A stretch of DNA of 64,000 nucleotides from an uncultured Clostridia bacterium (GTDB lineage: Bacteria > Bacillota > Clostridia > UBA1381), in the NCBI GenBank assembly GCA_947631235.1, contig CANRKO010000013.1, forward strand, positions 1 to 64,000, read 5' to 3'. Each line of letters begins with the position of its first letter. Within the stretch, counting starts at the first letter, position 1. The position numbers and the translations under genes were made by a program. The notes under the pieces were generated by a model. That model saw nothing but the letters and a program-made list of their open reading frames with translations, was not told the origin of the DNA and ran no database searches. This document shows, one piece after another, positions 1 through 64,000 of the stretch.

Positions 1-366
1 GATAACGCCATACCGATTAAAGCGGTTGTTCCGGTTAATTTCTTTCCACCGCCTATTTTCTGTAACAACGCCATTGCCCCGACCATTTCGCCGAGAGCAA
101 CGGTCATTCCGGCTAAGCCTCTTCCGAGTTCTATCCATCCCAAAGCGGCTAATTGCTTTATCGCGAATCCCACGGTTACGAGAGATAATGCCATACCGAT
201 TAAGGCGGTTGTTCCGGTTAACTTCTTTCCACCGCCTATTTTCTGTAACAACGCCATTGCTCCAACCATTTCTCCGAGAGCAACGGTCATTCCGGCTAAG
301 CCAACCGCCCATTCATTCCAATCGAGCCCTGCGATATTTTTTATAGCCGCGGACATAATAAGAACA
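1..366. repeat. 183-bp tandem repeat inside the tape measure gene
   Basis: Two nearly identical copies lie at 1-183 and 184-366. The first 120 bases of each (starting gataacgccataccgatta and gataatgccataccgatta) differ at only a few positions, and similarity falls off in the later part. The period of 183 is a multiple of three, so each copy adds 61 residues (core LAGMTVALGEMVGAMALLQK). A more diverged copy follows to about 490. More copies may lie beyond the left edge. Confidence 0.85.
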
Positions 367-2213
367 GCCGTAGCCATTCCAATTAATGTAAATGTACCTC
401 TTATTCCACCTCTCGGAGAAATCTTCTCAAATATCGCTAAAGCCGCCATCAATTCTCCGAAAACTCCGCCAAGTGCTAAAAGCGAATCCGTGAGTTTCTC
501 CGAATCAACGAATGATAATGCGATTAGAGATGCTGCCAATATACCAACCGCAGTGGCAATTTTTATCAATGTATCGGCTTTCAGAGAGCTTTGCCATGAC
601 GCAAGACTCCCTTTAACGCCATCAAGCAAATCCTTTATCGAAGAGAACATATCCTTCGACTCGGTAAATTTGGAAAGCGTGTCGATAAACTTCTTAAGCC
701 CGAGAATGAGTCCACCGAATAATCCTGTGTTCGTAAAGTTAAGCAGCTTGTCAATATTAAGATTTTTTAAGGCTTCGGAAATCCATGATATAAAACTTTT
801 CAGACCATTACCGATTTTATCCAAAATATCCATAGATTTTATAGAATCGGATAATTTGGTAACGAAGTTTCCTATGGATGCTGCTATACCAAGAAACACA
901 TCGCCTATAGGAGCCGAGGCACTGATAAGGCTTGCGAAACCTTTTACCAACGCTGTTACGCCTTTTAATCCGACATTTATTATCGTGAATACGCCTTTAA
1001 ATACGCTCTTGAGATTATTCGCAGTTGTTTCACTCATTTTGAAATTTGCCGTTAAATCTCTAAAGCGTTCAGCAACGGAAGTTACTTGTTCGGCAGTTAT
1101 CGGCGAAAACACTTCGGAAAACGCCTCTCTAATAGGCTGAAATACAGTTAAAAGGTTTCTGAAAACATTCTCTATGCCTTCAATCGCCGGAGTCATCCAA
1201 TCAAGATTGAGACCTTCGAGCTTACTTACGGCGAAATTACCGATCACTTCCATAGCCTTGGATACATCGGCAATAAGCGGATTAAGTTTTTCGTGAACGT
1301 TATCTATTACGGGAATTAAAGCGTTAAAAACGTTTTTAAGGTTGTCATAAGCAGGAGTTGCAAAATCAGCGCCTATTCTCGATAAGGCTGCCCTCACATT
1401 TGACATGGCGCCGGAAAACAGTTTATTCGCGTCTTTTGCGTGTTCTCCGAATGCCGAATCCATCGCTGCGGCAAACGTGGCAAAGTCTATTTTCCCTTTG
1501 CTCACCATATCACGGACTTCTGCTTCCGTTTTGCCAAGATACTTTCCAAGAGTCGCCGCCGCGTTTACGCCTCTGCTGCCAATTTCGTTTAATTCGGTAG
1601 CAAACATTCGCCCATTTCCTGCGACAGTGGTGAAAATTCTGCCTATATCCTCATAAGAGCTTCCTGTCATCGACGCAAGACCGGATATACCTCGCAGTGA
1701 GGTTCGCATTGCCTCGCCTGTTTCTATTCCGGAAGCTGTCAGCTGTGCGGCTACTTTAGCCGCCGCGTCAAGTCCGTATGCAGTATCTTTTACGCCATAG
1801 TTTATATCGTCCTTAATCTTATCCCAAGCTACGCCCAACCCTTCAAGTTGGAACTTAGCCTGTTCAATATTCTGAGATCTTGTTTTACCGCCCTCAATCA
1901 AAGGATCTGTTAAGGCTGAGGCAATTCTCTTACCGGCATCGAGAGCGGAATTGGTTATTTTAGAAAGAGCGGTCACGCCCATGACTTGCAGTGCGGAAAA
2001 TTTAACGCCTACGCTTTCAACCGCACGTCCAAGACCGGACATATCTACTTTTTTGGTAGCAGCACCTATGCTTTCAAGTCCCTTTCCGGCACCTTTAAAG
2101 TTCAGGCTTTGCTTAAGCTTGTCCAATGTCGACAAACTCGTGCTTACTCCGCTTTCGAACTGCTGGTTATCAAAGCGCATTTCAAGAACACGCTCATCAA
2201 TAGACCTGCTCAT
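1..2213 (-). CDS. phage tail tape measure protein (C-terminus beyond left edge)
   Basis: The minus strand is open from an ATG at 2213 to the window edge, giving at least 737 residues. It begins MSRSIDERVLEMRFDNQQFE and contains the stretch SGLASMTGSSYEDIGRIF, both typical of Firmicutes siphophage tape measure proteins, which set tail length and help eject DNA. Long hydrophobic, Gly/Ala-rich segments follow toward the left edge, including a 61-residue tandem repeat. GGAGG lies just upstream of the start, which overlaps the preceding stop as ATGA. It is placed after the tail chaperones, as expected. The C-terminus and total length are unknown. Confidence 0.93.
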   Translation of the reverse strand, partial: MSRSIDERVLEMRFDNQQFESGVSTSLSTLDKLKQSLNFKGAGKGLESIGAATKKVDMSGLGRAVESVGVKFSALQVMGVTALSKITNSALDAGKRIASALTDPLIEGGKTRSQNIEQAKFQLEGLGVAWDKIKDDINYGVKDTAYGLDAAAKVAAQLTASGIETGEAMRTSLRGISGLASMTGSSYEDIGRIFTTVAGNGRMFATELNEIGSRGVNAAATLGKYLGKTEAEVRDMVSKGKIDFATFAAAMDSAFGEHAKDANKLFSGAMSNVRAALSRIGADFATPAYDNLKNVFNALIPVIDNVHEKLNPLIADVSKAMEVIGNFAVSKLEGLNLDWMTPAIEGIENVFRNLLTVFQPIREAFSEVFSPITAEQVTSVAERFRDLTANFKMSETTANNLKSVFKGVFTIINVGLKGVTALVKGFASLISASAPIGDVFLGIAASIGNFVTKLSDSIKSMDILDKIGNGLKSFISWISEALKNLNIDKLLNFTNTGLFGGLILGLKKFIDTLSKFTESKDMFSSIKDLLDGVKGSLASWQSSLKADTLIKIATAVGILAASLIALSFVDSEKLTDSLLALGGVFGELMAALAIFEKISPRGGIRGTFTLIGMATAVLIMSAAIKNIAGLDWNEWAVGLAGMTVALGEMVGAMALLQKIGGGKKLTGTTALIGMALSLVTVGFAIKQLAALGWIELGRGLAGMTVALGEMVGAMALLQKIGGGKKLTGTTALIGMAL

Positions 2214-2599
2214 ATCCTAATAACCTCCTCCCATAACTCTTTTGCGATTTTTTCAAATATAGGGCGCATGGCGGGATTTATGTAATCTTGTCCTTGAACA
2301 TAACCTCCTGTTCCGGTTCCGTGTCCATATTGCAAAATAATAGCAATAGAAACACCCTGATTGATGTTCGAGTTATAGAATACCAGCTCCGCGCTGTTTT
2401 TTCCCTCTTTGATCTCGTAATACCACGAAGCGGCTGTTTCTCCTGAATCAATCGGTGTTGCAGCCGCCAATGCAGTTACGCCCTCTTGTCCGTATTTGTT
2501 TAAAATCTCCAATCTTGCCGCTTTTCTTAATTTTTCGAAATATCTTGTAGCTTTGGAAAAGTCCCCTTTATGCCCGAAACTAATCATGTCAAAACCCAC
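2210..2599 (-). CDS. HK97 gp10-like tail component
   Basis: A 129-residue protein with the TPIDSGETAASWYYEI segment typical of HK97 gp10-family tail completion or minor tail proteins (variants of 'P.dTG.a..sw'). The C-terminal QDYINPAMRPIFEKIAKEL segment also fits that family. It overlaps the tape measure start by four bases, so the two are probably translationally coupled. Its position between the tail chaperone genes and the tape measure gene is a little unusual, because gp10-like genes usually sit just after the connectors. It is probably a tail protein; the precise role is inferred. Confidence 0.6.
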   Translation of the reverse strand: MGFDMISFGHKGDFSKATRYFEKLRKAARLEILNKYGQEGVTALAAATPIDSGETAASWYYEIKEGKNSAELVFYNSNINQGVSIAIILQYGHGTGTGGYVQGQDYINPAMRPIFEKIAKELWEEVIRI

Positions 2600-2609
2600 C
2601 TTTCCATAG

Positions 2610-3152
2610 CTATCCTCTCGTTTTGTATTTATTTCGGCGTGCCGCGTTCAAAGCCGCACGCTCTCTTGCCGCCTCAGACGCGGACATTTTTTTCGGTTTT
2701 CTGCTTTTTATATCGCAAATCCTTATAAGTGTCATAAGCCTGTTTAAATGCCACTTTTGGAACTCAACGGGGATACCGTGTTCTATCATGTAATAATATA
2801 TAAGCTCACTCGTAAGCAACTGCCCATTGGTATTGCCTTTTCGACGCTCCTTAATTACCGTAGCGGTCATTGGAGACTCGATGTAATCGTTTATAGCCGC
2901 AATATTCTCGTTGGTAAGCGAAAAATATACATTCGGATCAACATTTTGCGTAAGAGTCATACATCTTACATAATCAATATTTTCTTCCACCGTTTTCTTT
3001 TTGGGCGAGAGAAACGGCTTATGCCACTTGGATTCCCATTTTGAAAGAGAGACGAGAGAATGCTCCAGTGCGAGATGCTGTTCTTTAATGTAAACGAACT
3101 CATTGTGTTTTTCGTCCCACAGCTCCGAAGCCGGTACTGTTATATGAAGCAT
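2610..3152 (-). CDS. phage tail assembly protein (chaperone-like)
   Basis: A 180-residue protein beginning MLHITVPASELWDEKHNEF and ending in a basic Ala/Arg-rich tail (ASEAARERAALNAARRNKYK). It lies between the first tail chaperone and the gp10-like gene, where siphophages encode the second chaperone (T of the G/GT pair). It has its own GGAGG and ATG and no evident slippery heptamer at the end of the upstream gene, so separate initiation is more likely than a G-GT frameshift. Function is inferred from position only. Confidence 0.6.
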   Translation of the reverse strand: MLHITVPASELWDEKHNEFVYIKEQHLALEHSLVSLSKWESKWHKPFLSPKKKTVEENIDYVRCMTLTQNVDPNVYFSLTNENIAAINDYIESPMTATVIKERRKGNTNGQLLTSELIYYYMIEHGIPVEFQKWHLNRLMTLIRICDIKSRKPKKMSASEAARERAALNAARRNKYKTRG

Positions 3153-3176
3153 TTTCTCTCCCTCCTCATTTTCAAT

Positions 3177-3593
3177 TTAATTCTGGCTCTCCTTAAGCGC
3201 CGGATGGTTCGGATTTTTCATCGCTTCTTCTGCAATATCAGAAGGCATAACCTTTCTGATAAATTCAGCGGCGACTTCGGGATGCTGTATGAAGTCGACA
3301 ATCATTTCCGAATAAGCCTCTGTCTGCTCGAATTCCTTGGACAATTCTTTCGATTTGACGAATCGTCTGCCGTCATCGGTTTTTTTGCCGTATGCCTTGA
3401 GAATTATCTCCTTAAAGCATTTCATAATCGACGGCGTATCGTTTGAATCAACGATTTTCTTGATTGCTTCCGAATAACCGCCGTATACGCCGAACTCCAT
3501 ATCTATAAGCTCGGCTTTGGATAAATTGAAGAAAAAGTCTTCCGTTCTTTTAGAACCGTTATAATCGGTATAAGTGATTGTTTTCTTAATCAT
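3177..3593 (-). CDS. phage tail assembly chaperone
   Basis: A 138-residue protein starting MIKKTITYTDYNGSKRTEDF, a beginning shared by many Clostridia phage proteins directly downstream of the tail tube gene and upstream of the tape measure gene. Such proteins are thought to coat the tape measure during tail assembly. The rest is acidic and helical (EFEQTEAYSEMIVDFIQHPE). It is separated from the tail tube pair by a terminator, so its expression is probably lower, as expected for a chaperone. Confidence 0.7.
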   Translation of the reverse strand: MIKKTITYTDYNGSKRTEDFFFNLSKAELIDMEFGVYGGYSEAIKKIVDSNDTPSIMKCFKEIILKAYGKKTDDGRRFVKSKELSKEFEQTEAYSEMIVDFIQHPEVAAEFIRKVMPSDIAEEAMKNPNHPALKESQN

Positions 3594-3613
3594 GATTAAT
3601 TTTCTCCTTTCAA

Positions 3614-3653
3614 AAGTAAAAAGGGGCGAAAACCATGCTTGGAAATCGCCCCC
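3614..3653 (-). terminator. intrinsic terminator between tail tube and chaperone genes
   Basis: On the minus strand a 7-bp stem GGGGCGA/TCGCCCC encloses a 16-base loop and is followed by TTTTTACTTTTG. It lies between the end of the tail tube extension gene and the chaperone gene and would lower transcription into the tail assembly genes. Confidence 0.7.
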
Positions 3654-3667
3654 TATCGCTTATTGCA

Positions 3668-4057
3668 TTATTCTTCGTTGAGCGTCAAGCCGGTAAGGCT
3701 ATATACGCTGACTTTTGATTCCTCATTTTTGGAAACGGTAAATTTAATCTGCTGGGTGTCTTTATCGGTAATGCGATAAACACAGAACTTATCAGCGGTC
3801 AAATCTACTGCGCCCTTTTTGCCATTAACGAGCTCCGTAGTTACATTCGCTCCTTCGGGAACATCAACTTTCAAGGCGAGATAGTTTCCCGACTGCTCCG
3901 ATATATCCGAACCATTGAATCCGGGATATTCGGAAACATACAAAAGCGTTCCCGAAATATCAGATTCTCCGATAACTATACCGGACTGAAGGTCACTTAC
4001 GTTAAGCCCATATACGTCCGTCTCTCCGTCCATGGCATTTACGGAGAGACTAATCAT
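3668..4057 (-). CDS. 129-aa tail tube C-terminal extension (probable -1 frameshift product)
   Basis: The ORF begins MISLSVNAMDGETDVYG and is Ser/Thr/Val-rich with alternating hydrophobic residues, suggesting a beta-sandwich (Ig-like) domain. Its ATG overlaps the stop of the major tail protein as GAATGA, and no Shine-Dalgarno sequence precedes it (upstream is TTTTTAAAACCTCGGC), unlike almost every neighbour. The junction GCGGGGGAATGA-N-TAGTCTC-N-CCG also occurs at the end of the capsid gene. The simplest reading is a -1 slip on the five-G run, which would attach this domain to a minority of tail tube subunits. Independent translation by coupling is the alternative. Confidence 0.65.
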   Translation of the reverse strand: MISLSVNAMDGETDVYGLNVSDLQSGIVIGESDISGTLLYVSEYPGFNGSDISEQSGNYLALKVDVPEGANVTTELVNGKKGAVDLTADKFCVYRITDKDTQQIKFTVSKNEESKVSVYSLTGLTLNEE

Positions 4058-4722
4058 TCCCCCGCCGAGGTTTTAAAAATCTTTACAAGATCTTCCGGCA
4101 TCGGGAACTTCGGCTCTGTATCTTCGGAACCGTAAAGCATCTTTTCGAGTTCTTCAAGCTCGCTCTTAACGCAATCCGTGCTGTTGATTTTTATATGCGC
4201 GGTAGGATCGCAGTTTTCCCAAGGCACGTCCACCGGAGTGGCTGTAGTCTCCCATGAGAAAGTAATCGCCTCCGGATCTTCGTTTATCGTTCCGTATTCC
4301 TTGCCGCTCGGCGAAGCCTGCAAACCGTAAACAAGGTGAATCGTATAGCCGTGCTTGCTGCCTTCCGTGTCATTGCCTATCTCCGTTCTGTAACAAAGTC
4401 CAAACGGAAGTCTTCTCTGCTGTCCGACGGTTACACCTTTTCCGACTTTAACCGCGCCGTCACATTCCTCAAATTCCGGCGGATATGTATATGCCTCGAT
4501 TGTCGCGCCGAACTGCTCAGCCGACATAAGGTTGAGGTATTTGATATTATCCGCGTAAAGCGGCGTAGGTTCTCCTCCGGACGGATTTTCATTAACGGCT
4601 GTCAAACCGTTCCACGCAACGCCGCTGGCATACTGTCCGTCCTTGAAAGGAAACAATACGCCTTTAGAAACGCCTGTTTCGTACAAGCGTTCGCCAATCT
4701 GATCCCATTTAATCTTAGCCAT
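4054..4722 (-). CDS. major tail (tube) protein
   Basis: A 222-residue protein starting MAKIKWDQIGERLYETGVSK, with YADNIKYLNLMSAEQFGATI and YPPEFEECDGA, characteristic of phi13-type major tail proteins that polymerise into the tail tube. Length fits the family. AGGAGGA precedes the start. The C-terminus (TSAGE, stop) lies on a GGGGG run in the conserved junction described for the downstream ORF. It follows the connector genes as in other siphophages. Confidence 0.9.
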   Translation of the reverse strand: MAKIKWDQIGERLYETGVSKGVLFPFKDGQYASGVAWNGLTAVNENPSGGEPTPLYADNIKYLNLMSAEQFGATIEAYTYPPEFEECDGAVKVGKGVTVGQQRRLPFGLCYRTEIGNDTEGSKHGYTIHLVYGLQASPSGKEYGTINEDPEAITFSWETTATPVDVPWENCDPTAHIKINSTDCVKSELEELEKMLYGSEDTEPKFPMPEDLVKIFKTSAGE

Positions 4723-4736
4723 GTTATTTGTCCTCC

Positions 4737-5042
4737 TTAATAATAAATTGTAAAAACATCATGATTGAGATTGTCCGCGACATAGTGCCTGTCAAATTTA
4801 CACTTCGGAAGAAGTGATACTTTCTGAACTATCGCGCTGTCCGGATCTTTATCAATCACAATAACTTGATACATATAGTGCTGTAAATACACATCGTTAT
4901 CGGCAAAGTTATTCCGGATATCATCTCTGGAATAAACTATTGCCGGATACCGCATACTGACATTTGTGGGAGGCTGAAAATATACTTGCCTGCTTCCAAG
5001 CGCTTCACATAATAACTCATGCAGTTCAAGTCGTCTGTTCAT
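4737..5042 (-). CDS. tail terminator / tail completion protein
   Basis: A 101-residue protein beginning MNRRLELHELLCEALGSRQV with YPAIVYSRDD and YMYQVIVIDKDPDS. This pattern (small alpha-beta protein with a 'YPaIvY' strand) is seen in tail terminator proteins that cap the tail tube at the neck. It overlaps the upstream connector gene by 17 bases and directly precedes the major tail gene. Role is from position and pattern. Confidence 0.65.
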   Translation of the reverse strand: MNRRLELHELLCEALGSRQVYFQPPTNVSMRYPAIVYSRDDIRNNFADNDVYLQHYMYQVIVIDKDPDSAIVQKVSLLPKCKFDRHYVADNLNHDVFTIYY

Positions 5043-5349
5043 TGTACTCGCCTCCCAAAGTCAGAATTAACCTCGGATACTGGACGTCAACCGAAGAAAT
5101 CTTCCATTTGGCGCCCATATACCGAACGTATCTCATAGAATGGAAATTCTCATTGGCATACGGGTCGGCTACTATGCTGATTTCATTGCTGACGCTAATA
5201 TCATCGTTAAGCCCCATACCGGTCTGAAGTCTGCGAATATTGCGGTTCACATCTCCGTAATATTCTCTCTCTGTGATGTTCTCAACCCAAACTCCCGGGG
5301 CGGTTTCCGCCATTTCTGCAAAGCCGATTTTTCCGTAAAATTTAGCCAT
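5026..5349 (-). CDS. head-closure (stopper) or connector protein
   Basis: A 107-residue protein beginning MAKFYGKIGFAEMAETAPGV, with HSMRYVRYMGAKWKISSV. Similar proteins are common between the capsid and tail terminator genes of Clostridia phages, where the head-closure or stopper protein is encoded. GGAGGA precedes the ATG. Exact role is inferred from gene order. Confidence 0.6.
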   Translation of the reverse strand: MAKFYGKIGFAEMAETAPGVWVENITEREYYGDVNRNIRRLQTGMGLNDDISVSNEISIVADPYANENFHSMRYVRYMGAKWKISSVDVQYPRLILTLGGEYNEQTT

Positions 5350-5364
5350 TTTGAATTTTCCTCC

Positions 5365-5535
5365 TTAGTCAAGCGTAGGCTCCTCGTCTTTGTTTATTGC
5401 CAACTCGCCTTCTGGCATTGTCGGAATGTTTATCTTTTCGCCACGCCTTACATTAATAGTTCTTGCCGTTTTGTTGTCAGTATCGCTGACTGCTTCCGTC
5501 TCAACGCTCACGGCGCTTGCGGTGAGACTACTCAT
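5365..5535 (-). CDS. 56-aa ORF fused by probable -1 frameshift to the capsid
   Basis: The ORF encodes MSSLTASAVSVETEAVSDTD and ends PEGELAINKDEEPTLD. Its ATG overlaps the capsid stop (GAATGA). The 24-base junction matches the one between the tail tube gene and its extension at 22 of 24 positions, and the first residues correspond (MSSLTASAV and MISLSVNAM). A GGAGGAG lies about 10 bases before the G run, too far from the ATG for ordinary initiation but at a distance known to stimulate -1 frameshifting in bacteria. The ORF would extend a fraction of capsid subunits by about 57 residues. Confidence 0.6.
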   Translation of the reverse strand: MSSLTASAVSVETEAVSDTDNKTARTINVRRGEKINIPTMPEGELAINKDEEPTLD

Positions 5536-7340
5536 TCCCCCGCGACGGGCTCCTCCAGAGCGATAGCCGAATAAACGCGTGTAAGCGCGCCGGAAAGTCT
5601 TGTTTCCATGAGGTACTTGTACTGGTTGAAGTCAATGTCGAAATCGTCAAACCTCGTAATTTCGCCGCCCTTCGTTGAACCTATCTGATAATCCGTGAGA
5701 TTTACGAATATGCCTAGAAGCTTATGCTTCTTCTGATCCTTGTCCGTACGCTCCAATCCCTCGAACTGCTCTACGGTATGAATTTCGCCTACGTTCAGCG
5801 CTGCCGCCAAGTCGCTCTTTGAATCATAAATTCGTCTGCCGTTCATATCACGAGCGAGAAGCATCACATTAAGTAAATGCGGAGTGCAGTAGAAGTCGAG
5901 CGAACCGCTGCCTTTATAATCCTCGCGTGCATACAGAGCTGCGTTGATAATCGCTTCCGCGTAAATGTAATTTTCGCCGAAACTTGCTCCTGTTCCGGTA
6001 CCCTGAAGCTCTTCCTTCGCCTTTGCGACATCAACGTCAGCGTGAATTGTATAAAGGTCATCATCATGCCAGATCGAGCGAATGTGATCTTCCGAAATCT
6101 TGCCTTCGTCGCCGTCTTCTCGTCCATCGCCTACCATAACGGCGAGCGCGATCTCTTCGTTGAGAAGCTGACGCATAATATTGAACTGATACTCTACAAC
6201 ATCGAAATCCGTAATATCGATAACGTCGTCGCGCTCCAGCTTGTCCTTAACGTAAATTGTCTGTGGATCCGTTGTTCTGCTGAGCAGCTTAACATTCGCC
6301 ATATCCTTCTTCTGAGCGCCTTTCTTCTTGTATCCGAGTGCTCTCAGATCCTTACCGCGAGCGTCGATCTGACGGGTACGAACACGGCTTATTGGGCTCT
6401 TGTGCGTCTTCTGCATTACCGATGCAATCCACGTCTGGTCTCTTGTCAGAAGCTCCGGCGCGCCCGGATAAACATCCTTATACTCGGGGAACAGCTGCTC
6501 TATGCTCTCAAAACCATGAGAGAGCGTGTCTATATGTTCTTCGATGTAAAATCTGATAGCGTCCTGAAGGCTGCCTACGCCCTTAGTCTTCGCCAGTGAA
6601 ATAATTTCCTCTTCGGCTGCGTGAGACAGAAAGTTCTCGTTCTCCTGCTCATCGCGGTCAAAAATATTATGTTTCATTTCCTTATCCTCCTCGTCATCTT
6701 TGTCATCATCGGCTTTGCCCGAATCTGTGAGAGCCATTCCTATTAAGGCATTTACAACCGTTTTCTGTTTCTCATTAAGAGTATCAAACACATCCTTAAT
6801 GGTTTCCTCGTCTTCGGGCTTATCCTTTGATTTTTCCTTCTTATCTTCTTTATCCATAGGATCCTCCTTCTTATCATCCGCATGATATAACGAAAGGCTT
6901 TCTTCTCCTGTATAGATGAAAGCCTCTTCATCGGATTCTTCTCCGTGTACTATAACGGAATCTATAAAGGCTCCGGGATTTGCGCCGGCAAGTACCAAAC
7001 TCACTTCTCTGATAACGCCGTGCATAACCTCGGAGCCCTTCTGTTTAAGCTGATTTGCATAAATCGATAATGACACCACATCGCCATGCTGAACCAGCAT
7101 CTTAGCGTTTTTGCCCTGTTCCGTATCATTGAACGTACAATAGGCATAAACGCCTTCATCGCGATTTTCAAGCTGTGCGTGACCGAGCACGTTGAAAGCT
7201 TCATTGTGCTTATGGTTCCACACAAGCGGAACAGTTTGTCCGTCATTATGCTTAAACGCGTCTTTCATGATTATCCGACCGTCTGAGCATTTAAGGTTAT
7301 TCCTTGTAGCCCAGCCGCCGAAGTCATACGTTTTGTCCAT
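5532..7340 (-). CDS. prohead protease-major capsid fusion
   Basis: The 602-residue product starts at MDKTYDFGGWATRN, chosen for AAAGGAGGAGGAAAATCAAA just upstream. Residues about 1-145 match the HK97/U35-type prohead protease, with WNHKHNEAF supplying the catalytic His and VVSLSIYA the Ser. An acidic low-complexity linker (KEDPMDKEDKKEKSKDKPED onward) reaches to about residue 210. The rest, from about MKHNIFDRDEQENENF, is an HK97-fold capsid with its N-terminal scaffolding region. Self-cleavage would release the protease. The stop lies in the conserved GGGGG junction. The upstream portal gene overlaps its start. Confidence 0.88.
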   Translation of the reverse strand: MDKTYDFGGWATRNNLKCSDGRIIMKDAFKHNDGQTVPLVWNHKHNEAFNVLGHAQLENRDEGVYAYCTFNDTEQGKNAKMLVQHGDVVSLSIYANQLKQKGSEVMHGVIREVSLVLAGANPGAFIDSVIVHGEESDEEAFIYTGEESLSLYHADDKKEDPMDKEDKKEKSKDKPEDEETIKDVFDTLNEKQKTVVNALIGMALTDSGKADDDKDDEEDKEMKHNIFDRDEQENENFLSHAAEEEIISLAKTKGVGSLQDAIRFYIEEHIDTLSHGFESIEQLFPEYKDVYPGAPELLTRDQTWIASVMQKTHKSPISRVRTRQIDARGKDLRALGYKKKGAQKKDMANVKLLSRTTDPQTIYVKDKLERDDVIDITDFDVVEYQFNIMRQLLNEEIALAVMVGDGREDGDEGKISEDHIRSIWHDDDLYTIHADVDVAKAKEELQGTGTGASFGENYIYAEAIINAALYAREDYKGSGSLDFYCTPHLLNVMLLARDMNGRRIYDSKSDLAAALNVGEIHTVEQFEGLERTDKDQKKHKLLGIFVNLTDYQIGSTKGGEITRFDDFDIDFNQYKYLMETRLSGALTRVYSAIALEEPVAGE

Positions 7341-8580
7341 TTTGATTTTCCTCCTCCTTTTGAGTTGTTCCATTGTCCACCGACATCTGAGTGTCGGGTT
7401 TACTGATGTTACTGTTCCTCAGTTCATCAGCTTTCGGGTCGTCTGCGGGTTTCATTCCGATAACCTGACGAATTTCGTTTGACGTCATAATCTCGTTACG
7501 CGTAAACTTATCGGCGATTTCCGCTATGTCCGAAACAGGAACAAGCCTAAACGGATCATTATAGAACATGATAGTCTGTCCCTGAGAACGAGCAGTTTTT
7601 GTAAGGAATTTACGCTTCATCTCATTGACAATAGCCGAAACAAACGGCTCCACGGTTCTGTTGAGATAATTCAGCATTGTCTTCTCATCGGCTGTACCAT
7701 CCAATACGCTCTGAGTGATACCCAACTGGCTGTAAAGCATACTCGTCAGATATTCAATCTGCTTCATCAGATTGTTTTCGATAGGTCGATTAAGCTGAGT
7801 TATTCTTTCCGTGCCGTCTGTATAGGCAATACCGTATTTCGTGCCCGAAAGCTGCTGCTCTATTTCATCACGGCGGGCTCGCGCCTGCTCTCTTCGAGCC
7901 TGAGATTTTACAACATACGGAAGCTGTATGATAAGGTCGAGTTTTCCGGAACCACTCTGCTCATCAATAGCATCCAAAAGCGTCAGTTTGCGTATAAGTC
8001 GCTGCATTGTCGAACTCGACTCGTTCATCACCACGTAGAACGGATTCTCTATAATACCGACAACTCTTTTCGGAAGTAAAAGGTCTTCCTTTAATCCCGT
8101 GTTATCGTTATACACGCGAACCCGCACATCACGCGGATACCAATCGACAATCTTACCCGTGCGCATTGTTTCAATGTCGTATGAACCTGAAACCTTCGGG
8201 TCTATGGACGTATCAATAGGAACAATCGCCACACAGCCCTCGTCCATCATCGAAAGCGCTATATCCTGTATAAATGCTCTCGCTGTCTGGTCAATATTGG
8301 CTTCAAGTGTAAGACAATTATTAAGCGGCGACTTCTTGGTTTCTGTAAATCTGCCGTTATCATCAAGCTGAACATGCTGTATGGTCATAGAAGCGATGTC
8401 CAATGAAAGCCGATTGTAAATAGCCGTGATGATCGAACGCTCATTTCCACGCGTCAATCGCGGTCTGTCCGGTCTATATGAACTCGGAACCCCAACACCC
8501 GCATAATAATTTGTAGGGTCCCGGTTGTTTTTGAAAGCGTTCCAGCCATGTTTTAATCTGGAACCAAGTGCTAATTCCAT
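7324..8580 (-). CDS. phage portal protein, HK97 family
   Basis: A 418-residue protein starting MELALGSRLKHGWNAFKNNR. It has the portal hallmarks SIITAIYNRLSLDIASMTIQ near residue 50, YLTSMLYSQLGITQSVLDGT near 285, and TSNEIRQVIGMKPADDPKAD near 390. Twelve copies would form the DNA gate at the capsid vertex. Length is normal for the family. It lies between large terminase and protease-capsid, the canonical order. GGAGGAAAT precedes the ATG. Confidence 0.93.
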   Translation of the reverse strand: MELALGSRLKHGWNAFKNNRDPTNYYAGVGVPSSYRPDRPRLTRGNERSIITAIYNRLSLDIASMTIQHVQLDDNGRFTETKKSPLNNCLTLEANIDQTARAFIQDIALSMMDEGCVAIVPIDTSIDPKVSGSYDIETMRTGKIVDWYPRDVRVRVYNDNTGLKEDLLLPKRVVGIIENPFYVVMNESSSTMQRLIRKLTLLDAIDEQSGSGKLDLIIQLPYVVKSQARREQARARRDEIEQQLSGTKYGIAYTDGTERITQLNRPIENNLMKQIEYLTSMLYSQLGITQSVLDGTADEKTMLNYLNRTVEPFVSAIVNEMKRKFLTKTARSQGQTIMFYNDPFRLVPVSDIAEIADKFTRNEIMTSNEIRQVIGMKPADDPKADELRNSNISKPDTQMSVDNGTTQKEEENQNGQNV

Positions 8581-8605
8581 GTGATTTCCTCCTTAATTTT
8601 AGGCA

Positions 8606-8629
8606 TAAAAAAAACCGCCGAAGCGGTCA
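8606..8629 (-). terminator. intrinsic terminator after large terminase
   Basis: On the minus strand ACCGC-TTCG-GCGGT is followed directly by eight T. It lies in the 50-base gap between the terminase stop and the portal start, so it may adjust the ratio of packaging to structural transcripts. Confidence 0.8.
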
Positions 8630-8630
8630 A

Positions 8631-10376
8631 TTATTCAAAAGCATCTCTGTTTAATTTATAAGCAACATAAGCATCCATCATAGCCGCCACGGGGTCGATC
8701 TTTTGCTCATATCGCTTCTTGAAGAGTTTTCTGTTTCCATTCGTATCCTCCAAAGTAATCGCGTTTCCCATAGCGAATGTCATAATCTCCTCATCGAACA
8801 AAAGCATTCGAGATTCGGAAAGCTTCTTTAATTCTCCCAAAGGAACGGACTCCGTCTTGGCGCCCTGTATAACCTTGGTAATTCCGAATGGACCGTTTTC
8901 TGTTTCCCACCGAGCCACAAAGTCTTTAGCATTATACGGATCGTATCCGAAGCAACGGACGTCATACTCCATTTCAATAATATAATCGTCCAAATCCTCG
9001 TATACCTGCATCATGTCAAGTACAGAACCTTCCTGAACAATAAGAGTTCCTTCTTTCTTGAATTCCTCATATTTCGCTCTCATTGCAGCCGGTAACTTGT
9101 GTTCGGTGAGCTCCGAAATATAAGCACGAGCCTTAATGCCAAATCTGCCGTCAGAAAGCGGGAATAAAAATACAAACGCGCAGAAGTCGTCTCCGCGCGA
9201 CAAGTCTGCTCCGAGCGCACAAGGCATCTGCCAATAATCGCGCTTCTTATGAGGAAGAGTTTCTTCGTAAGTAAAGAAATACGTATAACCCTCCATCGGT
9301 ATTCCGAAACGCTTTGCCAAAATATCATTACGCGCTGCCGGAGCGTTTTCCGCTTTCTCAACATCTCGCTGATATGTTTCGTAGCTCACAGTTTTTCCAA
9401 TATTAGGATTGGCTTTGATCCATAATTCGGGATTTGCCACCTCGTCTACGGAGTCAAGTTTATACCACCAGATGGAAACGTGCTTTGCCGGATAATCACC
9501 CTTGAGAATGCTTGCCAATTCCATTTTGATTGTGTCGCCCGCTCCATTACGAACAGTTCCCTCCGAGCTTGTAGCTATTATTATGTAATCGTCAACCTTG
9601 GAAGCGCCTTGCTCAATAGCTCCGATAACATCTTCTCGAATGTCGCAGGAAAGCCATTCGTCTACGGTTGCCACTTTAACCCTCAAGCCCTGAAGCTTAT
9701 CAATCGACATCGGACGAATTTCAATCAAGGAATTAGTCATAAAATTCTCAATGCCCTTTTTGGTAGATGCAAGTTTCATTCTGTTTGATCGAGAACCCGT
9801 AGTATTTTGCAATGAGCCCTCCGTTAAAAATTGGAATAGCGGTCCTCTCGCTCGAGTAATTGCAGTTTTTATAGGAGAAATAACCTCTTCCGCCAACTTC
9901 ATGGTCGGCGCTGTTGTTATCTGCTGTGTAGTCGAAGTGTCTACATTCTGTTCATATGACTGAACGCAAGAGGCATAAAGCGATTTTGCCGCACTTCTGC
10001 CGACAATTAAGAATTGCTTATTTATAAGCCGTTTCTTTATTCGCTTATACACATATCGTCCGCCTCTCCCGTTTTCATTGGGCTTATACACGCGTCTTTC
10101 TTCAAACTCGTACCAACCGAATATCTGCTCGCCCCATAGCTTGAAACTGTCAATCATCTTTAAATCGGAGCCATCGGTAAGTGTCAGTTCACTCTCGCAA
10201 TAGTCAATCCACCCTTCAACCGCCTTATCGTCATAGTAAACATCAGGGTCAGCTATAAGGTCATCGATACGGTTCATTTCCAAAGAAATTTCATTGCAAA
10301 CCGGGATTTCCCCGCGAATTACGGCATCTCGAAACATGCCGTAGTATTTTGGTACAGCAGTATTCGATAATGCCAT
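8631..10376 (-). CDS. terminase large subunit
   Basis: A 581-residue protein. The start is the ATG of MALSNTAVPKYYGMFRDAVI, which has GGAGGTTCAC in front; an ATG four codons upstream overlaps that ribosome site. The packaging ATPase is seen in LIVGRSAAKSLYASCVQSYE (Walker A-like, as in phage terminases) and VATVDEWLS (Walker B with the catalytic Glu). The nuclease domain begins at ALGADLSRGDDFCAFVFLF with its metal-binding Asp. It drives DNA into the prohead through the portal encoded next. Confidence 0.95.
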   Translation of the reverse strand: MALSNTAVPKYYGMFRDAVIRGEIPVCNEISLEMNRIDDLIADPDVYYDDKAVEGWIDYCESELTLTDGSDLKMIDSFKLWGEQIFGWYEFEERRVYKPNENGRGGRYVYKRIKKRLINKQFLIVGRSAAKSLYASCVQSYEQNVDTSTTQQITTAPTMKLAEEVISPIKTAITRARGPLFQFLTEGSLQNTTGSRSNRMKLASTKKGIENFMTNSLIEIRPMSIDKLQGLRVKVATVDEWLSCDIREDVIGAIEQGASKVDDYIIIATSSEGTVRNGAGDTIKMELASILKGDYPAKHVSIWWYKLDSVDEVANPELWIKANPNIGKTVSYETYQRDVEKAENAPAARNDILAKRFGIPMEGYTYFFTYEETLPHKKRDYWQMPCALGADLSRGDDFCAFVFLFPLSDGRFGIKARAYISELTEHKLPAAMRAKYEEFKKEGTLIVQEGSVLDMMQVYEDLDDYIIEMEYDVRCFGYDPYNAKDFVARWETENGPFGITKVIQGAKTESVPLGELKKLSESRMLLFDEEIMTFAMGNAITLEDTNGNRKLFKKRYEQKIDPVAAMMDAYVAYKLNRDAFE

Positions 10377-10393
10377 GTGAACCTCCATTCAGA

Positions 10394-10870
10394 TTATTTT
10401 GTTGTATTTTTTTCTTTTAAATATTCGTTCTCGAAATAATCAACAAATTCATTGTAACGTATGTCCGAGGTCTTATCAATGAAATCATACACATAGTCCT
10501 TTTTATCCTTATATCGAGCACGCACCGTTGGTTCCTTATCATTTCCAACATAATAATCAACCGATTTTTCTTTATAATTTTTTTCAAATCGACCACGTAA
10601 ATAATATTCGCCGCTGGTAACTGCCTCGGCAAATTCGCGATATAATGATTTATCTATTCGTGCCGCGGTTGCTCCTCTGGCTACCGGAAGCCCGGAACCT
10701 TTTTCAGCAAGTCTTTTATAAAGATAATCTACGTGTTTTTTTTCAGTTCTACTTATCTTTTTCTTCTCCGCAGCACTCTTATCAGATTCATGAAGCGGGT
10801 ACGGCGGACCATTTCGTTTACCCCACTTCATTCCGAGAATGCCGTGGTGGTATAGTTCATTATAGTTCAT
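10394..10870 (-). CDS. phage protein with N-terminal GILGMKWG tag (copy A)
   Basis: A 158-residue protein starting MNYNELYHHGILGMKWGKRN. The first 35 residues are almost identical to those of the protein at 12,650-13,198, and the first 17 also to the one at 10,878-11,381. The remainder is charged and has no recognised domain. The N-terminal HHGILGMKWG motif recurs in proteins of phage head modules, but its function is unknown to me. It directly precedes large terminase in the late operon. Confidence 0.7.
   Translation of the reverse strand: MNYNELYHHGILGMKWGKRNGPPYPLHESDKSAAEKKKISRTEKKHVDYLYKRLAEKGSGLPVARGATAARIDKSLYREFAEAVTSGEYYLRGRFEKNYKEKSVDYYVGNDKEPTVRARYKDKKDYVYDFIDKTSDIRYNEFVDYFENEYLKEKNTTK
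10767..10869. repeat. direct repeat of the tag-encoding DNA (partner 13,097-13,198)
   Basis: About 100 bases encoding the N-termini of copies A and C match at roughly nine positions in ten (for example cattccgagaatgccgtggt in both). They are in the same orientation, about 2.3 kb apart, and flank copy B and the plus-strand accessory gene. They suggest recent duplication or a site for recombination. Confidence 0.75.
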
Positions 10871-10877
10871 TGAAAAA

Positions 10878-11381
10878 TCACATCCTAACTTTTCTGATTA
10901 TTTGCTCAGCATATTGTCTACCATAATCGATAATTTTCCTGTCCAATCCGGTAACACGAAGAACACCATATGTGGCAGCGACTGCTGCGCCGGCTCTCGC
11001 TGCGTTACCGGTAGCGACATTGACTATACCACGAGCTGTTTTAGCTGTAGTTGCTTTAACATCCTCACGATGTCGTTTACTTCGCGCTTCCGCAGCTCGT
11101 TTAGCCATATCTTGTCCTGAAAGAGCCCTATCAAACTCGGATTTATAATATGGATCTTTCGATTTTTGCTCTACTTTAGCCTTAATAAGTTTTCTTCGAG
11201 TACCGGCGCCATCTCCATAGTACATTTTTGCTCTTGCGAACTCTGTCGCATCCTTTTGAGCCTCTTTTTGCAATCGACGTCTACCAAGCGGAGTTAATGT
11301 CCCGTCTTTGTTTTGGTAGCGTCTGACACCCCATTTCATTCCGAGAATGCCGTGATGATATAATTCATCATAATAATTCAT
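10878..11381 (-). CDS. phage protein with N-terminal GILGMKWG tag (copy B)
   Basis: A 167-residue protein beginning MNYYDELYHHGILGMKWGVR, then YQNKDGTLTPLGRRRL, the fullest form of this phage motif. The middle is Lys/Arg/Ala-rich and helical (RAAEARSKRHREDVKATTAK), followed by an Ala/Gly-rich hydrophobic stretch (ARAGAAVAATYGVLRV) that could be a membrane or oligomerisation helix. No enzymatic motif was seen. It is probably a minor virion or assembly component; this is inference. Confidence 0.65.
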   Translation of the reverse strand: MNYYDELYHHGILGMKWGVRRYQNKDGTLTPLGRRRLQKEAQKDATEFARAKMYYGDGAGTRRKLIKAKVEQKSKDPYYKSEFDRALSGQDMAKRAAEARSKRHREDVKATTAKTARGIVNVATGNAARAGAAVAATYGVLRVTGLDRKIIDYGRQYAEQIIRKVRM

Positions 11382-11405
11382 AATAACAATTCTTTCTGTT
11401 TACTA

Positions 11406-11434
11406 TTGCCAAAAATTATTCTATGTGCTATAAT
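11406..11434 (+). promoter_or_regulatory. sigma-A promoter of the plus-strand accessory gene
   Basis: TTGCCA at 11,406-11,411 and TATAAT at 11,429-11,434 are separated by exactly 17 bases. It reads opposite to the late operon and is followed by AAGGAG and the ATG at 11,472. Confidence 0.85.
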
Positions 11435-11471
11435 CTATGTATAAATCAACCTTAACCAAGGAGAAAAAGCC

Positions 11472-12653
11472 ATGAATACCGATAAAAACCAGATTATTGC
11501 CAATGCCCTGATGAATATAGAACCGATGCCGTTAGTCGAGAGCAAAAAACCAGATTTACAGCAATATGTGAAAATCCCGTTTGGTTCGCTTGCTTCTCTC
11601 GGAGCAATGTTCACTCCTTTTACAAAAACCGTACAGGAAGTCGTTACTTCCGGCGGTGGGAATTTGTACAGACCCGTTGATTATTTAGGGAATATCATAA
11701 CTCTGCCATTTGCAAGAAAAGACGGATCGGGCTATGCTCATTCTTATAAGGTTGGGGATTCGTTAAGGAATGCAAGTTTTGTACCGGTAGATTCTGTTTC
11801 CTCAAAAGCCACGTCCCTTGTATACAACCCAAGCACTCTCTTTATGGGCGCTGCTATGATAAGTATGCAAAAAGAAATATCAGACATCAAAGAAACTCAA
11901 CAGCGAATTATGGATTTTATACATGACGATAAGCTTGCGTCTTTAAAAAGCAAGTTGCTCTATCTCGGTACTGTCATCAATGACTACCAATACAATCTCG
12001 ACAACGATACATATAAAGCAACAGCCCACGTAAAGGTTCAGGATATATTGCAAAGCGCGAAGCACAACGTATTATTCTACACCGAGCAAATAAACAGACT
12101 TGCTGATAAAGACTCTTTTCTTATTGTTGATAAGTCCATAAAAAACATGCTCAATAAGATGATTTCCCAATTTTCCGAATACAGACTTGCTCTGTATTTA
12201 TACTGCTTTTCGTCATTCCTTAATGTTATGCTTCTTGAAAATTTCAACGAAGACTATCTAAACAGTGTAATAGATCGTCTTGAGGACTGCTCGTACCAAT
12301 ATCGCGAATTGTATACGAAATGCTACAATATCATTGAAGAACAGACCGGTAAATCGCTTGACACTCTCGCTGCCGATTTGGTTGCCAATGCTGCTAAAGG
12401 AATTGGTAACCTTATTGCGAAGCTGCCTTTAGCGAACCGTGTACAGCTCGATGAAAAACTCATAAAAGCGCATGATTCCATAGATGCTGCTAAATCCGCA
12501 AAAAATTCAAAAATTGCCGAAACCCTTATTGCAAGCCGTAACGGAGGAGTTCAAACATTCATAGACAATCTCAGACATATAAATCAAATGTATAATAATC
12601 CAACGCAGATTTTGTTTGACGATAAAAACATGTATATAAGACTAATAGATTAG
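11472..12653 (+). CDS. accessory (moron-like) protein, unknown function
   Basis: A 393-residue protein on the strand opposite to the surrounding late genes, with its own near-consensus promoter and AAGGAG. It starts MNTDKNQIIANALMNIEPMP. Residues about 30-110 are Gly/Ser/Phe-rich (FGSLASLGAMFTPFTKTVQE), and from about 130 the protein is predominantly helical (IKETQQRIMDFIHDDKLASL), ending in ANAAKGIGNLIAKLPL and a charged C-terminus. No signal peptide, clear membrane segment or enzyme motif was seen. The layout suits a gene expressed from the lysogen, such as superinfection exclusion or anti-phage defence, but this is inference. Its end overlaps the convergent copy C gene by four bases. Confidence 0.75.
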   Translation: MNTDKNQIIANALMNIEPMPLVESKKPDLQQYVKIPFGSLASLGAMFTPFTKTVQEVVTSGGGNLYRPVDYLGNIITLPFARKDGSGYAHSYKVGDSLRNASFVPVDSVSSKATSLVYNPSTLFMGAAMISMQKEISDIKETQQRIMDFIHDDKLASLKSKLLYLGTVINDYQYNLDNDTYKATAHVKVQDILQSAKHNVLFYTEQINRLADKDSFLIVDKSIKNMLNKMISQFSEYRLALYLYCFSSFLNVMLLENFNEDYLNSVIDRLEDCSYQYRELYTKCYNIIEEQTGKSLDTLAADLVANAAKGIGNLIAKLPLANRVQLDEKLIKAHDSIDAAKSAKNSKIAETLIASRNGGVQTFIDNLRHINQMYNNPTQILFDDKNMYIRLID

Positions 12654-13198
12654 TGCTTCAATTCTTTTATCGCCAACGCAATAGCAAGCGCCGAACTTCC
12701 GACAGCCAGCGCACTGCCTCCTATGTCGAGTATATCGGACAAATACTCACGCCCACGTGACACATTTGTCGTCTCCTTTGCGAATATATCATTGTAACGT
12801 CTTTCAAGATTATACCGGTTTATTCGATCTTGCAGTTCTTTATCGGTCATCTTGCTGAGGTCGAGTGTTTCGCGTTTCGTCGATTTGTTAATAGACTCCT
12901 GATTTATCCTTTTAGCTTGATTTATAAGATTTGAGGACGAGTCGACTATCTTTTTTGTTTTATCAAGTTTGGAGGGCTTATCCTGCGGTTTGGATAAATT
13001 TTTATACGACTTTTCGAGATTAAGCCTTTGAACTCTCTTTTTTAATTCATCATCAGACATATTATCCATGTCGGATTTTCTTTGCTGCTTTTTCTCCGCG
13101 GCACTCTTATCGGATTCATGAAGCGGATATGGCGGACCGTTTCGTTTACCCCACTTCATTCCGAGAATGCCGTGGTGGTATAATTCTTTGTAATCCAT
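12650..13198 (-). CDS. phage protein with N-terminal GILGMKWG tag (copy C)
   Basis: A 182-residue protein with MDYKELYHHGILGMKWGKRN followed by GPPYPLHESDKSAAEKK, near-identical to copy A. The middle carries two versions of a charged repeat (MSDDELKKRVQRLNLEKSYK and MTDKELQDRINRYNLERRYN). The C-terminus is hydrophobic (LDIGGSALAVGSSALAIALA), a possible membrane helix. GGAGGA precedes the ATG. It is likely a minor structural or virion-associated protein; function unknown. Confidence 0.7.
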   Translation of the reverse strand: MDYKELYHHGILGMKWGKRNGPPYPLHESDKSAAEKKQQRKSDMDNMSDDELKKRVQRLNLEKSYKNLSKPQDKPSKLDKTKKIVDSSSNLINQAKRINQESINKSTKRETLDLSKMTDKELQDRINRYNLERRYNDIFAKETTNVSRGREYLSDILDIGGSALAVGSSALAIALAIKELKH

Positions 13199-13216
13199 TT
13201 TGATTTTTCCTCCTAA

Positions 13217-13729
13217 TTAATATTTTCCCCCATCCAGAACGGCATTAGGATCTGTGACCGATGAAATTGTGCCGTCGCTGTCTACTTCTATGTTTTTGCC
13301 TATCTTAACGTGTCCGAGCTTCTCTTCCGTTGCGATAGTGGATTCATGTTCGTCAAGCGTATTACCGTTACTGTCATACTCGCCTTGTTTGGAAGGATCG
13401 ACTGCCACATTTATTCTCCACTCAAACTCGTTTATTGAACGCTGCAAAGCGTCTATCGCCGCCGCACTTGTCGGTGGGTCAAACATCAACCGTACTTTCT
13501 GATACACATACGACTTGATCATCTCTATCTGTAAGTTATCGGGAATGAAATCTTTCCATAGTGTATCCGCTCCGTTGATTACAAAGCCCGTCGGAGGTCC
13601 GACACCGAGCTGAGTCAGAACTGAGAACGCCGCATTGATGTGTATAATGATGTCGGTATCGAAGTGTTCATAATCTTTCGCTATGCCAAGCAGTTTCTTT
13701 ATTGAAGTCAGAATACTGTCCTCGCTCAT
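13217..13729 (-). CDS. phage gp6-like head-tail connector
   Basis: A 170-residue protein starting at MSEDSILTSIKKLLGIAKDY (AGAGGTGATTATT in front). The segment HINAAFSVLTQLGVGPPTGF and later IEMIKSYVYQKVRLMFDPPT are typical of gp6-like connector proteins, which bind beneath the portal. The C-terminal tail KLGHVKIGKNIEVDSDGTIS resembles repeats found on phage structural proteins. It lies upstream of terminase rather than after the capsid, which is unusual. An in-frame ATG 31 codons from the longest upstream start (MRSVYINCTI) also has a GGTGGTGAT site and could be used. Confidence 0.75.
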   Translation of the reverse strand: MSEDSILTSIKKLLGIAKDYEHFDTDIIIHINAAFSVLTQLGVGPPTGFVINGADTLWKDFIPDNLQIEMIKSYVYQKVRLMFDPPTSAAAIDALQRSINEFEWRINVAVDPSKQGEYDSNGNTLDEHESTIATEEKLGHVKIGKNIEVDSDGTISSVTDPNAVLDGGKY

Positions 13730-13841
13730 AATAATCACCTCTAGATTTTTATTGTTTAATATAGTACAATTTATATAGACGCTTCTCATATCACCACCCT
13801 GACCACATGATCGATTCATCACTGCGAAAAGAGGTGATAAT

Positions 13842-13967
13842 ATGAGAAAAGTGTCTATAAAGGCTTCAAAGTCTGTAAGTCAAACAGGTAATAAAAAGGT
13901 CATTACTGTCAATACTTCATGCGGTAACAAAAATATTACTTCCAAGGCTTCGATAAAGACTCATTAA
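13842..13967 (+). CDS. 41-aa plus-strand microprotein
   Basis: An ATG preceded by GAGGTGATAAT opens MRKVSIKASKSVSQTGNKKV, ending SKASIKTH; it is rich in Lys, Ser and Thr. It is divergent from the gp6-like gene and followed immediately by a strong terminator, so it looks like a complete small transcription unit. Its start region is an inverted near-copy of sequence upstream of the gp6-like gene (GGTGATATGAGAAGCGTCTA on the other strand). No known function. Confidence 0.5.
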   Translation: MRKVSIKASKSVSQTGNKKVITVNTSCGNKNITSKASIKTH

Positions 13968-13973
13968 GCCGAA

Positions 13974-14000
13974 AGAGGGGCGAGCAATCGTCTCTCTTTT
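13974..14000 (+). terminator. terminator of the 41-aa gene
   Basis: AGAGGGGCGA-GCAA-TCGTCTCTCT forms a ten-pair stem with two wobble pairs and ends in TTTTT on the plus strand. Confidence 0.75.
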
Positions 14001-14417
14001 TCAATGTTTCCACGGGCAGGTATCATTCCTGTGCCGTTCGACCGGAGCGGAATCCAACAGATTCTCATCTCCGTAATGTATAGCATTGTGCGTTCTATGT
14101 GTAACGCAAATTAAATATTCAGGATTTAGCAGGAAATCGCTTGACACCCGAAAGTCCTCAAGCATTATCGGATTCATATGATGAATTAGAATTTTGCCGT
14201 AAATATCATAACCGTCAACACCAAGGTCGCAGCCGTTATCACGAACTATTACTTTATCGCGGACAGATTTCCACTCGCGCGATTTATAAAACCGCTGGTT
14301 AATGTATCTGTCAAAACCGAAAGTGTCTTTCCCTACTTTACCGTTCAGGCATAAATATTGAAAACGCTCATCAAAAGTCTTAAGCTCTGATAGCTCGGAA
14401 TATGTTTTAATATTCAT
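14001..14417 (-). CDS. HNH endonuclease
   Basis: A 138-residue protein (start MNIKTYSELSELKTFDERFQ; an ATG at 14,438 is in frame but neither has a clear ribosome site). The HNH signature is visible: ILIHHMNPI, then NPEYLICVTHRTHNAIHYG. REWKSVRDKVIVRDNGCDL is typical of phage HNH proteins encoded beside terminase, where they help cleave DNA at cos with the terminase (as shown for HK97 gp74). It overlaps the small terminase gene end, implying translational coupling. Confidence 0.85.
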   Translation of the reverse strand: MNIKTYSELSELKTFDERFQYLCLNGKVGKDTFGFDRYINQRFYKSREWKSVRDKVIVRDNGCDLGVDGYDIYGKILIHHMNPIMLEDFRVSSDFLLNPEYLICVTHRTHNAIHYGDENLLDSAPVERHRNDTCPWKH

Positions 14418-14748
14418 CGTATTCTTCGTCCTCATCATTCTGTCCGCTGTAACGTTTCATAGCATTCATGGCATTTATGTACAGCTCCTCCAATCTCTTG
14501 TCCGACTGTAGGGACTCTATCTTAGCCTCTGCAAGCCGATTTTGCATCTTCAAAGTTTCCTTTTCTATCTCGGCCTTGGTCGAACCGAGTTTCAAAAAAT
14601 GAGTTATCAGCTGTGACGACGCTGTTCCGTCTCTGAGTTTCTTCTCGGCTAAATCCATTGCCAAAGAAATCATCTGATTTTCATGTGCCTCCGGAGTCAG
14701 AGCGGGGCGCATTTTTCTTGATGATTCCGATGTTCTTGGTCTCCCCAT
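14407..14748 (-). CDS. probable terminase small subunit
   Basis: A 113-residue protein starting MGRPRTSESSRKMRPALTPE (AAAGGAGACAG in front). A basic N-terminus is followed by long helices (SSQLITHFLKLGSTKAEIEK and LQSDKRLEELYINAMNAMKR) and an acidic C-terminus (DEDEEYDEY). The layout suits a DNA-binding packaging subunit, and it sits beside the HNH gene and a candidate cos region. No diagnostic motif is visible, so the call rests mainly on context. Confidence 0.5.
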   Translation of the reverse strand: MGRPRTSESSRKMRPALTPEAHENQMISLAMDLAEKKLRDGTASSQLITHFLKLGSTKAEIEKETLKMQNRLAEAKIESLQSDKRLEELYINAMNAMKRYSGQNDEDEEYDEY

Positions 14749-14820
14749 ACTTTCTGTCTCCTTTCTTTTAAAATATACATGATTTTGGTATAGTTCGACA
14801 AACTTCAACAGCACTTAAGT

Positions 14821-14927
14821 AGGCTCATAAAACACATTTATGATATACCGAAAGGAGATTTTTCGAAAAGCAATGCGGATAATGAAGCTTTTTTAACGTA
14901 AAAAATATACCATGGTTTTATGAGCCT
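14821..14927. repeat. 13-bp perfect inverted repeat upstream of small terminase
   Basis: AGGCTCATAAAAC at 14,821-14,833 and its exact complement GTTTTATGAGCCT at 14,915-14,927 enclose 81 bases. It could be a protein-binding site or packaging element. Confidence 0.8.
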
Positions 14928-15027
14928 GCCTAAATGCTGCCTGCTGTTGAACACTATCCCTAAAATCTGAAAAACGAATTTCAAAAATCTTCCCCCGGGG
15001 AATTTTTTAGGACCGGCGCGATGCAGG

Positions 15028-15056
15028 GAGGGGGTGGATTTTTGAAACACCCCCTC
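15028..15056. repeat. 9-bp perfect inverted repeat (hairpin)
   Basis: GAGGGGGTG and CACCCCCTC flank an 11-base loop (GATTTTTGAAA). No T-run follows on either strand, so it is not an ordinary terminator. It is part of the candidate packaging region. Confidence 0.8.
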
Positions 15057-15106
15057 TATGTCTTTTCGACCCTACATCTTTATAAAAGGTGTCGGTATGG
15101 CAGATT

Positions 15107-15361
15107 TTAAACTTTTTCAACCGATTTTCGCCTTATTTTTTTATAAATATTCATGAAATCATATTTAATAATCTCATCAATAGCGCGTTCAATCTCTTGT
15201 TTGTTCTCATCATCTGTGAATTGGTCAGAAGTTCTTGCCACCCGTGCCAGATATGAGCACGAATTGTACCCTTTTTGCACATCAAACAAGAACCATTGAT
15301 TAAAGTTTTTGAACGGATTGTACGGATTATCTGTTGTTGTCAGTGCACAATCTGAAACCAT
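15107..15361 (-). CDS. conserved phage protein, unknown function
   Basis: An 84-residue protein starting MVSDCALTTTDNPYNPFKNF, with WFLFDVQKGYNSCSYLAR and an acidic helix (DENKQEIERAIDEIIKYD). AAAGGAGTGATT precedes the start. It directly follows the RNA-polymerase-like gene. I recognise the general pattern from Clostridia phages but no function. Confidence 0.6.
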   Translation of the reverse strand: MVSDCALTTTDNPYNPFKNFNQWFLFDVQKGYNSCSYLARVARTSDQFTDDENKQEIERAIDEIIKYDFMNIYKKIRRKSVEKV

Positions 15362-15377
15362 GAGTCAATCACTCCTT

Positions 15378-18113
15378 TCAATTCAAATATTTCGATACAG
15401 TGGTTGTAGAGCAGCCAATAGCTTTTGCTATCTCCGCAATAGTATAACCGGAAGCCTTCATCGATGCAATTTTACTGATTTTAGCGTCACTTAAAGCTGT
15501 TCTTGTTCTTGGAGTTGCTCTTTCTCTAAGCTTATCAACATCAGTGTGATTAAGTATCTGCTTTAACACATTCTCGCTGACAGCGCCCGACTGAATCGCT
15601 TCCCATTCCTTATCGGTAATGTCCACCGTTGTACGCTTAGCTCCAACAGATAGCCGAGCCTTAACCAAAGCCTGCTGACTTGCTTTCTTAATCTCACTCT
15701 TAGTCATATCCGGGTTGGTTTGCTTCTTAGCCCTTATCACGGAGTTGGCGATAACCTGTGCCTGTCTTTCACGAGGCGCATTCATTAATGCAACTTTAAG
15801 TTTGTCGTTAAGAGACGCGACTTCGTGACTGTACGTTGTTTTAGCCGAAGTGCTGTATTTGATTCTTCCTGTGTTGACCATTTCTTTACGAGCTTGATTA
15901 GCTAACGATTTCATCTTATTAGCATAATCAGCGTAAGCTCTTTCCTTAGGATTGTCCAAATCGGAGACCAAAGAATAAGCGTCATCAGTTTCAGCCATCT
16001 TCGTGCTCTTCTGAGTACGAACCTTGATGTTTCCTTTTTTATCAGTATACTTTTCATGTACTGTATTCCATATCAAAGAACCTTCTGGCTTATCAGGATT
16101 ATACCAACTCTTACCCGGTTCATTGACTTTAGGACTGCCTTTACGTTTCTCAACCTGTGTCTCCGACTTCGCACGAGAGATAAGAGTAGCCGCTCCTTCG
16201 TGGTACCGACCGTTCTCATCTACAGTACCCTGATACTTCTTCTTAAGAGCAGCTATGTTATTATCAGACTCGCTCTTCTTGTAATCGAGGTGATGCTTCT
16301 CCGCATCTATGACGACCATACTATGCTTAACCGCTCTGGCAAGCTCGTCGGGAGTGGCACCTTTCAAAGTCATATCGGTGATAAGGTTGGAAATGATACC
16401 CATTTCGGTCTGGGTATTCTTCATAACCTTCATACCTTTGCGTTCCGGGTATTCCATCTTTGGATCGAAACCTTTAAGTTCTTCAAGCGGAGGACGTGAT
16501 GTAATCTTTACCTTACTGCTGAATGGTATCACCATAACCGTATCGCCGTCAAAGTCAGCTCCCGATAAGATACTTGCCGCCTTACTATTGATACCGACAG
16601 CATCTTTACTGTTTCCTATGGTCTTTCTTGCCTCGGCATTCTTGTTCTTAACGGTGAGTATGGGGATCTCGAATGTCCCGCCATGGGGGTATCTTACAAG
16701 GGCTACCGTCTCACCCTCGTTATATGTCGGAGCATATACTTCGTTATCCTTTAACGATGTAACAGGAAGAATAACTCTGTATTTCTGTCTTGGCAGAGCT
16801 GCCGCCTGCAAATGAACAGCGGCAGAATCGCAGTCATCGGCGAATGATTTAAGTAAATTCTTCTTAATTGTCGGATTGGTCAGCGAACAAATCTCATCAA
16901 ACTCTGCCACTTTATCTGCTGCGGCAAGATTAAGCTGCTTTTTTACCAACGGCAACGGTTGTTTCGATAAGAACTGTGACGGTAAATGGTCACTCCAATC
17001 GTTCCAATCACCTTCTTCCGCACGCTTGTTAATAAGCGATAGTCTTTCGTTGCCGTCTTCATCTATGTAATAACTTTGACCGCCATGCTCTTTAATCAAT
17101 GAACCAAACGGGTTGTCGGGATCGCTGCTTATCTTCTTCAACACATCTTTAGTTGGCGTGCCGAGCTTTTTATTGGTGTTAAACATTACGTCGACGCCTT
17201 CAGGAAGGTCGTCAGAATATACAGCCATGCCTTTCAAATAGTGTGTTCCATCCACAAGTATCCTGACTTGAGCATAAAGCGAATCACCAAGCGATAAATC
17301 ATCAACACCTCTCCGAAGTTCTATAACTCCGTCTTTGTCGATGCCGCCTTCCTCGGCATAACGTATCTTAAGCCTGCTCGAATCCATACTTTCGGGATAC
17401 ACAAACGATTTCTTAAACGTTTCGCCGTCGTCATAGGAAATATAATCTTTCAAAGAATGAATGTTCTCATAGTTATAAAATTCCTTATGCTCCGTTCCCG
17501 GAGGACAGATTACTTTGATGTTTGTCTGCTTTCCGGGATTAGTAACCTGCGGAACGCCTCCGCCGTATACGGGATAACCTTCAAGCTCCAAAATATAAAG
17601 AGCCTCGTTAAGTTTTTCCTTTGATACGCCAAGCTCTCGTTCCACGCCGGTTCCGACGTCAATCATTCCTTTCTCATCAACCTGTTGTTTCAGAAATTCT
17701 GCCGTTTTTCTCGCCTGATTCATACGGGCTTCAGAATCTTCATTCAAAAGTGAACGAACAGAGGAATCGTTCTCGAACCCCATTTTCTTGGCGATTTCAT
17801 TAAGACTATATCCTTTTTCACGAAGTCCTTTAGCCTCATCAACAAGCAAGGTACGGCGTTCATCTTTTGCCAAGCTCATCTGAACTCGAAATTGAGTGGT
17901 ACTCAGTCCCATGGATTTGGCAATAGCGGTATCGCCCGTCCAAGTTTTACCTTTTTCATCAATATAACTGAAATTCTGACCTCTAAGCTCATCGACACGA
18001 GCAAGAAAATCGCCGCTGTGTTGATACGGATGCTCTCCCGAACCCCAAGGATACCGTCCCGAACGACGCTTTATACCATAATGCATCAAAATATCTTTTG
18101 CTGTTTCGTTCAC
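15378..18113 (-). CDS. single-polypeptide RNA polymerase-like protein (YonO/beta-prime barrel type)
   Basis: A 911-residue protein starting from GTG after CAGGAGGGG. Residues 519-524 are ADFDGD (Asp 520, 522, 524), the metal-binding loop of the two-barrel RNA polymerase superfamily. The upstream VRYPHGGTFEIPILTV (about 473-488) and SKAASILSGADFDGDTVMVI occupy the places of 'NRAPTLHRLGIQ' and 'YNADFDGDQM' in bacterial beta-prime. Length is close to that of SPbeta YonO. There are helix-turn-helix segments at about 95-123 (KGYSLNEIAKKMGFENDSSV) and at the C-terminus (GYTIAEIAKAIGCSTTTVSK). The N-terminus LMHYGIKRRSGRYPWGSGEH resembles the tag on head-module proteins. It may transcribe phage genes; activity is inferred. 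Confidence 0.65.
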   Translation of the reverse strand: MNETAKDILMHYGIKRRSGRYPWGSGEHPYQHSGDFLARVDELRGQNFSYIDEKGKTWTGDTAIAKSMGLSTTQFRVQMSLAKDERRTLLVDEAKGLREKGYSLNEIAKKMGFENDSSVRSLLNEDSEARMNQARKTAEFLKQQVDEKGMIDVGTGVERELGVSKEKLNEALYILELEGYPVYGGGVPQVTNPGKQTNIKVICPPGTEHKEFYNYENIHSLKDYISYDDGETFKKSFVYPESMDSSRLKIRYAEEGGIDKDGVIELRRGVDDLSLGDSLYAQVRILVDGTHYLKGMAVYSDDLPEGVDVMFNTNKKLGTPTKDVLKKISSDPDNPFGSLIKEHGGQSYYIDEDGNERLSLINKRAEEGDWNDWSDHLPSQFLSKQPLPLVKKQLNLAAADKVAEFDEICSLTNPTIKKNLLKSFADDCDSAAVHLQAAALPRQKYRVILPVTSLKDNEVYAPTYNEGETVALVRYPHGGTFEIPILTVKNKNAEARKTIGNSKDAVGINSKAASILSGADFDGDTVMVIPFSSKVKITSRPPLEELKGFDPKMEYPERKGMKVMKNTQTEMGIISNLITDMTLKGATPDELARAVKHSMVVIDAEKHHLDYKKSESDNNIAALKKKYQGTVDENGRYHEGAATLISRAKSETQVEKRKGSPKVNEPGKSWYNPDKPEGSLIWNTVHEKYTDKKGNIKVRTQKSTKMAETDDAYSLVSDLDNPKERAYADYANKMKSLANQARKEMVNTGRIKYSTSAKTTYSHEVASLNDKLKVALMNAPRERQAQVIANSVIRAKKQTNPDMTKSEIKKASQQALVKARLSVGAKRTTVDITDKEWEAIQSGAVSENVLKQILNHTDVDKLRERATPRTRTALSDAKISKIASMKASGYTIAEIAKAIGCSTTTVSKYLN

Positions 18114-18116
18114 GGC

Positions 18117-18674
18117 TTACCCCTCCTGTTCTCTGATTTTAGATATAATTTTGTCAAAGCTGATAATCTTATCAATAATCGTCATAATATCATCAGCTTC
18201 CGGAATATGGACAAGAACCTCGTCAGACTGATAAAGCCTTAACTCAATATCAATATCAGAGGGTTTGGTTTTGTACTCCAAACAAAAAAGAGCAGCATAT
18301 ATTTCAAGCTGCTCCATATGAGCCGGAGTAACTCCGGTTTTCAAATCGTGAATACGAAGTTTCCTGTCGCGGAACGAAATAGCATCCGCGGTTCCGAAAC
18401 AATTATCGGAAAAATATAATATTTGTTCCGGCGTCATTTTGTAGCCTATGGCGTCGTTCACATATAAGTTCAATGTTTTCCGAGATTTCGGAAGCTTTTG
18501 TCCGAGTCTGATACATTGAGCCGCGAACGCGTGCAGTTCCGTACCCCTTTGCGCTGCAATATAATTTGAGTATGCTTCCTTAACCTTGGATTCGCTGTAA
18601 TTAATCCAATGGTATTTACTGGCGCCGAGAAAGGCGTGCTGCCCTTCGAGAGCCAAATGCTTGTTGAAGTTCAT
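18117..18674 (-). CDS. RecB/Cas4-like PD-(D/E)XK nuclease
   Basis: A 185-residue protein. GTELHAFA supplies the conserved His, CFGTADAISF the first Asp, KLRIHDLKTG the D-x-K core, and MEQLEIYAALF the Q-x-x-x-Y motif of RecB-type nucleases. The iron-sulphur cysteines of Cas4/AddB are not seen. It probably processes DNA ends in replication or recombination. It overlaps the VRR-NUC gene by 59 bases and ends just before the RNA polymerase-like gene. Confidence 0.8.
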   Translation of the reverse strand: MNFNKHLALEGQHAFLGASKYHWINYSESKVKEAYSNYIAAQRGTELHAFAAQCIRLGQKLPKSRKTLNLYVNDAIGYKMTPEQILYFSDNCFGTADAISFRDRKLRIHDLKTGVTPAHMEQLEIYAALFCLEYKTKPSDIDIELRLYQSDEVLVHIPEADDIMTIIDKIISFDKIISKIREQEG

Positions 18675-18930
18675 TTAATACTTCCTCCTTGTTTTCGGGA
18701 CAGATAAACCGCGAGAATGACATCTTGTTCATCTTTCCGACATAATATTCTTGATTTGGTTGCTTTTTAGCTCCCGCGCTTCGTTTACATTCCAAGGATG
18801 CCCATTTATCTTTATGCAATATAAGCAAATCGGGATAACCTTGAACAGAGTCATTTTTAATAACCAAGCACTCCGGAAACAAGCTTTTGATTTCTCTAAT
18901 AAGTTTAGATTGAAAATCCCTCTCCAGCAT
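18616..18930 (-). CDS. VRR-NUC domain nuclease
   Basis: A 104-residue protein, the usual size of stand-alone phage VRR-NUC proteins. It starts MLERDFQSKLIREIKSLFPE. Key features are NDSVQGYPDLLIL (metal-binding Asp), ASLECKRSAG (the E-x-K) and PNQEYYVGKM. The family cuts branched or ss/ds DNA. The unusually long overlap with the next gene encodes a basic C-terminus (SRRAARLSRRQ). Confidence 0.85.
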   Translation of the reverse strand: MLERDFQSKLIREIKSLFPECLVIKNDSVQGYPDLLILHKDKWASLECKRSAGAKKQPNQEYYVGKMNKMSFSRFICPENKEEVLNELQQAFGSRRAARLSRRQ

Positions 18931-18952
18931 AAGACTGAGCCTCCTTTTAACA

Positions 18953-19003
18953 AATATAAAAAAGAGGAGAATAAGCTAAAAATGCCTATTCTAACCTCTC
19001 TCT
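18953..19003 (-). terminator. terminator upstream of the nuclease genes
   Basis: On the minus strand GAGAGGTTAGAATAGGC pairs imperfectly with GCTTATTCTCCTC around ATTTTTA and is followed by TTTTTTA. It would end a transcript coming from the repeat region just before the VRR-NUC gene. Confidence 0.6.
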
Positions 19004-19067
19004 TCATAAAAGAACATGTTTTTTTCGCGTGGAAAATAAAAAGCAGAAAATATAATTTTCCGTTTAT

Positions 19068-19326
19068 GCCCACTTGCCCACTTTTTTTCGCATATTATAT
19101 ATAATTTATTACTTTTTTCTTCGCAATTAATTAAGATAAAAAGTGGGTTTTTGACCAAAAACGCCTGAAAACCGCATAGCTAAGCCATTTTTTCAAGCCC
19201 ATTTTTGATTTTAAAAGTGGGCTAAAAGTGGGCTTTTGACCACTTTTTTGACCATCTTTTCAGATTTCTTAACAATTTTGTAACAATTTTTGACCATTTT
19301 TTTAAACGAAAGTGGGCTTTTGACCA
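19068..19326. repeat. iteron-like repeats (AAAGTGGGCTTTTGACCA)
   Basis: The full unit AAAGTGGGCTTTTGACCA occurs at 19,309-19,326 and in 19,225-19,242. A variant with TTT for CTT is at about 19,140-19,157, and a half unit AAAAGTGGGCT at 19,213-19,223. Inverted GCCCACTT copies stand in tandem at 19,068-19,083. Extra TTTTTTGACCA half sites lie at about 19,244-19,254 and 19,287-19,297, and TAACAATTTT occurs twice between them. Confidence 0.8.
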
Positions 19327-19357
19327 TTTTTTAAGTCAAAAACGGGCGTCATTTCAG

Positions 19358-19391
19358 CAAAAAATAAGAGCGCAAGTTTGTCTTACGCTCC
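19358..19391 (-). terminator. terminator after the small membrane protein gene
   Basis: On the minus strand GAGCGTAAG-ACAAA-CTTGCGCTC (one mismatch) is followed by TTATTTTTTG. Confidence 0.7.
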
Positions 19392-19400
19392 TAAATTTTG

Positions 19401-19712
19401 TTACCTTCCCATCACCAAATCCATATATTGATTACCTTCCGGAGTGTTGAATACTCCTTTTAACACCACGTTCCTATGCTTTTCGTTGGACGACTTCCCC
19501 GATTCGCTTTTATAACGATACTTCATATCGTCAAATTTACGCCTGATTTCTTTGTTGATTTTCAGGTATCGGCGCCTGTGTAAAAATATCCGTCTTTTAT
19601 GGCGGCGATATATTCTTGTTACAGCGTTTGTGATTATCGCTATAATAAAAAAGGCTGCTATATAGCAGCAAATCGTAAAAACGTTTAATATAATAATGCT
19701 CGTATTACTCAT
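19401..19712 (-). CDS. small phage membrane protein
   Basis: A 103-residue protein with one N-terminal membrane segment (SIIILNVFTICCYIAAFFII), then a strongly basic stretch (RIYRRHKRRIFLHRRRYLKI), implying a cytoplasmic C-terminus. No domain was recognised. Its start overlaps the ThyX-like gene end by eight bases, so it is probably co-translated; a terminator follows. Confidence 0.6.
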   Translation of the reverse strand: MSNTSIIILNVFTICCYIAAFFIIAIITNAVTRIYRRHKRRIFLHRRRYLKINKEIRRKFDDMKYRYKSESGKSSNEKHRNVVLKGVFNTPEGNQYMDLVMGR

Positions 19713-20436
19713 TGTTCTTATCCTCCCTCACTCCTGTGATAATCTTGCTGTACGGTAACTCCTTAATCCATCCACAAAATTCCCGCCATTCATCAAGCTT
19801 ATGGTCACGGCGATATTCATAGATGCCGGCAAGGACCTCGTAATTCAGCATAACCGTCCGCTTTTGATTGTATGAAGACGGCAGCAGCTGTATCATCTGC
19901 CACCATACTTCTTTTTTCCATTCTGGATTTTTTGAGACATCCTCACTTAAATATCCCTCACGGCACATATTCAATGCTTCTATCGTTTTCTTTAAGCAAT
20001 TAAGGCTGGCTACTATTAAATGTTCATGACTGAAATCATCCAAAGTAAATTTCTTATCAGCGATTTTATGCATAGTAGAACACGAGTTCGCCACCGTACC
20101 AACCTTATACGTATCAAATTCCTTCCACCAATATAATGGAGCGGTAATATCAACGTATACCGTAATCATTCGGCGATACTTCGCATGAACTGAACCGCCC
20201 TCGGCAAGCTGCATCATTAAGTCGTGGTCATTGGGACCAATAACCAACGGTGTCAGCCCAACACATTCTTTGTTATATCGTCGGCAGCCATCTTCCGAAT
20301 GGTAGGGACATTCTTCCCCCATATCAAAACCACCGCAATACCTACTATCACTCCTATCCCAACTGTTCATAGGATTCCGCATTCCGCGAATCGCCGCCTC
20401 CCAGCCGAATACTTCTGTTTTTTCAAGTTTAATCAT
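19705..20436 (-). CDS. ThyX-like phage protein, homologous to host gene at 61,425
   Basis: A 243-residue protein. The core YWWKEFDTYKVGTVANS is identical to that in the host protein at 61,425-62,093, followed by CSTMHK and STMHK. Start (EKTEVFGWEAAIRGMRNPMN) and end (LLPSSYNQKRTVMLNYEVL and WIKELPYSKI) also align. The phage copy has an extra Cys-rich insert near residues 30-60 (Cys 34, 43, 51 and 58 or nearby) that may bind metal. The core loosely resembles the substrate-binding segment of flavin-dependent thymidylate synthase, but the RHR motif is absent, so the activity is not established. Confidence 0.6.
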   Translation of the reverse strand: MIKLEKTEVFGWEAAIRGMRNPMNSWDRSDSRYCGGFDMGEECPYHSEDGCRRYNKECVGLTPLVIGPNDHDLMMQLAEGGSVHAKYRRMITVYVDITAPLYWWKEFDTYKVGTVANSCSTMHKIADKKFTLDDFSHEHLIVASLNCLKKTIEALNMCREGYLSEDVSKNPEWKKEVWWQMIQLLPSSYNQKRTVMLNYEVLAGIYEYRRDHKLDEWREFCGWIKELPYSKIITGVREDKNNE

Positions 20437-20750
20437 ATTTTTCTCCTTTCCATTTTTATTGCCTCTATTAAATCTATGTATCGGTCTATATAATCTAACA
20501 TCATTATCTTGTTGTGTTCGTTACTGAATTGACCTACCAGTTCTATATTCATGTTATGCTTATGATTAATCATCTCATCCATTGAAACACCAATGGCTTC
20601 GGAAATTTCTCTTAGTTGCGATGGTGATAACATCAACCTTCCATCAAATATACGCCCTATGTCCTTAAGCGAATAACCGGTATTTTCAGAGAACTTCTTA
20701 ATATCAGAAACGTTGCTTTTTATATATGCTCCCAGTTCCATAAAATACAT
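20433..20750 (-). CDS. small helix-turn-helix (XRE-like) regulator
   Basis: A 105-residue protein. The segment FSENTGYSLKDIGRIFDGRL and SPSQLREISEAIGVSMDEMI read as an XRE/Cro-type DNA-binding domain in the first 65 residues. The C-terminal half is helical (MLDYIDRYIDLIEAIKMERR). GGAGGTCCTAAA precedes the ATG. It overlaps the ThyX-like gene by four bases. It may be an early regulator, but it does not look like a full CI repressor. Confidence 0.65.
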   Translation of the reverse strand: MYFMELGAYIKSNVSDIKKFSENTGYSLKDIGRIFDGRLMLSPSQLREISEAIGVSMDEMINHKHNMNIELVGQFSNEHNKIMMLDYIDRYIDLIEAIKMERRKI

Positions 20751-20773
20751 TTTAGGACCTCCACAATAGATTA

Positions 20774-21262
20774 TTATATAAATATAATATTATCTGCGTC
20801 AGTACGTACAACTTGTCCATCCTCAAGCTCTACAACGGCATAAATTCGGCTGAATACTCCAGCGGGAGCGCCGCCAACCAACGGACTTGCCTCAAGTGGC
20901 ATAGAATAATGCTCCCAGTCAATAAATTTTGCAACTGTATCAGAATTCATCAACCTACATTTCCGTTTCGGTCTGGAAATTAATTTTTCTTTCCGTTTGA
21001 ATTTTGTTTTGTTTAATTCCAAAAGCACCGCTCCGGTCAAAACATCATTTCTGTGCTCGTCATCCTTATAACCTGCCATAACGAAATCGGAGCCCAGTAT
21101 GTCATGCACAATCGTATCAAACTGTTCCTGCAGCTTATTTGCACGCTTTTTCTCATTTTCATATGCTGTAATGAGAAATTGCGGACACTCTTCGTATTTT
21201 TGCTTTTCACATTCACACCATCCGGTATAACTCGGACATTCGTCCTTATACTTGCAACTCAT
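20774..21262 (-). CDS. Cys-rich phage protein, unknown function
   Basis: A 162-residue protein with five cysteines in the first 27 residues (MSCKYKDECPSYTGWCECEK), a probable zinc site, followed by a coiled helix (ENEKKRANKLQEQFDTIVHD) and a C-terminal beta-rich part ending in GQVVRTDADNIIFI. I do not recognise the family. It sits between the HAD fragment and the XRE-like gene. Confidence 0.55.
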   Translation of the reverse strand: MSCKYKDECPSYTGWCECEKQKYEECPQFLITAYENEKKRANKLQEQFDTIVHDILGSDFVMAGYKDDEHRNDVLTGAVLLELNKTKFKRKEKLISRPKRKCRLMNSDTVAKFIDWEHYSMPLEASPLVGGAPAGVFSRIYAVVELEDGQVVRTDADNIIFI

Positions 21263-21284
21263 TATTATTCACCTTCTCTCAAAT

Positions 21285-21326
21285 ATAAAAAATACCCCGA
21301 ACCACTTTTACACAGTTCGGAGTATT
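21285..21326 (-). terminator. terminator after the HAD gene remnant
   Basis: On the minus strand ATACTCCGAAC and GTTCGGGGTAT form an 11-pair stem with one wobble, followed by TTTTTTATATTTG. Confidence 0.8.
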
Positions 21327-21333
21327 CCGTACG

Positions 21334-21545
21334 TTATTTTATTAATTTTTCGGTTAATGTTTTATATTTATCATCAGATATTACACTTTCGATATCGTTA
21401 AAACGAATATCTATGGTGTCCCAATCCGGGCCGGGCAAATCAACATCAACCAAACAAGAATATCTTTTTTCGGTTCGCCAATTTCGGGAAATTTATTTTC
21501 GCATAACGTTCCGTCAAAATCGACAGCTATTACTTTTTCGGTCAT
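21334..21545 (-). pseudogene. HAD-superfamily N-terminal fragment, frameshifted
   Basis: An ATG at 21,545 opens MTEKVIAVDFDGTLCENKFP, a textbook HAD motif I (DFDGT), but this frame stops at 21,411 after 44 residues. From the AAAAAA run in CCGAAAAAAGATATT the -1 frame continues RYSCLVDVDLPGPDWDTIDI and ends at 21,334, giving a coherent but short protein. The HAD cap and later motifs are missing. It looks like a deletion joined out of frame to the 3' end of another gene, or a frameshift in a short gene. A sequencing error in the A run is possible. Confidence 0.6.
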
Positions 21546-21742
21546 TCATTTTCTCCTTCCGCTTCTGATATAGCTTTTATACATTCGTCGCATCTGTATA
21601 TAACTATGCAGCCTTTTGATAATATACGGTCGAACGCCAAGCACAACGGAATACTTGTTCCATCCTTAGTGGTTGCCTCTTTAAAACAAATACATTCAGA
21701 GCCGCATTCTTCCGGTATTCTTATTTTAATTTCTTTCATCAT
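21542..21742 (-). CDS. small Cys-rich phage protein
   Basis: A 66-residue protein MMKEIKIRIPEECGSECICF, with seven cysteines in all, the last group as YRCDECIKAI. The pattern suggests a zinc-binding knuckle. It overlaps the HAD fragment start by four bases. Function unknown. Confidence 0.5.
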   Translation of the reverse strand: MMKEIKIRIPEECGSECICFKEATTKDGTSIPLCLAFDRILSKGCIVIYRCDECIKAISEAEGENE

Positions 21743-21744
21743 AT

Positions 21745-22098
21745 TTACCTCCCAGTAACAGCATCGAAATGTTTATCGGAATACAATTCTTTGACCGGTG
21801 TACCTGCCACGCCTGCCGAATCCTCTGAACCGGTAGCTTTAAAATACGCCCCATCCTTCTGAGGATACATAAACTCAAACATCAAATAGTTCGCGGCATC
21901 GCATAAATATTCCGTATTGCCGGTATCTTTATACTTTTTTACGCATAATTCCATGGATTCCAGCGCGTTTACAAGTTTCATGCCGAAGTTGTCGGCTGCC
22001 GTACCGTATTTATAATAGCTTGCTCTCACACGGTTCTGACGCAGCTCGTCAAACTTGTCACTGTATTCTTTAGGCATTTCTTTTCCTATTTTGCTCAT
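21745..22098 (-). CDS. conserved phage protein, unknown function
   Basis: A 117-residue protein. The central YKYGTAADNFGMKLVNALES and TGNTEYLCDAANYLMFEFMY look like an all-helical domain, somewhat like the MazG/NTP pyrophosphatase style, though the metal-binding E-x-x-E motifs are not clear. The C-terminus carries ATGSEDSAGVAGTPVKELY. A phage origin is supported by position in the early operon. Confidence 0.55.
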   Translation of the reverse strand: MSKIGKEMPKEYSDKFDELRQNRVRASYYKYGTAADNFGMKLVNALESMELCVKKYKDTGNTEYLCDAANYLMFEFMYPQKDGAYFKATGSEDSAGVAGTPVKELYSDKHFDAVTGR

Positions 22099-22105
22099 AA
22101 ATATC

Positions 22106-22276
22106 CTATCCTTTCATACAAATAATTAAATAATCAATAAGCATCATTAATATAGATGTTGTCGACAACACTACGATAAAAAGATCCATGACTTTACCTT
22201 CTTTTTTATAATCGTTAAATGCACTACTAAAAAATAGGGCAAATATCATTAGAACTAAAAAAGTACCAAATCGCAT
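22106..22276 (-). CDS. 56-aa two-helix membrane microprotein
   Basis: An ATG at 22,276 preceded by AAAGGAATAAATT opens MRFGTFLVLMIFALFFSSAF, a first membrane segment. A short KKEGK loop and a second hydrophobic segment (DLFIVVLSTTSILMMLIDYL) follow, and it ends IICMKG. The ribosome site, spacing and composition support a real gene. Function unknown. Confidence 0.55.
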   Translation of the reverse strand: MRFGTFLVLMIFALFFSSAFNDYKKEGKVMDLFIVVLSTTSILMMLIDYLIICMKG

Positions 22277-22294
22277 AATTTATTCCTTTCTCCT

Positions 22295-22573
22295 CTATAT
22301 AATCAAAGGAAGATCATTATAATCAGCAATTTCGCGTATCCGCTTTGCCATTTCAACAGTTGCCTGATTCCGTTCATCAAAGGGTACATCCGCCATTTTT
22401 TCAATGGTAAATATAAACAATCTCATTATTGACTGTTGTAAAGGTTTAGGTCGAGCACAGATTGTTTCGGCGAATGTTGTCATATCCTGTCCGAACTCGG
22501 TTACAAATTCGATCAAATTCCACGCCGTTTTGTTTGCTTTTCTCGCTTTTTCCTCTTTTAAAGTTATATCCAT
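22295..22573 (-). CDS. conserved phage protein, unknown function
   Basis: A 92-residue, mainly helical protein (MDITLKEEKARKANKTAWNL; RNQATVEMAKRIREIADYND). No motif was recognised. GAGGAGAAAATC precedes the ATG. Its 5' leader is an extraordinary poly-purine tract. Confidence 0.55.
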   Translation of the reverse strand: MDITLKEEKARKANKTAWNLIEFVTEFGQDMTTFAETICARPKPLQQSIMRLFIFTIEKMADVPFDERNQATVEMAKRIREIADYNDLPLII

Positions 22574-22579
22574 GATTTT

Positions 22580-22645
22580 CTCCTCTTTTTTTTTTTTTTT
22601 TTTAATTTTTTTTCTTTATTTTTTTCTTTTTTTTTTTTTTTTTTG
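22580..22645. repeat. poly-T/poly-A low-complexity tract
   Basis: About 65 bases are almost only T on the plus strand, broken by a few A and C, so the minus-strand leader of the gene at 22,295-22,573 is nearly pure A. It lies directly behind a terminator. Confidence 0.9.
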
Positions 22646-22648
22646 CAA

Positions 22649-22682
22649 CAAAAAAAGACTGCTACATAAGTAACAGTCTTAT
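22649..22682 (-). terminator. terminator after the second DUF2442 gene
   Basis: On the minus strand AAGACTG-TTACTTATGTAG-CAGTCTT is followed by TTTTTGTTG. Confidence 0.8.
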
Positions 22683-22692
22683 AACTTGATTA

Positions 22693-22956
22693 TCATATTG
22701 GCACACTCTGTCTGTACAGAGTATCGGGGCAAATATCTATATCGTCATTCCAATATACACACATGCGATCCAGTTTTACTTGTTTAAAAAACCCGATATT
22801 TTTCAAAGGCTCATACATAGAATATTGAAATAACGGTTTGGCGTCAAATATTCGTTGCTCACCGTTATTAAACGTAAGTAATAGTTTGAAATCGTCCGTC
22901 GGAACAACAGAAGTGGCTCTCGGTCCCAATGGTGAGCCATAAATAATTTCATCCAT
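22693..22956 (-). CDS. DUF2442 protein (second copy)
   Basis: An 87-residue protein with DFKLLLTFNNGEQRIFDAKP and DDIDICPDTLYRQSV, the standard DUF2442 pattern ('l.l.f.nGe.r.fD.kp' and 'd.cpd.ly'). It is paralogous to the next gene upstream (22,994-23,260). DUF2442 proteins typically pair with DUF4160 proteins and are predicted to be toxin-antitoxin-like. A terminator follows. Confidence 0.85.
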   Translation of the reverse strand: MDEIIYGSPLGPRATSVVPTDDFKLLLTFNNGEQRIFDAKPLFQYSMYEPLKNIGFFKQVKLDRMCVYWNDDIDICPDTLYRQSVPI

Positions 22957-22993
22957 TCGAAACTCCCTATTTAAGCAATTCTTTGGCTATTAT

Positions 22994-23260
22994 TTACGCT
23001 ACCAGCACACTCTGCTCGTACAACGTATCCGGACAATAATCAATATCGTCCGCCCACATTATTGTTCCGTATTCTACTTTCATCGCCTTAAAGAAATCCC
23101 TGTCCTTCAACTTCGAAAATACCTCATACTTAAGCAAAGGTTTTGCGTCAAATTTTCTGCGTTCTCCGTTATCAAACGTGAGCGTTATTTCATAATTGTC
23201 ATTCGGAATCGCTTCTATTACGCGCGGACCGAGCGGTTCACCATAAACAAATTCATCCAT
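22994..23260 (-). CDS. DUF2442 protein (first copy)
   Basis: An 88-residue protein with YEITLTFDNGERRKFDAKPL and DDIDYCPDTLYEQSVL, about half identical to its neighbour. It lies 13 bases after the DUF4160 gene, in the usual arrangement. In this gene family the DUF2442 member is the presumed antitoxin or partner. Confidence 0.88.
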   Translation of the reverse strand: MDEFVYGEPLGPRVIEAIPNDNYEITLTFDNGERRKFDAKPLLKYEVFSKLKDRDFFKAMKVEYGTIMWADDIDYCPDTLYEQSVLVA

Positions 23261-23273
23261 AATATAAACCCTC

Positions 23274-23540
23274 CTATCTTAAAGGATCAATACCAAATGT
23301 TTCCTCGCTATTAACAGCTCTGTTCCAGTTCTCAACCAATTCGTCTTCATGCATAAGTGCCCACGCCTTCACAAAAGCCGATTGTTTTTTCGGGAACTTA
23401 CCCGAAATAATCTCTCCGTCAAGCCCGAATACTGCTTCCTCACCGCCGTAAAAAGCATGGAAATGCGGTCTTTTGTGCTGCCCGGTGTCACCCCAATTCA
23501 TTTTAATAAGTATTCCTAAAAATACACTCAACGTCGGCAT
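23274..23540 (-). CDS. DUF4160 protein
   Basis: An 88-residue protein starting MPTLSVFLGILIKMNWGDTG. The signature HKRPHFHAFYGGEEAVFGLD followed by GEIISGKFPKKQSAFVKAWA is the DUF4160 core. It is the first gene of a three-gene cassette with its own promoter and GAGGCG ribosome site. It is a predicted toxin-antitoxin-type partner of DUF2442; no biochemical role is known to me. Confidence 0.88.
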   Translation of the reverse strand: MPTLSVFLGILIKMNWGDTGQHKRPHFHAFYGGEEAVFGLDGEIISGKFPKKQSAFVKAWALMHEDELVENWNRAVNSEETFGIDPLR

Positions 23541-23567
23541 AATTATCGCCTCGCTTTCTTTATAATT

Positions 23568-23596
23568 ATTGTATCAGATTTTATTACGAATATCAA
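23568..23596 (-). promoter_or_regulatory. sigma-A promoter of the DUF4160/DUF2442 cassette
   Basis: Reading the minus strand, TTGATA (23,596-23,591) and TACAAT (23,573-23,568) are separated by 17 bases. The cassette can therefore be expressed independently of the early operon. Confidence 0.8.
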
Positions 23597-23686
23597 GTCT
23601 TTTCGAAAAAAGAAAGAGCCCTTGCTGTATAAATTTATTCATAGTAAATCGCTCTCCTTTCCATAATAGCCATTGTATTTTTCGCG

Positions 23687-24916
23687 TCACCACTTAGCAA
23701 ACCGCGCCTCGTTAAATTTCTTTTTCTCCCGAAGTGCGCGGCTTATTGCCAAATCGATTCCCGACCGCGATTTCATATGATAATAATATAAATCCTTGTA
23801 CGGCGTATTAAGCCGGTCTATTCGTCCGCTTGCCTGAACCATAACCTTATACGAATAGTTCTGCGAGTAAAATATAATTGTATCGGTCTTAATACAGTTC
23901 CACCCTTCGGCTCCAGCGTTATACTGAACAAGATAAACCCAACTTTTACTTTCGGGAACAGGCTGATGTTTATGCCCGTTCCATTCGGCTATCTCCACGT
24001 TATCGCCATAGCTCAGATTTTTGAGAATTTCCAATTCGTAATCAAAATTGTAAAATATAATTACTTTCGGATGCTTCTCAAACAGTTCAAGCAACGCCAC
24101 CTGCCGCGACTCGTCACTATTGACAATTTTACGGAGCGAATAGCAGTATTCTCCCGGTGACTCAATCGGCTTATTCTCCCATGGATTCCAGCGAGTACGA
24201 ATGATGTCTTTATACTTTGAAATATCATACCTTGTATATATGTCCTCGTGATGGGAAATAGTTTCTCTTTTGAAATCCATATTCACCAATATATTGTTAC
24301 GCAGCCGTATAAGCCGTCCGGTGTTCAAATATCTGTCAACCATAGGGAATTTGACGGTTTGTTTGTAAACCACGTGTTCGCGTATGAACTCGGTTTTGTT
24401 CTTGTAAAACCCGTTTGCAATAAACACCGGAATATAATCCATCCACGTATCTCCCGGAGTCGCTGAAAGCAGGATCCACTCGTTATTTTTGGCGATTTTC
24501 AGAAACGACTTAACCCAGACTCCGGAACCAACTACACGCTGTTCATCAAATATAAAGAATGCGTTCTTGACTTCGGCGTATTTTTTGATGTTATTCCACG
24601 AATCCACAACGACCGTGTTAGAATATAAGTTTGTTTCTTTATGGGTGGAAATAAGGAAGGGCGTAAGTTCGCCCTCCCATTCCAGCGTGTCCCTTTTCCG
24701 AGCGGTCGTTATAATATACAAATCCTGCGGGGGATCGCCCATAGGCAAATAACCGTCGTCTGCCACATAGTCAAGGTCTGCCCCGCCGTTTTTAAAAAAA
24801 TAATAAGCGAGCGCAGTCCGTGATTTTCCGCTTCCTACGCCGCCGCAAAGAATACATCCGTTTTTCATTCTTGACAGAGCATCGCTTTGATAATCGTATA
24901 ATTTTATTGCTGACAT
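23687..24916 (-). CDS. SF2 DNA helicase (DEAD/SNF2-like), phage
   Basis: A 409-residue protein starting MSAIKLYDYQSDALSRMKNG (GAGGTGGAAA in front). Walker A is CGGVGSGKSRTA, motif II is FIFDEQR, motif III is LLSATPGD, and motif VI is QASGRIDRLNT. This is the compact phage SF2 type, with an atypical DEQ in place of DEAD/DEAH. It likely acts in replication or recombination beside the polymerase cluster. Confidence 0.88.
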   Translation of the reverse strand: MSAIKLYDYQSDALSRMKNGCILCGGVGSGKSRTALAYYFFKNGGADLDYVADDGYLPMGDPPQDLYIITTARKRDTLEWEGELTPFLISTHKETNLYSNTVVVDSWNNIKKYAEVKNAFFIFDEQRVVGSGVWVKSFLKIAKNNEWILLSATPGDTWMDYIPVFIANGFYKNKTEFIREHVVYKQTVKFPMVDRYLNTGRLIRLRNNILVNMDFKRETISHHEDIYTRYDISKYKDIIRTRWNPWENKPIESPGEYCYSLRKIVNSDESRQVALLELFEKHPKVIIFYNFDYELEILKNLSYGDNVEIAEWNGHKHQPVPESKSWVYLVQYNAGAEGWNCIKTDTIIFYSQNYSYKVMVQASGRIDRLNTPYKDLYYYHMKSRSGIDLAISRALREKKKFNEARFAKW

Positions 24917-24924
24917 TTTCCACC

Positions 24925-25215
24925 TCAATATTCATAATATTCATCCTTAAATAAAATGGTTGTAACACTCCGGTCCCACTCTGTAATTATCCAGATTGTT
25001 TTTTCGCCTTTGGGGTATTTATATACTGCGAGTATTCGATTCCCATTTTTCAGTGCAATTTCATTTGTTCTCCTGTCGTCCTCGCAAGTATCACCCCAGT
25101 CGCAATTTTTATAGCGTTCAATCGATCTGTTTACAAATTCTGCGAAACTCAAATCGCTCCTTGCCAATTCGATCCCACGAGTAACAACTATACGATCTAA
25201 TTCGAATTTAGCCAT
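24925..25215 (-). CDS. conserved phage/plasmid protein, unknown function
   Basis: A 96-residue protein. The pattern IERYKNCDWGDTCEDDRRTN, then KTIWIITEWDRSVTTILF, occurs widely on mobile elements of Firmicutes, where it is sometimes annotated loosely as restriction-related. No catalytic residues are evident. It overlaps the methyltransferase-like gene by eight bases. Confidence 0.65.
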   Translation of the reverse strand: MAKFELDRIVVTRGIELARSDLSFAEFVNRSIERYKNCDWGDTCEDDRRTNEIALKNGNRILAVYKYPKGEKTIWIITEWDRSVTTILFKDEYYEY

Positions 25216-26122
25216 TTTCTTTTTCTCCTTTCGTCAATTCACCGATACTATGAAATATCCGCCTCATATGCCAAATCTTCGAGAAATACATCGGAGTAAA
25301 CCAATAGTTATCAGTCGAATCGCCGTCCGTAATAGGCTTACTCAGTGCGTCACCGACTTTGACATAACCGGCAACGCCCAAAAGAGAAATCTGAATATAG
25401 CACATCATTGCCGCGGTGAAATCTATATCTTGTCCGACAACAAGCAAATGATTCTGAAAATTCAGCTCACTATCTTTCAGCTGGTTCTTTACCTCGTTGA
25501 TTTCCGCAATAAGCATAACACCGGAGCCGCAGCATGGATCATGTACCGATATGTAACCATGCTCTTCTATTTCGCCCTCGAAATCATGAGTAACAGCCTT
25601 AGCCATAAATTCGGAAATATGATACGGAGTAAAGAATTGTCCATTACGCTTGTTACTAAACCCCAAATCCATAAAAATCGTACCAAGAAAATCCTGCTCC
25701 GGATTCTCTTCCAACGCCATAATAAGATGCGCTGCAAGCTCCGGAAACAGGATTTGCTCTTCTTTATTATACTTTTCGATAATGCTCAAATATAATTTTT
25801 CACGTTCATCATAATGAGTTTTATCCACGGAATTGGATATGGAACATGCAAGCATTGTGACAAAATCGTACCATACGCTCCAAGACTGATGATTATACGT
25901 CAGACTTTTGAATGTTTTTAAAAACTCTTTTTTATAGTCCGACGCCTTATTGCTCTTTTCAAGACGATTGTTAACGGCAGTTTTCTCCGGTTCTTTCGCT
26001 GGTTCTTTTGGAATTTCTCGCTTTGTATTTATATTCGATTGTAAATTACCGTTTGCGACCCGTTCTCTCGATTCGGTCTTATATTTTGCATTCCAATCGC
26101 GCACTTTTTTCCAAAAATTCAT
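25208..26122 (-). CDS. N6-adenine methyltransferase-like protein lacking motif IV
   Basis: A 304-residue protein. The N-terminal third is low-complexity and charged; the rest resembles HsdM-type methylases, with SNKRNGQFFTPYHISEFMAK, motif I HDPCCGSGVMLI (SAM binding), GQDID and KVGDAL. Where the catalytic (N/D)PP(Y/F) should follow, the sequence reads YWFTPMYFSKIW. It may be a non-catalytic SAM-binding or DNA-binding protein. It is co-transcribed with the helicase and the probable ssDNA-binding protein. Confidence 0.75.
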   Translation of the reverse strand: MNFWKKVRDWNAKYKTESRERVANGNLQSNINTKREIPKEPAKEPEKTAVNNRLEKSNKASDYKKEFLKTFKSLTYNHQSWSVWYDFVTMLACSISNSVDKTHYDEREKLYLSIIEKYNKEEQILFPELAAHLIMALEENPEQDFLGTIFMDLGFSNKRNGQFFTPYHISEFMAKAVTHDFEGEIEEHGYISVHDPCCGSGVMLIAEINEVKNQLKDSELNFQNHLLVVGQDIDFTAAMMCYIQISLLGVAGYVKVGDALSKPITDGDSTDNYWFTPMYFSKIWHMRRIFHSIGELTKGEKENG

Positions 26123-26143
26123 TCGTCAGCACACCTCCGATGT

Positions 26144-26623
26144 TTAAAATCCGAGGTCTTCGTCCGGACCTTCCAACTCGGCATACTTACCCGCAAGTTC
26201 ATCTTCCTCAATGGTCACGTAAAGGCTTTTTAAGTATGCCTTAATGCCTGTCTTGCCGTTTACTTCCCACGAATATGGGCGTATTGTCATGTCAACGCAG
26301 CGGATTTCAGCGTAGTCAAGCGATTCAACCGAATCCTCGTCGAGCAATGTCTGTCTTCCTCTGCCTGTAATCATAACGATTTTCGGCGGTCGCTTTGCAT
26401 AACTTACTGCCACTTGAATATAATGAGTCGGTTCTTCTCCATCGTCTCTGGGAGCCAGAACTCTTACATTCCAGCCGTCATCTATGAGCTGATTTGCCTT
26501 CTTTGGATCATCAATGACAACGCAGAAATTACGGTTTCCTTCGCGATTATATTGCGACGCTTTGCCCGCAAAATTCCTGAACATAATGCGGGCGTTTTCG
26601 ATTATTAAATTGTTAGTAGGCAT
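26144..26623 (-). CDS. probable phage ssDNA-binding protein
   Basis: A 159-residue protein starting [20 protein letters not shown]. It is beta-rich with an acidic C-terminus ([20 protein letters not shown]), as in ssDNA-binding proteins. It lies immediately downstream of the polymerase gene. The acidic tail and the location suggest the role; the OB fold is inferred. Confidence 0.5.
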
Positions 26624-26627
26624 AATT

Positions 26628-29600
26628 TTATTCTCCTTTTTCTTTACTGTTCAGCACAACACTTGAAATATCATGCCCGTGCTGACAGTCGGCATGAAAT
26701 TTATCTTCGTAATAATGAGGGCAATCAAAGCATGTCAAATACTTGTTGTCCCCACACGGCACTTTCGCCGCGTAGTCCTCTTTTACCTTGGGAATATAAG
26801 GATCGTTCGAAACAAACCATTCAATGTCGCCGTACTGTGAAATATCCATTACGGCATTGTCTACCATGTTATCGTAGTATGAACGGTCAATATCCGCCTC
26901 TTTCCCAAGAGTCTTGACCATTTCAGCTTCGAGCCATCTATACCCTTTTGTTCCGCCGGCGGCATAATACTTTCCGTCTTTTTCTCGCATAAGCAATCCG
27001 CCGCCGCATCCCGGCTTTATCGGACAAAACCTTCCGACTTTTCCGACAAATTTGTAGTCATGTTCGTCCTCATCCCGTAAGCCTTCGTTCATATCCAGAT
27101 ACAACGCCGTACTTACCGATTTCGTTTCACACATATCGTCAAATATAATTTCTTCGCGACTAAACAGCTTCTTAAATACATACGGAACCTGAAACTCAGT
27201 TCCTGTTGCCGTCCAGTCGCCGTCCTTATACTTTGCGATATATACGGCATCATTGACAAGGCATATACGGTCATATGTAGCCTCGTGTTCAAACGTATAT
27301 CCGTATCTCTTACCATAGGATATGACGAAGTCTATAATTTCCTGAGTCGCATCCGGAATCTTTATGGAATCGGTTTTAATATGTGCAACGGTATATCCTC
27401 GTTTTTGAACCTCGTGTTTAAGATTTATCATAAACAGCGCGCCGCGTTTAGCAACAATATTGTCTATATTCCGGCTATCTCTGAACGGATTATCAAAGCT
27501 TGCCGAAGTTAAACCGTATACCGAATTTATAGCGATTTTCAGTGCCTGTGCCAAATCTTTAGCCGTACCTTCATCGGTTAGATATTTCGCAAGTTTCCCA
27601 CCGAGCATTTTCTTTGCCTTATTGAATTCTTTATGCTTGATAGCGATACGAGCGTCTAAAATATCTTTGAATCGTTGTGTATACTCATCGCCGAATAAAT
27701 TTTCTGCGACTATGCTTGACGGATGCATGGATGCTATATCGAGCAGAGCAACATTACCGTACATACCCGGTTCGGCATAAACATAACCGCCTTCGCCGAC
27801 TTCTTCACCGCGGTAAATGGACTTTCCATGGTCGTAAACATAACCGGGAAAATAAGGCAAGAAACTTCCCGCCTCGCCATGGGTTTTTGTCATCATATCG
27901 GGGCATAACTCCGATAATACGGAATACTCATGCTCATCCAAGTCGTGTACAGGCTCAGCAAGATTGCGATAGTTAAACTGACTTTGCGGGTTTTTATTTC
28001 TCCCGAATATAATTCTCATAGTCAGTGAATTTGTGGTATCGTTCACAGTCATGCCCGCTACATCCGCCAGAATTTGTCTTGCGAGAAAATCGGACTTACG
28101 AGCATTGAATACGGCTTCGGTTGCGATTACATCATTATCGCAATATTCGGCGACTTTTATCCACATTTTTTCGGGTACAGGCTTATCCCAAGGAAGACCG
28201 AGCTCCTGATGATGTATTCCGAGCTCAATCTCGAATTTCTTCAAAGACTGTTTCTTGCTCGAAAAGTCGTAAACATCCGTATACGATACGTTATACGCCT
28301 CTCCGAAGAAACAATTTGTACTGCCGGATATGATTCTCTGAGACAGCCTGAATAACTGTTCGTTGTCGTACCCCATCATCCTTGCATACAAAATATGATT
28401 GTCATATCGACGACAGTTGAATCCGACCAGTTTAAATCTCATCAGATTTTCTATCTCTTCCGGTGTCGGATTAATCATACGGACTACCTTCTTACCTTCA
28501 CCTGCCGATTTCCAGTTCACAAGGAACAAGTTCGGAAACACCTCAACGTCGTAAAATATCAACTCCGAATCGTCTCCCGAAGATACTTCCGAAATCTCTT
28601 CCGATTTGAATTTCATTTTATTTACAAGCTTAATGCAATAATCCGATTTATTTGTGCTGTTTGCTGCAAACGACAAAACAGCGTTCCTCATATCGGTCAC
28701 ATCATAATGCAAATCACTTGCATACGCATCCTCAAGTCCCTTAAATATAAAATCCACGCTTGGCTTGGTAAAAGCGTGGTATCCTTTATTCAAGTTCTTT
28801 TTTATGAAAGTCCTGAGAGCTTTTTCACTCTTTATGCCCTCAAAATTCACCATTTTATCTTCTCCTTTCAACGGCAATCCGGAACTTATCTCGGCAACAG
28901 CCAGATTATTACATTTCGTCAGTTTACGCCTTAACGAACTGTCTCCGACCGCGACCTTGATTTCAATATGCTCATCATATATCCGCTTGAGCTTAACCGG
29001 ATCGCCGGTATAAATATAATGCAGATGTATACCTGCACCGCTTTTACTGAGCTCTGCATATGTAGCCGGAAATTTTTCGGCAGCTTTGCGATTGAGTTCA
29101 AAGTTTTTCTCTCCGTTTTCATCGGGAATATCAAAGTCAATCACTATGTGATTTTTCGGAACCTTGACATAATGAAGTTTGGTCGTGTCCAAATCCGATA
29201 ACTTTGTATCAACATTGCTCCACTTTTTTATCGGACGTTCCTTGTCGGACGCATACTGAGCCGGGCAATCGGCACACGCTTTGTCAAACTCCGAACTGCT
29301 ACAATCAAAGCTAAGCCAAGATTTTTCCGGTTCTTCCGGCACAATATTCGTGTTTGAACCGTCAAATTTGTCCGCTCTGAAACCAATATAATAGCTCCGA
29401 ACACGAGTTCCGTCGTCAAGGTTAAACCTTTCCTTATACTCATAAAAATAATTCTTCAGCTCTTCCTTGAACAAACGCTTTGAATACGGATAATTGACCT
29501 TCGCTTCTTCGTTATACTCGTTATACATCGCCCATGCCGCCTTTAGCGAAACTCCGTTATTCTTTTTGAATACATGATACGAGTCGACCACGAAGTTGTA

Positions 29601-30659
29601 GAAATCATTTGACGCGCCAAGCATTGCCACCGGAATATAATCATTATAGAAGTCCGGATCATCGTAATATACCTCGCCGCAATGATAAGCAATAGCCCCC
29701 AATTCAAAGTCAATCTGCTTAATGAGCGAATTGTATTCTTTGAAACTTAGTTTATTTCCGGTAGGAGATACGTCTATCAATCGACGTATCAATCCCGATT
29801 TCGCGTCCGTAATCTTGACAGGCTTATTCGTACCTACGAACAGGAAACATTTGAATTGATTTGAATATGTCGATTTGAACTTCTCATTAACGGTCATAAT
29901 TTCATGAGAAACCAAGCTGTTTAATCGAGTATTGTCTTCTATTCTCGACAAATCTCCATCATGCTGAATTGCCACAAGCGGATTGTTACGGAAAGACTCC
30001 AGTGCGAACGCATTATTCGATGAGCCGAGGTCTTTTGCGCTGAATACCGTATGATACCCGTCAAATAGTTTCATAATGATGTTCAGCACCGTAGATTTAC
30101 CCGTTCCGTGCGAACCGTAAAGAACCATAAATTTCTGGATTTTCTTCGAATCACCGTTCACGATACTTCCTATAGCCCATTCGATTTTATGTCGCTCTTC
30201 CGGAGAATATAATACGGACATAAGTCTGTCATAAGCATCCGTCTTACCCGGTTCAAGCGGATAAGAGAGCTTTTTACTCGCATAGTCTTGCTTACTTGTT
30301 TCCATATTGGAAAATATAATTTTCTCGTCCAGCATGTGAAAACAATCCCGCATTTGCTTTTGACAATACTTATGCCATCGATCTATCATTCCCGACTCCG
30401 CATCCCACATGTGCAGAACTCTGTAACCACTGTCAAAGCGTCGACCATTTTCGTCAGCATATTTGTCGAGTTCACGGTCTATAAGACGCAGCGCCTCCTG
30501 CTCATCGGTCGACCATAATTTGTATTCTTCAATCCATACCGCATAAAAATCTCCGCCTCTTATCATAAGATCGGCACTCTTTTTTATAATGAATTTCGGA
30601 TATATCTCTATTACTCCGTGCTTAGCCGCACGTGTTGCAATCATTAGAAAGTCAAGCAT
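26628..30659 (-). CDS. helicase-primase-DNA polymerase fusion (SF3 + PrimPol + PolB)
   Basis: The 1,343-residue protein starts at [16 protein letters not shown] (AAAGGAGAG upstream). SF3/D5-type helicase: Walker [10 protein letters not shown] 182-190, with a FVGTNKP sensor near 274. Archaeo-eukaryotic primase-like core: VIDFD 506-510 and [11 protein letters not shown] 538-548. PolB with proofreading: exo I FYDVEV 702-707, exo [12 protein letters not shown] 745-754, exo III YCDND 839-843, motif [12 protein letters not shown] 972-982, motif [10 protein letters not shown] 1041-1049, motif C HIKTDSI 1093-1099. Motif C has Lys where Asp is usual, but keeps the catalytic Asp 1097. A Cys-rich stretch ([17 protein letters not shown]) lies near the C-terminus. 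It probably supplies most replisome activities in one chain. Confidence 0.9.
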
Positions 30660-30681
30660 TACATTATTAACTCTCCTTTCC

Positions 30682-31236
30682 TTAAGATATAAGACACGTA
30701 TCAAAGTACCACATCGCCTGATACCAGATTTCAGCCGAACGCATATCTTTATCGATTCCCGGTATGCAGAAAAGTCCGCCCTTTCCGTTTCGTGCATATT
30801 TACGGTTTAAAAATTTGTCTACGATAATTGCTACTTGCTTTTCGTCATACCACTCATCGTCATAATAGTTCAAACCGAGATTGCTTATCATACTCCAGAA
30901 CCAACCGCTCGTTCTATCACCGATTTCCGGGTCATCCGCAATATCCTCTTCGCACCTGATAGCGAGCGCGATTATCATTTCTAATACGCTGCATGGTCTG
31001 TTATCTAAATATGCTGCCGCGAGCCGAGAGTCGACACCTTGCTCGTATGCAAAACGATAACGTAAATCAATCCCATCTTCTGCTCGGTTGCTGTCCATGT
31101 CCAGAATATAATTGAAATCAACACCGTGAAGGTGCGTGAACAGCTTTTTATAAGACTTCACCTGTTTCAAAGCATTGCGGATTACTTTGTCGTACATCCA
31201 TTCAAAATATCTGTTATTCAGTTCATATCGTGTCAT
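30682..31236 (-). CDS. conserved phage protein, unknown function
   Basis: A 184-residue protein, aromatic and acidic, with WSMISNLGLNYYDDEWYDEK and FLNRKYARNGKGGLFCIPGI. It is co-transcribed just ahead of the polymerase fusion, so a replication role is plausible. I do not recognise a domain. Confidence 0.6.
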   Translation of the reverse strand: MTRYELNNRYFEWMYDKVIRNALKQVKSYKKLFTHLHGVDFNYILDMDSNRAEDGIDLRYRFAYEQGVDSRLAAAYLDNRPCSVLEMIIALAIRCEEDIADDPEIGDRTSGWFWSMISNLGLNYYDDEWYDEKQVAIIVDKFLNRKYARNGKGGLFCIPGIDKDMRSAEIWYQAMWYFDTCLIS

Positions 31237-31811
31237 ACTACCTTATTCCGCAGATAAGGATTTTCGTCGAGTATTTGCGAATACGGTCGTTCGTCGCGTA
31301 AAATTTCGTAATCAACTTTACGCCAATCGTCTCTCACATATACTGAATCGTCGTCATATTCTCCGAAATGATTAAGCGAGTCCTCGCCGATTGTGTTTTC
31401 GATGTCATCTATCGGTTCGTCGTTTTCATCGGCAAGAACTCCGTCGCTGTAATAGGTCAGAGTAATAGCCTCATAACCGTCTTCAGCTTTTTCGTCGAAT
31501 TCTTCCGGAGATATTATATACGGTCCTACTGCGGGCTTTTCCTCCTTTTCCTCAATTTCTTCATCATCGGTACCGCCGGCATACCCGAGTTTTTCCGCAA
31601 TTTCACTCATGTCATGCCCGTCTTCGGTCATTTTCCTTATTTCATCAACTTTTGCATCGCGCTCATGCCTTTTGGAAAATGTTTCTTTTACAGAATCGAT
31701 TTCCTCTTGAGCAATGCGGGCATACTTATCTTTCATTATTCGTATCGATACCGCAGAGCCTGCAAGCGCGCCGACAATAAAAGCGATTATGTAGCCTGTT
31801 TTATTCTTCAT
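31233..31811 (-). CDS. membrane-anchored phage protein with acidic domain
   Basis: A 192-residue protein. The N-terminal membrane anchor MKNKTGYIIAFIVGALAGSA is followed by a charged coiled coil (KETFSKRHERDAKVDEIRKM), a short helical motif (GHDMSEIAEKLGYAG) and a Glu/Asp-rich region. The C-terminal ISPEEFDEKAEDGYEAITLT and SLNHFGEYDDDSVYVRDD form a conserved phage segment. The polar part would face the cytoplasm. It overlaps the next gene by four bases. Function unknown. Confidence 0.65.
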   Translation of the reverse strand: MKNKTGYIIAFIVGALAGSAVSIRIMKDKYARIAQEEIDSVKETFSKRHERDAKVDEIRKMTEDGHDMSEIAEKLGYAGGTDDEEIEEKEEKPAVGPYIISPEEFDEKAEDGYEAITLTYYSDGVLADENDEPIDDIENTIGEDSLNHFGEYDDDSVYVRDDWRKVDYEILRDERPYSQILDENPYLRNKVV

Positions 31812-31965
31812 TCTTATTTTCCTCCGTCCTTAATGTCATAGCGGTAAGAGCAAGTCCGCCGAAAAGCATTGATACGCTCAATAATATACCGCCTACAATA
31901 TGTCGCTTTCTTTTGGTATCCAGAGTAAAATCCAGTATGGCTATTAAACTTTCAAATCCTTCCAT
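31801..31965 (-). CDS. 54-aa membrane microprotein
   Basis: An ATG at 31,965 after AGGAGTAAATAAAG opens MEGFESLIAILDFTLDTKRK; a single membrane helix (HIVGGILLSVSMLFGGLALT) and a charged tail (RTEENKNEE) follow. It overlaps the start of the next gene by 11 bases. It is one of several one-helix proteins in this operon. Confidence 0.55.
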   Translation of the reverse strand: MEGFESLIAILDFTLDTKRKRHIVGGILLSVSMLFGGLALTAMTLRTEENKNEE

Positions 31966-31967
31966 CT

Positions 31968-32069
31968 TTATTTACTCCTTTTCCCTGTAATAACGGCAAG
32001 TCCTGTAACAAAACAGATTCCCGACATTGCCGCGAATGCGTAAGAGAGAAATGCTAATCCGTGTGTCAT
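31968..32069 (-). CDS. 33-aa membrane microprotein
   Basis: GAAAGGAGTGTTTAAA precedes MTHGLAFLSYAFAAMSGICF, then VTGLAVITGKRSK: essentially one membrane helix with a basic end. Its stop lies three bases before the next start, in a tight series of membrane proteins. Confidence 0.5.
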   Translation of the reverse strand: MTHGLAFLSYAFAAMSGICFVTGLAVITGKRSK

Positions 32070-32083
32070 TTTAAACACTCCTT

Positions 32084-32617
32084 TCAAAAATCAAAATTTA
32101 TTTGTTCGATGTTTGCAATTTTACCGTTAAGCGGCATATAAGTGTTGGCGCTTCCGAACAATTTGACCGTTGAGTCAAGTTTATCGGTATTGACGATAAA
32201 TTCCACAATGTCGTCATTATAAGCGTACTGATGCGTTGAATTTGTATCGCAGTCACTTTTTTGATCGCATAAAACGCCGTAAAAGACATTTCCAGTGTCT
32301 GTTGTAATGCGATATTTTGTTCCGATTTCTGTGCCATAATAACTTCCGAGCGCGATCATGTAATAATCATCGGAAATACCCAAATCACGCTCTCCGTTCG
32401 CGCGCATGAAACCGTCTCCGTCGCTCCAGCCCCATGTATGAATATACTTGTACTGAGGGCTTGCGGTATTGGTCACGGTTCTATAGTCCATGTATGTTTT
32501 AAACGAACTGTCCATTCGGGGAACTCCCAACGGATTGTATGTAACGTTCACGGCTTGAGCCGAAAGTCCCGCCGAAAATATAATAGCCGCAACCGCGGCT
32601 GAAAGTATCTTTTTCAT
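32084..32617 (-). CDS. secreted phage protein
   Basis: A 177-residue protein with a clear signal peptide (MKKILSAAVAAIIFSAGLSA, cleavage near QA). The mature part has DYYMIALGSYYGTEIGTKYR, then YRITTDTGNVFYGVLCDQKS and SDCDTNSTHQYAYNDDIVEF, a small beta domain with two close cysteines, known to me from Firmicutes phages but without a function. It would be exported by the cell. Confidence 0.65.
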   Translation of the reverse strand: MKKILSAAVAAIIFSAGLSAQAVNVTYNPLGVPRMDSSFKTYMDYRTVTNTASPQYKYIHTWGWSDGDGFMRANGERDLGISDDYYMIALGSYYGTEIGTKYRITTDTGNVFYGVLCDQKSDCDTNSTHQYAYNDDIVEFIVNTDKLDSTVKLFGSANTYMPLNGKIANIEQINFDF

Positions 32618-32636
32618 TTCTTTTGTTTCTCCCTTC

Positions 32637-33536
32637 TTAGATTAAATCGTATATAATGCCGTCTACATTGAAATCGAGTATTATCGACGGTTCGTCCGCA
32701 TTGATAAAATCGTGAGCTTTTTGGTCGGAACGGTAAAGTCCGAAATCTATGAAACCGTCTCTTTCGGGATCATCCGGATCGTATATCCAACCGATCAACT
32801 GTCCCGACGATGTTTTACAAAAGCCGAGCGACTCGTATACGTCGTTCAAGAACAAGAATCCTTGTGCTCTTAGTTTATCGTTCGCCCATTGCTCCTGCTG
32901 CTTTAAAAACATAAGATTGTAGTCGGGCTTTCTCTGCCAGTTTAAGTTTGTTTCGTCGAATATCCGAGCATGCGGGCTTAGGTCGAGCCGTTTTTTTATA
33001 ACTTTTGTGTCGCCGGCATCATTTTTACTGTCAAGGCTTGAGCCGACCATTATTTCCCGTTCGACATCTTCACCGAATCGTTCTTTAACTCGCTTACGGT
33101 AAGCTTTAAAACTTCCGTCCACCGCCGCATACGCCGCTGCTATAGCCGCGTTTCGTTTTCTGAGAATATTGTTTGACGCAAGAATGCTCGTAATCGATAA
33201 TACTCCGAGAATTACGGACGGAGCATAGATTTTCGCAAGTTTCACACCCGCTTGAGTATACGTCAGAGCGAGATCCTTCTTCTTTCTGTCATCTGTATAC
33301 GGAACAAGCGAGTCACCTTCCGATACGACGTCAGATTCGTGAATGTTTTTGACCGTTTCTTTGGTATCGTCAACGACTTCGCCGATTTTTGTCGTAGCCC
33401 TGCACGCCATAACTGCGCTTACCACAACTCCCGCAACACCGGATATAATAAGTATTTCCGGGCTGTATTTCTTTATTTTAAGACCGGCTTTGCTCAATGT
33501 TCTGCCGGCTTTCACCATCAATTCTGTCTTTTTCAT
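32637..33536 (-). CDS. DUF6353-like phage membrane protein (paralog 1)
   Basis: A 299-residue protein. Two membrane segments: SPEILIISGVAGVVVSAVMA (about 25-44) and YAPSVILGVLSITSILASNN (about 104-123). The N-terminal motif KYSPEILIISGVAG and the C-terminal LNDVYESLGF with a later GWIYD match the paralogs at 35,186 and 37,064. A linker carries an extra basic region. The family is confined to phages as far as I know, and its role is unknown. Confidence 0.75.
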   Translation of the reverse strand: MKKTELMVKAGRTLSKAGLKIKKYSPEILIISGVAGVVVSAVMACRATTKIGEVVDDTKETVKNIHESDVVSEGDSLVPYTDDRKKKDLALTYTQAGVKLAKIYAPSVILGVLSITSILASNNILRKRNAAIAAAYAAVDGSFKAYRKRVKERFGEDVEREIMVGSSLDSKNDAGDTKVIKKRLDLSPHARIFDETNLNWQRKPDYNLMFLKQQEQWANDKLRAQGFLFLNDVYESLGFCKTSSGQLIGWIYDPDDPERDGFIDFGLYRSDQKAHDFINADEPSIILDFNVDGIIYDLI

Positions 33537-33566
33537 GTTTTTCTCTCCTTTTATGAAATATAATTT

Positions 33567-33932
33567 TTAATCCAACGGTATCGGGTTTGGAATGCACAAA
33601 ACACAACTACCGCCCATCTTTAATATACGATGATCAGATAGAACGCGCCAACCGTACTTATCGGCTTTCCAGCCACTCGTATCCCCGACCAATTTGTTAA
33701 AATCGGATACCGATGCGTAACCGCGTTTTTTAATAATATCACACAATCCTTGATAAGCTGCCACGGCTCTTTTTTCATTGTAGAATGTTCGAGTGAAATC
33801 AGATCCCATTAGACAGCGTTCGGTGTGCATATCATCAAGTTCTTTCTTGAGCAAAATACACATTGTTACATGCATAGCTGCCGCTCCGCTTGCGAACAGC
33901 CCGATTGCTCCTAAGATTTTTATAATGACCAT
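33567..33932 (-). CDS. membrane-anchored protein with the DFY-GW module
   Basis: A 121-residue protein with an N-terminal hydrophobic helix (MVIIKILGAIGLFASGAAAM) followed by YASVSDFNKLVGDTSGW and YGWRVLSDHR, ending IPNPIPLD. The C-terminal half resembles that of the next protein (33,964) and the C-termini of the DUF6353-like paralogs. Function unknown. Confidence 0.65.
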   Translation of the reverse strand: MVIIKILGAIGLFASGAAAMHVTMCILLKKELDDMHTERCLMGSDFTRTFYNEKRAVAAYQGLCDIIKKRGYASVSDFNKLVGDTSGWKADKYGWRVLSDHRILKMGGSCVLCIPNPIPLD

Positions 33933-33963
33933 TTTCTTTCTTTCCTTTCGAAAAATATAATTT

Positions 33964-34575
33964 TTAATCCAACGGTATCGCCCTCGGCATCTTTATTTTG
34001 TATCCGCCGTCTCGTGTCCGAACAACTTCCGCGCTGCGTATATCCGTCCAACCGAAATTGTTATCGGTCCAGCTTCCCGTAACACCGACTAAATCATAGA
34101 AGTCGGCAACGCTTACAATCTGGTATCGCTCTATAAGGTCGTCCATGCTTGCAAGAACTTCCTCGGCTTCTCCTCGGCTGTCGAGAATAATATCGTCATA
34201 GCTGTAGCCGCCTCTTATCCGCGAATTATCGGAATTATATCTTCCTCGCGGTTTATCGTAATAATCACGGTATGATACTCTTTCCGATACGCCTCGCCTG
34301 CGATTTCTCGAATCTATTCCGAGAATCATGTCAATGCCGTTTTTTACAATATCTGAAACCGTATTTTTTATCGTAGGAATTAAAATATCCATGATGATAT
34401 ACGATTTCAGATTGCCGGCGTCTTCAGATATAAACGTGTCAGCCAGTTTTTCAATTCCGCCTTTTTTCTTAACTCTTGCCGAGCCGCTTATAACTTTTCC
34501 AACCTTTCGTTCGGCTTTTTCCTGCTGTTGAGCCTTGTATTTGTATGAATTAGGCTTAAAATCATCTCTATCCAT
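33964..34575 (-). CDS. phage protein with the DFY-GW module
   Basis: A 203-residue protein. A basic N-terminus, then an amphipathic helical region (KSYIIMDILIPTIKNTVSDI), an Arg/Tyr-rich stretch (RVSYRDYYDKPRGRYNSDNS), and the C-terminal module IVSVADFYDLVGVTGSW with NNFGWTDI, ending MPRAIPLD. The last 50 residues parallel those of 33,567-33,932. It may be peripheral at the membrane; this is inference. Confidence 0.65.
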   Translation of the reverse strand: MDRDDFKPNSYKYKAQQQEKAERKVGKVISGSARVKKKGGIEKLADTFISEDAGNLKSYIIMDILIPTIKNTVSDIVKNGIDMILGIDSRNRRRGVSERVSYRDYYDKPRGRYNSDNSRIRGGYSYDDIILDSRGEAEEVLASMDDLIERYQIVSVADFYDLVGVTGSWTDNNFGWTDIRSAEVVRTRDGGYKIKMPRAIPLD

Positions 34576-34588
34576 TTCTTTCCTCCTT

Positions 34589-34780
34589 TCACCGAACTTC
34601 TACAACGTCTTCCGGAAGACTGATTTTAGCGTTCGCGCACTTGTTGTGTTTTATTTTGTATTGGTAGGCAAGATTGCTTTTAGCCTTTTTTGCGGTAGGA
34701 GCATAAGTCGTTCCGCTCCAATCACGGTCGATATATTTGTCAAATTCCATGACAGGACCGTTATATTCGTATCTGTTCAT
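34589..34780 (-). CDS. small conserved phage protein
   Basis: A 63-residue protein MNRYEYNGPVMEFDKYIDRD with WSGTTYAPTAKKAKSNLAYQ: basic and soluble. A ribosome site (AAGAAGTGATT) is present. It is a short conserved protein of phage early regions; function unknown. Confidence 0.6.
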   Translation of the reverse strand: MNRYEYNGPVMEFDKYIDRDWSGTTYAPTAKKAKSNLAYQYKIKHNKCANAKISLPEDVVEVR

Positions 34781-34805
34781 TATAAATCACTTCTTTCGTG
34801 GCAAA

Positions 34806-34839
34806 CAAAAAAGAGAAAGCGCCCGTGTTACAGGCGCTA
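34806..34839 (-). terminator. terminator after the 83-aa membrane gene
   Basis: On the minus strand AGCGCC-TGTAACACG-GGCGCT is followed by TTCTCTTTTTT. Confidence 0.75.
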
Positions 34840-34862
34840 ACCCTTTGATGAATATCCGTTTT

Positions 34863-35114
34863 TTATTCTTCCGTCTTATCATCCGAATCATCGTAATCAT
34901 TCCGTACAATCTCGATGGTCGATGCCTGCTGAGACTTCTTCTTTTCCTTAATCTTGCGCATAATCGGCTTATACGCGTATCTGTAGGCTAATACGCCTAC
35001 GATAGCCGTTAAACCGAATCCTGCCGCAATCTTCCAGCCTTTTCCCGAAGTCTTAGCGATTTCTTCTACCGCCTCGATTGCCTCTCCGCTTTCCATGATT
35101 TTCGTTTCTTCCAT
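34863..35114 (-). CDS. single-pass phage membrane protein
   Basis: An 83-residue protein. An acidic N-terminus (ESGEAIEAVEEIAKTS), a membrane helix (WKIAAGFGLTAIVGVLAYRY), then a basic stretch (KPIMRKIKEKKKSQ) and an acidic tail. Function unknown. GGAAGT precedes the start. Confidence 0.6.
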   Translation of the reverse strand: MEETKIMESGEAIEAVEEIAKTSGKGWKIAAGFGLTAIVGVLAYRYAYKPIMRKIKEKKKSQQASTIEIVRNDYDDSDDKTEE

Positions 35115-35158
35115 TGTAAAAACTTCCTTTCTTAAATAAATTTTACGAACATTCCGTC

Positions 35159-35183
35159 CATTAAAGCCTTTGTAAATTTCGCG
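35159..35183 (-). promoter_or_regulatory. 25-bp early-region element, copy 1 (3 mismatches)
   Basis: CATTAAAGCC followed by TTTGTAAATTTCGCG on the plus strand. It stands just beyond the stop of the DUF6353 paralog 2 gene's upstream neighbour, in the gap before 35,186-35,965 ends. See copies at 37,905, 38,195 and 40,487. Confidence 0.6.
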
Positions 35184-35185
35184 TA

Positions 35186-35965
35186 TCAGTACCCGCGATA
35201 GTCATAAATCGGCGCAACTTTATAGTCCACAACCAGACAAGGTCTGTTGTCCTCGGTAAGTTGAGAACTGAAATCCAAGTCGATGTAACCTTTATCAACA
35301 TTCCAGCCCAATCCGTAACCTATTTTTATTTCGCCGAGTCCTATTTCATAGTAGAAATCGTTGAGCGAAATATACATTTCGTCCCTCATACGTCGATTTA
35401 GATTGTTTTCAACACGTCTGAGTTTCTCGGCGGTTGATTTAAAATATCGTCCCGATATCGTATCATAACAGAGCGCATCCCCGTCTCCGGTGATTATGAC
35501 TTCCTTTTTGCTTACGGGATCATTCTGTATTTTCCCTTTGGCGACTGCATCGCGTATAGTCTGTTCTTTTTTCTCGCCTATAAGCTCGACCGCCTTTTCG
35601 CGGTATTCTCTTAAAGCCGTTTCAGACAGAGTATAGGCTGTAGCAAGAGCAGCATTTCTGTGTAAGTTTACCGAGCTTGCACCGATAATACAAGCAATGG
35701 ATAAACCACCCGTTATAGCTGTCGGAATATAACAAGTCCATGCCGCTTTTACTTTCTCAAACTTCGTGGTTTCGACGAAGCACTTGTCATTCTCGTCATA
35801 TGAAATTTCATCGATGCGCTCCATTGCTTTCGGCGTGGCTCGGACAGCCATTACGATTGTGGTGACCATCCCCGCTATACCCATACCGATGAGTATTTCT
35901 GGACTATGCTTTTTCAGCATAAAGCCCACATTTCTTGCAAATTTGGATAGGTTTACCTTTTTCAT
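35186..35965 (-). CDS. DUF6353-like phage membrane protein (paralog 2)
   Basis: A 259-residue protein. HSPEILIGMGIAGMVTTIVM and a second membrane segment (YIPTAITGGLSIACIIGASS) are followed by RNAALATAYTLSETALREYR, a central domain, and C-terminal SLNDFYYEIGLGEIKIGYGL then GWNVDKGYIDLDF. It lacks the charged insert of paralog 1. It overlaps the following gene by four bases. Confidence 0.8.
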   Translation of the reverse strand: MKKVNLSKFARNVGFMLKKHSPEILIGMGIAGMVTTIVMAVRATPKAMERIDEISYDENDKCFVETTKFEKVKAAWTCYIPTAITGGLSIACIIGASSVNLHRNAALATAYTLSETALREYREKAVELIGEKKEQTIRDAVAKGKIQNDPVSKKEVIITGDGDALCYDTISGRYFKSTAEKLRRVENNLNRRMRDEMYISLNDFYYEIGLGEIKIGYGLGWNVDKGYIDLDFSSQLTEDNRPCLVVDYKVAPIYDYRGY

Positions 35966-36327
35966 GCCTTCTCACCTTCCTTAGAAATATCCGCAGTCAG
36001 CAATAATCCGTGTTCCTGACAGAAGTCCGACATGTGCTGCGCGGCTTCGTCTCCCATATAGCGGCGTACGCAATCTACTGTTATACCTACTTCGAGAAGA
36101 TCCGTATAGAAATCAAGTTCATCTGTATTAGGGTTATTTGCTGCATCTTTGAAATGTTCTTCAAGCTGTGACGCCATGTCGCAATCATTTTCCGTTTCAA
36201 GAAGAACATTATCCGGTTTATCCTTATACCCAAATACAAATATAACAGGACGACCATCGCCGCTACATATTACATCAGCATCGGATTTGTATTTGCTTAG
36301 CTCTTGAATTAGCCTTCTTACTTTCAT
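35962..36327 (-). CDS. conserved phage protein, unknown function
   Basis: A 121-residue acidic protein starting MKVRRLIQELSKYKSDADVI with CSGDGRPVIFVFGYKDK, then FYTDLLEVGITVDCVRRYMG. The first 40 residues have the look of a small alpha-beta domain found across phage early regions. Coupled to paralog 2 through ATGA. Confidence 0.55.
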   Translation of the reverse strand: MKVRRLIQELSKYKSDADVICSGDGRPVIFVFGYKDKPDNVLLETENDCDMASQLEEHFKDAANNPNTDELDFYTDLLEVGITVDCVRRYMGDEAAQHMSDFCQEHGLLLTADISKEGEKA

Positions 36328-36352
36328 GATTTTTCTCCTCCCTTATTAAATT

Positions 36353-36793
36353 TTATTTTTTTTCTTCGAACATAAAGCAATATGTACCATTTTTTAAATT
36401 CGGTAATTCTCGTTGAATATCCTCATCGGTACCAAGTATGAATATGGCGTAATAACTTTTTGCATATCCTAAGTAGTCATCGATTACGCCTTTCCCTCCT
36501 CCAATGTACATATCTCCCGCATGGTATCCCTGTTCCTCGACAAGTTTATCAATAAGAGTACCGTTTGGAGCGCGATTTGACAGTTCCCTTTTCGTTAGTG
36601 TCCAACCGCTTTTGCCGTAGAAATTAATAGCCATCTCTTCGGGATAGTTCTCGGTTTTCTCTTTGCTTTCGAGCATAGCCATAAACGTATATAACTCATA
36701 GCCATTAGCAGCAGTTTTATTAAATATAAGAGTGTTTTCGCTGCCGGTCGTTTTCAGCCATTCTCGCGCTTTTGTTAAACTTAGTGTCCTCAT
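36353..36793 (-). CDS. phage protein, unknown function
   Basis: A 146-residue protein starting MRTLSLTKAREWLKTTGSEN, with mixed alpha-beta composition and GYHAGDMYIGGGKGVIDDYL. No catalytic motif was recognised. GGAGAAAACG precedes the ATG. Confidence 0.55.
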   Translation of the reverse strand: MRTLSLTKAREWLKTTGSENTLIFNKTAANGYELYTFMAMLESKEKTENYPEEMAINFYGKSGWTLTKRELSNRAPNGTLIDKLVEEQGYHAGDMYIGGGKGVIDDYLGYAKSYYAIFILGTDEDIQRELPNLKNGTYCFMFEEKK

Positions 36794-36820
36794 CGTTTTC
36801 TCCTTTCAAAGATAATTGCA

Positions 36821-36847
36821 AAAGAAAAAGAGTCCTTGAATCAGGAC
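36821..36847 (-). terminator. terminator overlapping the 59-aa gene end
   Basis: On the minus strand GTCCTGATTCAAGGAC is followed by TCTTTTTCTTTT. The stop codon lies in its loop. Confidence 0.65.
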
Positions 36848-37020
36848 CCATTGTCTTCATCAGACTCTTTTTCGTCTCTTTCGGCAAAAGCTTCTTTTAT
36901 TTTTGTGTTAATCAATTCCTCGGTCTTACGCTCTTCCGCCCAGTTGGACACCATTGTAGCTATTCCACCGAACAGTGTAGCCGCACAACCGATTACGCTT
37001 ATCAACCATTTATTTTTCAT
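36841..37020 (-). CDS. 59-aa single-pass membrane protein
   Basis: An ATG at 37,020 after GAAAGGAGGAAGAGTTT opens MKNKWLISVIGCAATLFGGI (membrane helix), followed by a charged helical tail (EERKTEELINTKIKEAFAER). Ribosome site, composition and neighbours support it. Function unknown. Confidence 0.6.
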   Translation of the reverse strand: MKNKWLISVIGCAATLFGGIATMVSNWAEERKTEELINTKIKEAFAERDEKESDEDNGS

Positions 37021-37063
37021 AAACTCTTCCTCCTTTCATAATATAAGTTGTATTTTTTGCGTA

Positions 37064-37852
37064 TTAATAAACATCGTCATAATCAGGTTCTGTAGCCGGA
37101 TAAAGCATTGGTGTGATGATATAACATTCTAATCCATCGTCAAGTTTTACGAATGAATTGTCAAAATCAAGCCACATTAACCCGCCTTCCATCATCTCGT
37201 CTAAATACCAGCCGATATGGTCACCGCCCATTGTCCTTTCTATTCCTAAAAAATCATAGTACTCATTTAACGGAACGTACCTATACAGTTGAAGATTTCG
37301 ATTGACATGGTATTCGGCGTTGATTACTGCGGGTAAGGTTGACGTAAAATATCTTTGTGACCAACTGTCATAAAACAGTGTTTCTTCGCTTTCTGTATCA
37401 TCTTCCCGTGAATATAATCCCGTACCATCTGCATCGACATAAACGTTTTTAGCAACCTCGGCTATAATTTTCGCATCAGAATCCTCGCCATATAACTTTT
37501 TCGTCACTTCGCGATAGTCTTTATACGATTTACTAAGCATCGTATAAGCGCCGATAAGTAAAGCATTTTGCCGTCTATTTATGGCATTGGCTCCGAATAT
37601 GCAAGCTATTGTCGCGGTTCCTGCTATCGCCGTAGGAATATAATACTTCCATGACAAGCGTACCACTTCTAATGCTGTTGGTTTTTGTGGTACCTCTTGT
37701 ACACATTTCAAAGCCTTCGGTGCGGCTCTTGCTGCCAGCACTGCCGTGACGATAACACCGACTACTCCTATACAGGTTAAAATAGTCGGTGATGCTTTTT
37801 TCAAACGTGCCAAAGACTTATAACACGTTTGATGTAGTTTTTGTTTGTTCAT
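37064..37852 (-). CDS. DUF6353-like phage membrane protein (paralog 3)
   Basis: A 262-residue protein. ASPTILTCIGVVGVIVTAVL and YIPTAIAGTATIACIFGANA are the two membrane segments; RQNALLIGAYTMLSKSYKDY follows. The C-terminal VPLNEYYDFLGIERTMGGDH then GWYLDE matches the paralogs. It is the first of the three in the transcript. Function unknown. Confidence 0.8.
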   Translation of the reverse strand: MNKQKLHQTCYKSLARLKKASPTILTCIGVVGVIVTAVLAARAAPKALKCVQEVPQKPTALEVVRLSWKYYIPTAIAGTATIACIFGANAINRRQNALLIGAYTMLSKSYKDYREVTKKLYGEDSDAKIIAEVAKNVYVDADGTGLYSREDDTESEETLFYDSWSQRYFTSTLPAVINAEYHVNRNLQLYRYVPLNEYYDFLGIERTMGGDHIGWYLDEMMEGGLMWLDFDNSFVKLDDGLECYIITPMLYPATEPDYDDVY

Positions 37853-37904
37853 TTTCTTGTCTCCTTTCGAAAAAAATATAAAAGAAACAGTTAAACCGTT
37901 TCTC

Positions 37905-37929
37905 CATAATAGCGTTTGTAAATTTCGCG
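37905..37929 (-). promoter_or_regulatory. 25-bp early-region element, copy 2
   Basis: CATAATAGCG followed by TTTGTAAATTTCGCG on the plus strand, identical over 25 bases to the copy at 40,487. It stands between a terminator (37,931-37,957) and a second small hairpin, GAAACGGTTTAACTGTTTC, just ahead of the paralog 3 ribosome site. This suits a promoter or operator acting on the minus strand. Confidence 0.65.
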
Positions 37930-37930
37930 T

Positions 37931-37957
37931 AAAAAGAAAGAGCCCTTGTTAGGACTC
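37931..37957 (-). terminator. terminator at the end of the 72-aa gene
   Basis: On the minus strand GAGTCC-TAACAA-GGGCTC is followed by TTTCTTTTTA; it overlaps the end of the gene. Confidence 0.7.
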
Positions 37958-38167
37958 ATCTTCTTCGCTATTTTGTTCGGTTGAATTGTCTGTTTTTCTC
38001 TTTGTAGCCGCGTCCAGTAAAACGTCAATTATTCTTAATCCGTAATATACGCCGGTACATATTACCATTACACGCCCTATTCTGGCGTACCGTAATAATT
38101 TATCAGCGTCCTTTCCGGTCAAAGTAATGAGTCTTACCGCAACCTCTTCTCCATTCTTTAATACCAT
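37949..38167 (-). CDS. single-pass phage membrane protein
   Basis: A 72-residue protein MVLKNGEEVAVRLITLTGKD with a membrane segment (IGRVMVICTGVYYGLRIIDV) and an acidic tail. AGGAGGAATTATT precedes the ATG. Function unknown. Confidence 0.6.
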   Translation of the reverse strand: MVLKNGEEVAVRLITLTGKDADKLLRYARIGRVMVICTGVYYGLRIIDVLLDAATKRKTDNSTEQNSEEDES

Positions 38168-38194
38168 AATAATTCCTCCTTAAACATATAGTTT

Positions 38195-38219
38195 CATAAT
38201 AGCACTTGTAAATTTTGCG
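38195..38219 (-). promoter_or_regulatory. 25-bp early-region element, copy 3 (3 mismatches)
   Basis: CATAATAGCA followed by CTTGTAAATTTTGCG on the plus strand, immediately after the stop of the 119-aa gene and about 28 bases before the start of the 72-aa gene. Confidence 0.65.
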
Positions 38220-38222
38220 TCC

Positions 38223-38582
38223 TTAAATATCACGTCGGTCGAATACTGTTTCCCAGCGTTCTTTAGGCAGCGGTTTCATTTTAAGAGCCCACATAATTTG
38301 CCGTATTGTTACCGTAGGATATAATCCATTTACGCAGATTGATGCGCGTTTATCAAAATATTCCTTGAACTGTGGATGTAAATATAAACTATCCGTAAGC
38401 CACGGATCAATTTCGCTCCACCACGTAGTTTTGGTATTTGGGTCAAATCGCTGCTGTATGATAGCTAAACCTCTTTCGTCTATTTCCAAAAGCGTGCATC
38501 TGCTATATACCGGATGATTGCAAATATAAGTCCGTCCGTACATAGAGAGGTATAGCGCCGGCTTTTTATAGTGGTAACGCAT
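38223..38582 (-). CDS. conserved mobile-element protein, unknown function
   Basis: A 119-residue protein starting MRYHYKKPALYLSMYGRTYI (TCGGAGGAAACTC in front). FDPNTKTTWWSEIDPWLTDS and VTIRQIMWALKMKPLPKERW are strongly patterned and familiar from clostridial mobile elements. No enzyme motif is seen. Confidence 0.65.
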   Translation of the reverse strand: MRYHYKKPALYLSMYGRTYICNHPVYSRCTLLEIDERGLAIIQQRFDPNTKTTWWSEIDPWLTDSLYLHPQFKEYFDKRASICVNGLYPTVTIRQIMWALKMKPLPKERWETVFDRRDI

Positions 38583-38650
38583 GAGTTTCCTCCGAAAACA
38601 AAAGATTTTCAGATAAAAATATAACATGTATTTTGGTAAAGTATGTGATG

Positions 38651-38680
38651 AAAAAAAAGAAGCCCTTGTTCGGGGCTTCT
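38651..38680 (-). terminator. terminator after the zinc-ribbon gene
   Basis: On the minus strand GAAGCCC-CGAACAA-GGGCTTC is followed by eight T after one base. Confidence 0.85.
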
Positions 38681-38688
38681 TTCGGTAA

Positions 38689-38964
38689 TCAATCGTCTAA
38701 CTCGCCGTAAACATCATCATATGTTTCGCTGCAGTCATCTTCGTCTTCTTCATCATCAGACCCGAGGAATTCCTCTTCACTCGGGTATAGAGCATCATAA
38801 TCTTCATCGTCCTCATGTCCGTATCGGTCGTAATCCAGTGAATGACCGCATTCGGGACATACCAACGAATCTTCATTTTCAAATTCCATTTTAGCTCCGC
38901 ACCGACTGCAAATATAATTTCCGCCAAACATAGCGTCTACAACGTCTTTGTTAAAAAATCCCAT
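38689..38964 (-). CDS. zinc-ribbon protein with acidic tail
   Basis: A 91-residue protein. CSRCGAKM and CPECGHSL are the two C-x-x-C knuckles of a zinc ribbon, and the last 45 residues are almost all acidic (FLGSDDEEDEDDCSETYDD). It has its own promoter (39,005-39,033) and terminator, so it is an independent early unit. The acidic tail suggests DNA mimicry or protein binding, which is inference. Confidence 0.75.
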   Translation of the reverse strand: MGFFNKDVVDAMFGGNYICSRCGAKMEFENEDSLVCPECGHSLDYDRYGHEDDEDYDALYPSEEEFLGSDDEEDEDDCSETYDDVYGELDD

Positions 38965-39004
38965 AAGATTACCTCCTTTCCGTTTACAAATAGTTTATAC
39001 TAAC

Positions 39005-39033
39005 ATTGTACAAGCTATCTGTGAATTAGTCAA
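39005..39033 (-). promoter_or_regulatory. sigma-A promoter of the zinc-ribbon gene
   Basis: On the minus strand TTGACT (39,033-39,028) and TACAAT (39,010-39,005) are separated by 17 bases, about 40 bases ahead of the start codon at 38,964. Confidence 0.85.
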
Positions 39034-39079
39034 GAGATAAAGCTTTATGCTCTCTTAATATGCTATGTAAAATTTGCGC

Positions 39080-39116
39080 AAAAAAATAAGAGGCAATGCT
39101 ATTTGCACGCCTCTTA
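39080..39116 (-). terminator. terminator after the coiled-coil membrane gene
   Basis: On the minus strand AAGAGGC and GCCTCTT form a stem around a loop that can pair again (TGC and GCA), followed by ATTTTTTT. Confidence 0.8.
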
Positions 39117-39126
39117 AATTTCCGTA

Positions 39127-39561
39127 TCAGATTCCTTTTGTCGGTCTGAAACGACTGATTAAACTCCGGAACGTTGATGAAGTAATCGAGCCAGTCTCTT
39201 CGAATTTGAACCCTTTGTGCATCCAGATCCCATAGAACACAAGCGGTAATACGATTCCCGCAGCCTCAAGTCCATATCTGAAATATCGACCTTTGTGATC
39301 TTCTCTTTCCTGATTTCGCTTAAAGGTTTCCTCGTTCTGCCGACCTTCGATATCGCTGTCAAGCTTTCTCTCGTCAAGCTCGCGCCGGATTGACCTTTCC
39401 TCGATTTCAGCTTCGAGCTTAGCTTCGTCGATTCTCAGTTTGTGAAGCTTTGTTAAATCGTCAATGACTTCCGTTCTGAGTTTTCCGTCACCTCTAAGGG
39501 GCAAATCTCTAATCTGCCTCTCGATTTCTTCATCAAGCAATTCCTTGATTCCTTCTTCCAT
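39127..39561 (-). CDS. coiled-coil phage membrane protein
   Basis: A 144-residue protein. Residues 1-95 form a long charged helix (LHKLRIDEAKLEAEIEERSI), probably a coiled coil; then a membrane segment (GLEAAGIVLPLVFYGIWMHK) and a C-terminal basic tail. GGAGGAAAACGA precedes the ATG. It may tether something to the membrane; function unknown. Confidence 0.65.
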   Translation of the reverse strand: MEEGIKELLDEEIERQIRDLPLRGDGKLRTEVIDDLTKLHKLRIDEAKLEAEIEERSIRRELDERKLDSDIEGRQNEETFKRNQEREDHKGRYFRYGLEAAGIVLPLVFYGIWMHKGFKFEETGSITSSTFRSLISRFRPTKGI

Positions 39562-39613
39562 TCGTTTTCCTCCTTTCTCAAAATGTAACCAATACGGTCC
39601 ATAAAAGCAAATG

Positions 39614-39871
39614 TTATTTGCGCGGAATATAATCCTCTATTTTTACTTCAAATTGTACGTAATCATTAAGGTAGATGTCCTCGATATTGCCTAACTCTAA
39701 AAACAGGTAAGGGGGCTCGCTTTTATCCGAATTGTCCACCCTTAATATCCCGACGGATATTATACGATGTTTATGCTTGCCGATATAATATCCAACGCCG
39801 ATACTTGTTATAATAGATGCAATAAGAAGAATAATTTCAGCTACGCTTAAAGAAATGCCAAGTATATTCAC
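39614..39871 (-). CDS. single-pass phage membrane protein
   Basis: The start is the GTG at 39,871, with GAAAGGAGG upstream, giving 85 residues (VNILGISLSVAEIILLIASI read with initial Met). The membrane segment is followed by GYYIGKHKHRIISVGILRVD and a beta-rich polar domain (YLFLELGNIEDIYLNDYVQF). An upstream ATG giving 124 residues lacks a ribosome site and runs through the neighbouring gene. Function unknown. Confidence 0.6.
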   Translation of the reverse strand: MNILGISLSVAEIILLIASIITSIGVGYYIGKHKHRIISVGILRVDNSDKSEPPYLFLELGNIEDIYLNDYVQFEVKIEDYIPRK

Positions 39872-39887
39872 AAACGTGTGCCTCCTT

Positions 39888-40301
39888 TCACCCTCTCTCT
39901 TTATCCAGCAACCAGAAGAACTTCCTGTACAAATCATAGTATGTATCTCGGCAGCACGGTACGCCGATACGCGCATTAAGCACATCATACGATAATCCCT
40001 CGGTTACGCCTTTGAGAACGTATTCCGCTAATTCCAAGCACGCTTTCTTTGCTGTTTTCTCGATTAACTCGATCCGCTCGAAATAATATGACCGTTCAAT
40101 GACGCATCGAGCCGTCGGGTCGTCGATGTTGTTTGTTCTGGAAACTTTTTCCAAGTCCATTGGGTAAACACTCGCTCCTTGTAATTTGGCAAGTATTTTC
40201 TTCCACGCCGGATACTGTAAGCAAAAATGTTTAAGCTCGTAATACCGATGCCTCGGCAACCACCATTTGTTCTTTTCTGATACTTCCGCTCTTACTCCCA
40301 T
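39888..40301 (-). CDS. probable phage transcription regulator (ArpU/RinA-like)
   Basis: A 137-residue protein with NKWWLPRHRYYELKHFCLQY and YPAWKKILAKLQG, and C-terminal GVTEGLSYDVLNARIGVPCC then RDTYYDLYRKFFWLLD, which reads as a helix-turn-helix resembling sigma region 4. Such proteins in Firmicutes phages often control late genes, though the position here is early. GAAAGGAGAAAAAG precedes the ATG. Function is inferred. Confidence 0.55.
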   Translation of the reverse strand: MGVRAEVSEKNKWWLPRHRYYELKHFCLQYPAWKKILAKLQGASVYPMDLEKVSRTNNIDDPTARCVIERSYYFERIELIEKTAKKACLELAEYVLKGVTEGLSYDVLNARIGVPCCRDTYYDLYRKFFWLLDKERG

Positions 40302-40359
40302 TTTCTTTTTCTCCTTTCAAAATATAATAATATGGGGTGTTTTTCTGTCATTTTCTATT

Positions 40360-40434
40360 CTAAATTAGAAATACGCTTATGTAAAAACAAAGTCGGTGGA
40401 AATAACATGTCTGCCTCTTTTTGCTCTGTACCAT
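40360..40434 (-). CDS. possible 24-aa leader or micro-ORF
   Basis: AAAGGAGCTAAAAAC precedes an ATG at 40,434 opening MVQSKKRQTCYFHRLCFYIS, and ending VFLI. It lies in the 184-base gap between two genes, with a strong ribosome site but few other signs. Could be a short leader peptide or chance. Confidence 0.3.
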   Translation of the reverse strand: MVQSKKRQTCYFHRLCFYISVFLI

Positions 40435-40485
40435 GTTTTTAGCTCCTTTCGTCAAAAATAAAAAGAAGCCGAATAATCAGCCTCT

Positions 40486-40809
40486 TCATAATAGCGTTTG
40501 TAAATTTCGCGCACGCCAGCGTTTCATGGTCATTTCGCATGGATAATCTTCATATCCAAGAGTATCGGACGTTATAAGTCCTTCTGTTACTCCGATTATT
40601 ATTTCCGACTCATATTGTTTGTACGGAAATATAATTTTAGGAATCATTCTATGTATAGTACCACATGCTTTGCACCGGAATCTTTTTATTCTTATCCAAA
40701 CCGTTCTTCGCATCTTCGTCCGTACAATTCTCTTAACGCTGTCATAGTATTTCAATTTTCTTCCGCATTTCGGACACACTGTTTCTCGTTCGGTAATCAA
40801 GTATACCAC
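40486..40809 (-). CDS. DUF6431-like zinc-ribbon phage protein
   Basis: A 107-residue protein starting from GTG, with CPKCGRKLKYYDSVKR and FRCKACGTIHRMIPKI, two C-x-x-C knuckles of a zinc ribbon, and a C-terminal helical part that resembles transposase-type DNA-binding segments (GVTEGLITSDTLGYEDYPCE). It matches the DUF6431 pattern of clostridial mobile elements. It is the last gene before the attachment site. Its 3' end overlaps the 25-bp element copy 4. Confidence 0.7.
   Translation of the reverse strand: MVYLITERETVCPKCGRKLKYYDSVKRIVRTKMRRTVWIRIKRFRCKACGTIHRMIPKIIFPYKQYESEIIIGVTEGLITSDTLGYEDYPCEMTMKRWRARNLQTLL
40487..40511 (-). promoter_or_regulatory. 25-bp early-region element, copy 4
   Basis: CATAATAGCG followed by TTTGTAAATTTCGCG on the plus strand, identical to copy 2. 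It lies within the last codons of the DUF6431-like gene and ahead of the downstream micro-ORF. Confidence 0.6.
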
Positions 40810-41022
40810 CCTTAATCTAAAATAAATTTTACCACCATTTTACCACCTTTTTGTTAAAAAATCTGCATTTTTCGAATTGTATGATTATAACTGCGTTTTG
40901 GACATTAAAGAAATAAAAAGAGCCTAAAAATGGCTCTATATCTCGGTTTGAAGGAATCTTAAAAAATATATATTAACCTATAAAAATAATAAAAAATGCT
41001 ATCTAATCATGGGACAAATCAA
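40810..41022. other. non-coding phage end
   Basis: AT-rich sequence between the last phage gene and the attachment site. It contains a tandem GGTGGTAAAAT (minus strand, ahead of the DUF6431-like gene) and a small hairpin AGAGCC-ATTTTTA-GGCTCT followed by TTTTTATTT at about 40,912-40,938. No gene was seen and no complete promoter is evident. Confidence 0.5.
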
Positions 41023-41079
41023 CTTAAAATCCCGTGGGAAGTGATTCCCGTACCGGTTCGACCCCGGTCATCGGCACCA
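41023..41079 (+). other. prophage attachment site: 3' half of tRNA-Leu(UAA)
   Basis: The sequence begins at the anticodon loop (CTTAAAA, anticodon TAA) and continues through the anticodon stem, a long variable arm (GTGGGAAGTGATTCCC), the T arm ACCGG-TTCGACC-CCGGT, the acceptor 3' strand CATCGGC and ACCA. No 5' half precedes it. This is the usual result of phage integration in a tRNA gene, with the complete tRNA expected at the other prophage end, outside the window. Confidence 0.85.
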
Positions 41080-41115
41080 AAAATGACCCGAAACCATGTG
41101 TTTCGGGTCATTTTT
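41080..41115 (+). terminator. tRNA terminator
   Basis: AATGACCCGAAAC and its exact complement GTTTCGGGTCATT enclose CATGT, followed by TTTTT or so. It originally terminated the tRNA-Leu gene and may also serve the convergent phosphoglucomutase gene. Confidence 0.9.
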
Positions 41116-41136
41116 ATTGAAATTATAATTACCTTA

Positions 41137-42873
41137 TCAGTCCAGTCCGAACTGCGCCTTACAGTCGGCGAGAACTTTCTCTATCTCCGCCGTTGCAGTC
41201 TCAAAGCTTTCGGCGAACGTGCCGAGATAAATCTTAATCTTCGGCTCCGTACCCGACGGACGGACGATGAAATACGTCTTATCGTCCGACAGGTTGTACT
41301 TCAGCACGTTCGACTTGGGCAATCCCGTAAGCGGCTTGACGCTGCCCTTGGTGTCCTTGATTGTCTGCGACTGATAGTCGGTGTAAAGCACAATGTCCAT
41401 ACCTGCGGCCTTTACGGGCGGGTTTTCGCGCAGACCCTTAAGCAGCGCAGCCATTTTCTCCATGCCGTCCTTGCCGGGCATCGTGAACGAAACGGTCTTT
41501 TCCGCGTAATAGCCGTATCTCTTGTACACGTCCATAAGCGCCTCGTAAAGCGACATGCCCTTTGTCTTATAGTACGCCGCCATTTCCGCGATAAGCATTG
41601 TCGCGACTACGCCGTCCTTATCGCGTGCGTGCGTGCCGACGAGGTAGCCGTAGCTTTCCTCAAAGCCGATGAGGTACGTGTGGTTCTTCTTCTCGGCAAA
41701 CTCGGTCATTTTTTCGCCGATGTATTTAAAGCCGGTGAGAACATTCATAACCTCAATGCCGTAGCTTTCGGCAATCGCAGCCGCAAGTTCGGTCGTTACG
41801 ATTGTCTTTATAACAACGCCGTCGGCGGGAAGAACGCCCTTTTCCTTCTTCGAACGGAGAATGTACTCAACGAGCAGCGCACCCGTCTGGTTACCCGTGA
41901 GCGTCCTGTAAACGCCGTCCGCGTCGCGGACAACGATACCCACGCGGTCGCAGTCGGGGTCTGTGCCTATAATAACGTCAACGTCGTTCTGCTTTGCCAT
42001 TTCGATAGCGATGTCGAACGCCTCTTTGTTCTCGGGGTTCGGCGAAACGACCGTCGGGAAGTTGCCGTCCTCGGTGTCCTGCTCCTTAACGACAAGCACG
42101 TTTTTAAAGCCTATGCGCTTTAAGATAGCCTGCACGGGGCGAGAACCTGTGCCGTGGAGAGGCGTATATATCAGCTTAAACGTGTCCGCTACCGCCTTTA
42201 CCGCTTCGGGGTTCTGCTGCTGTGTCTGTACAACGTCGAGGAATTTCTCGTCAAGCTCGCTGCCGGGAATTTCGAGAAGTCCCTTTTCCTTCGCCTCGTT
42301 GAGCGAGATATACTTTACGTCGTCGAATATGTCGTAGCTGTTTATCGCCGCGACAACAACGTCAGCCGCGTCGGGCGGCAGCTGTCCGCCGTCGGGACCG
42401 TACACCTTATAACCGTTGTACTCCTTCGGGTTGTGGCTCGCGGTAATCATAACGCCCGCCGCACAGCCGAGTTCTCTTATACCGAACGAAACCTCCGGCA
42501 CGGAATGTACTATCGGGAACAAATACGCCTTAACGCCCGCGGCGGTGAGAACCTTAGCCGTTTCTTCGGCGAATACGCGCGAGAAATTACGCGTGTCGTA
42601 GCCGATAAGAACGCCCGCCTTCGCCGCGTCATCGCCCCGCGACTTAACGTATTTCGCGACTCCCTGGCTCGCCTGGCGCACGTTGTAGATGTTCAGTCTG
42701 TTCGTACCCGCGCCGAGTATACCTCTCATGCCCGCCGTGCCGAATTCAAGGTCGCGGTAAAAACGCTCCTCTATCTCCTTTTCGTTGTCCGCTATGGCGC
42801 GCAGCTCCGCTTTTGTGTCGTCGTCAACGGCGTCGCTCGTCAGCCAGCGGTTATATGTCTCTTTGTAACCCAT
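41137..42873 (-). CDS. pgcA: alpha-phosphoglucomutase / phosphomannomutase
   Basis: A 578-residue cytoplasmic enzyme interconverting glucose 1- and 6-phosphate. Phosphoserine loop ITASHNP with Ser 146, metal loop GTDPDCDRVG, sugar-binding GFEESYG and phosphate-binding RPSGTEPK are all present. Length matches the Firmicutes PgcA type. AAGGAGGATAATTCG precedes the ATG. It is the first chromosomal gene after the prophage and converges on it. Confidence 0.95.
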   Translation of the reverse strand: MGYKETYNRWLTSDAVDDDTKAELRAIADNEKEIEERFYRDLEFGTAGMRGILGAGTNRLNIYNVRQASQGVAKYVKSRGDDAAKAGVLIGYDTRNFSRVFAEETAKVLTAAGVKAYLFPIVHSVPEVSFGIRELGCAAGVMITASHNPKEYNGYKVYGPDGGQLPPDAADVVVAAINSYDIFDDVKYISLNEAKEKGLLEIPGSELDEKFLDVVQTQQQNPEAVKAVADTFKLIYTPLHGTGSRPVQAILKRIGFKNVLVVKEQDTEDGNFPTVVSPNPENKEAFDIAIEMAKQNDVDVIIGTDPDCDRVGIVVRDADGVYRTLTGNQTGALLVEYILRSKKEKGVLPADGVVIKTIVTTELAAAIAESYGIEVMNVLTGFKYIGEKMTEFAEKKNHTYLIGFEESYGYLVGTHARDKDGVVATMLIAEMAAYYKTKGMSLYEALMDVYKRYGYYAEKTVSFTMPGKDGMEKMAALLKGLRENPPVKAAGMDIVLYTDYQSQTIKDTKGSVKPLTGLPKSNVLKYNLSDDKTYFIVRPSGTEPKIKIYLGTFAESFETATAEIEKVLADCKAQFGLD

Positions 42874-43016
42874 CGAATTATCCTCCTTGAAATTTCTTGT
42901 AGATAATTAGATTATACCACCGCGCCGCGCATTTTTCAATTATTATATATGTAAAATTTGGCGACTTTTTATAGTATAAATTGACAAATAGGGGCGTAAC
43001 ATTTTTTTATTTTGTA

Positions 43017-43045
43017 TTTACAATCGGGCAGAAATATGGTATAAT
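43017..43045 (+). promoter_or_regulatory. sigma-A promoter of the VbhA-Fic operon
   Basis: TTTACA at 43,017-43,022 and TATAAT at 43,040-43,045 are 17 bases apart, followed by AAGGAGAG and the ATG at 43,072. Confidence 0.85.
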
Positions 43046-43071
43046 ATATAGTAGTAAGGAGAGTGATTGCC

Positions 43072-43239
43072 ATGAGCGATACAGAAAGAATTATTGCCAA
43101 TGTAAACGCAACAATGGCAATGGAAGGTATGCCTTTGACGAACGACGATAAGATGAGAATACGCGACTGTCTTGAAGGAAAAAAAAGTTTTGACGAAACG
43201 GTTAAAGAACTTGTGGACTTTTACAGGAAAGCAGTATGA
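43072..43239 (+). CDS. VbhA-like antitoxin
   Basis: A 55-residue protein MSDTERIIANVNATMAMEGM, then GKKSFDETVKELVDFYR. The inhibitory-helix motif (S/T)-x-x-x-E-G that blocks Fic ATP binding is TMAMEG, residues 14-19. AGGAGAGTGATTGCC precedes the ATG. It overlaps the Fic gene as ATGA. It matches class I antitoxins such as VbhA. Confidence 0.88.
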   Translation: MSDTERIIANVNATMAMEGMPLTNDDKMRIRDCLEGKKSFDETVKELVDFYRKAV

Positions 43240-43847
43240 ATAATAAATATTACTATGAGTATGAATGGGACAGTAAATACTGTTACCCCCAATCTCATGT
43301 GCTGAAGAACAAATTAAATATAACCAATCAAGACGAACTTGATACTGCAGAACGTGCCATAACCGCTGTTAAAACTTCTCAGGCAAGTGTTAATCGTATA
43401 AAAGGTAATTTTGATTTTAAACATCTGAAAAGAATTCATAAGTTTTTATTTGAGGATATATATGATTGGGCAGGTTGTATCAGGACTGTAAATATATCTA
43501 AAGGTAATCAATTTTGCCGAGTTGATTATATCGAAACACAAATAAACGACCTTTTTAAGAAACTGAAAGATGAAAATTATTTGCTCGACTGTAAAACCAT
43601 AAATGAAATCGGAAAGCGGCTTGCATATTATTTGGGTGAAATAAATGTAATACATCCGTTCCGCGAGGGTAACGGAAGAACACAAAGACTGTTTATCGAG
43701 CATCTTGCTTATCATGCAGGGTATGAACTGGATTTTATGAAAATAAGCAGTCAGGATATGCTTGAGGCGAGTGTTAAAGCATATGCCTGTGAATATGATT
43801 TGATGGAAAAAATAATCATAAGCGCATTAACAAAAACCGATAAATAA
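43236..43847 (+). CDS. Fic domain toxin (AMP transferase)
   Basis: A 203-residue protein. The catalytic motif HPFREGNGR is at residues 140-148, in the position and form of FIC AMPylating enzymes. The flap region (about 77-96) precedes it. Class I Fic proteins are silenced by the upstream antitoxin. It is translationally coupled with that antitoxin through ATGA. The target protein is unknown. Confidence 0.93.
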   Translation: MNNKYYYEYEWDSKYCYPQSHVLKNKLNITNQDELDTAERAITAVKTSQASVNRIKGNFDFKHLKRIHKFLFEDIYDWAGCIRTVNISKGNQFCRVDYIETQINDLFKKLKDENYLLDCKTINEIGKRLAYYLGEINVIHPFREGNGRTQRLFIEHLAYHAGYELDFMKISSQDMLEASVKAYACEYDLMEKIIISALTKTDK

Positions 43848-43870
43848 GTGCGATTTTATGTATGATTAAG

Positions 43871-43899
43871 AAAACCGACGCTTTTGAGCGTCGGTTTTT
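43871..43899. terminator. bidirectional terminator
   Basis: AAAACCGACGC-TTTTGA-GCGTCGGTTTTT gives a 10-11 pair stem flanked by A and T runs on both sides. It serves the Fic operon and the convergent uxuB operon. Confidence 0.9.
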
Positions 43900-43902
43900 G
43901 GT

Positions 43903-45486
43903 TTACATATTTTTAAGCGCAAGCCGTACCGCGCCGGTACCGGCGAGCATTTGCGAGAACAGGTTCTCGACCTTTTCGCCGAGACCCGCGTCGTACAGGT
44001 CAACGCCGAAAAGATTGGCGTTCGATAGTATCGGCTTTAGTACCTCGTCGTCTATCTGCGGTTCGCCCAAGCGTATGCCGCCGAGCGATTTCTGCACGTC
44101 CGCGAGCGACGGGTCGGGCGACGGCGTAAACGCATTGCCCTCGTCGTCAACGGCGAGCGCGTAACGCAGCCAGCCCGCTATTACGAGCGGTACCGCGTTA
44201 AGGTCGGACGCATCGAGTTCGTCCGAAATCATATACGCCTTAATCGTCTCGCCGTAGCGCACGGGGATTTTCTGCGACGTGTCGGTCGCTATCCTCTGCG
44301 GCGCGTCGGGGATATACGGGTTCGGGAGACGGTCGTTTATAACCTCGTCGGCGAATTTTTCGGGGTCGATTATGACCGGATTTACAACGACCTTCATGCC
44401 CTCTTCTCTCACTGCGCGGACAAGCTTTACAAGGTCTGCGTCCTTCATTTCCTCCCAAATCGTCTTGTACCCCAAAAGGCAGCCGAACACGGCAAGAGCG
44501 GTATGCAGCGGGTTAAGGCAGGTCGTTACCTTCATTGTCTCTGCCTTGTTTACCGTTTCGCGCGTCGTCATGTACACGCCCGCCTTTTCAAGAGGCGGTC
44601 TGCCGTTGGGGAAATCGTCCTCAATCACGAGGTATTCGGGTATCTCGGCGTTTACAAACGGAGCGATGTATGTTCCCTTATCCGTCACGACAGGCGACAT
44701 ATCCTCCGCGCCCATTTCCTCAAGGCGCGTTTTAACGCTGTCGTCGGGGCGCGGCGTTATTTTGTCGATCATGCTCCACGGGAACGACACCTTCTGCGTC
44801 ATATACGCGGCAAAGTCATTATCCACGCTGCCGTTGTCGAGCCAGCCCTTCACGACGCGCATAACGCCGTCTTGGAGTTTTTCGCCGTTGTGGGAGCAGT
44901 TGTCCATGCTGACGACGGCGACGGGCGTTTCACAGCTTTTATACCGCGCGTACAGCATAGCCGCAATTACGCTCATCGTGTGTTTCGGCGACACGAGACC
45001 GTTTGCGATGTCGCTCTCGACCACGGGGAGCAGCCTGCCGTTTACGTCGGACGTGGCGTAGCCCTTTTCGGTGATTGTAAAGCTTATCATTTTAAGCGAC
45101 GGGTTTTCGGCTATTTCCTTTAAACGCCCGAAATCATCAGCCTTCACGCCTTCGGCTATGCCCGCCAGCACCTCGGCGTGCAGGTCGGAGCTTTTGCCCA
45201 TGAGGACGTTAAGCGTCAGATTGTCGTAAGGCTCGTAAATTTTGTCTATGATGTCAAAGTCAAAACTCTCGGCGGCGATTATGCCCGTGTTCATCTCGCC
45301 CGCGTTTAAAAGCCGCTGCGCGATAGAGCCGATAAAGCCGCGGAAAATATTTCCCGCCCCGAAGTGTACCCATTCGGGGAAATTCTTTGTCTGCTCGCGC
45401 ATGGCGGTTATGTCGAACTTCGGCAGCGCGATACCCGCCTTTTCCCACTCCGCGCGGTCGGCAATTCCGTTCAGGTTCAGTTTCAT
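43903..45486 (-). CDS. uxuB: fructuronate reductase (mannitol dehydrogenase family)
   Basis: A 527-residue NAD-dependent enzyme. The N-terminal dinucleotide fold starts at WVHFGAGNIFRGF; the catalytic Lys region lies in VSMDNCSHNGEKLQDGV, and WSMIDKITPRPDD follows as in fructuronate and mannonate reductases. It converts D-fructuronate to D-mannonate in hexuronate catabolism. It overlaps the end of the GH115 gene by four bases, so they form a glucuronate-use operon. Altronate or mannitol dehydrogenase is a less likely alternative. Confidence 0.85.
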   Translation of the reverse strand: MKLNLNGIADRAEWEKAGIALPKFDITAMREQTKNFPEWVHFGAGNIFRGFIGSIAQRLLNAGEMNTGIIAAESFDFDIIDKIYEPYDNLTLNVLMGKSSDLHAEVLAGIAEGVKADDFGRLKEIAENPSLKMISFTITEKGYATSDVNGRLLPVVESDIANGLVSPKHTMSVIAAMLYARYKSCETPVAVVSMDNCSHNGEKLQDGVMRVVKGWLDNGSVDNDFAAYMTQKVSFPWSMIDKITPRPDDSVKTRLEEMGAEDMSPVVTDKGTYIAPFVNAEIPEYLVIEDDFPNGRPPLEKAGVYMTTRETVNKAETMKVTTCLNPLHTALAVFGCLLGYKTIWEEMKDADLVKLVRAVREEGMKVVVNPVIIDPEKFADEVINDRLPNPYIPDAPQRIATDTSQKIPVRYGETIKAYMISDELDASDLNAVPLVIAGWLRYALAVDDEGNAFTPSPDPSLADVQKSLGGIRLGEPQIDDEVLKPILSNANLFGVDLYDAGLGEKVENLFSQMLAGTGAVRLALKNM

Positions 45487-47483
45487 TTTACATTTTCCTT
45501 TCTCTTAAACGCCTCGTAAAGCTCCCAATCTGTCATATGGTTGTCGTTTACGAGCAGCGTCATTATTTCCCTGTCCTCTGGCGCGTACACCGCGTCGCGG
45601 TACCACCTTACGTGGCTCGCGCTGTCGCCCTTTTCGCGCGCGAGACCCATTATTTTTTCAGCCATGTACGCGCTGTGTTTTATGTCGGCGAAACAGTCGT
45701 TATAGTAAAAATCCTTCCACACGCCGTACTCGCTCCCGCGCATTACGCGGTTCGACGTTTTGTAAAGCTCGGCGCACCGTCCGAACGTCATAAACGCGTT
45801 TTTAAAGTCGCCGTCCGCGTAGTACTCGTACCCCTCGCCGAATGTCTTTAAGCCTTCGGTGCAGTAGCGGTGAATGGCGGTCTGCATTAAAATCGTCGCG
45901 TCAAAAAGCCGCTTTGCGTCACCGTTAAGCTTTTCGCTCACGCTTTGACACCGCTTGTAAAACGCGGCTATGTTGTCTGTATTGTCGGCGGCAAAATCGG
46001 TGTACTTCTTTATCTGCTCCCGTATCGTACCCGCGCCGGAAATCCAGTTGAGTCCGGGTACATCGCTTTTGCCCTTGAACACGGCGTTCACAGCCACGCG
46101 CATCGGGTCGTTGTAAAACTGCTCTCCCGCGTGCTCGTCCTCGTTTTCACCAAAATTTAGCATCGCCGTGTGGTAGTCGCGGTAAACCGCCGCAACGTCG
46201 GCGTTTCCGCCGTAGTAATCGGCTGCAAAGCTTACGCTTTGCGTTTCATCGCTCACGCTCTCCCCCATCCATTTTTTACGCACCGCGTCGAGAAAATACG
46301 CGTGCGGGCGCACGTTCGAGCAGTTTATGAGCCAGTAGTCGGTCATGTTCTTGTCCGTGACCTCGGTAAGCTCCCTGTCCACGAAATCGACGCTGTTCGG
46401 GAACATCGTGATATGGTTCGCCGCCTGAAGGTCGTAAAAAGACACGTGGTAGTATATACCGCCGCTTTTCTGCCGTTCCTTCGGCATGGACGACACGCGC
46501 ACGGTGTGGTTGTCGCGGCGGCGCGTAACCATTTTGCCGAAACCGTTGTCCGCGCTTATTTTTATAACGTCCTCGGGCAGCGTTATTAAGCCCTTGTCGT
46601 ACAGCTCCATTACCTCGCCGTAGAGGTTTGTGCAGAAAACGGGGTTTTTGACGTGTTTAAGCACTATCCGACGCTGCAGTTCTATTATATCGCTTATCAT
46701 CTTGCCGCGCTTTTCGTCGGTGTCGAATTTACCGCTCGTGTCGTGGCTCCAGAAAGGCGCGTCGCCCTGTCCGCGGAAACCGAGACACCATATCGTCTTA
46801 CCGTCCTTCTGCTCGGTTACCGCGTCCTCCCACAGCTTATTGAAAAGGTCGGGGTGGTCGAGGTAGTTGGGTTTAAGGTCGGGGTACGCTCTCGCGAACA
46901 TTTCCGCGCCGAGCGGTTCGGCGTGGTGGTGCGTTATCCACAGCCCCATATCGGCGGCAAGACGGCGGTGCAGACGCGAGTTTTTGTCCGTGCCGGGTAT
47001 TACCATGTTGCCGCCGCAGCGCAAAAGCGCCTCGAAAGCCATACGCCACGGCTCTTCGCTGTCGCCGTCAATCGCCCATTTCATTATGAGAACCTCGTCG
47101 TTTATGAACCATCCGCGGTATTTTACGGCGGGTTTTACCGACTTATATTGTCCGCCTTTTACCGTTATTTCGTCCGTCTTTTCGATTTTTTGATCCATCC
47201 AGAACCAAAACGGCAGTATACCGAGGAATTTTTCGCTTATGTAAAGCAGTCCGTACACAAAGCCGAGACTGTCCGACGCGGCGACTGTTATCGTTTCGCC
47301 GACCGTAACGGTAAACTCCTCCTCTCCGAGCGACGCGTCACGCGTGAGTTTTATGATATTGCCGCGCGTAGGGTCGGTAAACTTTTTCTTTATGTCACGC
47401 GACAGTATATTCACGGCATTGATTACCGCGCCGGACGCGCCGTCATATTCGATACGCGTTCCCGCGTTTATAACAAAATCCAT
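45483..47483 (-). CDS. GH115 alpha-glucuronidase
   Basis: A 666-residue protein. The GH115 hallmark KYRGWFINDEVLIMKWAIDG is near residue 120, with GGNMVIPGTDKNSRLHRRLA and MGLWITHHHAEPLG downstream, and DYWLINCSNVRPHAYFLDAV near 385. The family removes (4-O-methyl)glucuronic acid from glucuronoxylan. No signal peptide is seen, so it likely acts inside the cell on imported oligosaccharides, and the released glucuronate could pass to the neighbouring reductase. Confidence 0.85.
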   Translation of the reverse strand: MDFVINAGTRIEYDGASGAVINAVNILSRDIKKKFTDPTRGNIIKLTRDASLGEEEFTVTVGETITVAASDSLGFVYGLLYISEKFLGILPFWFWMDQKIEKTDEITVKGGQYKSVKPAVKYRGWFINDEVLIMKWAIDGDSEEPWRMAFEALLRCGGNMVIPGTDKNSRLHRRLAADMGLWITHHHAEPLGAEMFARAYPDLKPNYLDHPDLFNKLWEDAVTEQKDGKTIWCLGFRGQGDAPFWSHDTSGKFDTDEKRGKMISDIIELQRRIVLKHVKNPVFCTNLYGEVMELYDKGLITLPEDVIKISADNGFGKMVTRRRDNHTVRVSSMPKERQKSGGIYYHVSFYDLQAANHITMFPNSVDFVDRELTEVTDKNMTDYWLINCSNVRPHAYFLDAVRKKWMGESVSDETQSVSFAADYYGGNADVAAVYRDYHTAMLNFGENEDEHAGEQFYNDPMRVAVNAVFKGKSDVPGLNWISGAGTIREQIKKYTDFAADNTDNIAAFYKRCQSVSEKLNGDAKRLFDATILMQTAIHRYCTEGLKTFGEGYEYYADGDFKNAFMTFGRCAELYKTSNRVMRGSEYGVWKDFYYNDCFADIKHSAYMAEKIMGLAREKGDSASHVRWYRDAVYAPEDREIMTLLVNDNHMTDWELYEAFKRKENVK

Positions 47484-47650
47484 ATTTATCCCCTTTAAAG
47501 CTTATTATGTGGTTATTGTAGCACAAAAAAATCAAATATTCCTTGCGATTTTTGCGTAAAATATTGACAATATTGTGCGTAATGATTTCGCTTGACATTT
47601 TCGGCGCGGGTGGTAAAATTAAATAAAGCAGATGTACGGAGGATAACGGA

Positions 47651-48643
47651 GTGAGGATAAAAAAATTACTTGCGGCTGCCGTGTGCGCGGCGTTTCTCGT
47701 CTCGTGCGGCGGCGCAAAGGAAACCGAAAAAACGATATTCGCGATGGACACCGTTATGAATATAAAAGCGTACGGCGCGGGCGCGAGGGCGGCTGTCGAT
47801 AATGCCGAAAACGAAATAAAGCGGCTCGAAACGCTCTTTTCACGTGGAAACGCCGACAGCGACATAGGCAGAATAAACGACGGCGCGTCGGCTGACGTTG
47901 CGCCCGAAACGGCTGAGCTTATAGAAACGGCTCTCGATGTGTCGTCGTCCACGGACGGCGCGTTTGACATCACGATCGCGCCCGTCATGGATTTGTGGGG
48001 GTTTTTCACGAAGGACTACCGCGTGCCGTCCGACGATGAAATCAAGGACGCGCTCAAATACGTGGATTACCGCCTCGTGAGCGTAAGCGGCACACGCGTG
48101 AACGTCGAAAACGGCATGAAACTCGACCTTGGCGGCATAGCGAAAGGGTATCTGTCGGGACGCATTATAAATATTTTTAAGGAGCATGGCGTTTCGTCGG
48201 GTATCGTGTCGCTCGGCGGCAACGTGCATTGTCTCGGTACAAGACCCGACGGCGGAGCGTGGCGCGTCGCGGTGCAAAACCCGTCGGGCGAGGGTTATAT
48301 CGGCGTTTTGTCGGTCACGGATAAGGCGGTCGTGACGTCGGGCGGGTATCAGCGGTATTTTGAGAGCAACGGCAAAACGTACCACCACATCATTGACCCG
48401 AAAACGGGCGTGAACGCGGAAAGCGGTCTTTCATCCGTAACGGTCGTGTCGGAGGACGGAGAGAGGGCGGACGCGCTGTCAACCGCGCTGTTCGTCATGG
48501 GGCTTGACGGCGCGGAAAAATATTACAGGGAACACGGCGGCTTTGAGACTGTGCTTGTGACCGACGGCGGCGAGGTGTACGTTACGGACGGACTTCAAGA
48601 CAGCTTTGAGAGCAAGTATGAATATAAGGTAATAAACGGATAA
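47651..48643 (+). CDS. apbE: FAD:protein FMN transferase (ApbE), lipoprotein
   Basis: A 330-residue protein starting from GTG after GGAGGATAACGGA. MRIKKLLAAAVCAAFLVSCG is a lipoprotein signal with Cys 19. ApbE features: KTIFAMDTVMNIKAYG, LDLGGIAKGYLSGRI, GIVSLGGNVHCLG, and HIIDPKTG followed by SSVTVVSEDGERADALSTAL. It attaches FMN covalently to membrane flavoproteins such as RnfG or NqrC subunits. Confidence 0.93.
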   Translation: MRIKKLLAAAVCAAFLVSCGGAKETEKTIFAMDTVMNIKAYGAGARAAVDNAENEIKRLETLFSRGNADSDIGRINDGASADVAPETAELIETALDVSSSTDGAFDITIAPVMDLWGFFTKDYRVPSDDEIKDALKYVDYRLVSVSGTRVNVENGMKLDLGGIAKGYLSGRIINIFKEHGVSSGIVSLGGNVHCLGTRPDGGAWRVAVQNPSGEGYIGVLSVTDKAVVTSGGYQRYFESNGKTYHHIIDPKTGVNAESGLSSVTVVSEDGERADALSTALFVMGLDGAEKYYREHGGFETVLVTDGGEVYVTDGLQDSFESKYEYKVING

Positions 48644-48645
48644 CG

Positions 48646-48682
48646 AAAAAACGCCGCCCGCGTAATGCGGAAGGCGTTTTTT
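48646..48682. terminator. bidirectional terminator after apbE
   Basis: AAAAAACGCC and GGCGTTTTTT enclose a second stem CCGC-GTAAT-GCGG. It serves apbE and the convergent Cys-rich gene. Confidence 0.88.
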
Positions 48683-48692
48683 GTACCGATTT

Positions 48693-49592
48693 TTACTTAC
48701 AGCCGCAGCCACAGTCACAGTTCTGACTGCCGCCCGCTACGGACGGGTCTTCGTCGCCGTCCTCGAGGAACTCGCATCTCTCGGGCGGGAAGAACTCGTC
48801 AACAGGGAAGTCGATACGGTCGAACAGGTCGCACGGGTTGTCGTCCGTCGCCGATACACATTCCTTTGTCGGAATACAGAAGTCGTACGAGGGAATAAGG
48901 AGCTGCACGTGTCTCTCAAGCTTGATTATCGAGAATACGCCGAGCGATACGTACACATTCTTAGCCTCGCTGCCGGGGATTATGCTGTCGTTAAAGACAT
49001 TGCATACCGCCGACGGCACCGACGCAATATCGAAGTCGTCGTCACAGCAGCAGCATGAATTCTTGTCTCTCGCGTCAAGCACTCTCGCGCCGAGCGCGAT
49101 AGGCTCTACGACCTCGACTACCGCGTGGGGCATATTCGTCTTTTTCCAAAGCTGCGCGTCGAACGCGTCCTCCTTGTACTTCGACTCGAATATTTTCGCG
49201 TTGCCTTCGCTGCCGAAAAGAATAACCTTCTTCTCGAACGTCGCGAGACCCTCAACCTCCGTCGGGTTTCCGAGTCCCGTGTAAACCTGGAGCGTTACCT
49301 TGAAATAGTACTGGAGGTCTATGGAGTAAAAGCCCCTGTCGAAAGGCACGGGTTCAACATCCGTGAATACCCATATTACCTCAGCCTTTGTCACCTTAAC
49401 GCTTATCGCTTTGTCAACGACTTCCTGACCGCAATTTGTTAAATATACTCTGATATTTTCAAGACAATCCTTATCACGGCACGAATCGTAAACTTTATCG
49501 GTATGTATACATACGGCGTCATTGAAGTTTGTACCGGGGTACTCTCTGCCGCTGCATGTTTCGTTTGCACCTGCGTTTTTGCAATCTGCCAT
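48693..49592 (-). CDS. conserved clostridial Cys-rich protein
   Basis: A 299-residue protein without a signal peptide. Near-conserved starts such as NFNDAVCIHTDKVYDSCRDK and DCLENIRVYLT, a CCCC cluster (KNSCCCCDDDFD), and a Cys/Gly tail (NCDCGCGCK). Clostridial spore coat or surface-associated proteins have this style, which suggests the role; no direct evidence exists here. A ribosome site (AAGGAATGATTTGT) precedes the ATG. Confidence 0.6.
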   Translation of the reverse strand: MADCKNAGANETCSGREYPGTNFNDAVCIHTDKVYDSCRDKDCLENIRVYLTNCGQEVVDKAISVKVTKAEVIWVFTDVEPVPFDRGFYSIDLQYYFKVTLQVYTGLGNPTEVEGLATFEKKVILFGSEGNAKIFESKYKEDAFDAQLWKKTNMPHAVVEVVEPIALGARVLDARDKNSCCCCDDDFDIASVPSAVCNVFNDSIIPGSEAKNVYVSLGVFSIIKLERHVQLLIPSYDFCIPTKECVSATDDNPCDLFDRIDFPVDEFFPPERCEFLEDGDEDPSVAGGSQNCDCGCGCK

Positions 49593-49712
49593 TACAAATC
49601 ATTCCTTTCTGTAAATTCGGGGTAAATCCCTTGGTATAGAATATGTGACGCGGAAAAATGTGTGATTGCTTTACGCGTAAATATGTGGTATACTGCAAGT
49701 CGGAGGGATAAT

Positions 49713-50333
49713 ATGTACGACGGAATTATTTTTGACATAGACGGCACGCTGTGGGATTCGCGCAAGGGCGTTGCCGCAAGCTGGAACATGGCACTGCGAG
49801 ATCATACCGATTACGATATTACGCTCGACTACGAAAAGCTCGGAAAGCTGTTCGGCAAGCCGATGAACGAGATTTTCGCGGCTGTTTTCCCCGATATGAG
49901 CGAGGAGAGAATGAACGAGCTTATACCCGTGTTTTACACGTACGAGCACCGTTACCTCGCGTCGCACCCGCCAGCGCTCTACGACGGCACGGAGGAAACG
50001 CTCCGCCGCCTTGCCGAACGGTACCCGCTTTTTATCGTGACGAACGCGCAGAAGGGGTATATCGAGTGTCTGTTTAAGGCGACGGGGATAGAAAAATATT
50101 TTACCGATTGGCTCTGCTACGGCGATACAGGCGCACAGAAGGACGTTACCATGCGTATGCTGATTGAGAAAAACAAGCTTAAAAATCCCGTTTACGTCGG
50201 CGACACGCAGGGTGACCTTGACGCTTGTAAAAGGGCGGACGTACCGATGATTTACGCCGCGTACGGGCTGGGCGAGGTCGAGAACCCCGACATGACGATC
50301 AACGCGGTTTCCGAACTTTTGCGGATATTATAA
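49713..50333 (+). CDS. HAD-family phosphatase (phosphoglycolate phosphatase-like)
   Basis: A 206-residue protein, starting at MYDGIIFDIDGTLWDSRKGV because GGAGGGATAAT lies in front. HAD motifs: FDIDGT (Asp 8 and Asp 10), LFIVTNAQKG, and VYVGDTQGDLDACKRA. Cap type is C1, helical. Substrate cannot be fixed; phosphoglycolate or nucleotide phosphates are typical. Confidence 0.85.
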   Translation: MYDGIIFDIDGTLWDSRKGVAASWNMALRDHTDYDITLDYEKLGKLFGKPMNEIFAAVFPDMSEERMNELIPVFYTYEHRYLASHPPALYDGTEETLRRLAERYPLFIVTNAQKGYIECLFKATGIEKYFTDWLCYGDTGAQKDVTMRMLIEKNKLKNPVYVGDTQGDLDACKRADVPMIYAAYGLGEVENPDMTINAVSELLRIL

Positions 50334-50360
50334 AAATCAGCGTTTTAACACACTAAAGTG

Positions 50361-50389
50361 TTGACAAATTTCAAATAACGTAATATAAT
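50361..50389 (+). promoter_or_regulatory. sigma-A promoter of the symporter gene
   Basis: TTGACA at 50,361-50,366, a 17-base spacer, and TATAAT at 50,384-50,389, followed by GGAGG and the ATG at 50,434. Confidence 0.88.
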
Positions 50390-50433
50390 TGCACGGTATA
50401 CTAATTAAAGTTATATAAATACGGAGGTTTATT

Positions 50434-51999
50434 ATGACAAAGGAAAATATTTGCATTATGATTTCCATAGTCGCGTACCTGCTCGTGGTGCTGGGTATCG
50501 GCGTATGGTTTTCACGCAGAAACAAGACCGCCGACGATTTCTACCTCGGCGGCAGAAAGCTCGGCCCGTTCGTAACGGCGATGAGCGCGGAAGCGTCGGA
50601 CATGAGCAGCTACCTGCTTATGGGCGTGCCGGGACTCGCGTTCCTCACGGGTATCGCGGACGCGTCGTGGACGGCGATTGGTCTTGTTGTCGGTACATAT
50701 TTAAACTGGCTTATAGTCGCGAAAAAATTGAGACATTATTCGAGCCGCATAGGCGCGACGACGATCCCCGCGTTCTTCTCCGAGCGTTTCAAGGACAAAT
50801 CGAGAATTTTAAGCGTTATCGCGGCAATCGTAATCATTATCTTCTTCGTACCCTACACAGCGTCGGGCTTTGTGGCGTGCGGAAAGCTGTTTAACTCGCT
50901 TTTCGGCGTTGATTACAAGATTGCCATGATAATATGCGCGTTCGTAATCATCATGTACACGATGCTCGGCGGCTTTATGGCGGCGAGTACGAGCGACTTT
51001 TTACAGAGTATTATTATGACAATCGGTCTTGTCGTCGTAGTCGGCTACGGCGTTGTACACGCGGGCGGTTTCGGTGCGGTCGTTGAGAACGCGAAGGCGA
51101 TCCCGGGTTACTTCAGCCTGACGAACACGTACGACCCCGCGACGAACAGTTCGGCGGTTTACGGAGCGTTCCGCAGCTGCTCCATGCTCGCGTGGGGTCT
51201 CGGTTACTTCGGTATGCCGCATATCCTTTTGAGATTTATGGCTATCGAGGACGCGAAAAAGTTAAAGCTGTCAAGACGCGTTGCGTCGGTTTGGGTCGTT
51301 ATTTCGCTGGCTGTGGCTGTATTTATCGGTATAACGGGTATGGCTCTCGTTAAAAGCGGCTTTATGAACCCACTTTACGACAATGCTGCCGTTGCTGCAG
51401 GCACGGCGGGCGCACAGTCGGAAAACGTACTTATTGAAATATCTAAGCTTATAGCGCATAACGGTGCGCTCGCGGCGATCGTGGCGGGCGTAATACTCGC
51501 CGGTATACTCGCGGCAACGATGTCAACCGCCGACTCGCAGCTGCTTGCGGCGTCCTCGTCGGTATCGCAGAACATCATAAAGGAAAAGCTGTTCCCGAAG
51601 ATGACGGAGGAAACGACGATGATAGTTGCACGTTTCACGCTCGTGGCTATCGCGGTGGTTGCGGTGTTCCTCGCGCGCGACCCGAACAGCTCGGTATTTA
51701 ACATAGTATCGTTCGCGTGGGCAGGCTTCGGCGCGGCATTCGGACCTGTTATGCTCGCGGCGCTGTTCTGGAAACGCACGACAAAGCAGGGCGCTCTTGC
51801 CGGAATGATAGCCGGCGGCGCGATGGTATTCATCTGGAAGTACGGTATCGCAAAGCTTGGCGGAGTTTTGGCTATATACGAACTTCTGCCGGCGTTCATA
51901 TTCGGACTTATCGCAATTATAGTCGTAAGTCTGCTTACAAAAGCGCCGGATAAGGAAACGGTTGAAATTTTCGACGAAGTTACGGCTATGAAGGATTGA
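50434..51999 (+). CDS. putP: sodium/proline symporter
   Basis: A 521-residue integral membrane protein of the SSS family. FYLGGRKLGPFVTAMSAEAS and DMSSYLLMGVPG are the first conserved segments, and AWGLGYFGMPHILLRFMA and ILAATMSTADSQLLAASSSV the later ones, the latter containing the sodium-binding Ser/Thr residues. Length suits PutP. It has its own promoter and terminator. Substrate is likely proline, but related solutes are possible. Confidence 0.9.
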   Translation: MTKENICIMISIVAYLLVVLGIGVWFSRRNKTADDFYLGGRKLGPFVTAMSAEASDMSSYLLMGVPGLAFLTGIADASWTAIGLVVGTYLNWLIVAKKLRHYSSRIGATTIPAFFSERFKDKSRILSVIAAIVIIIFFVPYTASGFVACGKLFNSLFGVDYKIAMIICAFVIIMYTMLGGFMAASTSDFLQSIIMTIGLVVVVGYGVVHAGGFGAVVENAKAIPGYFSLTNTYDPATNSSAVYGAFRSCSMLAWGLGYFGMPHILLRFMAIEDAKKLKLSRRVASVWVVISLAVAVFIGITGMALVKSGFMNPLYDNAAVAAGTAGAQSENVLIEISKLIAHNGALAAIVAGVILAGILAATMSTADSQLLAASSSVSQNIIKEKLFPKMTEETTMIVARFTLVAIAVVAVFLARDPNSSVFNIVSFAWAGFGAAFGPVMLAALFWKRTTKQGALAGMIAGGAMVFIWKYGIAKLGGVLAIYELLPAFIFGLIAIIVVSLLTKAPDKETVEIFDEVTAMKD

Positions 52000-52011
52000 T
52001 GAAAAAATTCG

Positions 52012-52037
52012 GGGACGGCTTTCGCCGTCCCTATATT
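52012..52037 (+). terminator. terminator after putP
   Basis: GGGACGGC-TTTC-GCCGTCCC followed by TATATTTT. It precedes the AAGGAG of the alkD-like gene. Confidence 0.75.
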
Positions 52038-52050
52038 TTAAGGAGAAAAA

Positions 52051-52758
52051 ATGGACTTGACACGCGAACATTGGTCACAAAGCGATTACGGCGAATTTAC
52101 AGATTATCTCAAATCTCTTTCGGATAAGAAGTACAAGGAATTCAGCGACGGACTTACTCCCAGCGCGGAGCTTTCCTTCGGCGTGAGAGTGCCTCTTTTG
52201 AGGAATGCGGCGAAGGAAATCGTTAAGGGTAATTACGGGGAATTTCTTAACTGTAAAATCGGCGCGTACCGCGAAGAAATAATGATGCGCGGGTTTGTGA
52301 TGTCGCTCGTAAAGTGCGGCTATGAGCAGATGCTTTCTTATATGAAAAGCTACGCAAAAATCATAAACAGCTGGGACACGTGCGACACAGTGACGTTTAA
52401 GGGCGTAAAAAAGCACCTCGCCGAATTTTGGAACGACGTCGGGGACTTTATACACAGCTCCAATCCGTGGGAGGTTCGGTTCGGATTTCTGCATCTTATG
52501 AGCTTTTATCTCACGGACGAGTACATTGACGGCGTGCTTGAATACGTCGGCGAAATCAACTCGGATTTTTACTACGTGCAAATGATGCAGGCGTGGCTTG
52601 TCGCGACAGCCGCGGCAAAGCAGAGGGATAAAGCGTTCGCGTTTCTTGCCGGCAACCGCCTTAACGCCGAAACGCAGAATATGGCGGTGCGGAAGATACG
52701 CGACTCGTACAGAATTTCGCCCGAGGACAAGGAACTTGCGGGGAAACTGAAAAAATAA
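52051..52758 (+). CDS. DNA alkylation repair protein (AlkD-like)
   Basis: A 235-residue, all-helical protein. FGVRVPLLRNAAKEIVKGNY and SWDTCDTVTFKGVKKHLAEF, then NPWEVRFGFLHLMSFYL match the HEAT-repeat AlkD family of glycosylases acting on alkylated bases. A ribosome site (AAGGAGAAAAA) precedes the ATG. Confidence 0.85.
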   Translation: MDLTREHWSQSDYGEFTDYLKSLSDKKYKEFSDGLTPSAELSFGVRVPLLRNAAKEIVKGNYGEFLNCKIGAYREEIMMRGFVMSLVKCGYEQMLSYMKSYAKIINSWDTCDTVTFKGVKKHLAEFWNDVGDFIHSSNPWEVRFGFLHLMSFYLTDEYIDGVLEYVGEINSDFYYVQMMQAWLVATAAAKQRDKAFAFLAGNRLNAETQNMAVRKIRDSYRISPEDKELAGKLKK

Positions 52759-52768
52759 TACAAAACCC

Positions 52769-52797
52769 TTGACAAACGGAAAAATATCTGATACAAT
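52769..52797 (+). promoter_or_regulatory. infC: sigma-A promoter of infC-rpmI-rplT
   Basis: TTGACA at 52,769-52,774, a 17-base spacer, and TACAAT at 52,792-52,797. Confidence 0.88.
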
Positions 52798-52802
52798 ACA
52801 CA

Positions 52803-52944
52803 GGAATTTGAAAACAAGCAGAACGCTCCGTTCTCGCCGTCAGCGCAAAGCGACACGGCAAATACAGATTTACCGAAGGGTATTTTTGTGTGCGGACGCG
52901 TTATGCGGTCCGTTTTTCTTTTGTGTGGAGAGGAGTGATCAACA
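52803..52944 (+). promoter_or_regulatory. L20-type leader with attenuator
   Basis: The 140-base leader between the promoter and infC has paired segments and ends in a terminator hairpin, CGGACGC-GTTAT-GCGGTCCG with TTTTTCTTTT (52,893-52,922). This fits ribosomal-protein L20 autoregulation of infC-rpmI-rplT in low-GC Gram-positives. The terminator is clear; the antiterminator fold was not worked out. Confidence 0.75.
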
Positions 52945-53460
52945 ATTAGCAAGAATGATGTGCAGATTAACGAGCAAATCCGCGACCCCGAAATACGCGT
53001 TGTCGCAGCCGACGGCTCGCAGCTCGGCATTATGAGCGCGAAAGAGGCGCAGGATATGGCGTACGAGAAGGGTATGGATCTTGTTAAAATCGCGCCGCAG
53101 GCAAAACCGCCCGTGTGCAAGATTATGGACTACGGAAAGTACAAGTTTGAACTTAACAAGCGCGAGAGAGAAAACCGTAAAAATCAGAAGGTCATCAATA
53201 TCAAGGAGGTACAGCTTTCCCCCTCGATAGATACCAACGATTTCAATACGAAGTGCAGTCACGCGATAAAGTTTCTTAAAAAGGGCGATAAGGTCAAGGT
53301 AATCGTGCGTTTCCGCGGACGTGAATTAAGTCATTCGCAGATTGGTTTTACACTTCTTGAAAAGTTCGCCTCGCAGGCGAGCGAGGCGGGAAACATAGAG
53401 AAACCCGCAAAGCTTGAGGGCAGGAACATGACAATGTTCCTCGCACCGAAAAAAGACTAA
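52945..53460 (+). CDS. infC: translation initiation factor IF-3
   Basis: A 171-residue protein. The start is ATT at 52,945 (AGGAG nine bases upstream), giving [24 protein letters not shown] at 52,960 is too far from the ribosome site. The AUU start, rare elsewhere, is the conserved IF-3 autoregulatory start. Later signatures are KINEQIRD-like N-terminus, [11 protein letters not shown], and a C-terminal RNA-binding domain with [17 protein letters not shown]. Confidence 0.93.
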
Positions 53461-53486
53461 TTTTTAACATTGAGAGGAGAAAGGTC

Positions 53487-53690
53487 ATGGCTAAGACAAA
53501 GATAAAGACGCACAGAGGCGCAGCCAAGAGATTTAACCTGACGAAGAACGGTAAGGTTAAGATGAACAAGGCGTTCAGACGTCACATTCTGAACAAGAAA
53601 ACAACAAAGAGAAAAAGACATTTGAGAAAGCAGGCTTACTGCTCGAAGGCGAACGCCGCGGTAATCAAAAAGCTTATTCCTTACAAGTAA
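53487..53690 (+). CDS. rpmI: ribosomal protein L35
   Basis: A 67-residue basic protein: [20 protein letters not shown], then [20 protein letters not shown]. Length and sequence match bL35. AGAGGAGAAAGGTC precedes the ATG. It lies between infC and rplT, as usual. Confidence 0.97.
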
Positions 53691-53712
53691 TCCGAAAGAG
53701 AGGTAAATACTA

Positions 53713-54069
53713 ATGGCAAGAGTAAAAGGCGCTTTAAATACAAGAAAAAGACACAAGAAGATATTAAAGCTCGCAAAGGGTTTCCGCGGCGCGGAGAGCA
53801 AGCAGTTCAGAACGGCTAACCAGGCTGTTATGCGCTCGATGCAGAACGCGTACATCGGCAGAAGAAGAAAGAAGAGAGACTTCCGCCGTCTGTGGATAAC
53901 GAGAATATCCGCCGCGTGCAAGATGAACGGCATGAACTATTCGACGTTTATGAACGGTCTTAAAAAGGCGGGTATCGACCTCAACAGAAAGAGCCTTTCC
54001 GAGATAGCTATCGCGGACGCGGCTGCTTTCGCAAAGCTTGTTGAGACTGCCAAAAGCGCGCTCAACTAA
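53713..54069 (+). CDS. rplT: ribosomal protein L20
   Basis: A 118-residue basic protein: [20 protein letters not shown], then [20 protein letters not shown] and [20 protein letters not shown]. Matches bL20, which binds 23S rRNA and likely represses this operon through the leader. Confidence 0.98.
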
Positions 54070-54084
54070 ATAAAACGAGACATA

Positions 54085-54116
54085 GAAAAAAGCGTATCGC
54101 GCGATACGCTTTTTTT
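54085..54116 (+). terminator. terminator after rplT
   Basis: AAAAAAGCGTATCGC pairs completely with GCGATACGCTTTTTT with no loop beyond two bases at the centre. The reverse strand can terminate as well, serving the convergent flavoprotein gene. Confidence 0.9.
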
Positions 54117-54141
54117 GGTACTTGTACGGGTAAAAACCTTT

Positions 54142-54729
54142 TTACCTTATAAAATTGGTCATTGTCTTTGTTTCCTGCGGCGGTATCTCGACGCCGTTTT
54201 GCTTGCCGAGTTCTATGCACTTTATGAGCCACGCCATGTTCTTGCCGAGCGTGCGCATCGTCTGCATACCCTCCTCGTCACGCATGACCTCCTCGGGCGT
54301 ATTGCCGTGAACCTGGTTCCAGTACTGCGACGACACAATGGGCATCGAGTTTATCGTGAAATACTTGTTAAGCTCGTCGAACGCCGCGCTCGCGCCGCCC
54401 CTGCGGCAGCTTACGACCGATGCTCCGACCTTGCCGCGCATCTTGTCGCCCGCAGCGCCGAACGCCTTGTCGAGAAACATTGAGATTATACCGGTCGCGG
54501 CGGCGTAGTACACCGGCGAACCGAATACAAATCCGTCTGCCTCCCCCGCTTTCGCGGCAAACTCGTCAACGAGCGCGCCGTAGTCGTATACTCCGCCGAA
54601 CGAGTCCTTTCCTACCCACATTATCTCCGTTTCAACGCCGTTTTCTTCAAGAGCCTTCGCGCACTCCGTAAGAGCCGTGTATGTGCAGCCCTTTTCCCTC
54701 GGACTGCCGTTTACAAGAATTACCTTCAT
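54142..54729 (-). CDS. flavodoxin-like NAD(P)H-dependent oxidoreductase
   Basis: A 195-residue protein. MKVILVNGSPREKGCTYTAL is the FMN phosphate-binding start of the NADPH-dependent FMN reductase family, and DGFVFGSPVYYAAATGIISM the second FMN loop. It may be related to iron-sulfur flavoproteins but lacks the compact C-x-x-C cluster motif. GGAGAATATAATT precedes the ATG. Confidence 0.85.
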   Translation of the reverse strand: MKVILVNGSPREKGCTYTALTECAKALEENGVETEIMWVGKDSFGGVYDYGALVDEFAAKAGEADGFVFGSPVYYAAATGIISMFLDKAFGAAGDKMRGKVGASVVSCRRGGASAAFDELNKYFTINSMPIVSSQYWNQVHGNTPEEVMRDEEGMQTMRTLGKNMAWLIKCIELGKQNGVEIPPQETKTMTNFIR

Positions 54730-54882
54730 AATTATATTCTCCTTTCCGTTCTTTTACGTATTATATAGTATACCATTTTTCCCGCGATATGTCAAAAAAA
54801 CTTACGCGTCACAAAATTCCTACCTTTTTCATAGTATATATCAGGTATGAAAATACCGAATAAAAAATCAGGAGGAAATACT

Positions 54883-55710
54883 ATGGCGACAAATTTGCCA
54901 AACAGAGCGCAGTTGACGTATGACGGCTCGGCGGTTGTACTGTCGAACCAGACGAACACGACGCTCGTTGATACAAACACAATGGAGATTACCAAAAAGG
55001 CTGTTGACATGTCAATAGTCGCGGGCACGGACGCGGTTTACGTTGTGCGTCTCGAAAACACGGGCGCGAACAACCTCACAAACATTTCGATTACCGATAA
55101 CCTCGGCATGGGCGCGCTCACCTATTCCGACGGCACGGCGCAGTTCTTTATAAACGGCAGCAGCGTTACGGGTACGGCTGCGGTAAACATGGGAAATGTC
55201 GTATTCACGACGACCGAAACGCTTGAACCCGGTGAGAACCTCATCGTCGTTTACTCCGCGTCTACCGGTGCGAACCAAACAGAGCCGATAACGAACACAG
55301 TTACGGCTAACGCGACCGCCGCGTCAACCGTTCCCGCGGCGATTACCGCTACGGCTGAAGAAACGATAACGATAACAGCCGTACCGAACGTATCCATCTT
55401 TAAATCCGCAGATAAGGATACGGTCACAAGCGGCGACACGCTCACTTACACCTTTACGCTTATGAACACGGGCAGCGCGGACGCGGAAAATGTGAAGTTC
55501 ACGGACGTACTCCCTCCGGAGTTCACGGTTCAGACCGTTTCCTACAACACGGGCGGTCAGGACACGCCGATTACCACCGCAGATTATTCAATTCAAGGCA
55601 ATACCCTCACAATTCCGTCGGAAACAGGCTCGCTTACTCTCACAGTACCCGCCGCTACCATGGACGGCCCGGGCATTTTAACCATTACCGTTACGGGAAT
55701 GATTGCCTGA
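54883..55710 (+). CDS. DUF11-domain protein
   Basis: A 275-residue protein starting MATNLPNRAQLTYDGSAVVL (CAGGAGGAAATACT in front). Two repeats with the DUF11 pattern: VDMSIVAGTDAVYVVRLENT and KSADKDTVTSGDTLTYTFTL, each followed by 'f.D.L...' (ITDNLGMGALTYSDGT; FTDVLPPEFTVQTVSYNT). No signal peptide. In Clostridia such proteins are often linked to spore or cell-surface layers; the role is not established. Confidence 0.75.
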   Translation: MATNLPNRAQLTYDGSAVVLSNQTNTTLVDTNTMEITKKAVDMSIVAGTDAVYVVRLENTGANNLTNISITDNLGMGALTYSDGTAQFFINGSSVTGTAAVNMGNVVFTTTETLEPGENLIVVYSASTGANQTEPITNTVTANATAASTVPAAITATAEETITITAVPNVSIFKSADKDTVTSGDTLTYTFTLMNTGSADAENVKFTDVLPPEFTVQTVSYNTGGQDTPITTADYSIQGNTLTIPSETGSLTLTVPAATMDGPGILTITVTGMIA

Positions 55711-55723
55711 TTATACAAACAAA

Positions 55724-55743
55724 ACCGCCCCGAAAAGGGCGGT
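55724..55743. terminator. possible bidirectional terminator
   Basis: ACCGCCC-CGAAAA-GGGCGGT is a perfect 7-pair stem between convergent genes but lacks a strong T run on the plus strand. Confidence 0.5.
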
Positions 55744-55754
55744 GTACATATTCA

Positions 55755-57038
55755 TTATTTCATCTGTGATATAATTTTAAGTATTTCCTTTTCCGCGTCT
55801 TTTACCTCTTTCAAAAATTCGTTCGCGCTGACACGCACCGCGCCGCCCGAAAAAATAATTATCTGTTCCACTCCGTCCGACGTTGCCACGCGCACGCGGT
55901 GTTTTTTGCCGAGCTCGCGCGTGACCTTTTCTATATACATATCGGCTGTTTCAGCCTCTTTTGTGTACACGACGTTTATGTTGTTTACTTTCTCAACGCT
56001 CCCCGTGTTTCCCTTCACCTTGTACGCGTCAAAAACGAGTATCACCTCGCATCGGCTGTAGCCCTTGTAGTTGCAGAGTATGTCTATAAGCCTGTCGCGT
56101 GCCGTTTCAAGGCTGACCTTCGCAAGTTCTCGAAGTTCCTCCCACGCGAAAATAATGTTGTAGCCGTCCACGAGAAGGTACTCCGGTCCTTTAGGCATAA
56201 GACGTGCCTTGAATTTCTTTTCCTTCGGCGCGGCTTTTCTGACCGTCTGCGTCTGCTCCGTCCTGCGCGTGATTTGACCGTATGTGCGCTCGAATATCCG
56301 CATAAGCTCACTGTCGCTTACCGCCTCGCGCACGTACCTCTCCGCCTTCTCGTCGGGCGTTTCTTCCTCGCCGTCGCCTTCTTCAAGACTTATGAGCTCG
56401 GTATGCGCGTGACCGTAAACCTCGTCCCACGGCACGACGTAGCCCGCACCGTGCAAGCAGAATACCGAGTCCGCGCTGTTTTCAAGGTCGCCGTCCGCGT
56501 CGTAGCCGATTTGTGTTATTACCTCGTCGGCATTTTGGCACGGCTCGTAGCCGCTTAAAATACAGTTGAGCCGTCCGCGTCCGCCGGTATATGCGGCAAC
56601 GTCTCTCGCGTAACCGCGCATACCCGCCACGGGCGCGCTGCCCGTTATAAGTGCCGTTTCGCCGCGTGTTTCGGGCGCGGCAAAGCTGCCGCCCATGTTC
56701 TGTATATCGGTCATCGCGCGTCCGACGCTCTCCGTCGGCACTTCGAGCCGAAACTCGTAATACGGCTCGAGCAGAACGCTTTGCGCCATACGTAGTCCCT
56801 GACGCACGGCGCGGTAGGTAGCCTGTCTGAAATCGCCGCCCTCGGTGTGCTTTATATGCGCACGCCCCGCGACGAGCGTTATTTTCATATCGGTAACGGG
56901 CGAACCCGTAAGCACGCCGATATGCTCCTTTTCCTTTAAATGCGTCAGTATGAGCCGCTGCCAGTTACGGTCAAGCTCGTCGGTCGGGCAAACGGTGTCG
57001 AACGTCAGACCGCTGCCGCGCTCGGAGGGTTCGAGCAA
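55755..57038 (-). CDS. TetM-like GTPase C-terminal half with NYN domain (split gene)
   Basis: The frame continues from the upstream ORF through an in-frame TAA, at codon positions 57,044-57,042. The half starts LLLEPSERGSGLTF, which would directly continue the GTPase's domain IV, and carries the elongation-factor G-like C-terminal domain (YEFRLEVPTESVGRAMTDIQ) and, from about residue 275, an NYN/YacP-type ribonuclease domain (LVDGYNIIFAWEEL, VILVFDAYKVKGNTGS, RVRVATSDGVEQIIIF). A TTG preceded by GGAGGTATAACTT could restart translation. Family members usually form one chain. Confidence 0.75.
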   Translation of the reverse strand: MLEPSERGSGLTFDTVCPTDELDRNWQRLILTHLKEKEHIGVLTGSPVTDMKITLVAGRAHIKHTEGGDFRQATYRAVRQGLRMAQSVLLEPYYEFRLEVPTESVGRAMTDIQNMGGSFAAPETRGETALITGSAPVAGMRGYARDVAAYTGGRGRLNCILSGYEPCQNADEVITQIGYDADGDLENSADSVFCLHGAGYVVPWDEVYGHAHTELISLEEGDGEEETPDEKAERYVREAVSDSELMRIFERTYGQITRRTEQTQTVRKAAPKEKKFKARLMPKGPEYLLVDGYNIIFAWEELRELAKVSLETARDRLIDILCNYKGYSRCEVILVFDAYKVKGNTGSVEKVNNINVVYTKEAETADMYIEKVTRELGKKHRVRVATSDGVEQIIIFSGGAVRVSANEFLKEVKDAEKEILKIISQMK

Positions 57039-57041
57039 AAG

Positions 57042-58316
57042 TTATACCTCCGCGTAGTGGCGCAGCGGCTCGTAATGCCCCACGCCCAACGACGGCGCGG
57101 CTATCGTCTCCTTGTACGCGATTGAACCCTGCGTGAACGTCACGTCAAACCCGAACCTGTCGCGTATCACGCGCGTCAGCACTTCAAGCTGCACCTCGCC
57201 CATGACGTTTACGTGTATTTCGCGCAGCTGCTCGTTCCATATGATTTTAAGCTGCGGATCCTCCTCGGTTAAACGACTTAATTCCGTCACGGCGGTATGC
57301 TCGTCAACGCCGTCGGGCAGCTCCATTTTGTACGTCAAAACGCTTTCGAGTACAGCCCTTTTCGTGTCGGGTCTGTTGCCTATGCCCTCGCCGGGGTACG
57401 TTTCGGTAAGCCCCGTCACGGCGCAGACCGTACCCGCCTCCGCCGCGTCAACCGCCGTATACTTTTCTCCCGAGTAAACACGTATCTGATTTACCTTTTC
57501 GCGCCACTCGTTTTTACCGCTGCCCGTAAGCTCGTCCTTTACTTTGAGCGTGCCGCCCGTTATCTTCATATGCGTCAGCCGCGTGCCGTTTTCCTCCGTT
57601 ATCTTGTACACCTGCGCGCCAAAAATATCGTCGTATATCACGCGCCGCGCATAAAACGAAAAGCCGTCCATAAACTCCTTTACGCCCGTCATTTTGAGCG
57701 CCGAGCCGAAATAGCACGGGAACACCGCTCGCCTTGCTATCGCGTTGCGCACGTCGCCCGCTTTAAGAGAGCCGCTTTCGAGGTACAAGTTCATCAGCGT
57801 TTCATCGCACATGGAAAGCTCGTCCATCGTTTCGTCCGTGTCTATGCCGTTTGTGAAATCTACGCATCCGTCGCCGAAACGGTATTTAAGTTCGCTCATA
57901 ACCGCGTCCTTGTCGGACGGCAAGTCCATTTTGTTCACGAAAATAAAGACCGGCACGTCGTAACGCTCCAAAAGCCGCCACAGCGTTTCGGTGTGGTTCT
58001 GAACGCCGTCGGTGCCGCTTATCACAAGCACGGCGTAATCGAGCACGCTCAAAACACGCTCAGTCTCCGTCGAAAAATCGACGTGTCCGGGCGTGTCGAG
58101 GAGCGTAAACTCCACATCTCCGTAACGCAGTACCGCCTGTTTTGAAAATATTGTAATGCCGCGCTCGCGCTCTATTTCGTTCGTGTCGAGGAACGCGTCG
58201 CCGTGATCCACGCGCCCGAGACTTCGAAGTGCGCCGGACGTATACAGCATAGCCTCCGTCAGCGTCGTTTTGCCCGAATCGACGTGCGCGAGTATTCCTA
58301 TTACAAGCTTGTTCAT
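57042..58316 (-). CDS. TetM/TetW-like translation-factor GTPase, N-terminal half
   Basis: Start at MNKLVIGILAHVDSGKTTLT. G motifs: AHVDSGKTT (P loop), RGITI (switch I), DTPGHVDF (switch II), and NKMDLPSD. It matches ribosomal protection-type GTPases (EF-G like). It ends GHYEPLRHYAEV, then TAA in frame. In related proteins a His or Gln codon lies at this position. An upstream ATG (MRIKRTEER) is possible but lacks a better ribosome site. Its function is translation-related; drug resistance is not implied. Confidence 0.85.
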   Translation of the reverse strand: MNKLVIGILAHVDSGKTTLTEAMLYTSGALRSLGRVDHGDAFLDTNEIERERGITIFSKQAVLRYGDVEFTLLDTPGHVDFSTETERVLSVLDYAVLVISGTDGVQNHTETLWRLLERYDVPVFIFVNKMDLPSDKDAVMSELKYRFGDGCVDFTNGIDTDETMDELSMCDETLMNLYLESGSLKAGDVRNAIARRAVFPCYFGSALKMTGVKEFMDGFSFYARRVIYDDIFGAQVYKITEENGTRLTHMKITGGTLKVKDELTGSGKNEWREKVNQIRVYSGEKYTAVDAAEAGTVCAVTGLTETYPGEGIGNRPDTKRAVLESVLTYKMELPDGVDEHTAVTELSRLTEEDPQLKIIWNEQLREIHVNVMGEVQLEVLTRVIRDRFGFDVTFTQGSIAYKETIAAPSLGVGHYEPLRHYAEV

Positions 58317-58358
58317 AATCCGTTCTTCCGTTCGTTTAATTCGCATTTCGCAGCCGCG

Positions 58359-58859
58359 CTAAAACTCTACGCCCTCTCTCGCGGCTGTACCCTTGTCGTA
58401 AGGGTGCTTTATCTTCATTATTTCCGATACGTAGTCGGCTTTTTCGATATACTCCTTCGGCGCATTGCGTCCCGTCATTACAAGCTCGCCGCCATATGTG
58501 TCAGCTATTTCCGCTGTCGCCTTACCGTCGGCAAGACCGAGCGCGAGCGCGGCGAATATCTCGTCAAGCACAATCATATCGTATTCCGACATATGCTCCG
58601 ATATATAACGGAGATTATCATTGTGACATTTTGTGATTGCAATTTTGTCTGCGTCCGTCATAGAGTTAAAAAATCCGTAATCTTTGTCGCAGCGCAGCAC
58701 CGTCACGTTTAACCTTTCAAGCGAGACTGTTTCACCCGTCGGCGAACCCTTTAAAAACTGCGCAAAAAGCACTTTCCTGCAGTGACCCGCCATACGCGCA
58801 GCCATTCCCGCGGCGGCGGTCGTCTTGCCCTTACCGTCTCCGGTGTAAATATGTATCAT
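58359..58859 (-). CDS. cobO: cob(I)alamin adenosyltransferase
   Basis: A 166-residue protein. Walker A GDGKGKTTAA at residues 7-16, Walker B region MIVLDEIFAAL, and TGRNAPKEYIEKADYVSEI match the CobA/CobO/BtuR family, which adds the adenosyl group to corrinoids. It overlaps the next gene's region closely (14 bases apart from cobS), so they form an operon. Confidence 0.93.
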   Translation of the reverse strand: MIHIYTGDGKGKTTAAAGMAARMAGHCRKVLFAQFLKGSPTGETVSLERLNVTVLRCDKDYGFFNSMTDADKIAITKCHNDNLRYISEHMSEYDMIVLDEIFAALALGLADGKATAEIADTYGGELVMTGRNAPKEYIEKADYVSEIMKIKHPYDKGTAAREGVEF

Positions 58860-58872
58860 AACCGTTCCTCCG

Positions 58873-59679
58873 TCATAACAGCAGCAGCACAGGCGACGGT
58901 ATTACCGGCAGAAACGGCACAAGCTTGCCGCCAATTACGACCGCGATAACGGTCAAAAGCTCGCTCATCTGTATATAGTAACCGCACGTATCGTTCGTTA
59001 TTCCGCCCATTTTTTTGGCGACGAAAAATTTGTAGTAAAGTATAAGCCCCGCCTGACACAGCATTACGAGAAAGCCTATATACGCGCTCAAAATCACCAT
59101 TACCGCGGCGCAGACCGCAGTTGTGAAAACGGACACGAACACGGCCACGGCTTTGTTGGAATTTGTCGTTACCTCGTAAAGTATACCGCTGTTTTTCGCG
59201 CCGCGCATAAGCGACATTTCGAGCGCGCACAGCGACCGCGACAGCACGAAACCGAGCGCGATCATTCCCGCCTCGCCGTATATGGAAACCTCGTTCAAAA
59301 AGCCCAAATAAAGAATGTAGTAAACTATCGCCGTCACTATACTGAACGCTCCGACGTGCGGGTCTTTAAGCATTTCAAGCATTTTCTGTTTTGTGCCGTG
59401 GGAGGACAGCGCGTCGTTTGTTTCAAGGTAGCCGCAGGCGTGTATACCGCCCGTCATAAGCACCGGCAGCACAGCCGCGCCCGCCGAAAAGCACGCGTGG
59501 TCTATCCCGATGTGCAAACACACGTGAAACCACAGCATAAAAACCGCGCCGACAGCCGCCCCGACAAGCGGCAGAAAGCACAGCATATAACGCATATTTT
59601 TCTTGTTCGGGTACACCCGAATCATGGGTATTCTCGAATATGTCGAGAACGCGAGACAAAGCGATTTCAGTACGTGCAT
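58873..59679 (-). CDS. cobS: adenosylcobinamide-GDP ribazoletransferase
   Basis: A 268-residue membrane protein with about six hydrophobic helices (LCFLPLVGAAVGAVFMLWFH; IMALGFVL-like segments). The CobS signature appears as MTGGIHACGYLETNDALSSH with LKDPHVGAFSIVTAIVYYIL. It differs from the usual 'TGglHlDGLaDt.DG' in having Ala-Cys-Gly-Tyr, but the layout and position next to cobO support CobS, which joins adenosylcobinamide-GDP and ribazole. Confidence 0.85.
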   Translation of the reverse strand: MHVLKSLCLAFSTYSRIPMIRVYPNKKNMRYMLCFLPLVGAAVGAVFMLWFHVCLHIGIDHACFSAGAAVLPVLMTGGIHACGYLETNDALSSHGTKQKMLEMLKDPHVGAFSIVTAIVYYILYLGFLNEVSIYGEAGMIALGFVLSRSLCALEMSLMRGAKNSGILYEVTTNSNKAVAVFVSVFTTAVCAAVMVILSAYIGFLVMLCQAGLILYYKFFVAKKMGGITNDTCGYYIQMSELLTVIAVVIGGKLVPFLPVIPSPVLLLL

Positions 59680-59815
59680 TGTTTTACCTCCGAATTATCT
59701 TACATATACGCCGCACTTTTTATCATAATTCGGCGTAAATCGTTTTTTCGCTTGCAATTATATACTTATTATAGTATAATTTATTGGTAAAATCAACTAA
59801 ATCGGGAGAAAATAA
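59680..59815. other. intergenic region between divergent genes
   Basis: This 136-base AT-rich gap holds the start region of cobS on one side and AGGAGAA-type ribosome site of the ABC-F gene on the other. A possible TATAAT-like box (tatagtataatttattgg) lies at about 59,770. No gene was seen. Confidence 0.4.
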
Positions 59816-61435
59816 ATGATAAACGTAACAAATCTGAGCCTGAACTTCAGCGGGCAGAACCTTTTTTCGGACGTAAACCTCAAATTCACGCCTGGCAACT
59901 GCTACGGCGTAATCGGCGCGAACGGCGCGGGTAAATCGACCTTCCTTAAAATCCTGTCGGGCGAACTTGACTCAACGACCGGCGAGGTGACTATCGACCC
60001 CAACTGCCGTATGTCGGTTCTCAAACAAGACCATTTCGCGTTCGACGAGTATACGGTTCTCGACACGATTATAATGGGCGACAAAAAGCTGTACGATATA
60101 ATGAAGGAGAAGGACGCTCTGTATATGAAGGAGGATTTCTCCGATGAGGACGGTTTAAGAGCCGCCGACCTTGAGGCTGAATTTGCCGAAATGGACGGCT
60201 GGGAGGCGGAGTCGAACGCGTCAAAGCTTTTGCAGGGTCTCGGTCTTGACGAGAGCACGCTTTACAAAACAATGTCGGAGCTTGACGGTAACGAAAAGGT
60301 CAAGGCGCTGCTCGCGCAGGCGCTTTTCGGTAACCCCGATATACTCCTCATGGACGAGCCGACGAACGGTCTCGATTTACAGGCGATAGAGTGGCTCGAA
60401 AACTTCCTGCTCGACTACGAGGGTACGGTCATCGTCGTGTCGCACGACAGATATTTCCTAAACGTCGTCTGCACGCACATAGTCGATATAGATTACTCCA
60501 AGGTCAAGATGTACGTCGGAAACTACGAGTTCTGGTACGAGTCGAGCCAGATGGTTCAGGCTCTCGTAAAGCAGCAGAACAAGAAGGCGGAGGAAAAAAT
60601 AAAGGAGCTGCAAAGCTTTATACAGCGTTTCTCGGCGAACAAGTCGAAGTCAAAACAGGCGACAAGCCGCAAAAAGATGCTCGACAAGCTGACGGTTGAG
60701 GAAATGCCCGCGTCGTCGCGGCGCTACCCGTTCGTCGGTTTTGATATGGATAGAGAGGCGGGACGCGATTTGCTCACGGTGAGCGACGTGTCAAAGACGA
60801 TAAACGGCGAAACACTTTTGAATAACGTTTCGTTCACGATGAACCACGACGACAAAATAGCGGTAATCGGTGAAAACGAGCTTGCCGTAACGGCTCTTCT
60901 GCAAATACTCGCGGGCGAGGAAGAACCCGACGCGGGAACGGTCAAGTGGGGCGTAAGCACGTCGCAAAGCTATTTCCCGAAGGACAACTCAAAATATTTC
61001 GACGGCTGCACGCTTAACCTCGTAGACTGGCTGCGCCAGTACAGCGCGGAGGGCTTTGAAACGCAGAACGAAAGCTATATACGCGGATTTCTCGGCAGAA
61101 TGTTATTTTCCGGCGACGACGTGTTCAAGCCCGTAAACGTACTGTCGGGCGGCGAAAAGGTGAGATGTATGCTGTCGCGCATGATGCTTTACGGCTCGAA
61201 CGTGCTTATCCTCGACCAGCCGACGAACCATCTCGATCTGGAGTCGATAACGGCTGTGAACAACGGTCTGAAGGCGTTCAAGGGCAACGTCATATTCGCG
61301 TCGCACGACCACGAGTTTGTGAACACCGTAGCGAACAGAATAATCGACATAAAATCGGACGGAACTATCGTTGACAGAATGTGTACGTTTGACGAGTATA
61401 TTGAAATGATGAGGGAGAAACAAAATGAAGTTTGA
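59816..61435 (+). CDS. ABC-F family ATPase (ribosome-associated)
   Basis: A 539-residue protein with two ABC cassettes. Walker A GANGAGKSTFLK at about 35-46, signature-like ELDGNEKVKALLAQALF, Walker B ILLMDEPTNGLD; the second cassette has LSGGEKVRCMLSRMML and VLILDQPTNHLDL. The linker is charged and helical (KQQNKKAEEKIKELQSFIQR). The second Walker A (GENELAVTALLQ) has lost the usual GKS/T, an oddity. It is likely a translation factor of the EttA/Uup type. Its end overlaps the next gene by 11 bases. Confidence 0.9.
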   Translation: MINVTNLSLNFSGQNLFSDVNLKFTPGNCYGVIGANGAGKSTFLKILSGELDSTTGEVTIDPNCRMSVLKQDHFAFDEYTVLDTIIMGDKKLYDIMKEKDALYMKEDFSDEDGLRAADLEAEFAEMDGWEAESNASKLLQGLGLDESTLYKTMSELDGNEKVKALLAQALFGNPDILLMDEPTNGLDLQAIEWLENFLLDYEGTVIVVSHDRYFLNVVCTHIVDIDYSKVKMYVGNYEFWYESSQMVQALVKQQNKKAEEKIKELQSFIQRFSANKSKSKQATSRKKMLDKLTVEEMPASSRRYPFVGFDMDREAGRDLLTVSDVSKTINGETLLNNVSFTMNHDDKIAVIGENELAVTALLQILAGEEEPDAGTVKWGVSTSQSYFPKDNSKYFDGCTLNLVDWLRQYSAEGFETQNESYIRGFLGRMLFSGDDVFKPVNVLSGGEKVRCMLSRMMLYGSNVLILDQPTNHLDLESITAVNNGLKAFKGNVIFASHDHEFVNTVANRIIDIKSDGTIVDRMCTFDEYIEMMREKQNEV

Positions 61436-62093
61436 GAATACCGAGGTTTACGGTTTTGCGCGGGCGATGCGCGGTATGAGGAACCCGCTCGAATCGTGGA
61501 AAAAGAACGACACCGTTGAAGAAAACGGACGCGTCGTGATAGGCGAAAACGACTTGGGTCTCGCGCAGCGGCTCATACGGTCGGGCAGCGAACACCGTAA
61601 ATTCATGCGCCAGATTTTCGTGTCGGTCGATATAACAGGTCCGCTGTACTGGTGGAAGGAGTTTGACACGTACAAGGTCGGCACGGTCGCGAACAGCACG
61701 TCCACTATGCACAAGCTCTCGTCCACACCAATAACGCGTGAGTGCTTTGAAATTGACGATTACGCGCCCGACCTCGATTACGGCGGCGTAAGGCTCGGCG
61801 ATGTTATAGACAAGCATATCGAATTTTTGGAAAGTATGCGCGTAAAGTACCTTGAAACGAAGGATAAATCGTACTGGAAGGAGCTTATACGCTGGCTGCC
61901 GTCGTCGTGGCAGCAGACGCGGACGGTAACGATGTCGTACGAAAACCTGCTCGCGATGTGTTCAAAGGGACAGCGGCGTTTCCATAAGCTGACGGAGTGG
62001 TCAAAAGCGTTTATAGACTGGGCGCGGTCGCTCCCCTACGCGCAGGAGCTTATATTCATAGACGAGGTAGAACAGAATGATAGCAATAGTTGA
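61425..62093 (+). CDS. ThyX-like protein, homologous to the phage gene at 19,705
   Basis: A 222-residue protein. MKFENTEVYGFARAMRGMRN and YWWKEFDTYKVGTVANS, then TSTMHKL, match the phage protein at 19,705-20,436, and WLPSSWQQTRTVTMSYENLL and WARSLPYAQELI follow in the same order. The phage protein's Cys-rich insert is absent. The gene is coupled to ABC-F upstream and hisH downstream (17-base overlap). Function unknown; a thymidylate synthase-like fold is a guess. Confidence 0.65.
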   Translation: MKFENTEVYGFARAMRGMRNPLESWKKNDTVEENGRVVIGENDLGLAQRLIRSGSEHRKFMRQIFVSVDITGPLYWWKEFDTYKVGTVANSTSTMHKLSSTPITRECFEIDDYAPDLDYGGVRLGDVIDKHIEFLESMRVKYLETKDKSYWKELIRWLPSSWQQTRTVTMSYENLLAMCSKGQRRFHKLTEWSKAFIDWARSLPYAQELIFIDEVEQNDSNS

Positions 62094-62679
62094 CTACGGC
62101 GCGGGTAATCTGCACAGCGTCAAAAACGCGCTCGATTTTATAGGCGCGAAAAGCGTTGTCACAAGCGGCGCGGACGTTATCGCGGACGCGGACAAGGTAA
62201 TACTGCCGGGCGTGGGCGCGTTCGGCGACGCTATGGCAAGGCTTAACGAAAGCTCGCTCACGGAGCCGGTAAAACGCGCAATAGCGGACGGTAAGCCGTT
62301 TCTCGGTATTTGTCTCGGACTGCATATGCTTTTCGAGGAAAGCGAGGAAAGTGTCGGAGCGAACGGACTCGGCGTTTTCAAGGGCAAAATCGTCAAAATC
62401 CCCGACACGGGTCTTAAAATCCCGCACATGGGCTGGAACAGCATAGACATTGTAAAGGACAGCCGCATACTTAAAGGTATCGGCACTGAGCCGTACGTTT
62501 ACTTTGTACACTCGTATTACATCAAGCCCGAGGATAGGGAAATTGTGAGCGCGTACACGAAGTACGGCGCGCGTCTCGCGATTGCGGTCGAGAAGGATAA
62601 TGTGTTCGCGACGCAGTTCCACCCCGAAAAAAGCGGCGACATCGGCATGACGATTTTGAAGAATTTTGTGAGCCTGTAA
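62077..62679 (+). CDS. hisH: imidazole glycerol phosphate synthase, glutaminase subunit
   Basis: A 200-residue class I glutamine amidotransferase. The catalytic Cys lies in [12 protein letters not shown], and His and Glu in [10 protein letters not shown]. It supplies ammonia to HisF in histidine synthesis. The gene starts within the end of the ThyX-like gene and is followed ten bases later by hisF. Confidence 0.97.
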
Positions 62680-62688
62680 GGAGTAAAT

Positions 62689-63447
62689 ATGTACGCTAAA
62701 AGAATAATCCCCTGTCTCGACGTTAAGAACGGCAGGGTCGTAAAGGGAGTAAATTTCGTAAATCTGACGGACGCGGGCGACCCTGTGGAGTGCGCGAAGG
62801 TGTACAACAAAGCCGGCGCGGACGAGCTTGTGTTCCTCGACATAACGGCGTCGTCCGACGCGAGAGACACGGTTGAGGATATGGTTCGCGCGGTGGCGCG
62901 GGAGGTGTTTATCCCGTTCACGGTCGGCGGCGGTATACGAACGGTCGAGGATTTCCGCAAAATACTCAACGCCGGAGCGGACAAGGTATCGGTAAACAGT
63001 TCCGCGCTCAAACGTCCCGAGTTTATCAGCGAGGCGGCTGAACGTTTCGGCAGTCAGTGCGTCGTGTGCGCGATCGACGCGAAAAGAAACGGCAAAGGCG
63101 GCTGGGACGCGTACCTCAACGGCGGACGCGTCAACACCGGCATAGACGCTCTTTGGTGGGCGAAACGCGCTGAGGAACTCGGCGCGGGCGAGATACTTCT
63201 GACAAGCATGGACTGCGACGGCACGAAGGCGGGTTACGACGTGGAGCTTACGCGAGCCGTGAGCGAAAACGCGAAAATCCCCGTCATAGCGTCGGGCGGC
63301 GCGGGAACGTCGGAGCATTTTCTCAACGTGCTGCGCGAGGGCAAGGCGGACGCGGTGCTTGCGGCAAGTTTGTTCCATTTCCGCGAGATTGAAATATCGG
63401 ATTTGAAAAAATATTTAAAGGATAACGGGGAGAGTGTGAGATTATGA
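62689..63447 (+). CDS. hisF: imidazole glycerol phosphate synthase, cyclase subunit
   Basis: A 252-residue TIM barrel. [50 protein letters not shown] and [15 protein letters not shown] contain the phosphate-binding loops and catalytic Asp 11 and Asp 129-type residues. It closes the imidazole ring with HisH. AAGGAG precedes the ATG. Confidence 0.98.
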
Positions 63448-63878
63448 GTAAGAAAAACAGAAGAAAGACGCTGCCGGCGCGCAAGGAAACGCTGCCTCGC
63501 GCCGAGTTCAACACGTACGATTCAAAGGCGTACATTCTGGCGACGCTGATTATATTCCATATCGTTCCGCTTGTGTTTGTGGGGCTGACGTTCGCAATGA
63601 AACAGAATCTTATGAGCCTGTACACGCAATTCGCGATTTACTTCAACAGCTCTCTGCTCGCGGTTATAGCGTTCCTATACGGCATAAAGAAGGGCTTTAA
63701 TTTAAAGCTGCCGTTCTTTATCAGTGTGATAGCAATTCTTTCAATCGTGTTTTACGTCGAGTATATGCCGAGCCAGGCGCTGCATATGCTGTTCGCGTTC
63801 GGGCTTGTGTACGTGCTGTTTTCGTTTATCGGCATACTCATAGGCGCGTATATAAAGCGTGTGTTTAAGATGGATTAA
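63444..63878 (+). CDS. small polytopic membrane protein
   Basis: A 144-residue protein with a basic N-terminus ([20 protein letters not shown]) and about four membrane helices ([78 protein letters not shown]). It overlaps the hisF end by four bases. Function unknown. Confidence 0.75.
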
Positions 63879-63891
63879 GGGGGCGCGTGTA

Positions 63892-64000
63892 ATGGAAAAG
63901 GCGTTATACAAAGCGGTTACGGAAATGAACCCGCAGATTTACAAGGATTTTTACAAATTTTATTTTAAAAAACACTACCGCACCTTCAACATTATATCAA
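63892..64000 (+). CDS. unknown protein, N-terminus only
   Basis: An ATG preceded by AAGGGGGCGCG opens MEKALYKAVTEMNPQIYKDF and continues in frame to the right edge (YKFYFKKHYRTFNIIS). The residues are basic and aromatic, like the cytoplasmic N-terminus of a membrane protein. It is in line with the previous gene. The rest lies outside. Confidence 0.6.
   Translation, partial: MEKALYKAVTEMNPQIYKDFYKFYFKKHYRTFNIIS

Follow-up and report, generated by a model that had tools for sequence, protein, structure and literature searches.

Organization of the replicase locus

The window, by which we mean the whole stretch of 64,000 nucleotides of DNA analyzed here, carries a gene on its minus strand (26628..30659) that encodes, in one uninterrupted frame, a protein of 1343 residues followed by a stop codon. 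The sequence-only reading of this DNA had given the length and the positions of this chain correctly but had left the strand unstated; read on the plus strand, the same interval contains stop codons throughout. A longer mechanical open reading frame begins at 30797 (1389 amino acids). We prefer the ATG at 30659 since the longer form would overlap the upstream gene, whose stop is located at 30682, since the likely ribosome-binding site AAAGGAGAG is positioned in front of this ATG, and since the alignments of most of the relatives listed begin at residue 1 or 2 of the 1343-residue form. The features on which our analysis relies are the following, together with their basis.

30671..30679, minus strand: AAAGGAGAG, likely ribosome-binding site, with a slightly long spacing to the ATG at 30659 (sequence reading and inference)
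26628..30659, minus strand: replicase gene comprising SF3 helicase, AEP primase, alpha-helical domain, exonuclease and family B polymerase (open frame and PHROG 4210)
29781..30122, minus strand: SF3 helicase core, residues 180-293 (DUF5906), with Walker A at 182-190 and Lys188 (profile, alignment)
28860..29297, minus strand: AEP primase domain, residues ~455-600, with VIDFD at 506-510, His545 and Glu566 (alignment, predicted structure, Foldseek)
28620..28826, minus strand: four-helix domain (the aHD of GP55), residues ~612-680, with Tyr652 and Phe664 corresponding to GP55 Y655 and F667 (alignment, model)
28050..28562, minus strand: 3'-5' exonuclease domain, residues ~700-870 (far end approximate), with Asp704 and Glu706 (alignment)
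26790..27797, minus strand: family B polymerase domain, residues ~955-1290 (ends approximate), with Asp974 and KTDS at 1095-1098 (profile, alignment)
26685..26756, minus strand: Cys-rich C-terminal tail with Cys1302, 1310, 1313 and 1325 (alignment)
26144..26623, minus strand: phage ssDNA-binding protein, SSB (PF24083, E 3.2e-60; profile; BLASTP relative in the locus of Lactococcus phage 1706)
25208..26122, minus strand: N6 DNA methylase-like protein, located between the SSB and helicase genes (PF02384, E 7.6e-15)
23687..24928, minus strand: SF2-type helicase (profiles; BLASTP relative in the 1706 locus, probably GP67)
18616..18930, minus strand: endonuclease-like protein, PHROG 93 (BLASTP relative in the 1706 locus)
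18117..18674, minus strand: exonuclease-like protein, PHROG 3953 (BLASTP relative in the 1706 locus)

The SSB-like gene directly follows that of the replicase, and a methylase-like and a small gene come next, before the SF2 helicase. Both the SSB-like protein and an adjacent SF2 helicase had been proposed as partners of the replicase; the SSB gene does adjoin, but the SF2 gene starts 1.7 kb further on and is not strictly adjacent, as SSB and two other genes intervene. In the 109 public loci that extend 5 kb or more downstream, relatives encoded on the same strand within that 5 kb stretch (BLASTP, E 1e-4) were found for the SSB in 108, for the SF2 helicase in 105 and for the methylase-like protein in 36. 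Judged from these sequences, the SF2 helicase is part of a conserved module; any role in DNA replication would be putative. In phage 1706, GP66 is termed a single-stranded binding protein, and GP67, the counterpart of the SF2 helicase, resembles RNA helicases (PMC12205980).

The presence of terminase, portal, head protease and major tail protein genes, together with a G+C content that climbs from 0.37-0.47 to 0.47-0.57 beyond 44 kb, suggests that the window contains a prophage flanked by host DNA on its right side. By BLASTP, the 1706 locus harbors relatives of the SSB, SF2, endonuclease-like, exonuclease-like and RNA-polymerase-like genes and of a membrane-type protein. The RNA-polymerase-like gene (15378-18113) encodes a 911-residue protein with a DFDGD motif and a C-terminal helix-turn-helix that matches PHROG 4291 ('RNA-dependent RNA polymerase', E 0), and which we take to be, possibly, a single-chain RNA polymerase of the YonO type; gp75 bears the same name in the 1706 locus, where its relative is found. 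Three paralogous membrane-type proteins with 29-32% mutual identity are encoded at 32637-33536, 35186-35965 and 37064-37852, the first of them with relatives in the locus of Rhodococcus phage Pepy6 (39%) and in that of 1706 (24%). Two adjacent short genes (22693-22956 and 22994-23260) encode products sharing 54% identity across 85 residues and apparently arose by tandem duplication.

Integrity of the reading frame

Separate genes might have been fused artificially by a frameshift or an assembly join, and a split form of such a system does exist: Listeria phage P35 encodes its family B polymerase (gp33) and a primase-SF3 protein (gp34) in neighboring genes. However, joining gp33 and gp34 would not yield the helicase-primase-polymerase order found here, and the window gene is a single open frame. 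It occurs in one copy in its own genome, and a full-length copy with 97% identity is present in another metagenome-assembled genome (L081). We also assembled 155 public loci (80 retained out of 227 confirmed viral-contig stretches, and 75 genome loci). In 141 of them, an open frame covers more than 1150 residues of the query, and three of these frames (L034, L043, L111) continue past the locus boundary. The remaining 14 loci have shorter matches, some of them broken and several located at the ends of contigs. The missed frameshift or join that had been named as the refuting case is thereby ruled out, the many copies in other genomes having already refuted such an artefact, to which we assign a vanishingly small probability.

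Domain architecture of the replicase

The motif positions given by the earlier reading are all confirmed by translation and alignment: Walker A at 182-190, VIDFD at 506-510, SGAGIHLHY at 540-548, the exonuclease motif FYDVEV at 702-707, and the polymerase motifs A (Asp974), B-like (K1041..N1045..Y1048) and C (KTDS, 1095-1098). PHROG 4210 matches residues 2-1294 (E 0), the polymerase PHROG 1252 residues 685-1155 (E 2.6e-48) and PF19263/DUF5906 residues 180-293 (E 3.3e-14, above its cut-off). The Pfam PolB model PF00136 scores 19.3 bits, under its cut-off of 23, and the Prim-Pol model 14.6 bits, under its cut-off of 22.8, so that we base the primase assignment on its motifs, its fold and its homology to GP55.

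For the helicase we follow the SF3 naming that the GP55 paper uses for GP55 (PMC12205980). Its Walker A motif is complete, and the conserved residues Asp234/236, Asn278 and Arg292/293 are, by eye, candidates for Walker B, sensor 1 and the arginine finger. The hallmarks of an AEP primase/PrimPol, namely the DxD motif, the histidine and the third acidic motif on an AEP fold, are all present. In Foldseek searches with the whole primase model, the ten best matches reached TM-scores of 0.27-0.34 over the query, mostly with large rmsd, and the well-scoring alignment is limited to the AEP part. Four helices corresponding to the aHD are predicted at residues 173-241 of the model. An aHD also occurs outside a replicase, as a 363-residue frame in one public locus (L140:4180-5268), separate from the replicase of that locus, joins an aHD-like stretch (PHROG 4210 positions 622-708, E 6.6e-14) to DUF3310.

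Of the family B features, the exonuclease motif, Asp974, the K..N..YG motif and Asp1097 are present, and the first aspartate of the DTD motif is replaced by lysine. This replacement, to which attention had been drawn, is real but no peculiarity of the window protein: Lys1095 is found in all 150 rows of our alignment (the window, the 141 public loci and eight named phage records). Since these rows include the active GP55, the lysine represents a family trait compatible with activity. The proposal that a helicase, a PrimPol and a family B polymerase reside in one chain is supported by the motifs, by PHROG 4210 and by homology to GP55, with which the full-length alignment gives the order helicase, AEP, aHD and exonuclease/PolB in a single chain.

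The fusion is widespread in phages

Three such activities in one protein had been considered rare. Our data do not agree with this view: a tblastn search of 50,697 phage records with the window replicase yielded 306 matching records, of which 252 cover 80% or more of the query at a single location, and the GP55 paper mentions over 1000 homologues in nr (PMC12205980). The matching phages include Faecalibacterium phage FP_oengus and phages of Gordonia, Rhodococcus, Arthrobacter, Streptomyces, Curtobacterium and Lactococcus; at the weak end, the matches listed (H110-H120; e.g., Listeria phage P35 and Pseudomonas phages) are confined to the exonuclease/polymerase part. In the records that we gathered, the fusion is thus widespread in phages of Firmicutes and Actinobacteria, and the window replicase is one more representative of an already characterized family rather than something rare or new.

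GP55 as the guide to function

GP55 of Lactococcus phage 1706, which tblastn matches over 89% of the query with 42% identity, was purified in 2025, and helicase, primase, 3'-5' exonuclease and polymerase activities were all demonstrated (PMC12205980). It is mainly a dimer, unwinds DNA in a UTP/dTTP-dependent manner, lays RNA primers with a GTP start at a strong, preferred CCAAC site, displaces strands and copies M13 DNA de novo (PMC12205980). Changes at K189, D509, D712, E714 and D949 inactivate GP55, and the aHD residues Y655 and F667 are required for priming (PMC12205980). The counterparts of the five inactivating positions (K188, D510, D704, E706 and D974 in the window protein) are each present in 150 of 150 rows; Y652 is found in 147 and F664 in 149 of them, and D508, H545, E566, K1095 and D1097 are invariant.

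Collectively, these sequence comparisons make us highly confident that the window protein is the replicase of a dsDNA tailed prophage, belongs to the GP55 ('four-in-one') family and would function as GP55 does. The gene is real and well conserved, and its product is very probably functional. By homology, the SF3 domain would unwind the DNA and dimerize the protein, the AEP domain together with the helical domain would lay short RNA primers, the family B domain would extend these with 3'-5' proofreading, and the phage SSB would coat the single strand. We infer that the protein acts in the manner of GP55, with a nucleotide preference and a priming site that may differ at this level of identity. 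The earlier idea of a nearly self-contained replication system gains support from the four activities of GP55 and its de novo copying of M13 DNA.

The window protein differs from its relatives at nine positions (55, 196, 207, 558, 570, 587, 626, 1155 and 1279), defined as those where at least 130 of the 150 rows agree and at most five rows have the window residue. The primase domain contains three of them (Lys558, Ala570 and Ala587) and the helical domain one (Gly626), and none falls on a mapped GP55 residue. The changes S558K, F570A, P587A and E626G, all at strongly conserved positions, could be read as signs of an inactive primase domain, in which case a host primase or RNA polymerase would provide the primers and the protein would serve as helicase and polymerase only. 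We consider this improbable, as the window protein retains every acidic and histidine residue of the motifs, along with the two aHD residues that GP55 requires. Furthermore, alanine at position 570 occurs in L026 and L030 as well, so that this change extends beyond the window and L081, its closest relative. 

A complete fork machine in a single chain is an attractive minimal replisome, a case that had already been made with GP55 in 2025. To this, the window protein adds a divergent version from a gut-type bacterium in which the working residues are conserved.

C-terminal tails of the replicase family

The Cys-rich tail, which is recognized by one pattern in 42 of the 150 rows, window included, and in none of the eight named phages, is possibly a zinc knuckle with putative metal binding. 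Many relatives carry a different ending, an acidic tip similar to that of bacterial SSB proteins, such as EEDLPF, DEEYLPF or DEEIPFN, with (L/I)PF endings for instance in L058, L004 and L045; L004 and L045 have the tip and the Cys-rich tail in a row. The window replicase itself lacks this tip and ends in the Cys-rich tail. Under a loose rule (PF at most one residue from the end, and two or more acidic residues within the seven preceding the last two), 36 of 121 unique replicase tails carry the tip compared with three of 1863 unique control tails; a strict rule (a tail ending exactly in PF, with at least one acidic residue) gives 15 of 121 versus five of 1863. The controls, other open reading frames of at least 150 amino acids in the same loci with SSB homologues removed, are mechanical and many may not be genes, so that they provide a lenient background, and the Fisher value of 6e-43 for the enrichment ignores relatedness and should not be taken at face value. 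With an earlier and broader pattern, the tip was found in 54 of 126 unique family tails versus 69 of 2036.

We built a FastTree phylogeny of 147 rows with the tail removed; on it, the loose tip changes state at least 26 times (49 carriers), the strict tip 14 times (19 carriers) and the Cys-rich tail 15 times (42 carriers), as counted on one quick tree without a shuffled control and with gain and loss indistinguishable. On this tree the tip often appears and disappears, as would be expected of a plug-in interaction motif. One host SSB of the window's own genome ends in SEDDLPF, a second SSB-like protein there in TAVTQ, and the phage SSB of the window in DEDLGF. Across 138 loci, in which the replicase was scored with the broader pattern and the SSB with a rule of its own, we observed no clean exchange of the tip between replicase and phage SSB (both 32, replicase only 35, SSB only 24, neither 47).

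We tentatively envision a one-protein replisome with exchangeable C-terminal docking tails, in which a copy of the SSB tip would allow the replicases of many gut-phage relatives to recruit host SSB-binding proteins, and a Cys-rich, possible zinc knuckle would take its place in others, window included; this model may well prove wrong. The words zinc, tail and SSB do not occur in the main text of the GP55 paper (PMC12205980), and our searches turned up no published description of the C-terminal tails of this replicase family; the recurring SSB-like tips in the replicases of relatives are possibly new. If functional, they would illustrate how a replicase that is almost self-sufficient nonetheless connects to its host, a finding that concerns the relatives more than the window protein.

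Comparison with known replication systems

NrS-1 PrimPol and ORF904 of pRN1 share the AEP-domain fold of the window primase (Foldseek) and, to our knowledge, neither possesses a family B polymerase. NrSPol combines primase and polymerase activity in one catalytic domain (PMC12205980).

Listeria phage P35 offers a two-gene counterpart (L165:3974-7798). Its gp33 resembles the exonuclease/polymerase part (25.6% identity over query residues 700-1099; PHROG 1252) and has NTDG as motif C where the window replicase has KTDS; gp34 contains DUF5906, matches the primase-named PHROG 864 and scores just under the cut-off for PriCT_1. In P35 the polymerase is encoded first, followed by the primase-type part and then the helicase, an order that argues against the fused form being a simple join of the P35 arrangement.

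Much closer are the 'helicase/polymerase' of FP_oengus and the 'DNA primase/polymerase' proteins of actinobacteriophages, which are homologous over ~95% of the query with 46-62% identity among the matches listed. Their hosts differ, they are known here from sequence, and the Cys-rich tail is absent from all five aligned (L158, L161-L164). With GP55, finally, the window replicase has in common the domain order (helicase, PriS-like, aHD, PolB), the catalytic residues and the KTDS motif C, and the 1706 locus provides relatives of the neighboring SSB, SF2 and nuclease genes. The two systems differ in that GP55, at 42% identity, is 1317 residues long and lacks a Cys-rich tail as defined by our pattern, and in that the methylase-like gene beside the SSB in the window has no BLASTP match in the 1706 locus.
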